Source: Odoribacter sp. (GTDB taxonomy: Bacteria; Bacteroidota; Bacteroidia; Bacteroidales; Prolixibacteraceae). Taken from it: a DNA stretch of 45,268 bases. Under the pieces are notes generated by a model. That model had not been told where the DNA came from, ran no database searches, and saw only the letters and a list, made by a program, of their open reading frames with translations. Shown here in pieces: positions 1 through 45,268 of the stretch (position 1 is its first letter; every line of letters starts with the position of its first letter). The stretch lies in NCBI GenBank assembly GCA_013824715.1, contig PNOH01000035.1, positions 1-45,268 of the forward strand. The letters are read 5' to 3'. Made by a program: the position numbers and the translations under genes.

Positions 1-12
1 GCTAAATATGTA

Positions 13-339
13 CTATTTTACTGGTTCAATTTCAACCATCAGAAAGTTTTTGGGCACCATCTGACCTTTTACTACATTTATTTTTACAATTTTACCTTTA
101 AAAGGCATCTGTACATCGTTGTACATTTTCATTGCTTCAAGTTTGAGAATACTTTTCCCCTTTGCCAATATCTGACCTTCCTTGACTAAAACCTCGATGA
201 TCGTTCCCGGAATGTACGAGTTGATGTGGTTGAAATTTGGCTCAACCCAAACTTTACGGTTCATGTATTTTTTCGTATAGGTAGTCTGATATTGCGCGCT
301 ATGTACAATGATTACCTGATAATTTTCCTGATCTGCCAT
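13..339 (-). CDS. Biotin carboxyl carrier protein (biotinyl domain)
   Basis: This 108-residue protein is a free biotin carrier that shuttles carboxylate between the partner subunits of an acyl-CoA carboxylase or decarboxylase. The biotinylation motif EAMKM is at residues 68-72, with Lys71 as the biotin acceptor, in the usual place about 35 residues from the C terminus. The preceding PGTIIEVLVKEGQ stretch is the typical first half of a biotinyl fold. Residues 1-35 are non-domain sequence, and there is no Ala/Pro-rich linker. It lies 16 nt downstream of the carboxyltransferase gene on the same strand, so the two are probably co-transcribed. The stop codon is at 13-15, so the gene is complete. 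Which carboxylase it serves depends on genes to the left of the window, such as a biotin carboxylase or a sodium-pump beta subunit. Confidence 0.93.
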   Translation of the reverse strand: MADQENYQVIIVHSAQYQTTYTKKYMNRKVWVEPNFNHINSYIPGTIIEVLVKEGQILAKGKSILKLEAMKMYNDVQMPFKGKIVKINVVKGQMVPKNFLMVEIEPVK

Positions 340-355
340 AATCCTTTAGTTTGGT

Positions 356-1900
356 TTAAAATGGTGGAAGTCCGTGTTTTTTTGCCGGGCTCTGGATATC
401 CTTATGTGTTGAAATCTGAAGTGCATGAAGCAAAATTTTCCTTGTCTCCTGCGGTTCAATAACTTCATCAATATAGCCTTTCGATGCTGCAACATACGGA
501 TTGGCAAATTTATCTTTATACTCCTGAATTTTTTGCTGGCGCATGGCTTCCGGATCTTCCGCTTCTGCAATTTCTTTGCGGAAAACAATGTTAGCCGCGC
601 CTTCGGGACCCATTACTGCAATTTCGGCCATTGGCCATGCAAACACAAAGTCGGCGCGTAAATGACGAGAGTTCATGGCAATATAACCTCCACCATAAGC
701 TTTACGGATTATAACCGTAATTTTCGGCACAGTTGCTTCCGAATAAGCATACAGGATTTTAGCCCCGTGACGGATAACACCGGCATGTTCCTGATCAACT
801 CCCGGTAAATAACCCGGCATATCTTCAAGGGTTACAATCGGGATATTGAATGCATTGCAATAGCGGATAAAACGGGCTGCTTTATCAGAGCTGTCGCAAT
901 CGAGTACACCTGCCAGGACCATTGGCTGATTGGCAACAAAACCCACTGTTTCACCATTCATACGGCCAAAACCGATCACGATGTTGGCGGCAAACAATTC
1001 CATAATTTCAAAAAAATCAGAACCGTCAGTAATTGATTTAATTACCTCGCGGATGTCGTAAGGCAACCGGGCATCAATGGGGACAATATTTTCAATTTTG
1101 GTTTTGATTTTCGGCTCTTTGGGAGGAAAAGATTTGGCTTTCTGTGTGTTATTCCAGGGAATATAGGTGATCAGAGTCTTGATCTGCTCGAAACATTCCT
1201 TTTCGCTAAGGGCAAAGAAATGTGCATTACCGGTAATTTCAGCATGGACTCTTGCTCCGCCCAGCGCTTCCATCGAAATGTCTTCGCCCAAAACACTCTT
1301 GATAACCGCGGGCCCTGTGATGAACATTTTGGAAATATTTTCGACCACGAAAACAAAATCGGTCAAAGCTGGTGAGTAAACCGCGCCACCGGCACAGGGA
1401 CCGAGAATAACTGAAATCTGGGGGATAACTCCGGATGACAGTGTATTGCGGAAGAAAATTTCACCATAACCGGCCAAAGAATTAACCCCTTCCTGGATTC
1501 GGGCGCCACCCGAGTCATTAATTCCAATCAAAGGAACACGCATTTTGAGCGCGTGGTCCATAATTTTGGTAATCTTCCGGGCATGTGATAAACCCAATGA
1601 ACCGCCTGCAACCGTAAAATCCTGGGCAAATAAGCAAACCGGTGAACCATAAATTGTTCCTGTACCGATTACCACACCATCGCCAGCCAGGACTTTCCCG
1701 CCCATATCGAAATCAGTTCCGGCATGTTCAACGAACATGTCATATTCATGAAATGAGCCTTCATCAACAATGGCAAGGATACGGGCACGGGCAGTTAATT
1801 TACCCATAGCGGCCTGTTTCTCAATGGCTTCTTCGCCTCCTCCCAGCCGAACCTGATCCTTTCGCTTACGAAGGTCTAAAATGTTTCTTCTCAGTGACAT
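356..1900 (-). CDS. Acyl-CoA carboxylase beta subunit (propionyl-CoA carboxylase / methylmalonyl-CoA decarboxylase carboxyltransferase)
   Basis: This 514-residue protein is of normal length for the family. It transfers carboxyl groups between carboxybiotin and an acyl-CoA, most likely propionyl-/methylmalonyl-CoA. The N terminus carries the LGGGEEAIEKQAAMGKLTAR signature. The first crotonase-like half includes GINDSGGARIQEG, and the second half includes the acyl-CoA-binding MPGYLPGVDQEH and RKAYGGGYIAM stretches. The start at 1900 fits the family, which usually begins MSLxxNIxDL. A TAATTTTG element on the minus strand about 75 nt upstream could be its promoter. It is followed by the biotin carrier gene. 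The two enzyme types share this fold, so I do not assign a symbol. The sequence alone does not decide between a carboxylase and a sodium-pumping decarboxylase. Confidence 0.93.
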   Translation of the reverse strand: MSLRRNILDLRKRKDQVRLGGGEEAIEKQAAMGKLTARARILAIVDEGSFHEYDMFVEHAGTDFDMGGKVLAGDGVVIGTGTIYGSPVCLFAQDFTVAGGSLGLSHARKITKIMDHALKMRVPLIGINDSGGARIQEGVNSLAGYGEIFFRNTLSSGVIPQISVILGPCAGGAVYSPALTDFVFVVENISKMFITGPAVIKSVLGEDISMEALGGARVHAEITGNAHFFALSEKECFEQIKTLITYIPWNNTQKAKSFPPKEPKIKTKIENIVPIDARLPYDIREVIKSITDGSDFFEIMELFAANIVIGFGRMNGETVGFVANQPMVLAGVLDCDSSDKAARFIRYCNAFNIPIVTLEDMPGYLPGVDQEHAGVIRHGAKILYAYSEATVPKITVIIRKAYGGGYIAMNSRHLRADFVFAWPMAEIAVMGPEGAANIVFRKEIAEAEDPEAMRQQKIQEYKDKFANPYVAASKGYIDEVIEPQETRKILLHALQISTHKDIQSPAKKHGLPPF

Positions 1901-1974
1901 AGATTTTGTTTTTTGATTAAAAAAATAATCTCAGGCAATAAATTCAAATACCAAATACGAACGTAATGAAGCGA

Positions 1975-1982
1975 CAAAATTA
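1975..1982 (-). promoter_or_regulatory. Bacteroidota -7 element for the carboxylase operon
   Basis: On the minus strand the sequence is TAATTTTG, matching the Bacteroidota -7 consensus TAnnTTTG. It lies 75 nt upstream of the carboxyltransferase start codon. I see no clear -33 TTG at the right distance, so this is a candidate only. Confidence 0.4.
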
Positions 1983-2076
1983 TTAAATTTTTATTGCCTG
2001 TTGTGTTTTATAAAACATTTGTTAATAAATAGGCTCCTTCGCTTGTGAATTTTTTTTCGAATTAATTTACTGACGG

Positions 2077-2230
2077 TTGAGCCTACTCCGAAAATAAATA
2101 AATTAAAAATGCCACCAAGACTCCAAGACACGAAACCACACAAAGTTCTGAATAGCTGACATGTATGCTTGGTGAAACTTTGAGCCTTCGTGCCTTTGTG
2201 GCAGAATAAAACTTTTCGGAGTGGACTCAA
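2077..2230. repeat. MITE-like 154-bp nested inverted-repeat element
   Basis: Outer arms of 18 nt at 2077-2094 (TTGAGCCTACTCCGAAAA) and 2213-2230 (TTTTCGGAGTGGACTCAA) are inverted copies with two mismatches. Inner arms at 2110-2134 and 2187-2203 (TTCGTGCCTTTGTGGCA) also pair imperfectly. The element fills most of the 347-bp gap between the LptF/G gene and the carboxylase gene. No transposase or plausible gene is inside. It could be a non-autonomous mobile element or a large transcribed hairpin acting as a terminator. The rest of the gap (1901-2076 and 2231-2247) shows only the promoter candidate. Confidence 0.55.
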
Positions 2231-2247
2231 GGTTGAATTTTTAAACC

Positions 2248-3324
2248 CTATTTGGCCGCCCGTCGGTAAAGGTAGAACGCTAGTGCGCCATACAGGATAT
2301 TTGGTATCCACATGGCCAGCCATGGGGCAAGTAATGCACTGGTTGCAAAAACAGTAGTAACCTGCATAAACAAAATATAGGAAAAACTTAGCAAAATCCC
2401 CAGTCCCAGGTGAAATCCAATGCCACCCTTAATTTTGCGTGAAGCAAGCGACGCCCCAATAATGGTAAGAATAAATGCTGAAAACGGGCCGGAACGCCGT
2501 TTATGTTTCTCTATCTCATAATCAATGGTATTTACTCCGCGAAGCCTTAGCGTGCTGATTGATTCATTTAAGACAGGCAAGGTCATCGTTTCCACAATAT
2601 TTTCAACGACCTGATAATCATCCGGAACCATATTTAACAAGGTGTCAATTTGGGAACCGGTTGTAATTTTTTCAGTATATCCATCTATGGTTCGGATCGT
2701 GTAATCTGAAACGACCCATATTTTCTTTTCACGGTCCCATTTAATCGAATTGGCCGACAATTTCGAAACCAGTTTACGGTCAACAAACTTTTCGATGGTG
2801 AATTTATAACCGGCATCGGTTGATGCATTGTAAGAATCGATATAGACAAAAACACCGGGATCAATTTGCCTGTGGATGTTACGTTCGGTACCCACTTTCC
2901 GGGTTCCAATGTACCTGTTTGTAAAATCAACCCTTTTCTTATTGGCTGGCGGAATAATATAATTTCCGAGCAAATAGGAAAACAAAACAATGACTGTTGC
3001 CCCCACAATATACGGCCGCATCAGCCGGTTATAGGAGACGCCACTGCTTAGAATCGCTATAATTTCGGTATTGTAGGCAAGTTTCGATGTAAAGTAGATA
3101 ACGGCGATAAAAGTAAAAAGCCCGCTGAAAAGGTTGGCAAAATATGGAATAAAATTGACGTAATAATCGAAGACGATAGACTTTATCGTAACCTCACTCG
3201 ACATATAATCATCTAATTTTTCAGAAATGTCGAAAACGATTGAAATACTAATTATCAATGCGATGGCATAAAAAAATGTCCCGAGAAACTTCCTGATGAT
3301 ATAGAAATCAATTTTATTCAGCAT
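2248..3324 (-). CDS. LptF/LptG-family lipopolysaccharide export permease
   Basis: This 358-residue inner-membrane protein belongs to the YjgP/YjgQ family, which forms the LptBFG transporter that moves LPS to the periplasmic bridge. An N-terminal pair of membrane segments (about residues 10-32 and 55-80) and a third near 100-122 precede a soluble beta-jellyroll region (about 130-265). Three further C-terminal segments follow (about 280-355), which is the standard LptF/G topology. It starts 11 nt after the tgt stop, so the two form an operon. The pairing of tgt with this permease is common in Bacteroidota. Sequence alone does not separate LptF from LptG. Confidence 0.92.
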   Translation of the reverse strand: MLNKIDFYIIRKFLGTFFYAIALIISISIVFDISEKLDDYMSSEVTIKSIVFDYYVNFIPYFANLFSGLFTFIAVIYFTSKLAYNTEIIAILSSGVSYNRLMRPYIVGATVIVLFSYLLGNYIIPPANKKRVDFTNRYIGTRKVGTERNIHRQIDPGVFVYIDSYNASTDAGYKFTIEKFVDRKLVSKLSANSIKWDREKKIWVVSDYTIRTIDGYTEKITTGSQIDTLLNMVPDDYQVVENIVETMTLPVLNESISTLRLRGVNTIDYEIEKHKRRSGPFSAFILTIIGASLASRKIKGGIGFHLGLGILLSFSYILFMQVTTVFATSALLAPWLAMWIPNILYGALAFYLYRRAAK

Positions 3325-3335
3325 AAATCAGAATT

Positions 3336-4466
3336 TTACAAGCGTGTTGAGAGTTGCCGGACCATTTCTTCTTTCCAACTCTTAAACGTATTCGTCAGGA
3401 TGTGTTTCCGCGCTTCTTTAACCAGCCAGAGGTAAAAAGCAAGGTTATGCTGACTGGCAATCTGCGCTCCCAGCATTTCGCCTGAAATAACCAGATGGCG
3501 CAAAAATGCCCGGCTGTATTGATGATCAACAAATGAAGTCCCATCCTGATCAACGGGCGAAAAATCGTCGGCCCATTTTTTATTCCGCATGTTCATGATG
3601 CCTTTTTGCGTGAAAAGCATTCCATTTCGCCCGTTGCGGGTAGGCATTACACAATCGAACATATCAATACCACGATCAATCCCTTCCAGAATATTAACCG
3701 GAGTCCCAACCCCCATGAGGTAACGCGGTTTATTCTCCGGAAGTATTTCATTTACGACCTCAATCATGGCATACATATCCTTTTCTGTCTCACCTACCGA
3801 GAGGCCTCCGATGGCATATCCATCGCTCCCGTACTGCAAAACGTTTTGAGCCGCCATAGTACGCAAATCAGGATAAACACCACCTTGAACAATGGGAAAA
3901 AGCGATTGTGAAAATCCGTATTTTGGCGAGGTCTTCATGAATTGGTTCCAGCAACGATCCAGCCATCGCTGAGTCATTTCCATAGACTTCCGGGCATATT
4001 CAAAATCGGCATCGCCGGGAGTACACTCATCGAAAGCCATCATGATGTCGGCTCCAATAGTACGTTGGGTATCAATCACATTTTCAGGAGTAAATAAATG
4101 TGAAGAACCATCTATGTGCGATTGAAATTTTGTTCCTTCTTCGCTTAATTTCCTGATGTCGCTAAGAGAGAATACCTGATAACCACCACTATCAGTCAAT
4201 ATAGGGCCATCCCAACCATTAAATTTATGCAAGCCGCCGGCCTGTTCAATAATCGGCAAACCTGGCCGGAGGTATAAGTGGTAAGTATTTCCGAGAATGA
4301 TTTGCGCGCCGATATCATCCTTCAAATCTTTATTGTGGATTCCTTTCACCGAACCGGCAGTACCAACTGGCATAAAAATGGGGGTTTCAACAGAACCGTG
4401 GCTGGTTGTAACAGAACCTGCCCTTGCTTTGCTTCCGTCAGCGGTATTTAAAAGATCAAAATGCAT
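3336..4466 (-). CDS. tgt: Queuine tRNA-ribosyltransferase (tRNA-guanine transglycosylase)
   Basis: Tgt exchanges guanine-34 of GUN-anticodon tRNAs for the queuine precursor preQ1. I choose the ATG at 4466 (MHFDLLNT, 376 aa). The upstream in-frame TTG at 4490 lies inside the -7 promoter element, and homologues start at this Met. The catalytic Asp92 lies in TDSGGYQVFSL, and the nucleophile Asp271 in IDMFDCVMPTRNGRNG. The VQGGVYPDLR and GGLSVGE substrate-binding loops are present. The CxCxxC zinc motif expected at about residues 304-314 is absent. The stretch reads DQDGTSFVDH with no cysteine, although the following SRAFLRHL and the distal His341 are kept. I believe this is a Bacteroidota lineage trait rather than damage. 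Confidence 0.96.
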   Translation of the reverse strand: MHFDLLNTADGSKARAGSVTTSHGSVETPIFMPVGTAGSVKGIHNKDLKDDIGAQIILGNTYHLYLRPGLPIIEQAGGLHKFNGWDGPILTDSGGYQVFSLSDIRKLSEEGTKFQSHIDGSSHLFTPENVIDTQRTIGADIMMAFDECTPGDADFEYARKSMEMTQRWLDRCWNQFMKTSPKYGFSQSLFPIVQGGVYPDLRTMAAQNVLQYGSDGYAIGGLSVGETEKDMYAMIEVVNEILPENKPRYLMGVGTPVNILEGIDRGIDMFDCVMPTRNGRNGMLFTQKGIMNMRNKKWADDFSPVDQDGTSFVDHQYSRAFLRHLVISGEMLGAQIASQHNLAFYLWLVKEARKHILTNTFKSWKEEMVRQLSTRL

Positions 4467-4487
4467 GAACCGAATTTTTTGAGTGCC

Positions 4488-4495
4488 CAAAGATA
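4488..4495 (-). promoter_or_regulatory. -7 element for tgt
   Basis: The minus strand reads TATCTTTG, a match to TAnnTTTG, 22 nt upstream of the ATG at 4466. It overlaps the alternative TTG start, which therefore would not be transcribed in full. This decides the tgt start. Confidence 0.6.
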
Positions 4496-4584
4496 GGCAT
4501 AAAAGTGGAATGAGTAGAATGCCGGCGATATAGGCAATTGTTAAATCTAATTAAAAATAGAAAGGATATAACCGTCAGGTTTAC

Positions 4585-4592
4585 TAATTTTG
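4585..4592 (+). promoter_or_regulatory. -7 element for the glycosyltransferase-sigma-rsmG operon
   Basis: TAATTTTG matches TAnnTTTG about 50 nt upstream of the glycosyltransferase ATG. It is divergent from the tgt promoter. No convincing -33 TTG is seen. Confidence 0.5.
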
Positions 4593-4641
4593 CGCCAATT
4601 CATTTTGAAGCAAACCCATTTATTGACTAAGTAATTCCGAC

Positions 4642-5778
4642 GTGAAGATTATAGATTTTCGAATACTCACTATTAGCGACTTGGTGTTGCTGTGTTCCCT
4701 TGTACTGGTGTTTTGTATCCAGGTTTATTATTTACTCAGGTACTATCTGAAACTTGCCCTTCATAAGGATAATCTGCAAAATCAAAACTCAAAACCAGTT
4801 ACGGTTATCATGCCTGTCAGAAATGAGGAAGGACGGATCCGCGAAATCCTGGCGAAATTTACCGGATTCGAATATGAAGATTATCAGCTTTTGGTGATCA
4901 GTGAATGTTCCGAAGACAATACCTTAGAAATTCTGAATATGCTGGCAGAATCCAATCCCAACCTCAAAGTGACCAGCCTGAGCCAGGAAACCCGGAATTC
5001 GGAAAAACAAGTCATTAATATTGGATTGAAAGGAGCATCATCACCCTGGATTATCCTGCTGACCTCATCAACTGGCGCTATTCCTGCAAATTGGTTATCG
5101 CGGCTCAATGGCCTTATAGACGCGGAAACTGATGCTGTAATTGCCTACACCAACGTTGAACGATTTAAGGGATACCGGAATTTGATCTGTCGGATGGAAC
5201 GCTTTAACCAGTTCATAATCAGCGGGGCATGGTCACTTGCCGGTAAGCCTTTTGTTTTCAACGAAAACAATATTCTTTTTAAAAAATCGCTGTATTTCGA
5301 AACCCTCGGATTCAGGAATAAACTGAACCGGAATTTTGCCAACCTCGAATTGATTTTTAACGAAAATTTCAAAAAGGGGAAAGTTAAAATAACGACCGAT
5401 CCTGAATTGACCATACGCGAGCACATTGAAGACGACAGGGGCGACCACATCAAGTTGCTGAAAAAAGGAGTTCGAATCAGGCAAAGTCTTTCGTGGTCCA
5501 AAAAAATCAGTTTGTTTACCGACGATCTTACCAGGGTGATATTGCCGGTATTATCTGCGGCAATAATTATCATTCATCCCGAATACTGGATTACCATTTT
5601 GTCACTTCCGGTTATTTATATAGTTCTTCTCGCAATTATTGTTAAAATGCTTATTAACCGGCTCAACGAACGAAAAATATTCTTATCTTCGTTAGTGTAC
5701 ATTTTAATTAAACCGATCATTAACTGGTGGTTTTTTTGGTCAATGTACCTCATTCACCGAAGAAGCAGATGGAACTAA
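4642..5778 (+). CDS. Membrane-anchored family 2 glycosyltransferase-like protein, active-site residues degenerate
   Basis: This 378-residue protein has an N-terminal membrane helix (about residues 12-35), a GT-A type domain beginning VTVIMPVRNEEGRI (54-66), and two to three C-terminal membrane helices (about 300-365). This is the layout of GT2 enzymes that act on the cytoplasmic membrane face. The residues that normally bind the nucleotide-sugar and metal look replaced. The usual VDDxSxD region reads VISECSEDNT (85-94), and the usual TDAD region reads LLTSSTGAIP (139-148). It may be inactive or may use a changed mechanism. Its last 10 nt overlap the start of the sigma factor gene, so the two are translationally coupled. 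No acceptor can be named. Confidence 0.8.
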   Translation: MKIIDFRILTISDLVLLCSLVLVFCIQVYYLLRYYLKLALHKDNLQNQNSKPVTVIMPVRNEEGRIREILAKFTGFEYEDYQLLVISECSEDNTLEILNMLAESNPNLKVTSLSQETRNSEKQVINIGLKGASSPWIILLTSSTGAIPANWLSRLNGLIDAETDAVIAYTNVERFKGYRNLICRMERFNQFIISGAWSLAGKPFVFNENNILFKKSLYFETLGFRNKLNRNFANLELIFNENFKKGKVKITTDPELTIREHIEDDRGDHIKLLKKGVRIRQSLSWSKKISLFTDDLTRVILPVLSAAIIIIHPEYWITILSLPVIYIVLLAIIVKMLINRLNERKIFLSSLVYILIKPIINWWFFWSMYLIHRRSRWN

Positions 5779-6380
5779 ATCCGCAACTATCAGATAAAGC
5801 GCAGTACGATTTTCGACTGGTCGAAGCCGCACTTTCAGGCGAAGAAAAAGCTTTTGCCAAACTTATGGTCCGTTATAAGGATGCCATTTATTTTATGCTC
5901 CTGAAAATGGTCAATAACAAAAACGATGCTGAGGATCTGACCCTTGAAGCATTTGGCAAAGCTTTTAAAAATCTCCACCAGTACTCGCCCAATTATGCAT
6001 TCAGTACCTGGTTATTTAAGATTGCCACCAATAACTGCATCGATTTTCTGAGAAAACGAAGAGGTGTTTATATTTCAATAGAGAATAATCAGGAAAATGG
6101 TGATAATGATGCCCCGATCAAGCTTCGTTCAACAGAACCCAACCCGGAAGAAAAACTGATCCGGATTCAGAAGGCATTTCTAATGCGCAAAATTGTACAC
6201 CGCTTAAAACCCAGATACCGCATTCTGGTCGAGCTTCGCTATTTTCGTGAGTTTTCGTACGAAGAAATTGCAAGAGAACTTAATTTACCCTTAGGAACTG
6301 TAAAAGCCCAACTTTTCAGGGCCCGCGAAATGCTCTTTAAAATGATCGAATCAACCGAGATTGACGAGCACGAAGAATAG
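5769..6380 (+). CDS. RNA polymerase sigma-70 family (ECF-type) sigma factor
   Basis: This 203-residue sigma factor has region 2 at about residues 15-85 (AFAKLMVRYKDAIYFMLLKMVNNKNDAEDLTLEAF, then FSTWLFKIATNNCIDFLRK) and region 4 at about 135-190 (YFREFSYEEIARELNLPLGTVKAQLFRARE). The ATG at 5769 is chosen because it gives the usual short N terminus, and the 10-nt overlap with the upstream gene implies translational coupling. No anti-sigma factor gene is adjacent, unlike the FecR-linked sigma at 23.7 kb. It sits in a housekeeping operon with rsmG, and its targets are unknown. Confidence 0.92.
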   Translation: MELNPQLSDKAQYDFRLVEAALSGEEKAFAKLMVRYKDAIYFMLLKMVNNKNDAEDLTLEAFGKAFKNLHQYSPNYAFSTWLFKIATNNCIDFLRKRRGVYISIENNQENGDNDAPIKLRSTEPNPEEKLIRIQKAFLMRKIVHRLKPRYRILVELRYFREFSYEEIARELNLPLGTVKAQLFRAREMLFKMIESTEIDEHEE

Positions 6381-6399
6381 TTTAACCCATAATTACAGG

Positions 6400-7029
6400 A
6401 TGGAAATCGTTACTAAATATTTTACTGGTCTTACCGATCAGCAACTGGATCAATTTGGCCGGTTAGGCTCCTTGTACGAGGAATGGAACTCCAAAATCAA
6501 TGTCATTTCAAGAAAAGACATCGGGCAACTTTACGAACGGCATGTACTCCATTCGCTTGCTATTGCCAAAATTATTCAGTTCAGGCCCGGAACCACGGTT
6601 CTGGATGTCGGCACCGGTGGCGGGTTTCCGGGTATTCCGCTGGCCATCCTCTTTCCTGAAACTTCATTTGTGCTCATTGACTCCATCGGAAAAAAAATAA
6701 AAGTAGCTAGTGAAGTTGCTTCTGCCATAAACCTGTTGAATGTGAAAGCCAAACAAATGCGTGTTGAAGATGTAAAAGATAAATTCGATTTTGTCGTAAG
6801 CCGCGCAGTTACAGCCTTCCCCAACTTTGTTGATCTGGTCCGCTCCAAAGTGTCAGGTCAAAACAAGAACGACTTGCCCAATGGAATACTATACCTGAAA
6901 GGAGGCAATTTTGAGGAAGAAATCAGTCCGTATAAACAGCACCTCAAAGTTTACAATCTTCAGAGCTTTTTTCAGGAAGAATTTTTTGAAACCAAAAGAC
7001 TGATCCACATGACTTTAAAAAATAAGTAA
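6400..7029 (+). CDS. rsmG: 16S rRNA (guanine-527-N7)-methyltransferase
   Basis: RsmG (GidB) methylates N7 of G527 in 16S rRNA using S-adenosylmethionine. The protein is 209 aa from the ATG at 6400 (MEIVTKYFTGL), a normal length. The SAM-binding loop LDVGTGGGFPGIPLAILFP is at about residues 67-85, and the family motif NVISRKDIGQLYERHVLHSL precedes it. VVSRAV follows as expected. A TTG start at 6361 would run into the end of the sigma gene, so it is less likely. The gene is 19 nt downstream of the sigma factor and likely in the same operon. Confidence 0.96.
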   Translation: MEIVTKYFTGLTDQQLDQFGRLGSLYEEWNSKINVISRKDIGQLYERHVLHSLAIAKIIQFRPGTTVLDVGTGGGFPGIPLAILFPETSFVLIDSIGKKIKVASEVASAINLLNVKAKQMRVEDVKDKFDFVVSRAVTAFPNFVDLVRSKVSGQNKNDLPNGILYLKGGNFEEEISPYKQHLKVYNLQSFFQEEFFETKRLIHMTLKNK

Positions 7030-7047
7030 AATAAAGATAAGTTTGGG

Positions 7048-7077
7048 TTGCAGGATATTAAAAAAGGACTATTTTTG
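7048..7077 (+). promoter_or_regulatory. Full Bacteroidota promoter for rpmH
   Basis: TTG at 7048-7050, a 19-nt spacer, then TATTTTTG at 7070-7077 fits the Bacteroidota TTG-N19-21-TAnnTTTG pattern. Transcription would start near 7084, giving a leader of about 95 nt before the L34 gene. Confidence 0.7.
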
Positions 7078-7177
7078 CAGTCCGAATTAAAAACGAATAC
7101 GATCATTTAAAAAGATACCGATGTAACGAGCCCTTGGGCGAGTTCCATATGGCATATAAAAAACAAATTACTGACAT

Positions 7178-7336
7178 ATGAAAAGGACATTTCAGCCATC
7201 AAACAGAAAAAGAAAAAATAAACACGGGTTCAGGGAAAGAATGTCAACTGTAGCCGGGCGTAAAGTAATAAAAGCCCGCCGTGCAAAAGGAAGAAAAAAA
7301 CTGACCGTTTCTGACGAGCCAAGTCACAAAAGATAG
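7178..7336 (+). CDS. rpmH: 50S ribosomal protein L34
   Basis: This 52-residue basic protein of the large ribosomal subunit begins [20 protein letters not shown], the universal L34 signature. It continues [24 protein letters not shown] and ends with the short SDEPSHKR tail usual in Bacteroidota. It stands alone between its own promoter and a rho-independent terminator, without the rnpA partner that sits beside rpmH in many bacteria. Confidence 0.98.
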
Positions 7337-7368
7337 CCGGAGACTTTCAGACTTCTAACAATATACAG

Positions 7369-7400
7369 AAGGTAAAGAATGAATTTTCTTTACCTTTTTG
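7369..7400 (+). terminator. Rho-independent terminator after rpmH
   Basis: Stem AAGGTAAAGA (7369-7378) pairs with TCTTTACCTT (7387-7396) across an 8-nt loop and is followed by a short T run. It lies 33 nt after the rpmH stop. Confidence 0.8.
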
Positions 7401-7451
7401 TGTTTATACTATTATCCAAAACGATACCGGATTTTAAACCGGAAAAATTTA

Positions 7452-7459
7452 TATTTTTG
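7452..7459 (+). promoter_or_regulatory. -7 element upstream of the antitoxin gene
   Basis: TATTTTTG matches TAnnTTTG, 33 nt upstream of the small antitoxin-like gene. No clear -33 box is present. An imperfect CCGG-flanked palindrome just upstream (7429-7444) could be an operator, but this is weak. Confidence 0.4.
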
Positions 7460-7491
7460 ATGTTGAAAAGTCATCGTAAAGAACTTGTGCC

Positions 7492-7722
7492 ATGAAAACG
7501 ATCAATGTTTCCATATCAGAGCTTGAATTTAATAAGTTTGGACTACAGTCAAACAATCTTTCTTTTTCCGACCTTCTGGATATTATTAGCAGAGAATTAT
7601 CTAAACAAAGGCTAAAAGACAGCTTGAAATTTGCTGAAAAATTCAGGCTTTCAGAAATGACACCAGATGAAATTACCATGGAAGTAAAAGCTGTCAGAAA
7701 AAATGCAAAAAATCATCATTGA
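7492..7722 (+). CDS. Small antitoxin-like protein of a PIN-type toxin-antitoxin pair
   Basis: This 76-residue protein has a ribbon-helix-helix-like N-terminal strand (KTINVSISELEFNKF) and a helical, charged C terminus ending MTPDEITMEVKAVRKNAKNHH. That C terminus resembles antitoxins encoded just before PIN-family toxins in Bacteroidota. Its last 20 nt overlap the start of a PIN reading frame, the usual toxin-antitoxin arrangement. The toxin is cut after about 21 codons, so the antitoxin is probably an orphan. The family assignment rests mainly on this context. Confidence 0.7.
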   Translation: MKTINVSISELEFNKFGLQSNNLSFSDLLDIISRELSKQRLKDSLKFAEKFRLSEMTPDEITMEVKAVRKNAKNHH

Positions 7723-7795
7723 CACTAATGTACTTGTATCAGCATTAATACAACGCAGTTACCCCCAACCCAATGACCCTGAAAGATTTTTTTAA
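7703..7795 (+). pseudogene. Truncated PIN-domain toxin (first ~21 codons only)
   Basis: The frame starts MQKIIIDTNVLVSALIQRSY, which is the first beta strand and first catalytic Asp (IIIDTN) of a PIN ribonuclease toxin plus the start of helix 1. Homology stops near 7765. After that the frame reads unrelated residues and ends at a TAA at 7793-7795, inside the PASTA gene. A complete toxin would need roughly 110 further codons with the other acidic residues, none of which remain. A deletion has apparently joined the toxin start directly to the 5' end of the PASTA gene. Confidence 0.75.
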
Positions 7796-8597
7796 AAGCA
7801 AAACATTTAAGTACAACGCACTTGCTGTTGTAGTGATTACGATTTTCGTTATCGTACTGCTTATGCTTGCCCTAAGGATATACACCGGCCATGGCGATTC
7901 GGTTGAAATACCCGATCTGAAAGGAAAAACAAGTCAGGAAGCAAAAGCTTTACTGGATGATTTGGATCTCCGGTTTCAGATTCGTGATTCGGTTTACACT
8001 CAGGAAACTGCTCCAGGCACTGTTCTCGACCAATACCCTAAACCCGGAATGAAAGTAAAAGAGAACCACACTATATTTGTTACCTTTTGTGCCATAAGCC
8101 AGGAAATGATACCAATGCCCCAGTTGACTGATATTTCGTACCGGCAAGCCATCAACCTGATTGAAAGTTCAGGCCTGATTGCCGGAAATGTTGAATACAA
8201 ACCTTCTGAATTTCCAAATCTCGTGCTTGAACAAAAGGAAAAAGGAAAACCAGTTCAGGTTGGTGAGATGATTCCAAAAGGCACTGTGATTGACTTGGTT
8301 TTAGGGACCGACAGCAACGGGGAAACCAGCGAAGTGCCTACGCTGTTTGGCCGGAGCCTGGCCGAAGCCAAACTCACTTTGGGAGAAGCTTTCCTGAATA
8401 TTGGTACGATTACCTACGACGAATCAGTACTTTACGAAATCCAGAAAACCAAAGCGATGATATTCAAACAAAGTCCTGACCCAACCGAAGTTTTTGAAGT
8501 GATGCACGGAACCTCAATAGATATTTGGCTTACCATCGATCCAGGCAAACTTCAGGCAAAACCAGATACTATAAAAATTGAAAACTCATTTTTCTAA
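7773..8597 (+). CDS. PASTA-domain membrane protein
   Basis: This 274-residue protein has a short cytoplasmic N terminus (MTLKDFFKSKTFKYN), one membrane helix at about residues 16-38, and three consecutive PASTA domains outside the cytoplasm (about 43-112, 114-183 and 187-258; DLKGKTSQEAKALLDDLDL, then PQLTDISYRQAINLIESSGL, then PTLFGRSLAEAKLTLGEAFL). PASTA domains bind peptidoglycan-like ligands. No kinase or penicillin-binding domain is attached. It is followed with no gap by the RluD-type gene, then by ddl, an arrangement often seen in Bacteroidota. Its start region overlaps the broken PIN frame, so its own promoter may have been lost and replaced by the antitoxin promoter. Confidence 0.92.
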   Translation: MTLKDFFKSKTFKYNALAVVVITIFVIVLLMLALRIYTGHGDSVEIPDLKGKTSQEAKALLDDLDLRFQIRDSVYTQETAPGTVLDQYPKPGMKVKENHTIFVTFCAISQEMIPMPQLTDISYRQAINLIESSGLIAGNVEYKPSEFPNLVLEQKEKGKPVQVGEMIPKGTVIDLVLGTDSNGETSEVPTLFGRSLAEAKLTLGEAFLNIGTITYDESVLYEIQKTKAMIFKQSPDPTEVFEVMHGTSIDIWLTIDPGKLQAKPDTIKIENSFF

Positions 8598-9680
8598 ATG
8601 ATTGACGAAAACGAATTGACCGACGAATTTGATGATATTGAAGAAATTGAAGAAATTGAAGAAACCGAAGATGGTCCTCTGTTTGAACATTACAATCTGG
8701 TAGTTGACCCCGGACAAACTTTATTGCGTATTGATAAATTTTTATCCGACCGCCTGAAGAATGCCTCGCGTAGCCGCCTGCAGTCGGCTGCCGACGAAGG
8801 TAAAGTTCTGGTAAACAAACTGCCGGTAAAATCGAGCTACAAAGTAAAACCAGGCGACGATATCTCCATCATGATGGATTACCCACGCCGGGAGCTCAAA
8901 ATCATTCCGGAGAATATTCCTTTAAACATTGTTTACGAAGACGATTCGCTGATCGTACTCAACAAACCGGCAGGTCTGGTTGTGCATCCCGGACACGGAA
9001 ATTATTCCGGGACCCTGGTTAATGCGCTGGCCTGGCATTTTAAAGAATTGCCGCTTTTTAATTCCGACGACCCGCGTCCCGGCCTCATCCATCGCATAGA
9101 TAAAAATACATCGGGACTGCTGGTAGTGGCAAAAACCACAGAAGCTAAAGTAAGTCTGTCGCTTCAGTTTTTCGAAAAAACAACCAAAAGGAGATATGTT
9201 GCACTGGTGTGGGGCGATTTACAAAACAATGAAGGAACCATTACCGGAAACATCGGACGCAGCCTGAAAAACAGACAGGTTTTCACTGTTTTTCCTGAAG
9301 GTGATCACGGCAAACCTGCAGTTACGCACTACAAGGTGATTGAACGTCTGGGTTACGTCAATCTGGTGGAATGCCGGCTCGAAACCGGACGCACCCATCA
9401 GATCAGGGTACACATGAAACACATTGGCCATCCGCTGTTTAACGACGACAATTATGGTGGTGATCAAATTTTAAGAGGAACAACTTTCACCAAATACAGG
9501 CAATTTGTTGCCAACTGTTTTGCAATGATTCCGCGTCAGGCTTTGCATGCGCAGATGTTGGGTTTTGTGCATCCGGCAACCGGCGAGGAAATGATATTTG
9601 AGTCAGAACTTCCGGATGATTTGGCCAATGTGATTGTGAAATGGCGGAATTACCTGTCGAACCGGAATATTCAGGATTAA
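8598..9680 (+). CDS. Ribosomal large subunit pseudouridine synthase, RluD/RluA family
   Basis: This 360-residue enzyme isomerises uridines to pseudouridine in 23S rRNA. After an acidic N-terminal tail rich in EEIEEIEE repeats (about residues 8-25), an S4 RNA-binding domain follows (about 42-105, LLRIDKFLSDRL...SRSRLQSAADEGKVLVN). The catalytic domain comes next, with HRIDKNTSGLLVVAKT containing the essential Asp (about residue 173) and the ETGRTHQIRVHMKHIGHPL motif. The start codon immediately follows the PASTA stop, so the genes are co-transcribed. The acidic extension is unusual but may be lineage-specific. The target uridines are inferred from the family. Confidence 0.95.
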   Translation: MIDENELTDEFDDIEEIEEIEETEDGPLFEHYNLVVDPGQTLLRIDKFLSDRLKNASRSRLQSAADEGKVLVNKLPVKSSYKVKPGDDISIMMDYPRRELKIIPENIPLNIVYEDDSLIVLNKPAGLVVHPGHGNYSGTLVNALAWHFKELPLFNSDDPRPGLIHRIDKNTSGLLVVAKTTEAKVSLSLQFFEKTTKRRYVALVWGDLQNNEGTITGNIGRSLKNRQVFTVFPEGDHGKPAVTHYKVIERLGYVNLVECRLETGRTHQIRVHMKHIGHPLFNDDNYGGDQILRGTTFTKYRQFVANCFAMIPRQALHAQMLGFVHPATGEEMIFESELPDDLANVIVKWRNYLSNRNIQD

Positions 9681-9689
9681 AATCGTTCT

Positions 9690-9877
9690 TTGGGGCTAAA
9701 GCCCAATGTTTGCGAAGTTTTTTCGATCCGTCACATGAATGTGACGGCAAAGGATAATGCTCTGATCATTAATACCGCTAATATTCTTTGCCGTTCGCTT
9801 CAGCGAACGGATGGAAATAAAACATAGAAATCGTCCGAGATTAAATGATTATCAGATAGATTTCTATCTTTCGGACG
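9690..9877. repeat. REP-like palindrome cluster, locus 1
   Basis: This part of the 252-bp gap between the RluD gene and ddl holds four modules. GGGCTAAAGCCC is at 9693-9704. CCGTCACATGAATGTGACGG is at 9729-9748, followed by the tag CAAAGGATA. CCGTTCGCTTCAGCGAACGG is at 9791-9810, preceded by TTCTTTG. A 46-nt unit bounded by CGTCCG and CGGACG lies at 9832-9877. The second and third modules face each other tag to tag. The same modules recur at 37.8 kb and 44.8-45.3 kb. Confidence 0.8.
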
Positions 9878-9932
9878 AAATGGTGAAATTCACCTTCAGA
9901 AATGAATATGAATTAAGAAAAATCAAACAAGA

Positions 9933-10910
9933 ATGAAAAAAAATATTGCAGTTGTATTTGGAGGCGACTCGTCCGAATTTATAGTTTCGGTAAAAAGCAG
10001 TATTAATGTTTACCAATCCATCAATTCCGACATTTACAATGTTTGGAAAGTTCAGATGAAAGGATTGGACTGGGACGTTCTTGAAGGTGACCAGATTATT
10101 TCATCCATTGATAAAGGAGATTTTTCATTTGTTAAAAATGGAGAGAAGATAAAATTCGATTTTGCATACATCACCATTCACGGAACCCCCGGTGAGGACG
10201 GAAAACTTCAGGGTTATCTGGATATGGTGAAAATCCCATATTCAACTTGTGGCGTTTATTCATCCGCGCTAACTTTCAACAAGTACTTCTGCAGCAATTA
10301 CCTGCGTAATTTCGACATACTGATGGCCAAATCGGTAAGGTTGTTTAAAGGCGACGCAGTGAATGCCGACCAATTGATCGAATTGCTTGGATTGCCTCTA
10401 TTTGTAAAGCCAAACGCCGGGGGATCAAGCTTCGGGGTAACCAAAGTGAAAGAAAAAAGACAGCTTCTGGAAGCTCTCGAATTGGCCATGAAAGAAAGCC
10501 ACGACATACTGATCGAGCAATTCATTGATGGGAAAGAATTTACCTGTGGTTTGGTTAAACTTTCTGATCAGGAATTGATTTTCCCGGTTACCGAAGTTAT
10601 CCCGCAAAACGAATTTTTCGACTTCGAAGCCAAATATACGGTCGGAAAGACCGACGAAATTACTCCGGCACGCATTTCTCCGGAATTGACTCACAAAATA
10701 CAGCAACTCTCTTCCCGCATTTACGATCTGTGCGATTGCTCAGGAATTGTACGGATAGATTATATCCTGAAAGACAATGAATTTTATTTTCTGGAAGTTA
10801 ACACCACACCTGGCATGACTGCAACCAGTTTTGTTCCGCAGCAAATTGCCGCTATGAACAAAAAATTGGGCGATGTTCTGGGATTGATTATTGAAGATAA
10901 ACTGAAATAA
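9933..10910 (+). CDS. ddl: D-alanine--D-alanine ligase
   Basis: Ddl joins two D-alanines with ATP hydrolysis to make the peptidoglycan precursor dipeptide. The 325-residue protein starts with KKNIAVVFGGDSSEFIVSV (the N-terminal substrate loop). It has the central ATP-grasp lid with LFVKPNAGGSSFGVTKV (about residues 153-170) and the C-terminal metal site FYFLEVNTTPGMTATSFVPQQ (about 288-310) with the Glu and Asn ligands. Length and motifs are normal. It is the last gene of the run PASTA-RluD-ddl but is separated from it by the REP-like cluster, and it ends at a clear terminator. Confidence 0.97.
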   Translation: MKKNIAVVFGGDSSEFIVSVKSSINVYQSINSDIYNVWKVQMKGLDWDVLEGDQIISSIDKGDFSFVKNGEKIKFDFAYITIHGTPGEDGKLQGYLDMVKIPYSTCGVYSSALTFNKYFCSNYLRNFDILMAKSVRLFKGDAVNADQLIELLGLPLFVKPNAGGSSFGVTKVKEKRQLLEALELAMKESHDILIEQFIDGKEFTCGLVKLSDQELIFPVTEVIPQNEFFDFEAKYTVGKTDEITPARISPELTHKIQQLSSRIYDLCDCSGIVRIDYILKDNEFYFLEVNTTPGMTATSFVPQQIAAMNKKLGDVLGLIIEDKLK

Positions 10911-10933
10911 TTTTGTCAATAACTTAATTTCCG

Positions 10934-10962
10934 AAGGAGGCTAAAAGGTCTCCTTTTTTTTT
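10934..10962 (+). terminator. Rho-independent terminator after ddl
   Basis: AAGGAG (10934-10939) pairs with CTCCTT (10950-10955) over a 10-nt loop and is followed by an uninterrupted T run to 10962. Confidence 0.8.
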
Positions 10963-10969
10963 ACCTTTG
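10962..10969 (+). promoter_or_regulatory. -7 element for dnaB
   Basis: TACCTTTG matches TAnnTTTG, 62 nt upstream of the dnaB ATG and directly after the ddl terminator. Confidence 0.55.
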
Positions 10970-11031
10970 AATCCCTGCAAAAATTCCGAGTGCAGAAAAT
11001 CGAAATATCTGACTGACTGAATTCCTGAAAC

Positions 11032-12597
11032 ATGGCCGGAGAAAGAAAGAATTACCAGCAACAAGCAAAAATGACCATTGAGCAGATTAATGCCCAATAC
11101 GGAAAGATTCCACCCCAGGCTGTTGAAGTGGAAGAAGCCGTACTTGGGGCCCTGATGCTCGAACGCGATGCCTACATTACGGTGGCCGACATCATTGACA
11201 CCAAAAGTTTCTACAAAGAAGAACATCAAAAAATATTTGAGGTCATCAAATACTTATCAACCCACGAAAAGCCGGTTGATTTGCTGATGGTGACACAGGA
11301 GCTGAAAAACAAAAACCTGCTCGACGAAGTGGGTGGCCCACTCATGATCACCCAGTTAACTTCGAGGGTTGCTTCTGCTGCACACATCGAGTTTCACTCG
11401 CGGATCATCGCGCAAAAGTTCATTCAGCGCGAAATGATCCGGGTTTCGACCGAAATCCAGACGAAAGCTTACGACGATGCCATTGATGTGGACGACCTGA
11501 TTGATTTTTCTGAAACAGCGCTTTTCCAGATTGCCGAAGGAAATATCAAGAGAGAAACCATCCCCATCAAAACTTTGCTTCGCGAAGCCGCTGTACTGAT
11601 TGAAGAAGCATCGAAACGGGACGACCACCTGAGCGGTGCGCCCAGCGGATTCACCGCTGTTGACCGCATGACCTCCGGATGGCAAAAAACCGACCTGATC
11701 ATTATCGCAGCCCGCCCTTCGATGGGAAAAACAGCATTCGTTTTATCAATGGCCCGCAACATGGCCGTCGAACACAAAGTACCTGTTGGGGTTTTCTCGC
11801 TCGAAATGTCGTCCATTCAGTTGGTTAACCGTTTGCTGTCTGCCGAAACGGAATTAGGTTCCGATAAAATTAAAAATGGCCGCCTGGTTGGTTGGGAATG
11901 GGACCATTTCCACCGGAAACTGGCTATCCTCGATGATGCGCCCCTGTTTATTGACGATACTCCTGCCCTGTCCATTTTCGAATTCAGGGCGAAATGCCGT
12001 AGGTTAAAGTTACAGCACAATATCGGAGCGGTAATTGTTGATTACCTCCAGTTAATGACTGCCGGAACAGACAGCCGGGGGAGCCGTGAGCAGGAAGTAA
12101 GTATGATTTCGCGTTCACTCAAGGCCATTGCCAAAGAACTCGATATACCTGTCATAGCGCTGTCGCAGTTGAACCGGTCGGTCGAATCGCGCGAAGGTAA
12201 ACGCCCGCAGCTTTCCGACCTCCGCGAATCGGGCGCCATTGAGCAGGATGCCGATATTGTCATATTTATTCACCGTCCGGAATACTACCAAATAACGGAA
12301 GACGAAGATGGTAACTCGCTCATCGGGATAGCCGAAATCATCATTGCCAAACACCGTAACGGGGCTGTTGGCGACGTGAGGCTCTCGTTTAAAAAGAGCC
12401 TTGCCAAATTCGCCGATATGGAAAATATCATTCCTGAAGAAATCGGTGGCGGTCAGTACGGGCAAAAATTGCAATCAAAAATGAATGTTGACTCAGGCGA
12501 TTCTTACCGAAAGGGCGCCATTCCTGTCAATACTTCGTTCGATAACGATAAATTCAGCCATTATGAAAATTCAGGAGGTGAACATATCCCATTCTGA
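11032..12597 (+). CDS. dnaB: Replicative DNA helicase DnaB
   Basis: DnaB is the hexameric helicase that unwinds DNA at the replication fork. The 521-residue protein has the N-terminal primase-interaction domain (about residues 25-130, PPQAVEVEEAVLGALMLERDAY). The C-terminal RecA-like motor carries the Walker A motif ARPSMGKTA at 227-235, a Walker B-like VIVDYLQLM near 340, and the conserved LSQLNRSVESR and SDLRESGAIEQDADIV stretches. There is no intein and no sign of phage origin. The tail after about 480 is polar and variable. The next gene starts inside its last codons. Confidence 0.97.
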   Translation: MAGERKNYQQQAKMTIEQINAQYGKIPPQAVEVEEAVLGALMLERDAYITVADIIDTKSFYKEEHQKIFEVIKYLSTHEKPVDLLMVTQELKNKNLLDEVGGPLMITQLTSRVASAAHIEFHSRIIAQKFIQREMIRVSTEIQTKAYDDAIDVDDLIDFSETALFQIAEGNIKRETIPIKTLLREAAVLIEEASKRDDHLSGAPSGFTAVDRMTSGWQKTDLIIIAARPSMGKTAFVLSMARNMAVEHKVPVGVFSLEMSSIQLVNRLLSAETELGSDKIKNGRLVGWEWDHFHRKLAILDDAPLFIDDTPALSIFEFRAKCRRLKLQHNIGAVIVDYLQLMTAGTDSRGSREQEVSMISRSLKAIAKELDIPVIALSQLNRSVESREGKRPQLSDLRESGAIEQDADIVIFIHRPEYYQITEDEDGNSLIGIAEIIIAKHRNGAVGDVRLSFKKSLAKFADMENIIPEEIGGGQYGQKLQSKMNVDSGDSYRKGAIPVNTSFDNDKFSHYENSGGEHIPF

Positions 12598-13858
12598 CCG
12601 GCGCTCAAAATGGATGCTGTTCCTGATTTTTCTCCTATTCGTCCAAACAGCCCATGCAGCCTTCATTCTCATCCCGATGGATGAAAAACAAGCTAACCAT
12701 TTAAAGGCTTATGGCATTACTTACTGGACGCTTGAACAAGAAATTGAAGTAAAGTGGTTACTTAATTACCGCGGTGGATGTTTTTTGGTTCAGCATCAGC
12801 AGGCGCTGGCAAGCGAGTGTTTGGTCCGTGGGGTCAGTTTCGAAACTTTAGCCGATGGTCAGGCCAATAATCTACTGGCTGATATTGCCCGCGAAGATGT
12901 CAATCAGGATGCGGTAAGCATGCAGAAAGCCCCGAAAATTGCGGTCTATTCGCCTCCCAACAAACAACCCTGGGACGATGCCGTGACCCTGGTTTTAACT
13001 TATGCCGAAATCAAATTTGATGTGATTTACGACGAAGAAATCCTGAATGGCAAACTGAAGGATTATGACTGGCTCCACCTCCACCACGAAGATTTTACCG
13101 GCCAGTTTGGTAAATTTTTTCAGGCCTACCAACATGCCATTTGGTACCAGGAAGAAGTACGGATAAATAAAGAACTCGCACAAAAGATGGGTTTTATGAA
13201 GGTTTCTGAAATGAAACGCGTTATTGCCCGTGAGATTTATCAGTACATCAGCAATGGTGGTTTTCTTTTCGCCATGTGTGCTGCAACCGACACTTACGAC
13301 ATTACCCGTGCTGCCGGTGAAACCGATATTTGCGAGGCGATGTTCGATGGAGATCCTGCCGACCCGACCATGAACGACCACCTTGATTTCGGTCATACCC
13401 TGGCTTTTGAAAATTTTAAAATCAACCGGAATCCATACGAATACAAATTCTCGGATATTGATGTTTCGACCAGCCGCAAGGTTCCACGCGAGCAGGATTA
13501 TTTCACCCTGTTCCAGTTTTCGGCCAAATGGGATCCTGTTCCAACTATGTTATGCCAGAATCATGCAAACATGGTAAAGGGATTTATGGGCCAAACTACC
13601 GCTTACGACCGGAGTTTGGTGAAACCCAATGTTTTGGTGATGGGCGAAAACAAAGCGGCTGGCGAAGCGCGCTACATTCATGGCGAACAAGGCAAAGGTT
13701 TCTGGACTTTCTATGGCGGGCACGATCCAGAAGACTTTCAGCATTTTGTGGGCGATCCGGCTACCGATCTGAATTTGCACCCCAACTCGCCCGGCTACCG
13801 GCTTATCCTGAATAATGTGCTGTTTCCGGCAGCCAAGAAAAAGAAACAGAAGACGTAA
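12563..13858 (+). CDS. Conserved exported protein of Bacteroidota (often labelled asparagine synthetase B)
   Basis: This protein is 431 aa from the ATG at 12563. A long n-region with RRSK is followed by a hydrophobic core (MLFLIFLLF) and a cleavage site after TAHA, so it is probably exported. An ATG at 12614 is an alternative start but would lack positive charges. The mature part begins FILIPMDEKQANHLKAYGITYW and contains WLHLHHEDFTGQFGKFF, FLFAMCAATDTYD and FWTFYGGHDPEDFQH. These stretches resemble a glutamine-amidotransferase-like or flavodoxin-like fold rather than any synthetase. I see neither an N-terminal Cys glutaminase nor an ATP-pyrophosphatase motif, so the common label looks wrong. 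The start overlaps the dnaB end by 35 nt, suggesting coupling. Function is unknown. Confidence 0.8.
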   Translation: MKIQEVNISHSDRRSKWMLFLIFLLFVQTAHAAFILIPMDEKQANHLKAYGITYWTLEQEIEVKWLLNYRGGCFLVQHQQALASECLVRGVSFETLADGQANNLLADIAREDVNQDAVSMQKAPKIAVYSPPNKQPWDDAVTLVLTYAEIKFDVIYDEEILNGKLKDYDWLHLHHEDFTGQFGKFFQAYQHAIWYQEEVRINKELAQKMGFMKVSEMKRVIAREIYQYISNGGFLFAMCAATDTYDITRAAGETDICEAMFDGDPADPTMNDHLDFGHTLAFENFKINRNPYEYKFSDIDVSTSRKVPREQDYFTLFQFSAKWDPVPTMLCQNHANMVKGFMGQTTAYDRSLVKPNVLVMGENKAAGEARYIHGEQGKGFWTFYGGHDPEDFQHFVGDPATDLNLHPNSPGYRLILNNVLFPAAKKKKQKT

Positions 13859-13866
13859 GAAAAACC

Positions 13867-13874
13867 TAACTTTG
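13867..13874 (+). promoter_or_regulatory. -7 element for the restriction-modification cassette
   Basis: TAACTTTG matches TAnnTTTG, 27 nt upstream of the endonuclease start and 9 nt after the previous stop codon. It suggests the cassette carries its own promoter. Confidence 0.5.
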
Positions 13875-13900
13875 ACCAAATAATAAGAACTAAATAAATA

Positions 13901-15349
13901 ATGGCATCATTCAAAACAGACGAGAGCTTTTTAGAGAAAATCTCAATTGGAGCAATTGGGACGCAACAAGTGTTTTCAATCCTTCGACAGCTTGGACATC
14001 AACCTATTGAACTTGAAAGAGGTTCAATGAATTATAAAATTTGGAAGAAGATTAAAATAAAAAGAATCCGTGTACCAGACATTCTTTGCGTTGACAACGG
14101 AATCAGAATTGAATCAAGAGCCAAAACTAATCTTGAGATTTCAATGTCTCATTCAACTTCCGACCCAGAAAGAGGTTGGGATTTTGGAATGAAAGACAGC
14201 GACTATGTTGCTTTAGTAGTTTGTGAAAAGTTTGGCGAAGAACCAATTGATTGGAAAGCCGACAATCTTGTTCAGTTCATTTCTATAAAGGAATTAAGAG
14301 AAGCTGAAAAACAAAACCAAGTTGTTTTCATTAAACCCAAAGGAGCACAAGAAGGTTTTGAAGCAAGAATAAATTGGCCAGCAGGACTTGCGTCGACACA
14401 AGGAAAAGTTACAGAAATTGGTAACACCATCAAATACAAAACCATAGGAGGTAGAACAAATTTCATTCGCTTGACAAAAGGCGGAAAGACACTTACACCA
14501 TTGGTAAAAGTTGGTGACACCGTTTTTCCCAATCAAATTTTAGCTTCAGTAGTTAAAGCTCAACAAACAATTCCAACATCCAAAGTAAACGCTGACTTTT
14601 TCCTTGCCAATCTTTCAAATTTGACGTTGAGTGAAAGGTACGCTGCTGCCAAAGCATTGAGTTACTTTAATGAAAAAAAAGTTGTAACAGCTTTGCTTGC
14701 AAAGCTTGCTGACAATGAAGAACACATTTATGTGAAGTTAGAAGCAGCCGCAAGTTTATCACGCTTCGGAATTGATGACGGCTACAACTTTATCAAGAAT
14801 TGTCTCAAAGACAGTTATTTGCAAAATGTTCTTGAATCTGTAATCGTTCTGGCAGAGATCAAAACCGATATAGCTTGCAAAATGCTTTGCGATATTTTAC
14901 TTGATGAAAACTTTGATGCAGAAATAAGAGCAGGTGCAGCTTGGGGTCTTGGTGAACAACAAAACAAATCTGCTTTGAACGCAGTTGTGACGAGTTTCAA
15001 TTCTGTTGATGAAAACATAAAAATTGAGGCAGCAAGAGCTTTAGCCAAACTCACAAAACATTTCAGCAATGATATTCTCAAAACATTTGAGAAAGCTGCG
15101 CCAATGGAAAAGCCAGGCATTGCGTGGGCTTTGACAAAATCAACAACTCTTAATCTTGACCAACTTGTTTCAAATCTAAAAGATTTGGATTCACGTCATT
15201 GGGTTTCATTCATCATCGGGTCACATGGAGAAGAAAGATACATTGCTGAAATTGAAAAATTGAAGAATAAAGACCCCGAAGTTTATTTTGCAGTGACACT
15301 GCTTTGGAAAATTATGACCAGTTGGATTCACGATATTAAAGAATATTAA
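13901..15349 (+). CDS. Putative type II restriction endonuclease with C-terminal HEAT-like repeats
   Basis: This 482-residue protein lies directly before a DNA methyltransferase. The N-terminal part (about residues 20-130) looks like a PD-(D/E)XK nuclease. VPDILCVDNGIRIESRAK gives Asp60, Glu71 and a basic residue (Arg73 or Lys75) in the expected strand-turn-strand order. Residues about 135-220 form a separate middle region (KPKGAQEGFEARINWPAGL). From about 225 to 470 there are HEAT/ARM-like helical repeats (SERYAAAKALSYF, VKLEAAASLSRFG, EIRAGAAWGLGEQ, IKIEAARALAKL). The base composition is visibly more AT-rich than the flanking genes, which suggests recent gain. The catalytic assignment is inferred from spacing and context. 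It could also act as a multi-subunit or modification-dependent nuclease. Confidence 0.72.
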   Translation: MASFKTDESFLEKISIGAIGTQQVFSILRQLGHQPIELERGSMNYKIWKKIKIKRIRVPDILCVDNGIRIESRAKTNLEISMSHSTSDPERGWDFGMKDSDYVALVVCEKFGEEPIDWKADNLVQFISIKELREAEKQNQVVFIKPKGAQEGFEARINWPAGLASTQGKVTEIGNTIKYKTIGGRTNFIRLTKGGKTLTPLVKVGDTVFPNQILASVVKAQQTIPTSKVNADFFLANLSNLTLSERYAAAKALSYFNEKKVVTALLAKLADNEEHIYVKLEAAASLSRFGIDDGYNFIKNCLKDSYLQNVLESVIVLAEIKTDIACKMLCDILLDENFDAEIRAGAAWGLGEQQNKSALNAVVTSFNSVDENIKIEAARALAKLTKHFSNDILKTFEKAAPMEKPGIAWALTKSTTLNLDQLVSNLKDLDSRHWVSFIIGSHGEERYIAEIEKLKNKDPEVYFAVTLLWKIMTSWIHDIKEY

Positions 15350-15350
15350 T

Positions 15351-16460
15351 ATGTTTGAACAAAACTACTTATACAAGACAAAGAAAGGCAAAGCCGTTGT
15401 TGGTGATTCATTAGAATTGATGAAATCAATACCAGACAATTCAATTAACCTTGTAATGACTTCACCCCCTTTTGCACTTTCACGACCTAAGGAATATGGG
15501 AATAAAGACCAAGCCGATTATATTGACTGGATTTTAAAATTTACAAAAGAAGTAAAGAGAATTATATCAAATGATGGAAGTTTTGTTATTGATTTAGGAG
15601 GAGCCTATCAAAAAGGATCTCCAATTCGTTCTCTGTATAATTTTCGTTTACTAATTAGTATGTGTGATGAGCAAGGATGGAAATTGGCAGAAGAATTCTT
15701 TTGGTATAACCCTGCGAAGCTACCATCACCAATTGAATGGGTAAATAAAAGAAAAATCCGAGTTAAAGATTCAGTAAATACTGTTTGGTGGCTTTCAAAA
15801 TCTGATTTTCCTAAGGCAGATGTAAAGAAGGTTTTGACTGAGTATTCCGACAGAATGAAAAAGTTAATAGATGATAGTGCAAAATACTATACACCAAAGA
15901 AACGACCATCAGGCCACGACATTAGCGATAGTTTCGGTAATGACAATGGAGGAGCAATTCCATCAAATCTATTACAAATACCCAATACTGAAAGTAACTC
16001 ACAATATCTCAAATACTGCAAAGATTTAGAAGTTAAAGGACATCCTGCAAGGTTTCCTTCTAAGTTACCAGAGTTCTTTATTAAGTTTTTAACAGATGAA
16101 GGTGATATAGTTCTTGATATTTTTGCAGGTTCAAACACAACAGGATGGACAGCTCAACAACTTAACAGGAAATGGCTTTCTTTTGAAATCGATCATCAGT
16201 ATTTATCCGCTTCAATTCTTCGTTTCCTAGACAAAGAGCCTTTTGAAGATGTTAGACCAAAATATGAATTATTGCTATTTGACAAAAATGCTAAAATAAA
16301 CGCAGAAGAATTTTTGCTACAGCCACTGCTTTTCGAACCGCAAACACTTTATGCAAGTATATTAGCAAGCACTACAAAGCCACGAAAAGAACAAAACTTG
16401 CAAAAGAGCTTGCTTTTCCCACTCGCAAATGACAATGGATTTTTAAACGACAATATTTAA
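15351..16460 (+). CDS. Site-specific DNA methyltransferase, M.PvuII-like (probably N4-cytosine)
   Basis: This 369-residue modification enzyme protects host DNA from the adjacent endonuclease. The catalytic motif IV TSPPF is at residues 37-41. The SAM-binding motif I, in DIVLDIFAGSNTTGWTAQQL, comes near residues 254-273, so the motif order is IV before I (beta class). The stretch FAGSNTTG...RKWLSFEID...ASILRFLD closely resembles what I recall of M.PvuII, an N4-cytosine enzyme, which favours m4C over m6A. Its start lies 1 nt after the endonuclease stop, so expression is tightly coupled. The gene is AT-rich like its partner. The target sequence cannot be read from the protein. Confidence 0.93.
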   Translation: MFEQNYLYKTKKGKAVVGDSLELMKSIPDNSINLVMTSPPFALSRPKEYGNKDQADYIDWILKFTKEVKRIISNDGSFVIDLGGAYQKGSPIRSLYNFRLLISMCDEQGWKLAEEFFWYNPAKLPSPIEWVNKRKIRVKDSVNTVWWLSKSDFPKADVKKVLTEYSDRMKKLIDDSAKYYTPKKRPSGHDISDSFGNDNGGAIPSNLLQIPNTESNSQYLKYCKDLEVKGHPARFPSKLPEFFIKFLTDEGDIVLDIFAGSNTTGWTAQQLNRKWLSFEIDHQYLSASILRFLDKEPFEDVRPKYELLLFDKNAKINAEEFLLQPLLFEPQTLYASILASTTKPRKEQNLQKSLLFPLANDNGFLNDNI

Positions 16461-16480
16461 GACCTAAAGAAAGGGCGAGT

Positions 16481-16590
16481 GCATAACAATAAACTATCTA
16501 AGTCGGGTTTTGGTGCTATATTGACAGGAAATTAGGATTTTAGTAGTGATGTACAGGATGTTCATCGGTAAAAACCCGCCCTGCGTGTAG
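16481..16590. repeat. Copy 1 of a ~110-bp structured intergenic element after a defence cassette
   Basis: The sequence starts GCATAACAATAAACTA and continues AAGTCGGGTTTTGGTGCTA, then ACAGGAAATTAGGATTTT, then TGTACAGGATGTTCATC, and ends AAAACCCGCCCTGCGTG. It aligns along its whole length with 41102-41215. GGGTTTT near the left and AAAACCC near the right can close a stem around the central part. It sits 20 bp after the methyltransferase stop. The role is unknown: a terminator, a structured RNA, or the recombination end of a gene cassette. Confidence 0.65.
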
Positions 16591-16659
16591 CTACAATCGA
16601 TTTACCTCCATTGGCGGATTTATAAATTTAAAACTGAACTAATCCTAAAAACTAAACCT

Positions 16660-17703
16660 ATGAAAGCTACTAACCGAAGGGAATTTATTCGGACAACTGC
16701 CTTAACAGGCATTGGTTTGGGCTTTTCCGGAGGAATTTTAACTACACATGGCCAAAATAATTCCGAAGCGGGAAAGAAAGTGGGCATCATCGGTCTTGAC
16801 ACTTCGCACAGCGTCGCATTTACCAAAACACTGAATGGTCCGGAAGCTGGTGATACTTTTTACGGGTACAAGGTAGTTGCCGCCTACCCGAAAGGAAGTA
16901 ACGATATTGAAAGTAGCGTATCAAGAATCCCCGGATACACGGCTGAAGTTCAGAAATTCGGAGTAGAAATTGTTGATTCGATTGCCGATTTGCTCACCAA
17001 AGTTGATGTTGTTCTACTCGAAACCAACGACGGCCGCCTACACCTGGAACAGGCATTGCCAGTTCTGAAGGCCGGCAAACGGATGTTCATTGATAAACCG
17101 ATGGCAGCCTCGCTGGCCGATGCCATCGCCATTTTTGAAGCCTCCGAAAAATATAAAGTCCCGGTTTTCTCCTGTTCGTCGTTGAGGTATATTACTGGCA
17201 TGGATGAAATTATTTCAGGAAAAATTGGAAAAGTAACCGGAGCCGAAACCTACAGTCCGGCAAAATTGGAAAAAACTCACCCAGACCTTTTTTGGTATGG
17301 AATTCATGGAGTTGAAACATTGTTTACAGCAATGGGAACAGGCTGCAAAAGTGTCGTCAGGGTTTCGAACGAAGATACCGATATGGTTGTTGGTACCTGG
17401 AACGACGGGCGAATTGGGACTTTCCGCGGGATCAGAAAAGGGAAAGGTGATTATGGCGGAACCGTTTATGGAGAAGACGGGATCAAAGTATTGGGCGCTT
17501 ATGCAGGGTATAATCCACTTCTGATTCAGATTATCAACTATTTTAAAACGGGGATTGTTCCGGTCAAGGAAGAAGAAACCCTGGAAATCCTTGCTTTTAT
17601 GGAAGCTGCTGATATCAGCAAAGCACACGGAGGGGCATCTGTCGATCTGGAACAGGTTATGGAAATGGCAAAAAAAATGGCATCTAAAAAACAAATACCA
17701 TGA
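16660..17703 (+). CDS. Tat-exported Gfo/Idh/MocA-family oxidoreductase
   Basis: This 347-residue protein has a twin-arginine signal NRREFIRTTALTGIGLGFSGG (residues 5-25), so it is exported already folded with its nucleotide. A Rossmann domain follows (KVGIIGLDTSHSVAF, about 40-54), and the catalytic-loop motif FIDKPMAAS (about 143-151) stands where EKP is usual. The GIIGLDTSHS loop is an atypical nucleotide-binding loop found in a subset of this family. The next gene starts 4 nt before its stop codon, so both are translated together. The pair sits upstream of amino-sugar genes, suggesting periplasmic redox processing of a sugar. The substrate is unknown. Confidence 0.88.
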   Translation: MKATNRREFIRTTALTGIGLGFSGGILTTHGQNNSEAGKKVGIIGLDTSHSVAFTKTLNGPEAGDTFYGYKVVAAYPKGSNDIESSVSRIPGYTAEVQKFGVEIVDSIADLLTKVDVVLLETNDGRLHLEQALPVLKAGKRMFIDKPMAASLADAIAIFEASEKYKVPVFSCSSLRYITGMDEIISGKIGKVTGAETYSPAKLEKTHPDLFWYGIHGVETLFTAMGTGCKSVVRVSNEDTDMVVGTWNDGRIGTFRGIRKGKGDYGGTVYGEDGIKVLGAYAGYNPLLIQIINYFKTGIVPVKEEETLEILAFMEAADISKAHGGASVDLEQVMEMAKKMASKKQIP

Positions 17704-19040
17704 AAAATTCAAGAAGGGATTTCATCCGGAAAAGCGCCATGGGAGCGGCCGCTGTTTCAATTGGAGGAGTATTGCCTGGATTCAGTGCAAAAAGTTATGC
17801 TTCAATTTCAGGAGCTAATGAAAAATATAATGTTGCTGTTATGGGGGTTAACAGCCGGGGCAATGCCCTGGCCAAAAACTTTGCCCGCCAGGATAACTGT
17901 GTAGTAGCTGCAATTTGCGACGTTGATTCGCGCGCAACAGAAAAAACCATTGGCGATGTGGCAGCAATAACCGGAACCCGACCCACAGGTTATGGTGATT
18001 TCAGGAAAGCCCTGGAGCAAAAATCAATAGACATTATGGTGATTGCAACTCCCGACCACTGGCACGCTCCGGCAGCAATCCTTGCGGCAAAAGCAGGCAA
18101 GCATGTTTATCTCGAAAAACCGTGCAGCCACAGTCCTGCGGAAGGAGAGCTCGCTGTCGCTGTATCAAACAAATATAACCGGCTGATCCAAATGGGAAAC
18201 CAGCGCCGTTCGTGGCCCAATGTTCAGCTTGGCATTCAGGAAATTAAGAATGGGGCCATCGGAAGGGCCTATTATGCGAAAGGCTGGTACACCAACAACC
18301 GGGCGTCAATCGGAATCGGGAAAGAAACCTCAGTTCCGGAGTGGCTCGATTACGAATTGTGGCAGGGACCCGCACCGCGAAAGGCATACAAAGACAACCT
18401 GATCCATTACAACTGGCACTGGTTCTGGAACTGGGGTACAGGCGAAGCGCTGAACAACGGAACGCACATGATCGACCTCATGCGCTGGGGACTGGGAGTC
18501 GAATATCCAAACAGGGTAACTTCAGCAGGTGGCCGCTACAGATACAAAGACGATTGGGAAACACCGGATACGCAGATTATCACTCTTGAGTTTGACAACA
18601 ATACGTTGATGGAATGGGAAGGTCGGAGTTGCAATGGTAAAAACAACGAAGGGAATAGCGTTGGAGCAATTTTTTACGGAGAAAAAGGCTCTGTGATCAT
18701 TGATGGAAATTCATACATCGTGTACGATTTAGAGAACAAAGTTGTTAAAAAAGTTAAGAATGAAGTGGTGATTGATGCCCGCAATGCGGTTGATCCTTCG
18801 CAGGTCATTGATGCCTACCACATCCAAAACCTCTTTGATGCCATTGGTAAAGGAACCAAACTTAATTCCGATATCCTGAGCGGACACCAAAGTACGCTGA
18901 TGTGCCAATTGGGGAATATTGCCCTCCGAAGCGGAAAAACACTGAATATTGATTCATCGAACGGACATATCCTGAACGACCCCGATTCCATGTCATTCTG
19001 GAGTAGAAAGTACGAACCGGGATGGGAACCAACATTATAG
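17700..19040 (+). CDS. Tat-exported Gfo/Idh/MocA-family oxidoreductase
   Basis: This 446-residue protein has a twin-arginine signal NSRRDFIRKSAMGAAAVSIG (residues 3-22), then the Rossmann fold YNVAVMGVNSRGNALAKNFAR (about 43-63) and the family motif VYLEKPCSHSPAEGEL (about 137-152) with the catalytic EKP. The C-terminal sugar-binding part includes WHWFWNWGTGEALNNGTHMIDLMRWGL with the His that contacts the substrate. ATPDHWHAPA is the usual strand before the EKP loop. It overlaps the previous oxidoreductase by 4 nt. GH109 glycosidases share this fold, but I do not see their usual signature, so dehydrogenase or 3-keto-sugar chemistry is more likely. Confidence 0.9.
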   Translation: MKNSRRDFIRKSAMGAAAVSIGGVLPGFSAKSYASISGANEKYNVAVMGVNSRGNALAKNFARQDNCVVAAICDVDSRATEKTIGDVAAITGTRPTGYGDFRKALEQKSIDIMVIATPDHWHAPAAILAAKAGKHVYLEKPCSHSPAEGELAVAVSNKYNRLIQMGNQRRSWPNVQLGIQEIKNGAIGRAYYAKGWYTNNRASIGIGKETSVPEWLDYELWQGPAPRKAYKDNLIHYNWHWFWNWGTGEALNNGTHMIDLMRWGLGVEYPNRVTSAGGRYRYKDDWETPDTQIITLEFDNNTLMEWEGRSCNGKNNEGNSVGAIFYGEKGSVIIDGNSYIVYDLENKVVKKVKNEVVIDARNAVDPSQVIDAYHIQNLFDAIGKGTKLNSDILSGHQSTLMCQLGNIALRSGKTLNIDSSNGHILNDPDSMSFWSRKYEPGWEPTL

Positions 19041-19120
19041 ATGATTAAGTAATGCAAATCAAGAGTTGAAAATATATGAATTTTAATGCCGAAGGCATGA
19101 CAAGATTATAGCAAATTAGG

Positions 19121-20458
19121 ATGAAGAATAAAATAGAAGTTGTTGATGTTAAATCATTGAGTACTGCACAAACAGTCATTTCCATTTCCATTGTCGGCTT
19201 CATGTTTTTTATCTTCGGATTTGTGACCTGGATCAATGCCATCTTAATTCCCTACTTTAAAATTGCGTGCGAGCTCACTAATTTCCAATCATACCTGGTA
19301 GCATTTGCGTTTTATATTTCCTATTTCATCATGTCTGTACCATCGTCGTATTTATTAAAAAAGGTGGGTTTTAAAAGGGGCATGATGATTGGTTTTATGG
19401 CCATGGCCATTGGCGCTTTTATTTTTGTTCCGGCAGCATATACACGGACTTATGGCATTTTCCTGTTCGGATTGTTCATGATTGGAGTAGGTTTGGCCAT
19501 ACTCCAAACTGCCGCCAATCCGTACATAACCATTCTGGGCCCAAGAGACAGGGCTGCCCAGCGAATGAGCATGATGGGGATTTTAAACAAAGGCGCCGGA
19601 ATACTCGCCCCGCTCATATTAGGGGCAATAATCCTGAAGGCAACCGACAACCATCTTTTTCAGGAATTGCCAACCATGGGCGCTGAGGAGAAAAAGGCCG
19701 CGCTGGATGCCTTTATACGCAGGGTCATATTCCCCTATGCAAGTTTGGGCGCGATACTGGTTGGGGTAGGTTTGTTAATCCGCTTCTCCCCTCTTCCTGA
19801 AATTGATACCGAACATGAGAGTACAGAAGTTGCCACTGCTACGTCCGGAAAAACAAACATCTTTCAGTTTCCCCACCTCATCTTAGGCGCTTTGGCTATT
19901 TTTATCCACGTGGGGACACAGGTAATTGCAATTGATACCATCATTGGCTATGCAACTTCGATGAATATCCCTTTGCTAGAAGCAAAAATATTTCCGTCAT
20001 ATACCCTTGCGGCCACCATGTTGGGTTATGTAATCGGGATCATTGCTATTCCCAAATTTATTAGTCAGGCTAACGCTTTGCGGGTTTGTACTACGCTGGG
20101 TGGGATTTTTACCTTGCTAATCATTTTTGCCAAAGGGCCGATTGGTTTGTTTGGGCATACCGCCGATGTGTCAATCTATTTTGTGGTGTTACTCGGTCTG
20201 GCAAATTCACTGGTTTATGCCAATATCTGGCCACTGGCTATCGATGGCCTTGGCCGGTTTACCAAACTCGGCGCATCATTGCTGATCATGGGATTGTGTG
20301 GCAGTGCAATCATGCCCCTGTTTTACGGCCATTTTGCCGATGTCTATGGTTTAAGGGAAGCGTATTGGGTGTTGTTTCCTTGTTACATTTACCTGATGTA
20401 TTACGCATTTCACGGGCATACCATCAGGAAATGGCATTTGCTGAAACTCCTGAACTGA
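19121..20458 (+). CDS. Sugar MFS transporter, FucP/NagP-like
   Basis: This 445-residue inner-membrane protein has about 12 transmembrane segments, with an extra polar stretch at the middle loop (about residues 225-245, PLPEIDTEHESTEVATA). It belongs to the FHS (fucose-galactose-glucose-hexuronate) family. FVTWINAILIPYFK near the N terminus and GIFLFGLFMIGVGLAILQTAANPYI are characteristic. Because nagA and nagB follow, N-acetylglucosamine or a related amino sugar is the likely substrate (NagP type). The start at 19121 gives a normal short N terminus. It is 80 nt downstream of the second oxidoreductase. Confidence 0.93.
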   Translation: MKNKIEVVDVKSLSTAQTVISISIVGFMFFIFGFVTWINAILIPYFKIACELTNFQSYLVAFAFYISYFIMSVPSSYLLKKVGFKRGMMIGFMAMAIGAFIFVPAAYTRTYGIFLFGLFMIGVGLAILQTAANPYITILGPRDRAAQRMSMMGILNKGAGILAPLILGAIILKATDNHLFQELPTMGAEEKKAALDAFIRRVIFPYASLGAILVGVGLLIRFSPLPEIDTEHESTEVATATSGKTNIFQFPHLILGALAIFIHVGTQVIAIDTIIGYATSMNIPLLEAKIFPSYTLAATMLGYVIGIIAIPKFISQANALRVCTTLGGIFTLLIIFAKGPIGLFGHTADVSIYFVVLLGLANSLVYANIWPLAIDGLGRFTKLGASLLIMGLCGSAIMPLFYGHFADVYGLREAYWVLFPCYIYLMYYAFHGHTIRKWHLLKLLN

Positions 20459-20475
20459 ATAAAATATCCCTGGAT

Positions 20476-21660
20476 ATGGCACAAAAACTTAAAATATTTA
20501 ACGGACGGGTAATCACTTCAACCGGTATCATTCCTGAAGGAACTGTCGTTACCGAAGGTCGGACGATCATCGAAGTAAAAGAAGGAAATGTGCCGGTTGA
20601 AGGTGCAATTGAGATCAACGCCAAAGGAAAATTCATTTCTCCGGGCTTTATTGACATTCATTTGCATGGCGGGGGCGGTTGCGATTTTATGGATGCCGAT
20701 GTCGGATCGTTCCTGAAAATTGCTGAAACGCATGCCCGGTATGGCACCACATCCATGATGCCGACTACACTTGCCAGCGAACGGGACGAATTGGTTAAAA
20801 CATTGACAGCTTACGAAGAGGCTGACCTGCAGAATTCAAAAGGGGCGCAATTTATCGGGATGCACATCGAAGGCCCCTATTTTTCGTACAACCAGCGTGG
20901 CGCACAGGATCCGGCTTATCTGCGAGATCCAGATCCTTCGGAATATGAAGATTTGCTTGCACTTTCGAAAGCAATCAAACGCTGGAGCGCTGCGCCCGAA
21001 TTAAAAGGGGCGATGGAATTTGGCCGCTACCTGGTTTCAAAAGGGGTTGTTCCGTCAATAGCACACACCGATGCCATTTATGAGGAAGTGGAAGAAGCAT
21101 TTAAAAACGGATATTCATTGATAACCCATCTTTATTCGGCCATGTCGGGGGTAACCCGCCGGAATGCTTTTCGCTATGCCGGTGTGATCGAAAGCGCTTA
21201 TATCATTGATGAAATGAATGTGGAAATCATTGCCGACGGAATTCATTTACCAGCCCCACTTTTAAAACTCATCTATAAAATCAAAGGGCCTGACCGGATT
21301 GCTCTGGTTACCGATGCTATGCGTGCAGCGGGCATGCCTCCGGGCGAAAGTATTCTGGGGAGTCTGAAAAATGGACAAAAGGTAATTGTTGAGGATGGGG
21401 TTGCAAAACTTCCAGATCGGACGGCCTTTGCCGGTAGCGTTGCAACTGCTGATCGGCTGGTTCGGAATATGATCAACCTTGCAGGGGTGAGTTTATTTAA
21501 TGCGGTAAAAATGATCACGGCAACACCAGCCGCTATTATGGGAATCGCCGACCGGAAAGGCTCGCTGGCTGTTGGGAAAGATGCGGATCTGGTTATTTTC
21601 GACGACCAGATCAATATTGAAATGACTATGGTGAATGGAAAAATCGTTTACTCAAAATAA
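20476..21660 (+). CDS. nagA: N-acetylglucosamine-6-phosphate deacetylase
   Basis: NagA removes the acetyl group from GlcNAc-6-phosphate in the cytoplasm. The protein is 394 aa from the ATG at 20476 (MAQKLKIFNGRVIT), the usual length. An in-frame ATG at 20431 would add 15 residues and overlap the transporter end, so it is less likely. The metal-site HLHGGGGCDFMD lies at about residues 63-74. The Glu ligand is in FIGMHIEGPYFS, the His ligands in SIAHTDA and LITHLYSAM, and the catalytic Asp in IALVTDAMRAAG. It is followed 8 nt later by nagB. Confidence 0.95.
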   Translation: MAQKLKIFNGRVITSTGIIPEGTVVTEGRTIIEVKEGNVPVEGAIEINAKGKFISPGFIDIHLHGGGGCDFMDADVGSFLKIAETHARYGTTSMMPTTLASERDELVKTLTAYEEADLQNSKGAQFIGMHIEGPYFSYNQRGAQDPAYLRDPDPSEYEDLLALSKAIKRWSAAPELKGAMEFGRYLVSKGVVPSIAHTDAIYEEVEEAFKNGYSLITHLYSAMSGVTRRNAFRYAGVIESAYIIDEMNVEIIADGIHLPAPLLKLIYKIKGPDRIALVTDAMRAAGMPPGESILGSLKNGQKVIVEDGVAKLPDRTAFAGSVATADRLVRNMINLAGVSLFNAVKMITATPAAIMGIADRKGSLAVGKDADLVIFDDQINIEMTMVNGKIVYSK

Positions 21661-21668
21661 TTTTCAAA

Positions 21669-22439
21669 ATGATTGAAAAGTATAAAATTGATGAATTAAA
21701 TGTTCAGGTTTATGAAAACAGGGCGTTGATGGGCGAGGCTGCTGCCAAAGCTACCTCAGAACGAATCAGGCAATTACTGAAAGAAAAAGAAACGATCAAC
21801 ATTATATTTGCGGCAGCGCCTTCACAAAATGAATTTCTGGAAAACTTAACCAATGAAAAAGAAATTGACTGGAACCGAATCCGGGCATTTCACATGGACG
21901 AGTATGTTGGCCTGGATTTGGATGCCCCGCAAAGGTTTGGGAATTTCCTGAAGGACCGGATATTTGGAAAGCTACCGTTTAAGTCAGTTTTCTATCTCGA
22001 TGGAAATGCTGCTGATTTGGACGAAGAATGTAGCCGGTATGCTGAACTGCTGAAAAAATATCCGGCTGAAATCGTTTGCATGGGAATTGGCGAAAATGCC
22101 CACATTGCTTTTAACGACCCGCATGTGGCCGATTTCAATGATCCCTATCTGGTAAAAGTGGTTGATTTAGACCCTGAATGCAGGAATCAACAAGTTAACG
22201 ACGGGTGTTTTAAAAGCATTGAGGAAGTCCCTTCGAAAGCCCTGACATTAACAATTCCTGCTTTGATGAATGCTCAATATGCTTTTTGCATGGTCCCCGG
22301 AAAGACCAAAGCAAAAGCTGTTGCCAACACGTTAAATGAAAAAATTTCCGAGATGTATCCGTCAACAATTTTAAGAAGACACCCCAGAGCTGTTTTGTTC
22401 CTTGATAAAGATAGTGCAGCTCATATTGATATGGATTGA
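21669..22439 (+). CDS. nagB: Glucosamine-6-phosphate deaminase
   Basis: NagB converts glucosamine-6-phosphate to fructose-6-phosphate and ammonia, completing amino-sugar entry into glycolysis. The 256-residue protein has the family motif FHMDEYVGL (about residues 75-83) with the catalytic Asp. CMGIGENAHIAFNDP (about 137-151) follows, where classical NagB has G-x-D-G-H-I-A-F-N-E-P, so the loop is slightly variant but the His is kept. It also has VPSKALTLTIPALM, the usual C-terminal strand. It starts 8 nt after nagA and ends the catabolic operon. Confidence 0.93.
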   Translation: MIEKYKIDELNVQVYENRALMGEAAAKATSERIRQLLKEKETINIIFAAAPSQNEFLENLTNEKEIDWNRIRAFHMDEYVGLDLDAPQRFGNFLKDRIFGKLPFKSVFYLDGNAADLDEECSRYAELLKKYPAEIVCMGIGENAHIAFNDPHVADFNDPYLVKVVDLDPECRNQQVNDGCFKSIEEVPSKALTLTIPALMNAQYAFCMVPGKTKAKAVANTLNEKISEMYPSTILRRHPRAVLFLDKDSAAHIDMD

Positions 22440-22465
22440 CTTTTCAATAAGGATGAAAAAATTCG

Positions 22466-22473
22466 TAAGTTTG
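22466..22473 (+). promoter_or_regulatory. -7 element immediately upstream of the HEPN gene
   Basis: TAAGTTTG matches TAnnTTTG and ends only 7 nt before the ATG at 22481. If used, transcription would begin at or near the start codon, giving a leaderless or nearly leaderless mRNA. Confidence 0.5.
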
Positions 22474-22480
22474 CATCTGT

Positions 22481-22873
22481 ATGACAAAAGCAGAGCACAT
22501 AATATATTGGGCAAAGCAAGTTGATGAAGATTTCGACTGTGCAAAAGTTTTATATCAGGCGAATCATTTTGCTCAATCTCTATTTTGGGCACATTTAGCG
22601 CTTGAAAAACTGTCAAAAGCACTTTGGATAAAGAAAAATGAAGGCAATACTCCGCCTTTTGTGCATAATTTACTTCGTTTGATTACTCAGACTAATGAGT
22701 ATTTTTCGGAAGAACAATTACAATTCATAAATGAAATGAATGCCTTTCAAATTAAAGGTCGTTATCCGGATTACGCAGAGAGCCTTGAAAAAACGATAAC
22801 AAAGGAAATTTGCAATGAATATTTATCAGATACTAAAAAGATGATTATATGCTTACAAGGGAAATTGCAATAA
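22481..22873 (+). CDS. HEPN-domain toxin of a HEPN/MNT pair
   Basis: This 130-residue all-helical protein has the HEPN layout. AHLALEKLSKALWIKK (about residues 37-52) and PPFVHNLLRLI (58-68) precede IKGRYPDYAESLE (91-103). The RYPDY motif is the form typical of HEPN proteins paired with minimal nucleotidyltransferases. HEPN proteins of this type are RNA-cleaving or RNA-binding toxins that the partner neutralises. I do not see the strict RxxxxH ribonuclease motif of other HEPN classes. The gene overlaps the nucleotidyltransferase gene by 25 nt. Confidence 0.9.
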   Translation: MTKAEHIIYWAKQVDEDFDCAKVLYQANHFAQSLFWAHLALEKLSKALWIKKNEGNTPPFVHNLLRLITQTNEYFSEEQLQFINEMNAFQIKGRYPDYAESLEKTITKEICNEYLSDTKKMIICLQGKLQ

Positions 22874-23187
22874 AGCAAGCAACTGATTTTATTTTAGATT
22901 GCTTTAAATATGGAATAAGCATCGAAAAAGCAATCTTATTTGGTTCTGTTGCTAAAAACGAACAGAGAGAATATTCTGATATAGATATTGCATTAATTTC
23001 AAATCAATTCACGAATAATTTTATATCAAACAACAAATTAACATCCAGAATAAATATTCGATTCCCTTTAATAGAAGTTCATCATTTTAATTCAGATTAT
23101 TATAAAAAAGGTGATCCTTTTATAAATGAAATCAACGCTACAGGATTTGAAGTGAAATGGCAAATACCTGAAATTCAAAAAATGTAA
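22849..23187 (+). CDS. MNT-type nucleotidyltransferase antitoxin
   Basis: This 112-residue minimal nucleotidyltransferase carries the signature FGSVAKNEQREYSDIDIAL. Gly32-Ser33 and Asp44-x-Asp46 give GSx10DxD, so the metal-binding residues are intact. In characterised HEPN/MNT systems the MNT protein neutralises the HEPN partner, in some cases by adding nucleotides to a conserved tyrosine. The partner here has Tyr in RYPDY. Its start overlaps the HEPN gene by 25 nt. Both genes are AT-rich compared with nagB. Confidence 0.92.
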   Translation: MLTREIAIKQATDFILDCFKYGISIEKAILFGSVAKNEQREYSDIDIALISNQFTNNFISNNKLTSRINIRFPLIEVHHFNSDYYKKGDPFINEINATGFEVKWQIPEIQKM

Positions 23188-23203
23188 AAGGCCCATTCCA
23201 GGA

Positions 23204-23246
23204 TATGCTCACGAAGAGCTCCAGTCTTTTTTTTCCTGTGAGCATA
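23204..23246 (+). terminator. Hairpin after the HEPN/MNT operon
   Basis: TATGCTCAC (23204-23212) pairs perfectly with GTGAGCATA (23238-23246). The 25-nt loop contains a run of eight T. It may act as a terminator, but the T run is inside the loop rather than after the stem. Confidence 0.4.
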
Positions 23247-23310
23247 ATTTCATTTCCTCTCGTTTTGCCAGCCTATCATTTTCCCTACTTTTACAAAAAA
23301 TGATTTTACC

Positions 23311-23454
23311 ATGAGAAACTGTATTCTAACGCTAAGTCTGATTTTAATAATCAATACAGGTATATCCACCACTTTTGCCAGTACCAATCTCATTGTTACC
23401 CCGCTTGCGCTGATTTACAATCTGCACTATTTAGTCAGGGATTTAAGTTTATGA
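23311..23454 (+). pseudogene. Truncated ghost copy of the C69 dipeptidase gene
   Basis: The 47-codon frame begins MRNCILTLSLILIINTGIST and continues TFASTNLIVT. This aligns with the first 31 residues of the intact C69 peptidase at 33400 (MIKRTLLLSLILLITPGISN, then VFACTNLIVT). The upstream DNA is also shared: TTTTCCCTACTTTTACAAAA is found before both. The nucleophilic Cys that follows the signal peptide is Ser here, and homology ends right after it, so no enzyme can be made. The remaining codons are unrelated. Confidence 0.75.
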
Positions 23455-23645
23455 AAGTATTTTGAACATTTAAAAGCCCATACCAGAAATCAAACTGAAG
23501 CATTATTAATACTGCCAAAGTTGATTCCATATTGAGCAAAAGCGCCTGCAAAATAGATGGACAGGAATACAATTTTTTCACTATACTCGTTTAACCATCC
23601 AACAATTTAGCCATTAAACCATTGGGAGCCATTCCAACAACTCTA

Positions 23646-23677
23646 TTGGTCGCCTCTACAATTTTTTGCTACATTTA
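23646..23677 (+). promoter_or_regulatory. Promoter for the ECF sigma gene
   Basis: TTG at 23646-23648, a 21-nt spacer, then TACATTTA at 23670-23677 is a near match to the Bacteroidota consensus, 33 nt upstream of the sigma start. The DNA between the C69 ghost and this point (23455-23645) holds nothing I recognise. Confidence 0.45.
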
Positions 23678-23709
23678 TCCCTCAAAACTTCGGATTTCAA
23701 CTCTTTCGG

Positions 23710-24288
23710 ATGCCAGGTAAATGCGATGATAAACTATTGGTTCAGTTGCTTCAAAAAGGAAATGTGACTGCATTTGATTCACTTTTTGAGGTTTACAGTC
23801 CGAAATTATACGGTTTTGCGCTGAAATATTTTAAAAACGAAACTGATGCAGAAGAATTGGTTCAGGAGGTTTTTATAAAGGTTTGGGAAAACCATCACAC
23901 ACTGAAATCAGAACTTTCATTCAAATCCTACCTTTTTACGATTGCACTCAACCAAATCCGAAAACACTTCAATAAAAAAGCAACTTCGCTTCGTTATTTG
24001 GAAAGTTTACAAAACGATCCTGAATTTTCAGATCAGATTACGACTGATGATTACGAAACCACCCTGCGCCAGATTTACCGGATCATTGATCAAATGCCCG
24101 AACGCCGCCGCGAAATATTCCTGAAAAGCAAACTCGAAGGCAAAAGCTCGAAAGAAATTGCTGCCGAAATCAATATTTCAACCGGAGCAGTTGATAATCA
24201 GGTTTCGGAGGCGCTTCTATTTATTCGTTCCAGAATAAATATTGAAACTCATACTTTATTGCTTTTTTCGTTTTTGTTTATCTATTGA
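23710..24288 (+). CDS. FecI-like ECF sigma factor of the SusCD locus
   Basis: This 192-residue sigma factor has region 2 at about residues 22-90 (AFDSLFEVYSPKLYGFALKYFKNETDAEELVQEVFIKVWEN) and region 4 at about 118-172 (PERRREIFLKSKLEGKSSKEIAAEINISTGAVDNQVSEAL). It has the hydrophobic C-terminal tail (LLLFSFLFIY) that is common in Bacteroidota SusC-linked sigma factors. It precedes the FecR anti-sigma gene and a SusC with an STN domain. The expected circuit is substrate sensing at SusC, signal through FecR, release of this sigma, and transcription of susCD. Confidence 0.94.
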   Translation: MPGKCDDKLLVQLLQKGNVTAFDSLFEVYSPKLYGFALKYFKNETDAEELVQEVFIKVWENHHTLKSELSFKSYLFTIALNQIRKHFNKKATSLRYLESLQNDPEFSDQITTDDYETTLRQIYRIIDQMPERRREIFLKSKLEGKSSKEIAAEINISTGAVDNQVSEALLFIRSRINIETHTLLLFSFLFIY

Positions 24289-24385
24289 GAGATACCCATC
24301 AATTCTTTTATTGCCAAATAATAGGATTCTGATAGTTTATATTTTCCCCATTAAATCTTCACGCCCTTGTTTGGCAAGATCAACC

Positions 24386-24405
24386 TCAGAAACTAATGTT
24401 TCTGA
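24386..24405. repeat. Small hairpin in the sigma-FecR gap
   Basis: TCAGAAAC and GTTTCTGA form an 8-bp perfect stem with a TAAT loop. No T run follows. It lies about 100 nt after the sigma gene. Confidence 0.4.
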
Positions 24406-24429
24406 AATGTTAATTTATTATTAAAAATA

Positions 24430-24487
24430 ACTCTAACTTACCCATGAGAAAATACAACTTACCGGATATAATAGATGAAGTTAGAGT
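24430..24487. repeat. Inverted repeat before the FecR gene
   Basis: ACTCTAACTT (24430-24439) and AAGTTAGAGT (24478-24487) are perfect 10-bp arms around 38 nt. The interval includes a 15-codon frame (ATG at 24444, MRKYNLPDIIDEVRV). It may be a regulatory hairpin or small leader peptide ahead of the anti-sigma gene, but the evidence is thin. The rest of the 249-bp sigma-FecR gap shows nothing else. Confidence 0.35.
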
Positions 24488-24537
24488 ATAAATGCAATAG
24501 TTCGAATTGATTAATTACGATTTTTTAGCTTTTAGAG

Positions 24538-25593
24538 ATGAATAAAGAAGAATTAAAAGATATAATCCAAAGATATTCCCAGGGAAAACTTTCCCTCAAA
24601 GAACAGATTGAGCTTTCAGAACAATTGGCTGATCCGCAAAACCGGGAAGCAGAGCAACTCATAAACAATGACTGGAAATCGCAGCTCCAATCTGATATTA
24701 ATCCGGATCACGATTTGAAACCAATCCTTGACCAGATTCAACATCGCATCCGGATGAATGAAGCCAATCAAATAATCCGTTTGAATTGGGGACAAATCTT
24801 TCAGCGCATTGCTGCTATTTTGATTTTCCCCTTGCTACTTTCATTTCTGGCCTATTATTATTTTCAGAATGAACCGTCCATAGCCACTTCAATTTCGTAT
24901 GCTGAAATCCAATGTCCATTAGGCGTTCGAACCAAATTTCAACTTCCCGATGGTTCAACCGGATTCCTCAACAGCGGATCACGCCTGAAATATGCAGTTC
25001 AATTTACCACTGAACGAAAAGTAGAACTTTCGGGGGAAGCCTATTTCGATGTGGTTCACAACAAAGAAATGCCATTTCATGTAAATACCCGGAATCTGGA
25101 TATTAAGGTTTTGGGAACTACCTTTAATGTGATTGCCAACGAAGATGAACCAACCGAAGAAATCGTTTTGCAGACTGGGAAAGTAGATGTTTCCTCAAAA
25201 AGCGGAAAGCAACTATCGGTTTTGGCACCAAATGAACAACTGACTTTAAACATCGAAAAAAGTTCATTTACTAAAGATAAAGTGGAAGCTTCTCAATATA
25301 CCACCTGGAAAGAAGGCAAATTGGTATTCCGCAATGAAAATATGCAACAGGTCGCACGTAGGCTAAGCCGCTGGTACAATGCCGATGTAGTGGTTGACGA
25401 CCGGATGCTCGACGATTACACTTTTCATGCCACGTTCATTGACGAACCTTTGGACGAAGTGCTTAAATTGCTTACAATCACCACACCACTAAGTTTTAAG
25501 GAGGAAAAAAGAGCAAGCGACAAGGAAGGAGTTTTTCAGAAACGCAAGATAGTGCTTCGTACTAATCTTTCAAAAATCAATCATTTCAGATAG
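24538..25593 (+). CDS. FecR-family anti-sigma factor
   Basis: This 351-residue inner-membrane regulator has a cytoplasmic N-terminal sigma-binding part (about residues 1-80) and one membrane helix (about 88-108, IAAILIFPLLLSFLAYYYF). The periplasmic FecR domain follows (about 125-220, TKFQLPDGSTGFLNSGSRLKY...GEAYFDVVHNKEMPFHV...VLGTTFNVIANED). The C-terminal secretin/TonB-like DUF4974 domain has FRNENMQQVARRLSRWYNADVVVDD and EPLDEVLKLLTITTPLSF (about 260-325). This is the standard Bacteroidota layout. It receives the signal from the STN domain of the SusC protein downstream. Confidence 0.95.
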   Translation: MNKEELKDIIQRYSQGKLSLKEQIELSEQLADPQNREAEQLINNDWKSQLQSDINPDHDLKPILDQIQHRIRMNEANQIIRLNWGQIFQRIAAILIFPLLLSFLAYYYFQNEPSIATSISYAEIQCPLGVRTKFQLPDGSTGFLNSGSRLKYAVQFTTERKVELSGEAYFDVVHNKEMPFHVNTRNLDIKVLGTTFNVIANEDEPTEEIVLQTGKVDVSSKSGKQLSVLAPNEQLTLNIEKSSFTKDKVEASQYTTWKEGKLVFRNENMQQVARRLSRWYNADVVVDDRMLDDYTFHATFIDEPLDEVLKLLTITTPLSFKEEKRASDKEGVFQKRKIVLRTNLSKINHFR

Positions 25594-25605
25594 ATAATAA
25601 AAAAA

Positions 25606-25634
25606 ACAGGAAAGTGTTCGTACCACTCTCCTGT
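25606..25634. repeat. Hairpin between FecR and SusC genes
   Basis: ACAGGAAAGTG (25606-25616) pairs with CACTCTCCTGT (25624-25634) with one mismatch around a 7-nt loop, just 13 nt after the FecR stop. No T run follows on the plus strand. I recall similar hairpins at this position in other Bacteroidota loci. It may partly terminate, or protect the susC 5' end. Confidence 0.5.
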
Positions 25635-25691
25635 CAAAATCAAGTAGTATAACGCTCTATTAATTGTTTAACCACTTAATGATTCAAATTT

Positions 25692-28600
25692 ATGAAAAAA
25701 AAACGAATCAGGGTACCGGTGCCTAATCGTGTGCTCTTTAAACTCTGGAAAATTATGCGCCTAAGTGTATTTTTTTTACTCCTGTTTGTTGCACAAACCT
25801 TTGCAACAGCGACTTACTCCCAACAGACGCGACTGACACTAAAAATGCAGGATGCGAAATTGATTGATGTTCTGAGCAAAATTGAAGACGAAAGTGAATT
25901 TTTCTTTCTGTTCAATCAAAAACTTGTTGACGTCGAACGTCAGGTGACTGTGAATGCTAAAAACGAAAGTATCGACAAAATTCTAGCGGGTATTTTCGAG
26001 AATACTAATGTCACCACTTTGGTAAAAGACCGCCAGATTATTTTAACCACAGCCAATCTGGAAGCTCTTGTTTCTGCGCAGCAAAAATCTGTCTCGGGGA
26101 AAGTTACTGATTCTTCCGGTGGTGGATTACCTGGTGTTTCGGTGGTGATAAAAGGAACTACAACGGGCATCACTACCGATGCCAACGGGAACTATTTACT
26201 CTCCAATGTTCCTGAAAACGCCACTTTGGTTTTTTCTTTTGTTGGGATGAAAACGCAGGAGGTTGCCGTTGGTAGTAAATCCACAATTAATGTTGTTTTA
26301 ATTGAAGATGCCATTGACATTGAAGAAGTTGTTGCCGTTGGTTACGGCGTACAGAAAAAGACAACTATTACAGGTTCAATCAGTACCGTAAAAGGCGAAG
26401 AACTAGCTGCAATTCCAGCAGCAAATATATCTCAATCAATAGCTGGAAAACTTGCCGGGGTAAGTATGCGCCCAAACGGTGGTCAACCAGGTTATGACAG
26501 TCCGGATATTCATATCAGAGGTATTGTTACAACTGGGAATAATGCACCTCTGGTTGTTGTTGACGGGATTAAGCGAAACAACATTAACCAATTGGATCCA
26601 AATCTAATTGAATCAATCACCATTCTGAAAGATGCTGCTGCTGTTGCTCCTTATGGCATTGGCGGTGCAAACGGTGTAATTCTGATTGCGACTAAAAAAG
26701 GTAAAAGCGGGAAACCGGTTGTTCGTTTTAGTTCATCTTATGGATTACAAAATCCTACCTATCTTCCAAATATGTTGAATGCAACTGATTATATGGCACT
26801 TCAGAATGAAGGTTACTTTAATCAAACTCCTAATGGAACAACACCTCCAAACGATCCAAAATTAATTGCCGATTACAACAAACTAAACAAGGATGATCCA
26901 TACAAATATCCTAATTCAAATTTTGTTGATCAGTTTAACACGAATACTCCAGTTCAAAACTACAGTTTTGAGTTAAGTGGAGGTACTGATAAAGTAAATT
27001 ACCATGCAGGATTAGGCTATTATGATCAAAAGGGAATATTCGACCCAACCAACTATAAAAGGTACACTTACGATATTAGTTTGGATATGCAGGCTACTAA
27101 TACTACCAAAGTTGGGATGTCTTTAATTGGTTCGATCGAAAAAACCAATGAATTAGATCCGGGAGAAAACATCCAGGGCGGTCACCTTTTCAGGGCTTTT
27201 TATAAGTTTATTCCAACACAAGCTTTAATATATCCGGGAGGCGACAAATGGGGGGAATCTTCTGCAAGCTCACCAATGGCTGCCCTTAATTCAGCTGGTT
27301 ACAGTAAACTTGAAAAAAATACCCTACTGGCAACTTTAAGTGTTGAACAACAATTGCCTTTTATCAAAGGGCTGAGTGCAAAAGGGGTCTTTAGTTACGA
27401 CCCGACGCAACAAAACCAAAAACAGTGGCATGTTCCTTTTATTTACCACAAAATTGACTTATCCAAACAGCCATACACCTTTACTGAAGCAACAACACTT
27501 CAGGAAGGTAATTCAGTACCATACAAATACCTGTCACTTCAAAATAACAGGTGGTTTAATTACACCTATCAGGCCTACATTAATTACAACCGAAAATTTG
27601 GCGACCATAATATAACCGGATTATTGGTTGCTGAAGGCCGGAAGTCAACCAGTGATTGGTTCAGTGCAAGAAGAAATAATTTCGCCATCAGCATAGACGA
27701 AATGAATTTAGGTAGCTCCAATAAACTGGATTATGACAATGGTGGGGCATCAGGTACCGGAAGTGAAATTGGTTACGTATATCGTTTGGGTTACAGCTAT
27801 AAAGACAAATACATGTTTGAGGCTTCCGGTCGTTATGACGGACATTATTACTTTGCCCCCGGAAAACGCTGGGGCTATTTCCCTGCATTCTCTACAGCAT
27901 GGAGGATCTCCGAGGAAAACTTTATGAAAAGGTTTACAAATATCAATAGCCTTAAATTAAGAGGTTCATGGGGTAAATCGGGTATGTTGGCAGGTTCTGC
28001 TTTCCAATATCTGGCAGGTTATAATTTACGTGGAAATGCTTATGCATTTGGCAACAGCGCCCTTGTTCAGGGATCAAGGGTTTTACAGGAGGCTAACCCC
28101 GAAATTACCTGGGAAATATCGACTAAGATGAACATCGGTTTTGATTTGACCATGTGGTCAGGATTACTGGATGTTTCTTTTGATTATTTCCATGAAGACC
28201 GTACAGGTATGTTGTTAGCTCCGCAAGTAACTTTACCCGTTGAATACGGACTTGCACTCTCTCAGGAAAATAAGGGTAGAATGAATAACAACGGTATTGA
28301 AATAAACATCGGAACACGCAAAAAACTGAGTAACGGAATGGAACTGGCTATTACAGGAAACCTGAGCTATGCCATGAACAACATGCTTGAAGTTTTTGAA
28401 ACTGCTGCACAAAAAAGTAATCCAAACCGTACTTTAACAGGCCAACCATTTGGTAGTCCTTATGGATACAAAGCGCTCGGTTTGTTTACAACTGCTGAAG
28501 ATAAAAACAGCGATGGCATTATTGACGCTGCAAACGATGGCTATGCTGTTACTCAATTCGGAGTTCTGCACCCGGGAGATATCAAATACGCCGACTTAAG

Positions 28601-29150
28601 CGGTCCTGATGGAAAACCGGATGGGAAAATAGATTCAAACGACGAAACTCGTATTGGTTATCCGGTATATCCGGCTATGACTTTTGGCTTAACTCCTGAA
28701 TTGAACTGGAAAAATGTTGATGTTACGTTGTTCTTCCAGGGTTCAGCCATGTCAAGTATTAACACCTATCAGTTTATGACTGTTCCATTCGAAAACAACG
28801 CTAGTAATACTGCCTACGAGTATCTCAACAATCGTTGGACAAAAGATAACCAAGGTGCCAAATATCCAAGGGCGACACCTTCGCCATATGCCAATAACAA
28901 CAAAGCATCAGATTTCTGGATGGTTAATACCAGTTTCTTAAGGCTTAAAACAGCAACAATCGGCTATACTGTGCCAAAAGAAATTACTGAAAGACTGCAT
29001 ATTGCAGGTGTAAGAATTTATGCAACCGGACAAAATGTGCTGACTTTCAGTAAGATTAAACATGTCGATCCGGAAATGGGATACACCAATCGTGAAAATG
29101 CTTATCCTGTGATGAAAACTACAACTTTTGGCCTTGATGTTACCTTTTAA
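25692..29150 (+). CDS. SusC/RagA-family TonB-dependent outer-membrane transporter with STN signalling domain
   Basis: This 1152-residue protein starts with a basic stretch (MKKKRIRVPVPNRVLFKLW) and a signal peptide ending near residue 40. It then has an STN domain (about residues 48-118, LTLKMQDAKLIDVLSKIEDESEFFF) that signals to FecR, and a carboxypeptidase-regulatory-like domain (about 135-205, VSGKVTDSSGGGLPGVSVVIKGTTTG). The plug comes next (EEVVAVGYGVQKKTTITGSIS, then GIGGANGVILIATKKGK). The remainder is the 22-strand barrel, ending MKTTTFGLDVTF. It forms a lidded complex with the SusD lipoprotein encoded 17 nt later, and imports a glycan or oligosaccharide using TonB energy. The substrate cannot be read from the sequence. 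Confidence 0.97.
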   Translation: MKKKRIRVPVPNRVLFKLWKIMRLSVFFLLLFVAQTFATATYSQQTRLTLKMQDAKLIDVLSKIEDESEFFFLFNQKLVDVERQVTVNAKNESIDKILAGIFENTNVTTLVKDRQIILTTANLEALVSAQQKSVSGKVTDSSGGGLPGVSVVIKGTTTGITTDANGNYLLSNVPENATLVFSFVGMKTQEVAVGSKSTINVVLIEDAIDIEEVVAVGYGVQKKTTITGSISTVKGEELAAIPAANISQSIAGKLAGVSMRPNGGQPGYDSPDIHIRGIVTTGNNAPLVVVDGIKRNNINQLDPNLIESITILKDAAAVAPYGIGGANGVILIATKKGKSGKPVVRFSSSYGLQNPTYLPNMLNATDYMALQNEGYFNQTPNGTTPPNDPKLIADYNKLNKDDPYKYPNSNFVDQFNTNTPVQNYSFELSGGTDKVNYHAGLGYYDQKGIFDPTNYKRYTYDISLDMQATNTTKVGMSLIGSIEKTNELDPGENIQGGHLFRAFYKFIPTQALIYPGGDKWGESSASSPMAALNSAGYSKLEKNTLLATLSVEQQLPFIKGLSAKGVFSYDPTQQNQKQWHVPFIYHKIDLSKQPYTFTEATTLQEGNSVPYKYLSLQNNRWFNYTYQAYINYNRKFGDHNITGLLVAEGRKSTSDWFSARRNNFAISIDEMNLGSSNKLDYDNGGASGTGSEIGYVYRLGYSYKDKYMFEASGRYDGHYYFAPGKRWGYFPAFSTAWRISEENFMKRFTNINSLKLRGSWGKSGMLAGSAFQYLAGYNLRGNAYAFGNSALVQGSRVLQEANPEITWEISTKMNIGFDLTMWSGLLDVSFDYFHEDRTGMLLAPQVTLPVEYGLALSQENKGRMNNNGIEINIGTRKKLSNGMELAITGNLSYAMNNMLEVFETAAQKSNPNRTLTGQPFGSPYGYKALGLFTTAEDKNSDGIIDAANDGYAVTQFGVLHPGDIKYADLSGPDGKPDGKIDSNDETRIGYPVYPAMTFGLTPELNWKNVDVTLFFQGSAMSSINTYQFMTVPFENNASNTAYEYLNNRWTKDNQGAKYPRATPSPYANNNKASDFWMVNTSFLRLKTATIGYTVPKEITERLHIAGVRIYATGQNVLTFSKIKHVDPEMGYTNRENAYPVMKTTTFGLDVTF

Positions 29151-29167
29151 CTTTAATACAAAGAATC

Positions 29168-30982
29168 ATGAAACATTCGATATATAAAATTAAATTCATA
29201 GGAGTTTGTGCTTTTCTTTTGTTTGGCACCTTTTCCTGCAACCAGGAAGACTTCCTCGAAAATGTAAGTAAGTCAAACCTGACTGATTTAACGCAATGGG
29301 CTTCCGGTACTAATGCAGATATTTTTCTGAACGATTGTTACAGCGAAATCCCTAATGTTTGGAATTTAGCTGAAAATCTGGATTATTATACTGACGATTA
29401 CAACATTAGCCACTACTATACTGCTTCGAACTGGAGACTTGGTGTATGTCAGGTACCAGCATCGAGTACCGATAATGTGTGGTTTGGTACACATGGGCCA
29501 ACCGAAGGTTATACCTGGGCATTATTCTCGACAAAAGTAAGGAAATGTAACACCTTTATCCAAAAACTGACTGAGAATAAAGCCAATTTTACTGAAGATT
29601 ATTTCAATAAACGTATTGATGAAGCACGTTTTCTGAGAGCTTTTTTCTACAGTTCATATTTTGTACATGTTGGGGGTTTACCAATCCTTACAGTCCCTTT
29701 GGATCGCAACACGATGACTGCTGACCAGTTAAATACCAAGCGTGCCACCTTCGAGGAAACCTTCAATTTTATTACCGGCGAACTTAATTCGATTGCTAAT
29801 AACGGTTATCTTGCAATTAAATACAACAGTGGTAATGCTGATGCCGGACGTGCTACTTTAGGTGCTGCTTTGGCTTTAAAAGGCTGGATGGAATTGTTTG
29901 CTGCCAGTCCGTTATTCAATAGTGGAACGGCCTATCTTTCAGATCCGGGTAACTTTGTTCATTTTGCAAGTGCTAATCCAGCTCGTTGGGCCGCCGCCGC
30001 CGCAACAAACAAAAAGTTTATTGACACCTGGGGTGAATCATCATATAAACTTTTTGCTGATCTGCCAAACCTTTGGAGAGCATCTAATGAGTATAACTCT
30101 GAGGTTATCTTTGATAGGCAGATTGTTGCCAATATTTCAGGAATGGGTGCTAACTATGAAAGAAGAGGAGGCCCAACCTATGTGCTTGGTGAATATCAAA
30201 CCTGGGGCAATTACAACCCAACACAAGAGTTGGTCAACGAGTTTTTAATGGCAAATGGTAAAGCGATTACTGATCCTACTTCGGGCTACGACCCTCAGAA
30301 ACCTTATGTGGGCCGCGAAAAGAGGTTCTACGACTTCATTGTCTATGACGGAGCCCCTTATAAACAGGATTGGATGCCCAGAGCCGATGTTATCTATACA
30401 CGTATTGATAAAACATATCCAAACCCGGATAAAACCAACCAGATTGATTTGGCAGGTAAAACCGATGTAGGCGATTCTGGTTACTACCAGAAGAAAAAGC
30501 TTAATCCGGATGCTGCTCCAGCGGAAAATGCAAGTGGTCAGAATTTTATTTTTCTACGTTATGCCGAAGTTTTATTAAACTATGCCGAAGCTCAAAACGA
30601 AGCAGTTGGTCCTGATGCATCGGTTTATGCTGCAGTGAACAAAGTTCTTAATCGTTCGGCCTTACCTGATTTAGCCACCGGATTGACCAAAGATGAAATG
30701 CGTAAGGTTATCTATCAGGAACGTCGTGTTGAGCTTTGTTTTGAAAGCAAACGCTATTTGGATAACAAACGTCTGGCAAAAGCAGCTGAACGTATGGGGA
30801 AAGCCCGGCACAACATGGTAATCCGAAACTCAAAACCAGCTGATAACTCAGGAATATGGGTTTACAGCATTGAACCTGAAGTAAAATATACCGTAAAGTT
30901 TGATCCGAAACAGTATATGAGTCCCATTCCTCAGAATGTGATCGACCAGAATCCAAACATCAAACAAAATCCTGGTTATTAA
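29168..30982 (+). CDS. SusD/RagB-family outer-membrane lipoprotein
   Basis: This 604-residue surface lipoprotein is the substrate-binding lid of the SusC transporter. The signal peptide ends in the lipobox GTFSC, with Cys24 as the lipidated residue, and CNQEDFLE is typical of mature SusD starts. Tetratricopeptide-like helices include DEARFLRAFFYSSYFVHVGGLPIL and RATLGAALALKGWMELFAASPL. The C-terminal half has the usual FIFLRYAEVLLNYAEAQNEA and YQERRVELCFESKRYLDNKR, and the protein ends in PIPQNVIDQNPNIKQNPGY. All are hallmarks of the family. It ends at a strong terminator, so the susCD transcript probably stops there. Confidence 0.97.
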   Translation: MKHSIYKIKFIGVCAFLLFGTFSCNQEDFLENVSKSNLTDLTQWASGTNADIFLNDCYSEIPNVWNLAENLDYYTDDYNISHYYTASNWRLGVCQVPASSTDNVWFGTHGPTEGYTWALFSTKVRKCNTFIQKLTENKANFTEDYFNKRIDEARFLRAFFYSSYFVHVGGLPILTVPLDRNTMTADQLNTKRATFEETFNFITGELNSIANNGYLAIKYNSGNADAGRATLGAALALKGWMELFAASPLFNSGTAYLSDPGNFVHFASANPARWAAAAATNKKFIDTWGESSYKLFADLPNLWRASNEYNSEVIFDRQIVANISGMGANYERRGGPTYVLGEYQTWGNYNPTQELVNEFLMANGKAITDPTSGYDPQKPYVGREKRFYDFIVYDGAPYKQDWMPRADVIYTRIDKTYPNPDKTNQIDLAGKTDVGDSGYYQKKKLNPDAAPAENASGQNFIFLRYAEVLLNYAEAQNEAVGPDASVYAAVNKVLNRSALPDLATGLTKDEMRKVIYQERRVELCFESKRYLDNKRLAKAAERMGKARHNMVIRNSKPADNSGIWVYSIEPEVKYTVKFDPKQYMSPIPQNVIDQNPNIKQNPGY

Positions 30983-30997
30983 TAAATTATTTTCTTA

Positions 30998-31042
30998 ATC
31001 ATTCCGAATTGCTGATGAATTTAAATAGCAATTCGGAGTGAT
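30998..31042 (+). terminator. Strong hairpin terminator after SusD
   Basis: Arms of 16 nt at 30998-31013 (ATCATTCCGAATTGCT) and 31027-31042 (AGCAATTCGGAGTGAT) pair with a single U-G wobble. TTTT and, a few bases later, a six-T run follow. Confidence 0.75.
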
Positions 31043-31124
31043 TTTAATACGTTTTTTCCTCTATTCTTGCAATTTCAAAATTATTTTCATCAAGGCATAA
31101 TAAAATCAATTAAACTTAATTATC

Positions 31125-32411
31125 ATGCAAAATAATTCCAGACGAAGATTTTTACAAAATACCCTCATCGGGTCGGCAGGTATCGCTATTCTTCCAGCTT
31201 TCCAAAGTTTCAAAGTAAGTGCAAATGATACTATTAGGGTTGGCTTTATCGGATGTGGGCAGCAGGCAATGAACTTATTAAATGGGTTCCGTCATATTAA
31301 AGGAGTTCAGGTTGTCGCCGGAGCCGATGTTTACGGTATTAAACGGCAACGTTTTGAAAAACAGGTGAAAGAGTATTATCCCTCAGGTGAGGTTAAGACC
31401 TACAAAGATTACAGGGAAATTATTGATCGTACTGATATTGATGCAGTTGTGATTGCAACTCCTGATCATTGGCATGCTTTAATTGCGATTGATGCCTGTA
31501 ATGCAGGTAAGGATATATATCAGGAAAAACCTATAACATTTACAATAAAAGAAAGCATAAAAGTAGCTGAAGCTGTGCGAAGAAATAACGTAATTTTTGC
31601 CACAGGCAGTCAGCAACGTTCCGATAGTAATTATCAACATGCTGTTGGTATGGTACATAAGGAAGCTTTTGGAAAACTCACAAAGGTTCAGGCTTATGTT
31701 GGTCCTGGTCCAGATCCTTATAACTTGCCTGAAGAACCTATCCCTGCAGATTTAGACTGGCAACGTTGGTTAGGTCCACTTCCTCAATTACATTTCAATT
31801 CCGCACTTGCCCTTCCAATTTCAATAGATCCGCCTCAAAAAGAAAAAGGTTGGGGTCGTTGGAGATATTATAAAGAAACAGGGGGAGGATTCACCTGTGA
31901 TTGGGGAGCTCATAACTTTGATATTGGTCAGTGGGCACTGAAGAAAGATCACAGTGGTCCTGTAAAAGTTATTCCACCAGGATATCAAGGAACCAAGCAC
32001 TTAACTTATGTCTATGATAACGGGCTGGAAATGGTTAATGAACCTTATGATGAAAAGAAAACCTTAGGGCTTAAATTTTGGGGTGAAGATGGATGGATTG
32101 AAGTTTCAAGAGGTAGCATTGCTGCATCCGATGAATCACTCCTTCCTCCAAAGAATAGAGTTCAAGATGAGGGACTTTATGAAAGAAGCTCTGTTCACGT
32201 AGAGGATTTTATTCATTCAGTAAGGGCACGAAGAGATCCTGTTGCACCTGTAGAAATTGGTCAGAGAACAGTTGCCTGTTGCATTTTAGGGAATGTTGCT
32301 TATGAATTAAACAGGCCTGTACGCTGGTCTCCAGAGTCACAGTACTTTGTCAATGATCCGGAGGCTGAAAAATTCTATCACCGGGAATATCATAACGGAT
32401 ATAAATTGTAA
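31125..32411 (+). CDS. Tat-exported Gfo/Idh/MocA-family oxidoreductase
   Basis: This 428-residue protein has a twin-arginine signal NSRRRFLQNTLIGSAGIAIL (residues 4-23). The Rossmann motif IRVGFIGCGQQAMNLLNGF (about 37-55) and ATPDHWHALIAIDACNAGKDIYQEKPITF follow, with the catalytic EKP near residue 140. The C-terminal half contains GGGFTCDWGAHNFDIGQWAL, the usual sugar-binding strand with the His. It is the third such exported protein in the window. It stands 6 nt before a ThuA-like gene and just downstream of susCD. Families of this pairing take part in oxidation of sugars to 3-keto forms in the periplasm, so that role is likely but the substrate is unknown. Confidence 0.92.
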   Translation: MQNNSRRRFLQNTLIGSAGIAILPAFQSFKVSANDTIRVGFIGCGQQAMNLLNGFRHIKGVQVVAGADVYGIKRQRFEKQVKEYYPSGEVKTYKDYREIIDRTDIDAVVIATPDHWHALIAIDACNAGKDIYQEKPITFTIKESIKVAEAVRRNNVIFATGSQQRSDSNYQHAVGMVHKEAFGKLTKVQAYVGPGPDPYNLPEEPIPADLDWQRWLGPLPQLHFNSALALPISIDPPQKEKGWGRWRYYKETGGGFTCDWGAHNFDIGQWALKKDHSGPVKVIPPGYQGTKHLTYVYDNGLEMVNEPYDEKKTLGLKFWGEDGWIEVSRGSIAASDESLLPPKNRVQDEGLYERSSVHVEDFIHSVRARRDPVAPVEIGQRTVACCILGNVAYELNRPVRWSPESQYFVNDPEAEKFYHREYHNGYKL

Positions 32412-32417
32412 TATCTG

Positions 32418-33233
32418 ATGGATATGAAATATTTATCACGACGACATTTTATACGGACTACTGTGGCAGCTGGAGCTGCCGCAATCGTTCTGACTGACAA
32501 TCTTTTGGCAGGCACTAATGAGAAGGTTACTCCTTCGTTGCAAGGCAAAAAAATACTGTATGTATTTGGAGGTTGGGATGGACATGAGCCGAAACAATCG
32601 GTTGACCTATTTGTCCCTTGGTTGCGATCGGAGGGTGCTGAAGTAACCGTTTCTGATACCCTGGATTCATATCTTGACGAAAAATTGATGAATTCGCTTG
32701 ATTTAATTATCCAGATTTGGACTATGGGTAAAATAACCAAGGAACAGGAAAAAATGTTGCTTACCGCCGTAAAGAACGGTACAGGCCTTGCCGGTTGGCA
32801 CGGTGGAATTGGCGATTCGTTCAGGGATAATGTAGAATACCAGTTTATGGTTGGAGGCCAGTGGGTGGCTCATCCCGGTGGAGTTATTGATTACAAGGTA
32901 AATATTACTGATCACAAGGATCCTGTAACTAAAGGGATCAATGATTTCAACATGCATTCAGAGCAATATTACATGCAGATCGATCCAAATGTCAAAGTAC
33001 TTGCAACAACCAGGTTTTCTGGTGAGCATGCCACCTGGATTGGTAGTTGTGTAATTCCGGTAGCCTGGAAAAAATATTATGGAAAAGGTAGGGTTTTCTA
33101 TTCCTCACTCGGCCATGTGATGACTGATTTTAAAGTTCCAGAAGCTTTGGAAATCCAGAAACGAGGGATTCGCTGGGCTGCCGAAAGTAAATATCAGGAA
33201 AAGGAAATTTGGATTGAACCTGCTTATAGATAA
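32418..33233 (+). CDS. Tat-exported ThuA-like protein
   Basis: This 271-residue protein has a twin-arginine-type signal LSRRHFIRTTVAAGAAAIVL (residues 6-25) and a ThuA domain of glutamine-amidotransferase-like fold. It starts KKILYVFGGWDGHEPKQSVDLFVPWLRSEG and continues GLAGWHGGIGDSF, HPGGVIDYKVNITDHKDPVTKGI and GKGRVFYSSLGH, all typical of the family. ThuA was named from trehalose utilisation, and relatives process 3-keto sugars together with Gfo/Idh enzymes. It is 6 nt downstream of such a gene. An ATG at 32424 is an equally possible start. The gene ends at a hairpin terminator. Confidence 0.9.
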   Translation: MDMKYLSRRHFIRTTVAAGAAAIVLTDNLLAGTNEKVTPSLQGKKILYVFGGWDGHEPKQSVDLFVPWLRSEGAEVTVSDTLDSYLDEKLMNSLDLIIQIWTMGKITKEQEKMLLTAVKNGTGLAGWHGGIGDSFRDNVEYQFMVGGQWVAHPGGVIDYKVNITDHKDPVTKGINDFNMHSEQYYMQIDPNVKVLATTRFSGEHATWIGSCVIPVAWKKYYGKGRVFYSSLGHVMTDFKVPEALEIQKRGIRWAAESKYQEKEIWIEPAYR

Positions 33234-33265
33234 TAGTTTGTTCGAATTAGATAATTTGTTATGTG

Positions 33266-33297
33266 AAGAGGCTGTCTCAAAAGAGTTCAGCCTCTTT
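33266..33297 (+). terminator. Hairpin terminator after the ThuA gene
   Basis: AAGAGGCTG (33266-33274) and CAGCCTCTT (33288-33296) form a 9-bp perfect stem around 13 nt. The T run after it is short. The left arm GAGGCTGTCTCAAAA also resembles some insertion-sequence ends, but there is no second end or transposase nearby. Confidence 0.6.
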
Positions 33298-33375
33298 GCT
33301 TCTATTACCCAATTCTGACTGATTCAACTTTCAAAAAAAAGAATTTACCTCATTTTCACAGGAACACTTTTTCCC

Positions 33376-33383
33376 TACTTTTA
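33376..33383 (+). promoter_or_regulatory. -7-like element for the C69 dipeptidase gene
   Basis: TACTTTTA is a one-base variant of TAnnTTTG, 17 nt before the ATG. The same TTTTCCCTACTTTTACAAAA block precedes the ghost copy at 23311, so promoter and gene start were duplicated together. Confidence 0.4.
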
Positions 33384-33399
33384 CAAAAATTGATTTCTC

Positions 33400-35136
33400 A
33401 TGATAAAACGTACTCTCCTACTTAGTCTGATTTTATTAATTACCCCGGGCATATCCAATGTTTTTGCCTGTACCAATCTCATCGTCACCAAAGGCGCCAG
33501 CAGCGACGGTTCAGTAATGATTACCTACGCGGCCGATTCGCATACGCGATACGGAACCCTGGGCTTCTACCCGGCAGCCGGCCATAAGCCAGGCGATTTG
33601 TGCGAAGTGTATCATTACGAAAATGGCAAGCTTTTAGGAACAATTCCTGAAATTTCACATACCTATTCGGTTGTTCAGTTTATGAACGAGAATCAGGTAG
33701 CCATTGGCGAAACCACCTGGGGCGGATTGGATTCGCTTGGTAAACAACCCGGAGCTATTCTGGATTACGGCTCGCTGATGCGCATCGGACTCCAGCGCTC
33801 GAAAACGGCCCGCGAAATGATTCAGGTAATGACCGAACTGATGGCTCAATACGGCTATGCCACCAGCGGCGAATCGTTCTCCATTTCAGATGCCAGCGAA
33901 GCGTGGATAATGGAATTAATCGGCAAAGGCAAATATGAAAAAGGCGCCGTCTGGGTAGCCCGTTTAATTCCTGACGGATATGTAAGCGGACACGCCAATC
34001 AGGCCAGAATCACCACTTTCCCGTTTCAGAAAACAAACAACTTCAACGATCCAAAACAAACGGTTTATCATTCACCGGATGTAATCAGCTTTGCCAAAAA
34101 ACATGGCTTTTACAAAGGAACTGACGAGTCTTTCAGTTTTTCAGACGTTTACAATCCGCTGAAATTTGGAGGCGCCCGTTCCTGTGATGCCCGCGTTTGG
34201 TCGTTCTTCAGGAAGATCAGCAAAGAAATCCGTGAAAGTCAGGATTATACCAATTATGCGATGGGAAAATTCAGCAAAGACTCGAAGCTGAAAGACCAAA
34301 ATCCAAACCACAATGGCTTCGTATCGAATCGCCTGCCTTTGTGGGTAAAACCTGATTCGCCAATTACGCTTCAACAAGTTAAAGATGCTATGCGCGATCA
34401 TTACGAAGATACGCCGATGGATATGCGAAACGATCCGGGTGCCGGCCCCTTTCAGTCGCCCTATCGTTGGCGACCGATGGAATTTGTAGTGGACAGCGCC
34501 ATGTACCTCTGCGAACGCGCCATTGCCACCCAGCAAACCGGTTACAGCTTTGTGGTACAGTCGCGCAGTTGGCTGCCAGCTCCCATTGGCGGTATTTTCT
34601 GGTTTGGTGTTGACGATGCCGACGGTTGCGTGTATGCCCCAATGTACTGCGGAATCCAACGTGTTCCTGAGAGTTACGCCATTGGCAATGGCTCAATGAT
34701 CACCTGGTCGGAAACCTCGGCTTTCTGGACTTTCAACCAGGTAAACAACTGGGCGTATTCGCGCTACAACCTCATCCATCCTGAAATTGAAAAATACCAG
34801 TCGCAGCTTGAAAACCAATATGTAAGCGAAGTACAGGTAACCGATCAGCAGGCTGCTGAACTTTACAAAAAGAGTCCGGCTTTGGCAACCGATTACCTGA
34901 CCAGCTATTCCGTTTTCACCGCCAACAAGCTGGTGAGCGACTGGAAAGTATTTTACCAGTACCTGTTCATGAAATACATGGATGGAAATGTAAAAAATTC
35001 GGACAGCCGCAAATTACTGGATAACGGAAACGGAAAAAACATTCCGAAAGCACCTGCACAGCCCGGTTACGGCAAAGACTGGCAACGCATCATGATTCAG
35101 GGAACCGGCGATCGGCTGAAAGTTCCGAAAGAATAA
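33400..35136 (+). CDS. Secreted C69-family dipeptidase
   Basis: This 578-residue enzyme belongs to the Ntn-hydrolase family C69, which cleaves dipeptides. A signal peptide (residues 1-23, ending ISNVFA) precedes CTNLIVTKGASSDGSVMITY. The Cys at 24 becomes the N-terminal nucleophile after cleavage. Conserved stretches MNENQVAIGETTWGGL, SGESFSISDASEAWIMELIGKG and the Arg in GGARSCDARVWSFFRK follow. The length and the C-terminal region (SYAIGNGSMITWSETSAFWTFNQVNNWA) are normal for Bacteroidota members. It is 40 nt upstream of a glycoside hydrolase gene and may share its transcript. A dead copy of its first 31 codons lies 10 kb upstream. Confidence 0.94.
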   Translation: MIKRTLLLSLILLITPGISNVFACTNLIVTKGASSDGSVMITYAADSHTRYGTLGFYPAAGHKPGDLCEVYHYENGKLLGTIPEISHTYSVVQFMNENQVAIGETTWGGLDSLGKQPGAILDYGSLMRIGLQRSKTAREMIQVMTELMAQYGYATSGESFSISDASEAWIMELIGKGKYEKGAVWVARLIPDGYVSGHANQARITTFPFQKTNNFNDPKQTVYHSPDVISFAKKHGFYKGTDESFSFSDVYNPLKFGGARSCDARVWSFFRKISKEIRESQDYTNYAMGKFSKDSKLKDQNPNHNGFVSNRLPLWVKPDSPITLQQVKDAMRDHYEDTPMDMRNDPGAGPFQSPYRWRPMEFVVDSAMYLCERAIATQQTGYSFVVQSRSWLPAPIGGIFWFGVDDADGCVYAPMYCGIQRVPESYAIGNGSMITWSETSAFWTFNQVNNWAYSRYNLIHPEIEKYQSQLENQYVSEVQVTDQQAAELYKKSPALATDYLTSYSVFTANKLVSDWKVFYQYLFMKYMDGNVKNSDSRKLLDNGNGKNIPKAPAQPGYGKDWQRIMIQGTGDRLKVPKE

Positions 35137-35176
35137 AAGATAGACCAAAATTAATACCTATACAAACCAACTTAAC

Positions 35177-36259
35177 ATGAAAAAAAACATTGTCATTTCA
35201 ACCTTTTTAGCAATCATTTTTTTCGCATCCTGCCAGTCCAAACCCCAGTTAAATTCGACAACTTCGACCAAGTGGACTGAATTTCAGGCACAACAATGGT
35301 CGATAGAAAACGGCTGGCTCCGCGGAAGCAATTTCAATCCAAGTACTGCTATCAATCAGCTCGAAACCTGGCAGGCCGAATCGTTCGATACTGCTACCAT
35401 CAACCGTGAATTAGGCTGGGCCGAAGGAATCGGCATGAATGTAATGCGGGTTTACCTTCACCATCTGGCCTGGCAGATTGATCCTGAAGGATTCAAAGGC
35501 CGCATGAAAACTTATCTTGAAATTGCTGGCACACACGGAATTAAAACAGTATTCGTATTTTTCGACGACTGCTGGAACCCAACTTATGCCGCCGGAAAAC
35601 AACCCGGCCCGAAACCTGGAGTTCACAACTCGGGTTGGGTGCGCGATCCGGGCGATTTGCTTTTCAGCGACACAACCCTCATCAAAACTCTCGAAAGCTA
35701 TGTGAAAGATGTACTGACTACGTTTAAAGACGATAAGCGCATTGCCATCTGGGATCTGTACAACGAACCGGGAAACTCGGGCTATGGCGACAAATCGCTT
35801 CCATTGCTGAAGAAAGTTTTTGAATGGGGCTGGGATGTACGCCCATCGCAACCTTTTTCTTCCGCAGTATGGAGTTTAAACCTGAAAAACCTGAATAAAT
35901 TTCAGGTTGAAAATTCTGACATCATCACCTACCACAACTATTCAGGACCTGAAGATCATCAGGCTGCAATTGATACTTTGAAGAAATACAACCGCCCATT
36001 GGTTTGTACCGAGTATATGGCCCGCCGGAACAACAGTTTGTTTACCAACATCATGCCTCTTCTGAAAGAAAACAATGTTGGCGCTATCAACTGGGGACTG
36101 GTAGCAGGGAAATCGAATACTAAATATGCGTGGGATGAGCCGATTGTTGATGGATCGGAACCCAAACTGTGGTTTCACGAAATATTTCATCCCGACGGAA
36201 CTCCATACAAACAGGAGGAAGTTAATGTAATTAAACAGTTGACAGGAAAAGGCAAGTAG
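35177..36259 (+). CDS. Lipoprotein glycoside hydrolase, clan GH-A (GH5-like)
   Basis: This 360-residue protein has a lipoprotein signal ending FASC (Cys19), so it is anchored in a membrane. The catalytic (beta/alpha)8 barrel begins with WLRGSNFNPSTAINQLETWQ. The acid/base Glu197 lies in IAIWDLYNEPGN, and the nucleophile Glu279 in RPLVCTEYMAR. The barrel also has the usual GMNVMRVYLHHLAW strand and an FFDDCWNPTY loop. Both Glu residues are present, so it should be active. Clan GH-A includes beta-mannanases, beta-glucanases and xylanases, and I cannot fix the substrate. Confidence 0.85.
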   Translation: MKKNIVISTFLAIIFFASCQSKPQLNSTTSTKWTEFQAQQWSIENGWLRGSNFNPSTAINQLETWQAESFDTATINRELGWAEGIGMNVMRVYLHHLAWQIDPEGFKGRMKTYLEIAGTHGIKTVFVFFDDCWNPTYAAGKQPGPKPGVHNSGWVRDPGDLLFSDTTLIKTLESYVKDVLTTFKDDKRIAIWDLYNEPGNSGYGDKSLPLLKKVFEWGWDVRPSQPFSSAVWSLNLKNLNKFQVENSDIITYHNYSGPEDHQAAIDTLKKYNRPLVCTEYMARRNNSLFTNIMPLLKENNVGAINWGLVAGKSNTKYAWDEPIVDGSEPKLWFHEIFHPDGTPYKQEEVNVIKQLTGKGK

Positions 36260-36316
36260 GCAGTCTCAGTTTTCAGTTACCAGAGGCTAGTTGTTGGCTA
36301 CTGGTAAAAAATTCAG

Positions 36317-36340
36317 TCCTTCAATCCTTCAATCCTTCAA
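36317..36340 (+). repeat. Three tandem copies of TCCTTCAA
   Basis: Three exact 8-bp copies end 3 nt before the ATG of the DUF1905 gene. They lie where a ribosome-binding site would be, so changes in copy number could affect translation. Confidence 0.7.
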
Positions 36341-36343
36341 ATT

Positions 36344-36826
36344 ATGAATCCTAAAAAAATAAGTTTCGTTGCCACCATCATCCAGGTTCAAAGGATGAAT
36401 GCTGCTTACATCGAGTTTCCGTTCAGTGTGGAAGAACTTTTCGGCACTCGCGGACAGGTAAAAGTCAAAGCGCTTTTTGATGGCAAAGCAGAATACCGTG
36501 GCAGTCTGGCCAACATGGGCCGAAACTGCCACACACTGGGACTTACACAGGAAATACGAAACAAACTTCAGAAAACGTTTGGCGATACGATTGAGGTTGA
36601 TTTGGTACACGATCTGGAAATCAGGGAAGTGACCATTCCTGACGATATTCAGTCGGTACTAAGCGAAAATCAGGAAGCTTTGGCTTTTTTCGAGAAGTTA
36701 TCTTACACACACCGTAAGGAATACATTAACTGGATTTGCTCAGCAAAAAAAGACGAAACCCGCGTTAACCGGGTAGTTTCGTTTATAGATAAGCTCCAGC
36801 AAAAGAAGAAACCGGATCAGAAATAA
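36344..36826 (+). CDS. DUF1905 / YdeI (OmdA-like) family protein
   Basis: This 160-residue protein has an N-terminal DUF1905 domain (about residues 10-95, YIEFPFSVEELFGTRGQVKVKALFDGKAEYRGSL...TFGDTIEVDLVHD) and a C-terminal YdeI/OmdA-like region (about 100-155, ALAFFEKLSYTHRKEYINWICSAKKDETRVNR). The layout matches proteins annotated as bacteriocin-protection or OmpD-associated. The true role is not well known. It is bounded upstream by short TCCTTCAA repeats and downstream by a strong hairpin, so it is probably a single-gene unit. Confidence 0.9.
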   Translation: MNPKKISFVATIIQVQRMNAAYIEFPFSVEELFGTRGQVKVKALFDGKAEYRGSLANMGRNCHTLGLTQEIRNKLQKTFGDTIEVDLVHDLEIREVTIPDDIQSVLSENQEALAFFEKLSYTHRKEYINWICSAKKDETRVNRVVSFIDKLQQKKKPDQK

Positions 36827-36828
36827 TC

Positions 36829-36860
36829 AGTGATCGGATGACTCGGGTCATCCGATCACT
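36829..36860 (+). terminator. Perfect 14-bp hairpin between DUF1905 and AlkD-like genes
   Basis: AGTGATCGGATGAC and GTCATCCGATCACT form a perfect stem with a TCGG loop, 2 nt after the stop. There is no T run, so it may act in both directions, protect mRNA, or be a repeat rather than a classic terminator. Confidence 0.55.
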
Positions 36861-36873
36861 ATAACTACAACAC

Positions 36874-37587
36874 ATGACAACAACCGAACTTGTTCAGGAA
36901 ATCAGATCGTATTGCGTCGCAAATGCAGATGCTGAAAGGCTTCAAAAATCGCAGCACTATTTCAAGGAAGAGTTTATTGGCTATGGATTAACAGCCCCAC
37001 AAGTCCATGGCAAGGTAAAAGAAATGCTGAAAAGAGGCGATTTTGACTTGCCAACCGTTCTGGAAGCAGCCCCAATATTAATGAAAAACGGTATGTATGA
37101 AGAAATTTCGATGGCATTGTTGCTGATTGACGGACTTTGGAAACAATTCACTCCGGCAACTTTTCAATCCATCGGCAGTTGGTTCAGTTTCAGTATTCAT
37201 AACTGGGCACATGCCGACACGCTCGGAATGTTCCTGTTACCACGGTTTCTGGACAAGAAAATTCTTGAAATGATTGATTTCAGCCCATGGCTCGGTTCGC
37301 CGTATAAATTTCAGCGCAGGTGCGTTCCGGTAACTTTGATCAAACATATCAAGAAAACCAAACAGGTGATGCCTTCCATCCTTTTTGTTGAAAAGCTTAT
37401 GCTCGATCCGGAGCGTGAAGTCCACCAGGGAATAGGTTGGTTTTTACGCGAAGCATGGAAGATAAGTCCTTCCGAAGTGGAACCTTTCCTGGAGAAATGG
37501 AAGAATACCGCGCCACGGCTGATCGTTCAGTACGCCTGCGAAAAAATGACTGCTGAAAACAAGTTGAGGTTTAGGAGAAAGAAATAA
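36874..37587 (+). CDS. DNA alkylation repair protein, AlkD-like (HEAT-repeat fold)
   Basis: This 237-residue protein belongs to the AlkC/AlkD family, which removes alkylated bases or binds damaged DNA through stacked HEAT-like helices. Typical stretches are FIGYGLTAPQVHGKVKEMLKRG, FSISIHNWAHADTLGMFLLPRFL and KFQRRCVPVTLIKHIK. The Trp-Ala-His-Ala-Asp motif is where AlkD has its catalytic WxxxDxLG-type aromatic-Asp pair, so the active residues seem kept. QGIGWFLREAWKISPSEVEPFLEKW near the C terminus is also conserved. There is no obvious operon partner. Confidence 0.9.
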   Translation: MTTTELVQEIRSYCVANADAERLQKSQHYFKEEFIGYGLTAPQVHGKVKEMLKRGDFDLPTVLEAAPILMKNGMYEEISMALLLIDGLWKQFTPATFQSIGSWFSFSIHNWAHADTLGMFLLPRFLDKKILEMIDFSPWLGSPYKFQRRCVPVTLIKHIKKTKQVMPSILFVEKLMLDPEREVHQGIGWFLREAWKISPSEVEPFLEKWKNTAPRLIVQYACEKMTAENKLRFRRKK

Positions 37588-37754
37588 TTTTAGTAACAAG
37601 AACAATTTATTTATTGTCGTATTTTTAAAACAACTCACTCCAAAGTACCCGGGGTTCCCTCTCTCTTCTCGAAGCTACTCTTTACACGTATCTTTTAGAA
37701 AAGGAAACGATAATTAAAAGCGAAAACAAAAACGGACTGAAAGACCAATATAAT

Positions 37755-37790
37755 CCAGCCCAGGGAAAACGGAGTGTCGCCCTGGGTTGG
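37755..37790. repeat. 11-bp GC-rich hairpin
   Basis: CCAGCCCAGGG (37755-37765) pairs with CCCTGGGTTGG (37780-37790), with one wobble and a 14-nt loop. It lies in the 422-bp gap between the AlkD-like and GH35 genes (37588-38009), which holds no gene. Confidence 0.6.
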
Positions 37791-37807
37791 AGAGCGTGAA
37801 AGAGAAT

Positions 37808-37913
37808 CGTCCGCGCGATAATTTTTTTCAAGGGTATATCGTTGTTTCGGACGAAAAGGCGAGAACCTCAATGTCAGCCCGGAAATAATGAGATGCAATT
37901 CCGTCCGAAAGAA
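37808..37913. repeat. REP-like unit, locus 2
   Basis: A 46-nt unit bounded by CGTCCG (37808-37813) and CGGACG (37848-37853) is followed by a further inverted CCGTCCGAAAG at about 37903-37913. It matches in length and ends the units at 9832, 44873 and 45163. Confidence 0.7.
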
Positions 37914-38009
37914 GGTTTTTGCCCTAATTATCATGTTCTCGCAGACGGTATTTTTTTTGTTCCTTTTTCACCAGGCGTTGCCTAGGTTTAGATTTATATG
38001 CCTAAACAC

Positions 38010-39638
38010 ATGAACATTCTCTCAAAATCGCTTATTCTGTTATTCGCTATTTCCATTGGCCATATCGGTGTATGTCAAACGAAAATTCCCTTTCTCCAAA
38101 AAAGAGGCAACTCCACTCAATTGATCGTTGATGGCAAACCCTTCATCATACTTGGCGGAGAATTGGGAAACTCATCGGCATCAACCACCCGGTATATGCA
38201 GCCTATCTGGCCTAAACTGAAAACCATGAACCTGAATACCATTTTAGTTCCGGTTTATTGGGAGTTGATTGAAAGCGGGGAAGGTCTTTTTGATTTTTCA
38301 CTGGTTCAGGATATCATTACAGAAGCCCGGCACAACAAGCTGAAAATCGTTTTCCTCTGGTTTGGAACCTGGAAAAACAGCATGTCAAGTCATGCCCCGG
38401 CCTGGGTGAAACTCAATCAGGAGAAGTTTCCAAGGTCAAAAGATCGGTCGGGCAAAAGCCAGGAAATTCTGAGTTCGTTCAGCGATCAGGTACTTCAGGC
38501 TGACAGCAGGGCTTTTGAAAACCTGATGCGTTTCATCAAAAACTTCGATAGCGACCAAAACACAGTCATCATGGTGCAGGTCGAAAATGAAATCGGGATG
38601 CTCCCTTCGGCGAGAGATTATCAGGATTTGGCCAATGAAGCATTCGAAAAAAACGTGCCCGCTGAGCTGATCAATTACCTGAAGCAAAATAAGGAAAAAC
38701 TTGTTCCTGAATTCCTCGAAGTCTGGAAAGCCAATGGTTACAAAACATCGGGCAACTGGGAAGAAATTTTTGGCAAGGGGCTGCACACCGACGAACTGTT
38801 TATGGCGTGGTACTATTCGAGATTTGCCAATCAGGTAGCCGGGGCGGGGAAGAAGATTTACCCGTTGCCCATGTTTGTGAATGCAGCTTTAAACCGGCCC
38901 AATTGGGAACCGGGGAAATACCCGAGCGCCGGGCCGCTTCCTCATATCATGGATATTTGGAAAGCTGCAGGTTCGTCTATTGACTTTCTTGCACCCGATT
39001 TTTACAATCCCGATTTCAAGCATTGGTGCGATTTATATACCCGTCAGGGCGATCCGCTGTTTATACCCGAGCATGCTTTTGATGCTACCGCTCCGGCCAA
39101 AGCGCTTTATGCGTTTGCGCAGTATGATGCTTTAGGGTTTTCGCCATTCTCTGTCGAATCAACCGATAAACCCGCTGATGAGCCACTTGCAAAAATGTAC
39201 GGTTTAATCCGGGAACTGACGCCATTGATCACCGCGAACCAGGGACAGGGAAAAATCAAGGGTGTTTTGGTTTCGAAAGCTACTCCGGAAACCATCATAC
39301 AATTAGGCAAATATGAACTCACCTGCAGGCACGACTATACCCTGAGCTGGACTCCGGGAGCGAAATTGGAGGAATGGCCTTTGGCAAGTGTAATGATAAT
39401 TCAAACAGGTGACGATGAATTTTATGTGGCTGGTTCGGGCGTGGTGATTACTTTCAAACTCCCCGAAAATAAAGACCTGAACGTGGGGCTGCTGAAAGTG
39501 GAAGAAGGCCGCTTTGAAAACAACGAATGGAAAATAACGCGCCACTTAAACGGCGACCAGACGCACCAGGGCCGGCATGTGAGTATTCCGGCTGGCCAGT
39601 TGGCCACCCAAAAAGTGAAACTATATACGTATAAATAA
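38010..39638 (+). CDS. GH35-type beta-galactosidase with C-terminal DUF5597-like domain
   Basis: The protein is 542 aa from the ATG at 38010. An ATG four codons earlier (37998) is equally possible. A signal peptide ends near residue 22 (GHIGVCQ). The barrel starts FIILGGELGNSSASTTRYMQPIWPKLKTMNLNTILVPVYWE and includes GLFDFSLVQDIITEARHNKLKIVFLWFGTWK. The acid/base Glu194 is in VQVENEIG, and the nucleophile Glu354 in LFIPEHAFD. The C-terminal part (about 400-542) has the beta-sandwich look of DUF5597. Homologues act on beta-galactosides of plant or algal polysaccharides. No other carbohydrate gene is directly linked except GH43 4 kb away. Confidence 0.9.
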   Translation: MNILSKSLILLFAISIGHIGVCQTKIPFLQKRGNSTQLIVDGKPFIILGGELGNSSASTTRYMQPIWPKLKTMNLNTILVPVYWELIESGEGLFDFSLVQDIITEARHNKLKIVFLWFGTWKNSMSSHAPAWVKLNQEKFPRSKDRSGKSQEILSSFSDQVLQADSRAFENLMRFIKNFDSDQNTVIMVQVENEIGMLPSARDYQDLANEAFEKNVPAELINYLKQNKEKLVPEFLEVWKANGYKTSGNWEEIFGKGLHTDELFMAWYYSRFANQVAGAGKKIYPLPMFVNAALNRPNWEPGKYPSAGPLPHIMDIWKAAGSSIDFLAPDFYNPDFKHWCDLYTRQGDPLFIPEHAFDATAPAKALYAFAQYDALGFSPFSVESTDKPADEPLAKMYGLIRELTPLITANQGQGKIKGVLVSKATPETIIQLGKYELTCRHDYTLSWTPGAKLEEWPLASVMIIQTGDDEFYVAGSGVVITFKLPENKDLNVGLLKVEEGRFENNEWKITRHLNGDQTHQGRHVSIPAGQLATQKVKLYTYK

Positions 39639-39762
39639 GGGACAAAGAAGAACCTGAAAAATGCCTTCAGTGATGTAAAAAGATTGGATTGCCATGATTT
39701 CGGCGAAGATGCCGTATTGCAACTGGGTTTTCTCTCTCACTAAAAAACAGTTAACCAAAAGC

Positions 39763-39793
39763 TTGACTTCAAATCCAATTTTCCATACCTTTG
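39763..39793 (+). promoter_or_regulatory. Full Bacteroidota promoter in front of a 50-codon ORF
   Basis: TTG at 39763-39765, a 20-nt spacer, then TACCTTTG at 39786-39793 is an excellent match to the consensus. It lies 29 nt before an ATG. From 39639 to 39762 I see nothing else. Confidence 0.6.
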
Positions 39794-39822
39794 AGAAAAC
39801 CAAACCGCTAAATCCCCAAAAA

Positions 39823-39975
39823 ATGCAGCTAACCACTTCGAGAGATTCCCTAAAAAATAATTACTATTTAGAATTTAAGCGGATAAGCAGTTCGGGTAAA
39901 GCAAAAATATTCGCAGTTGGCTGTTATTCAAATGTTAGCGGCAAGCTTAACAAAGAGAGATTCGTTTCAAATTAG
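39823..39975 (+). pseudogene. 50-codon ORF cut short by the TIR cassette (possible gene remnant)
   Basis: The frame reads MQLTTSRDSLKNNYYLEFKR and continues ISSSGKAKIFAVGCYS before ending in SN. It follows a full promoter, so it looks like the 5' end of a real gene. From about 39930 the DNA (ATGTTAGCGGCAAGCTTAAC) resembles a cassette edge. I do not recognise the protein. It may also be a genuine small gene. Confidence 0.35.
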
Positions 39976-40049
39976 CAATTATCTTGACAAATAATAATTT
40001 TGAAAAGGGACAACTAAATACGATTATTCATATTTATTAAAATAGAACT

Positions 40050-41058
40050 TTGAAAATATTTATTTCACACTCATCAGTAGATGCAGCATTCGGTAATACT
40101 CTTGTGAACCTATTAACAGGAGTGGGTATTAGAGATAATGAAGTTATTTTTACAAGTAATGTTGCCTATGGAATCCCATTAGGGAAAAGTATTTTTGATT
40201 GGTTGAAAAATCAAATCAAAGAAAAACCCTATGTAATATATTTATTATCACCTTCATATTATTCGAGTGTAGCATGTCTAAATGAAATGGGAGCTGCTTG
40301 GATTGTAGAAAATGACCATACAATTGTATTCACACCTGATTTTAAAATTAATAGTCCAGAGTTTCAAAACGGAGCCCTAGGAGCCTAGGGAAATCGGATT
40401 TTTTATAAATAATGAAGAGAGACTTTTGTCATTTATAGAGTTGTTAAGAAACTCGTTTGACATTTCAAATAATGTAGTTTTAATAAATCAAAAAGTAAAA
40501 GAGTTTCTAAAAAACATTTCTAATATCAAGCCTCCTGAACCTACAAAAGTTGAAACTAAGTCAATTGTTTCATATGCTGAAAATAGTGTTGTATTAACAG
40601 AAGCCGTTGTTGAGATTAAACCGTCAACACAAAGTGTAGTTACTATAGACACGATTGAAAAAGAAACTAAAAAATCTGGATATTATACAAGATTCCTTTC
40701 TGACATATATGAAAGAAAACTATCAAGCGAGGAATTACTTTTATTACACTACATTATAGACACAGCAAAGGTAAAATTAGGAACAGGATGGCAAGAAGAT
40801 TCTGAAATTCGGAATATAGTGGAGTGGGAAGAAATTAGAGGATTAAATAGCACATTGTCGAGAAGTTATAGTGCAGTAATAAGAAGATTCGGACTACGAA
40901 AATATACTGAGGTATCAGCATATACGGGTTCAGGAAATCCCAAAGAAGTTTGCCTAAGTGAAGATATCCAAGACAGATTACTCGACTTTCCACAAGAATT
41001 ATTAACCATAATTGACGAATCAGTTAAGAGTAATTTGAAAGATATGAATCCATTTTAA
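40050..41058 (+). pseudogene. TIR-domain protein gene split by a one-base frameshift
   Basis: The 5' frame (TTG start at 40050, 112 codons, stop at 40386) encodes a TIR domain: MKIFISHSSVDAAFGNTLVN, then SPSYYSSVACLNEMGAAW with the putative catalytic Glu79 of NAD-cleaving TIRs. It ends SPEFQNGALGA. The +1 frame then continues EPREIGFFINNEERLLSFIE to the stop at 41056-41058. Removing one G at 40380-40381 (CTAGGAG to CTAGAG) restores GALEPREIGFF, as I expect for homologues. The joined protein would be about 335 aa, with a helical C-terminal part (SGYYTRFLSDIYERKLSSEELLLLHYI). The cause is either a real mutation or a sequencing error. TIR proteins of this kind are linked to phage defence. Confidence 0.8.
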
Positions 41059-41101
41059 TTTTTTTCACTCTGAGGTTATTCAGAAAAAAAAGAAGCCGGC
41101 C

Positions 41102-41215
41102 GCAAACAGCAAACTACCCGGCAAGTCGGGTTTCCGTGCTTGATTTACAGGAAAATAGGATTTTGAAAAGCAGCACTTTGTAGGAAATTCATCTGTTAAA
41201 TCCCGTCGCGAGTGC
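41102..41215. repeat. Copy 2 of the ~110-bp structured element, after the TIR gene
   Basis: It starts GCAAACAGCAAACTACCCGG and continues AAGTCGGGTTTCCGTGCTTG, TTACAGGAAAATAGGATTTT and TTTGTAGGAAATTCATCTG, ending AAATCCCGTCGCGAGTG. It aligns with 16481-16590 over the full length. CGGGTTT and AAATCCCG at the ends can form the same closing stem. It starts 43 bp after the TIR stop and is followed by AACGACGTTGGCAAAC and then the HigB/HigA genes. Confidence 0.65.
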
Positions 41216-41293
41216 AGTTTTGGAACGACGTTGGCAAACATATTAGGAATCATCTCTTCTACAAATAAAGTTCCCAAATTGAGAATTATCTAT

Positions 41294-41301
41294 TATCTTT
41301 G
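41294..41301 (+). promoter_or_regulatory. -7 element for higBA
   Basis: TATCTTTG matches TAnnTTTG, 18 nt upstream of the HigB ATG. A TTG at 41279-41281 is 12 nt further up, closer than the usual 19-21. Confidence 0.55.
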
Positions 41302-41319
41302 CATCAAGACTAAAATTAA

Positions 41320-41616
41320 ATGGAGAGAATATTTGCAAAGAGTACTTTGAGAGAGTATTGGGAGAAGTACCCCGACACAGAGCAGTATTTAAAAACTTGG
41401 TATGATACAGCAATGAGTTCGGATTGGAAAACTCCCGCAGATGCCAAAAAGACATATGCAAATGCAAGTATCTTAAAGGACAGTAGGATAGTCTTTAATA
41501 TCAAGGGCAATTCGTATAGATTAGTAATTAAATTTCACTTTGAGAAACAATGGATTTTTATTCGTTTCATTGGGACTCATGCAGAGTATGATAAGATTGA
41601 TGCAAATACTATTTAA
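41320..41616 (+). CDS. higB: HigB-family mRNA-cleaving toxin
   Basis: This 98-residue basic protein belongs to the HigB_toxin family of ribosome-dependent mRNA interferases with a RelE-like fold. Characteristic stretches are STLREYWEKYPDTEQYLKTWYDTA, DWKTPADAKKTYANASILKDSRIVFNIKGNSYRLVIKFHFEKQWIFIRFIGTHAEYDKID. IKGNSYRLVIKF and FIGTHAEYDKI are the conserved core. The toxin precedes the antitoxin, as is typical for HigBA, with 11 nt between them. The gene has its own -7 element. It is more AT-rich than the surrounding housekeeping genes. Confidence 0.95.
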   Translation: MERIFAKSTLREYWEKYPDTEQYLKTWYDTAMSSDWKTPADAKKTYANASILKDSRIVFNIKGNSYRLVIKFHFEKQWIFIRFIGTHAEYDKIDANTI

Positions 41617-41627
41617 TAATTACAGAC

Positions 41628-41996
41628 ATGACAATTAAACCTATAAAAACAGAGTCTGATTACAGATTAGCGCTAAAAAGATTGGAAGAAATCTTTGACG
41701 CAGCAATTGGAACTGAGGAAAGCGACGAGGCTGATGTACTAGGATTATTGGTCGATGAACATGAGAAAAAACATTTTCCTATTGAGCCACCTGACCCAAT
41801 TGAGGCGATTAAAATACGAATGGAAGATATGCATTTAAAGCAAGTTGACTTGGTAGAAGCTATTGGAGGAAAGAGCAGAGTTTCCGAGATACTTAACCGA
41901 AAACGCAAATTGACCGTAGAGATGATACGCGAATTGACAAATAAGTTAAATATTTCACCTAGGGTATTAATAAAAGATTACAAATTGACGCTTTAG
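41628..41996 (+). CDS. higA: HigA-family antitoxin with HTH domain
   Basis: This 122-residue partner of HigB binds the toxin and represses the operon promoter. The N-terminal part (SDYRLALKRLEEIFDAAIGTEESDEADVLGLLVDEHEKKHFPI, about residues 10-52) is the HigA signature region. An XRE-type helix-turn-helix lies at about 60-112 (IRMEDMHLKQVDLVEAIGGKSRVSEILNRKRKLTVEMIRELTNKL). It starts 11 nt after higB. From its stop to 42121 there is 125 bp with two direct copies of GCCAGTTAA (42032 and 42045) but no gene. Confidence 0.95.
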   Translation: MTIKPIKTESDYRLALKRLEEIFDAAIGTEESDEADVLGLLVDEHEKKHFPIEPPDPIEAIKIRMEDMHLKQVDLVEAIGGKSRVSEILNRKRKLTVEMIRELTNKLNISPRVLIKDYKLTL

Positions 41997-42121
41997 GAAA
42001 ACACGATTTCCCAATCGAGTAGTCCGCCCTCGCCAGTTAACCTGCCAGTTAAGGCCTTTAAAAAATGTGACAATTTTTTACACGTTTAAAACATGACTTC
42101 AGTACTGAAAATCTAAAAACC

Positions 42122-43105
42122 ATGAATAGTCAATCAGAAATATTGTTTTATACCGCCGATGATGGCAAAACTAAACTTCAGGTTAGACTTGAAGACGATA
42201 CAGTTTGGCTGACACAGAAACAAATTGCCGAATTGTTTGACAAAGGCAGGGTAACAATTACAGAACACATTAAAAATGTTTTTACTGAAGGGGAATTAAA
42301 TGAAGATTCAGTATGTCGGAAATTCCGACATACTGCCGACGATGGCAAGATTTATGATACACAATATTATAACCTCGATGTAATTATCTCTGTCGGTTAT
42401 CGTGTAAAATCGCAAAGAGGCACGCAGTTTCGTATATGGGCAACACAACGGCTAAAGGAGTACATCGTAAAAGGCTTTGCGTTGGACGATGAACGATTAA
42501 AGCAAGGAGGTAAAAATTCACGCTATTTTCAGGAGTTGCTTCAACGCATCCGGGATATCCGAAGCAGTGAGCGGAATTTTTACCAACAGGTGACCGATAT
42601 TTACGCAACCAGTACCGACTACAATCCCAAAAATGAATTGACTCAAAAATTCTTTGCAACCGTGCAAAACAAAATGCATTATGCTGTACACGGTCAAACG
42701 GCTGCCGAATTGATAAATAATCGCGCCGACAGTACAAAACCATTGATGGGATTGGTAAACTTTAAAGGCGATTATATAACAGCTCAAGATGTAAAAATAG
42801 CAAAGAACTACCTGACAGAGAAGGAACTCAATCAACTGAACCTAATCGTGTCACTTTATCTTGATTTTGCCGAGTTGCAAGCTTCAAATGAACGACCTAT
42901 GAAAATGGCCGAGTGGATCGCAAAACTTGATCAGTTTTTGTCATTAAGCGAAAAAGAGCTATTGCAAAATGCAGGTAAAGTAAGAGCAGAAGAAGCAGCA
43001 AGGAAGGCTGGTGATGAATTTGAAAAATACAGGGCAGACCGACTAAAAAATCATATTTCCGATTTTGACAAAGCAGTCAAGGCACTTGAAAACAAAAACA
43101 AATAA
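42122..43105 (+). CDS. RhuM-family protein
   Basis: This 327-residue protein has a RhuM (virulence protein RhuM) domain over most of its length. It begins EILFYTADDGKTKLQVRLEDDTVWLTQKQIAELFDKGRVTITEHI, a winged-helix-like start. It continues YYNLDVIISVGYRVKSQRGTQFRIWATQRLKEYIVKGFALDDERL, which is the family hallmark, and the tail (about 250-327) is helical. RhuM proteins lie in genomic islands and near restriction or toxin systems, and their molecular role is unclear. It lies next to HigBA. A 27-bp near-perfect palindrome falls inside it at 42309-42335. Confidence 0.92.
   Translation: MNSQSEILFYTADDGKTKLQVRLEDDTVWLTQKQIAELFDKGRVTITEHIKNVFTEGELNEDSVCRKFRHTADDGKIYDTQYYNLDVIISVGYRVKSQRGTQFRIWATQRLKEYIVKGFALDDERLKQGGKNSRYFQELLQRIRDIRSSERNFYQQVTDIYATSTDYNPKNELTQKFFATVQNKMHYAVHGQTAAELINNRADSTKPLMGLVNFKGDYITAQDVKIAKNYLTEKELNQLNLIVSLYLDFAELQASNERPMKMAEWIAKLDQFLSLSEKELLQNAGKVRAEEAARKAGDEFEKYRADRLKNHISDFDKAVKALENKNK
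42309..42335. repeat. 27-bp palindrome inside the RhuM gene
   Basis: CAGTATGTCGGAA and TTCCGACATACTG are perfect 13-bp arms around one central base, encoding SVCRKFRHTA. This could be a binding site for the protein itself or a fold-back element in the mRNA. Confidence 0.7.
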
Positions 43106-43115
43106 GGAAAAACTC

Positions 43116-43520
43116 ATGAACCTCTCCTCACTCATTTCAAACATCCACTGGATTCCGGTGATCGTAATGACAGTCTTTTCGTTTGCTTTGGGCGCTGCCT
43201 GGCACCAAAAATTTCTTTTTGGCAAAACCTGGAAACAAGAAAATCATTCGACTCTGGACCAGAAAATGAACATCCCGCTTATTTTTGGCGGAACAGCCGT
43301 GATGCACTTTCTGGCTCTTGCCGGATTGAGTGCTTTGGTTTCCAATCAGGGCTGGCACAACGGGCTGCATATCGGGCTGTTGGTTTCGGCAGTATGGGTA
43401 CTTCCGGCTATGACTGCCACCTACCTGTTTGCCAACCGCTCCATGAAACTGCTGGCCATTGATGCCGGAATGTATGTTGTTCTGTTCGCCATAGCCGGAC
43501 TGGTGATGGGAATCTGGTAA
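43116..43520 (+). CDS. DUF1761-family membrane protein
   Basis: This 134-residue protein has four predicted membrane helices (about residues 9-27, 53-73, 80-101 and 110-132). It has the family features NIHWIPVIVMTVFSFALGAAWHQKFLFGKTWKQEN near the N terminus and WVLPAMTATYLFANRS later. The start at 43116 gives MNLSSLISNIHWIPV. A longer frame starting inside the RhuM gene is less likely. The function is unknown. It lies 10 nt after the RhuM gene but may not be related to it. Confidence 0.85.
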   Translation: MNLSSLISNIHWIPVIVMTVFSFALGAAWHQKFLFGKTWKQENHSTLDQKMNIPLIFGGTAVMHFLALAGLSALVSNQGWHNGLHIGLLVSAVWVLPAMTATYLFANRSMKLLAIDAGMYVVLFAIAGLVMGIW

Positions 43521-43552
43521 ACTGTTTTTAGTGTCATCCCGGCATTTTTAAT

Positions 43553-43582
43553 TTGACATTTCCCTCGAAGCTTTTACCTTTA
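43553..43582 (+). promoter_or_regulatory. Promoter for the GH43 gene
   Basis: TTG at 43553-43555, a 19-nt spacer, then TACCTTTA at 43575-43582 is a near match to the consensus, 35 nt upstream of the start codon. Confidence 0.5.
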
Positions 43583-43617
43583 CAATCCTGTTTGTTTAAA
43601 CCTAAACCCAACCTGAC

Positions 43618-44760
43618 ATGATCCGAAAAGCGCTATTCTTTATACTTTTCTTTTTCTGTGTTTTACTTCTGAAAGCGCAATCCCTAAAACAATTTACACC
43701 CGGCGAAATCTGGAACGACAACAACGGCAAGCATATTAACGCGCACGGTGGAGGAATCCTTTTCCATAAAGGTGTATATTACTGGTATGGCGAGCACAAA
43801 ATCGCCGGAAAGATTGGCAACTCAGCGCAGGTTGGAGTAAGCTGTTATTCGTCAAAAGATTTGTATAACTGGAAAGACGAAAGTATTGCCCTGAAAGTGG
43901 ATGAGACCAATCCGGAAAGCGATATTGCCAAAGGTTGTGTACTCGAACGTCCGAAGGTTATTTACAATACCAAAACCAAAAAGTTCGTAATGTGGTTTCA
44001 CCTCGAACTAAAAGGGAAAGGTTACGATGCCGCCCGAAGCGGGGTTGCCGTGAGCGATAAACCTACCGGCCCGTTCACTTTCCTGAAAAGCTTCCGTCCG
44101 AATGCCGGATACTGGCCGGTCAATGTGCAGCCTTGCCATAAAAAGCCGGTTGCCAGTTGGGTTAAAGCAAGCTATTGCGGCGGAAAAGGCTGTTTGCCTG
44201 CACATGTTGACTCAGTAAACCTTTTAGGTCGCGATTTCAAAGGCGGACAAATGGCCCGCGACATGAATTTATTCGTTGACGACGATGGATCGGCCTACCA
44301 CATCTATTCTTCCGAAGAAAACAGCATCCTGCATATTTCGAAACTAAGCGACGATTATCTGAACTACTCCGGACAATATTTCCGAGTATTTACGGGTAGA
44401 TATATGGAAGGCGCAACCATGTTTAAACGCCAGGGCAAATATTACATCATTGCCTCCGATTGCACGGGATGGAATCCCAATGCAGCACGATCAGCCATGG
44501 CCGACGAAATATTCGGAAATTGGACAGAACTCGGAAATCCGGCAGTTGGTAATGATTCGGAACTGACTTTTCGTTCGCAAAGCACTTATGTACTGAAGGT
44601 TCAGGGTAAAAAAGACAGTTACATTTTCATGGGCGACCGCTGGACACCGGATAACCCGATTGATGGCCGGTATATCTGGCTGCCAATTGTGTTTGAAGGA
44701 CATGTGCCGAAATTGTACTGGAAAGATAACTGGTCCTTCGACAAGCTCAGGAACCGGTAA
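43618..44760 (+). CDS. Secreted GH43-family glycoside hydrolase
   Basis: This 380-residue protein has a signal peptide (residues 1-20, ending LLLKAQ). It contains a five-bladed beta-propeller GH43 domain starting GEIWNDNNGKHINAHGGGILFHKGVYYWYGEHK, which marks a subgroup found in many Bacteroidota polysaccharide loci. ERPKVIYNTKTKKFVMWFH and MNLFVDDDGSAYHIYSSEEN supply acidic residues of the active site. MEGATMFKRQGKYYIIAS carries the candidate general acid Glu. Members act on arabinofuranosides, xylosides or galactans, so the substrate stays open. The gene has its own promoter and is followed by a long non-coding repeat region. Confidence 0.9.
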   Translation: MIRKALFFILFFFCVLLLKAQSLKQFTPGEIWNDNNGKHINAHGGGILFHKGVYYWYGEHKIAGKIGNSAQVGVSCYSSKDLYNWKDESIALKVDETNPESDIAKGCVLERPKVIYNTKTKKFVMWFHLELKGKGYDAARSGVAVSDKPTGPFTFLKSFRPNAGYWPVNVQPCHKKPVASWVKASYCGGKGCLPAHVDSVNLLGRDFKGGQMARDMNLFVDDDGSAYHIYSSEENSILHISKLSDDYLNYSGQYFRVFTGRYMEGATMFKRQGKYYIIASDCTGWNPNAARSAMADEIFGNWTELGNPAVGNDSELTFRSQSTYVLKVQGKKDSYIFMGDRWTPDNPIDGRYIWLPIVFEGHVPKLYWKDNWSFDKLRNR

Positions 44761-44821
44761 CAGGAGAAGGGAGAACGGGAAAAGGAGAATGGAGACAGGA
44801 AAAACCGGGACATGGGTATTA

Positions 44822-45263
44822 ATCGCGTAGCGATGTCAGTATGGTAGTAAAGCAACATGCAAAATAAGAATTCGTCCGTGAAATAAGATTAATCAAAGTA
44901 AAATCCTGTTTCGGACGGAGTGAGAAACAAGCGGAAAAAAGCAATATCCTTTGCCGTTCGCCTTTAGGCAACGGACATGAAAACCATCATTAACAGGGCT
45001 AAAGCCCAAAAATAAAACAATTACCAATCCGTCACATGAATGTGACGGCAAAGGATATAGCGACGATCTATAGTTTGAAAAATTGAACAATGAATTATTG
45101 TGGCGAGGATCAGCGCCAGAGGTGCGAAATATTTGTAGAAAACAGCTTGAAAGGCGATTCCCCGTCCGCGAAAAGATGTTGAGCAAAGCTGAAATATTGT
45201 TTCGGACGGAATGGAGGGAAATCAACAATGCATTATCCTTTGCCGTTCGCCTTTAGGCAACGG
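44822..45263. repeat. REP-like palindrome cluster, locus 3
   Basis: This fills most of the 508-bp non-coding end of the window. Modules in order are: ATCGCGTAGCGATG near 44822-44835; the 45-nt CGTCCG...CGGACG unit at 44873-44917; CCTTTGCCGTTCGCC plus TTTAGGCAACGG at about 44948-44974; GGGCTAAAGCCC at 44996-45007; CCGTCACATGAATGTGACGG with CAAAGGATA at 45029-45057; a second 46-nt CGTCCG...CGGACG unit at 45163-45208; and a second CCTTTGCCGTTCGCC...CAACGG at about 45237-45263. No gene is seen here. Confidence 0.8.
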
Positions 45264-45268
45264 ACATG

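Follow-up and report, generated by a model that had tools for sequence, protein, structure and literature searches.

Probable integron-type attC sites in a Bacteroidia genus and a candidate integrase platform without the I2 domain

The window analyzed in this work is a 45,268-nucleotide stretch of contig PNOH01000035.1 from an Odoribacter sp. genome (GCA_013824715.1; here G000, 4.6 Mb in 85 contigs). Two segments within it, one carrying a DNA methylase gene and the other a TIR gene, are each followed by a copy of the same structured element, which raises the question of what this element is and how it came to stand behind different genes. Our answer, which we regard as highly probable, is that the elements are integron-type attC sites, that in this genus a complete integron gathers the cassettes, served not by a canonical IntI but by an I2-less tyrosine recombinase with an N-terminal extension (alpha), and that the sites in G000 are solo and partly decayed.

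The window elements and their site family

A first-pass annotation had reported that the two stretches align, and the likeness proved real. With 16470-16600 as the query, G000 gave a dispersed copy at E = 1.3e-8, the second window copy at 2.9e-7 (73%, record span 83 bp) and others besides; these values place the similarity well beyond chance. All blocks named in the annotation are present in both stretches. The size it gave, about 110 bp, was too small for the element, which runs from R'' through R' with true limits of about 16479-16605 and 41099-41236. Site 1 (16479-16605, forward strand) consists of R'' GTGCATAAC at 16479-16487, a core at 16500-16592 and R' G|ATTTAC from 16599, and site 2 (41099-41236, forward strand) of R'' GCCGCAAAC at 41099-41107, a core at 41123-41220 and R' G|TTGGCA from 41230. 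The R' of site 1 reads GAT instead of GTT and its L box is poor; site 2 has GTT at R'. Scored with covariance model R1, which was built from 27 copies including these two, site 1 reaches 80 bits (E 6e-21) and site 2 reaches 107.7 bits (E 1.2e-29).

At E <= 0.001, model R1 finds 12 sites in G000 and has sites in 21 of the 23 genomes of the genus; model R2, for a sister type, adds 3 more sites in G000 at 1e-6 and has sites in 14/295 genomes of the class, G000 included. The attC layout, with R'' RYYYAAC and R' GTTRRRY ends and paired L''/L' boxes, is found in most but not all copies of the family. Several of the 12 R1 sites in G000 are truncated or lack GTT, and the recombinases of this genome are XerC/XerD-like and distant ones only, with no integrase of the alpha type, so the window copies are best called solo attCs. 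G000 falls outside the IntegronFinder 2 rule for a CALIN, given in the cited portion of PMC9024848 as at least two clustered attC sites and no integrase: the window sites lie 24.6 kb apart, and the only close pair among the R1 sites is on contig C74, with 954 bp between starts.

The first and last blocks, CGGGTTT and AAA(A/T)CCCG, can pair as the annotation had proposed, but the minimum-energy folds of both window copies leave the outermost ends unpaired; in folds of the bottom strands of two relatives' copies, the outer ends are paired. Compensatory changes, which had been suggested as a check on folded aligned copies, did not appear, the RNAalifold consensus of 25 copies having 8 pairs with 0 changed on both sides. 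On 27 copies the named structure has 78.1% of cells paired against 78.3% when shuffled, although slid versions of it have only 30-55% of cells paired; covariation does not rise above shuffles. A dinucleotide test of L''/L' on 30 copies gave 1.67/2 pairs against a shuffled mean of 1.20, a value that the best of 5000 shuffles ties. The covariation result, the tie in the L-box test and the unpaired outer ends of the window folds are counted here against use of the sites in folded form.

Cassette arrays and the candidate integrase alpha in relatives

The single 5.7-Mb contig of the relative G012 carries 20 elements between 5,456,029 and 5,483,742, head to tail and all on the same strand. Each has the integron attC layout, with R'' (RYYYAAC) and then an L'' box at one end, an L' box and then R' (GTTRRRY) at the other, and a variable interior between them. 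The start and end of a cassette are expected to be complementary, because in the circular form both belong to one attC. Cassettes under 3.5 kb in four arrays of G012, G018 and G019 were used for this test: 34 of 43 start with the exact reverse complement of their own end (6/6 positions beyond GTT/AAC), and the mean of 5.42 of 6 compares with a mean of 2.94 and a maximum of 3.67 in 5000 shuffles, some of the 43 being identical copies and hence not all independent. Among the 9 misses, 2 (one cassette in two copies) come from a wrong AAC chosen by the script and 3 are copies of a single cassette that reaches 5/6; a 7.6-kb cassette, also 6/6, was left out by the length limit. The fifth array locus (G006) has one site and no cassette.

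A model-free chain search was carried out on 10 alpha, 17 beta (other I2-less recombinases), 14 other-recombinase, 1 canonical-IntI and 15 control loci, with 20 block shuffles each. Chains of 10, 9, 5 and 5 cassettes were found in alpha loci L122, L124, L043 and L042 (the last two being one array), against a maximum of 2 both in the 14 other-recombinase loci and in the control loci, which at 5.0-5.9 kb are shorter than most integrase loci. L123 has a chain of 3 (shuffle maximum 2), and the result is not above shuffles for L126, L128, L175 and L171 with 1 each and L172 with 2; most alpha loci with chains of 1 to 3 hold little sequence 3' of the integrase, and L175 has 2.4 kb and no array. Cassettes that are 100% identical at separate places form six groups (13/48 cassettes), which suggests recent shuffling.

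Four arrays are headed by alpha, a tyrosine recombinase of 578 or 579 aa encoded on the same strand as the cassettes. Its residues R, K, H, R, H and Y, which we take to be catalytic, are invariant. The best NCBIfam match of alpha is the integron integrase family TIGR02249 (234 bits, below the cut-off of 265), and its best solved relative by sequence is VchIntIA (2A3V, 3.2e-48), with about residues 175 to 245 of 2A3V unmatched; Foldseek with the alpha model places XerA (2.1e-12) and IntI4 2A3V (2.3e-12) together on top. The N-terminus, about 280 extra residues, is modeled at modest quality (pLDDT 71.6, pTM 0.34) as three modules of strands and helices, and this part has a sub-threshold match to DUF5710. 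Relatives of the catalytic part were also seen on viral contigs (96, of which 80 were kept as L227-L306), mostly 28-41% identical. A plasmid search gave no match at E <= 1e-60, and a phage search gave 12 records at 1e-20, none with 80% coverage. Other tyrosine recombinases account for 14 matched stretches in G012; alpha, one of several in that genome, scores highest and is the best placed, adjoining the array.

A conserved segment like AAAGTACCATATATTTGGTGGTATATACTA|GTT, ending TA|GTT, lies 42-274 bases past the integrase stop in 9/9 alpha loci that have sequence there; the alpha loci of G007 and G009 end at or just past the gene and stand outside this count. In 8/9 loci the sequences visibly give way to different cassettes at A|GTT, and the contig of G022 stops at GTT. 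We take this segment 3' of alpha as a candidate attI. Start and end of the first cassette agree fully in G012, G018 and G019 (C73), and at 8/9 positions in G019 (C104); the first attC of C104 represents a third type, which carries a GGATAC/GTATCC box. An array with a matching first-cassette end is present in 4 of the 5 alpha loci having more than 2 kb of sequence; in G015 the 2.4 kb past the alpha gene hold the attI-like segment, but neither a model site nor a matching cassette end was found there. Placement of an attI-like segment beside the integrase, with the first cassette joined at G|TT, is a feature of an integron platform, and it is found at the alpha loci.

The attC-type reading already offered in the annotation is supported by the RYYYAAC ... 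GTTRRRY ends, the complementary cassette ends, the duplicated cassettes and, in relatives, the integrase and attI-like segment heading four arrays. The mobile RNA ends it had named as an alternative fared worse. The elements come after genes and fold, as would transcription terminators, REP-like repeats or mobile RNA ends that are not recombination sites; the window, however, has 0 Rfam matches at gathering scores, the cassette ends are complementary and arranged in arrays, and the attI-like segment and the attC sites have a common junction point, G|TT. On these grounds we reject a terminator, REP or RNA element as extremely improbable.

The spacing from KDR to HxLRH, measured by alignment, is exactly 100 residues in 14/14 canonical IntIs of this phylum (15 picked from 30 loci, minus one fragment) and 59 in all 7 alpha measured; across 38 other recombinases, alpha included, it is 53 to 66 (L164 has no second motif). 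The stretch absent from alpha is the IntI-specific additional domain (I2). In a tree of 52 recombinases, the IntI clade (100/100) and the alpha clade (100/99) are separate, and the tree does not settle whether they are sisters. Alpha shows neither mark of a canonical IntI, these being the additional domain with its I2 helix and a place within the IntI clade. Judged by sequence, the alpha platform would act like an integron in its layout and fall outside the canonical kind under the IntI definition.

We think it quite unlikely that the arrays were built by an ordinary integron, its canonical IntI lost or acting in trans and the neighboring alpha unrelated. In a sample of 296 genomes from the phylum, canonical IntI over the cut-off does occur in 84 (83 labelled same phylum, 1 same class; loci L181-L210), and the cited portion of PMC7790495 describes I2 as necessary for cassette capture and as conferring single-strand recombination, its acquisition being the step from which integron integrases arose. 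However, an IntI over the cut-off was found in only 1/41 genomes (G000 and 40 relatives), namely G031, outside the genus, and none in single-contig G012; in 9/9 loci alpha is followed by the conserved segment, which reaches up to the junction with the first cassette, and the identical cassette copies suggest recent activity. The canonical-type IntI of G031 (C50, L048) has an open frame that looks altered towards its C-terminus.

Less remote, though still unlikely in our estimate, is that alpha moves cassettes by ordinary double-strand recombination and that the inverted-repeat form of attC is merely inherited. Alpha is without the I2 helix that docks extrahelical bases in the mechanism outlined in the cited part of PMC7790495, and no extra base is obvious in the AGCTAC/GTAGCT box of the attC subtype that is common in alpha arrays. 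Double-strand use would, however, have no need of the match between R'' and R' over 6 variable positions beyond AAC/GTT. Since R'' and R' stay complementary through these variable letters, attC is probably used folded.

The beta group comprises other I2-less recombinases, of 271 to 543 aa, and attC-like sites lie within about 3 kb of them in L070, L169, L170, L141, L173, L162 and L139. In a survey of 46 loci at E <= 0.1, 12/17 beta loci have a model site and 5/17 none; because 5/14 loci of other recombinase types (L164, L178, L150, L180 and L147) have one as well, nearness of a site alone is no proof of its use by a recombinase. In the chain search, the 17 beta loci have a maximum of 3, reached by shuffles too, and the linkage of beta to attC-like sites is a weak lead. 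L173 (about 9674, minus strand) and L162 (near 5460) have a divergent, classical layout and share a TATAGGTAYTC|GTT segment; a 271-aa integrase without I2 or N-terminal extension, divergent from attC-like sites as at these two loci, is a possible minimal integron. In L139 (9983-16764, from a Chitinophagales MAG), a 406-aa I2-less integrase occurs with long-armed attC-like sites, and one cassette has the matching ends GTTAGGCGTA / TACGCCTAAC. We consider it an even call whether several I2-less tyrosine recombinase lineages, among them the 578-aa clade, which has three N-terminal modules, and others as short as about 271 aa, run integrons in Bacteroidia; were this so, folded single-stranded attC recombination would have no need of I2, and would have arisen more than once or predate I2.

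Putative cassettes and cargo at the window loci

The DNA ending in site 1 appears to be a cassette or inserted segment at 13859-16598 (forward strand, left end approximate), with a HEAT-repeat protein gene (13901-15349) and a type II-like DNA methyltransferase gene (15351-16460, forward strand; PF01555 1.6e-42, PADLOC MTase_II 1.1e-154) whose stop codon lies 18 bp before R''. Near 13859, GC drops from about 0.45-0.50 to 0.35, and identity with each of 18 compared relatives stops at 13858-13863. A conserved gene at 12563-13858, overlapping the dnaB end, is present in 19/23 genomes of the genus, G000 included. In the 18 relatives compared, the DNA 3' of this gene is unlike that of the window (three of the stretches are short, 0.6 to 3.4 kb, owing to contig ends), and the spot after 13858 is variable in the genus. 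The search for an empty site, proposed in the annotation, gave no clean one for the methylase segment among these 18 relatives, and the genes 3' of the segment are located elsewhere in five relatives searched.

The DNA ending in site 2 is a putative cassette at 39934-41229 (forward strand), which starts GTTAGCGGC and holds an SpbK-like TIR gene (40050-41058, forward strand). The start at 39934 agrees with the reverse complement of R'' at 8/9 positions, where 0.21 such matches are expected by chance among 28 GTT candidates; it is suggestive only and could be chance. The TIR gene is in two open frames, 40050-40388 (PADLOC spbK 9.9e-46) and 40426-41058 (no match), and may be broken or misassembled. 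Description of the two segments as unrelated defence cassettes was roughly right, as one holds the methylase and HEAT-repeat protein and the other the SpbK-like TIR gene, but no restriction enzyme was identified in the first. A HigB-like toxin gene (41320-41616) and an HTH antitoxin gene (41628-41996) follow 3' of site 2 (together 41320-41996, forward strand; PADLOC PD-Lambda-2 A and B), with no matching cassette end seen after the pair. A RhuM gene scoring as PDC-S05 lies 3' of this pair, all just past site 2 (window 41320-43105).

The annotation had named the lack of any gain or loss of adjacent genes between related strains as a finding against its proposal, and the TIR locus bears on this point. 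There the flanks of the window recur in G010, the closest relative, whereas the cargo between them differs and comes with a different attC of the family. The exchange region is 39689-42056; G010 shares the left flank at 37986-39688, and the right flank at 42057-42112 and again from 42109 to at least 42620. The G010 gene before that attC is probably an AIPR protein, seen once among 47 cargo genes scanned.

Under the integron reading, the alpha integrase would recombine the folded single-stranded attC of a circular cassette, with R''/R' and L''/L' paired, and the partner site would be attI at A|GTT or a chromosomal GWT secondary site. Junctions at secondary sites follow a GWT rule. Window site 1 may be such a secondary-site insertion, since its junction reads G|ATT. 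G000 would then have lost such an integrase, and the methylase cassette (junction G|ATT, attG-like) and the TIR cassette (junction G|TT) would have come to rest at solo attCs.

The window copies could instead have been moved by homologous recombination or together with defence islands, attC being passive there, a prospect that we hold to be appreciable if short of even. G000 is without an integrase, several of its sites are decayed, and the exchange at the TIR locus covers several genes. Passive movement is compatible with an integron origin, but does not account for sites of one family at the end of different cargo in the two genomes. Against the integron reading itself we count the lack of an integrase in G000, the methylase segment for which no clean empty site was found, the TIR cassette start that is possibly chance, G015 without an array, the presence of sites near other recombinases and beta chains that do not exceed shuffles. 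The covariation, L-box and folding results given above, the other tyrosine recombinases of G012 and the modest quality of the alpha model weigh on the same side.

Among the 30 distinct genes of the alpha arrays, Pfam matches include VCH_CASS14 (one gene; the family is named from Vibrio cassettes), TIR effector, SIR2-like, HNH, HSDR_N, barstar, Gp49, thioredoxin and peptidase S41, and PADLOC names several defence families. In a wider cargo scan, 68 sites found by pattern in the analyzed loci gave 47 distinct upstream genes. PADLOC assigns at least 6 system names to these 47 (best 25 of 97 families) and a single name (2/43) to 43 control genes; other accessory functions are common among the site-adjoining genes. 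The annotation had proposed a check for defence enrichment, and no enrichment is claimed here: the cargo is mixed accessory, with defence well represented.

Relation to known integrons and recombinases

A complete integron in Bacteroidetes proper, that of Salinibacter, is given by IntegronFinder 2 in the cited portion of PMC9024848. Archaeal IntIs carry the unique additional domain according to the excerpt of PMC9668308, and the quoted passage of PMC8138268 calls the insertion "not fully conserved" in an integron-like subgroup; parts of PMC8618304, PMC2426708 and PMC11023631 served as further literature. In the open PMC papers searched, no report of an I2-less integron integrase, of attC arrays with one or of integrons of this lineage was found. 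The claim that I2 is necessary becomes directly testable with a platform in which integrase, attI and attC array occur together and I2 is absent. If the reading is true, Bacteroidia integrons could escape surveys in which the additional domain is the defining mark, and be called attC clusters without an integrase, and both window elements would be explained as cassette scars. A cassette-collecting machine without I2 could change the view of how integrons work.

Sedentary chromosomal integrons are alike in their one-strand arrays, RYYYAAC/GTTRRRY ends, cassette-end complementarity and attI-like segment beside the integrase, and also in accessory, toxin-antitoxin-like and defence-type cargo with one VCH_CASS14 gene. 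They differ in the integrase, as alpha is without the additional domain (59 vs 100 residues), forms a separate clade, has about 280 extra N-terminal residues and reads in the same direction as its cassettes. CALINs and solo attCs share with G000 the occurrence of attC sites without an integrase, but the sites in G000 are mostly single.

Insertions at attG secondary sites were reportedly described by Loot et al. 2024. Window site 1 resembles them in ending G|ATT, a GWT-type junction, but differs in that no empty site was found for it. Xer-only modules were considered as an explanation and rejected. XerA, XerC and XerD are like alpha in being without I2, and XerA and IntI4 2A3V stand together on top in Foldseek; in contrast to these Xer recombinases, alpha lies beside a candidate attI and cassette arrays and has TIGR02249 as its best NCBIfam match.
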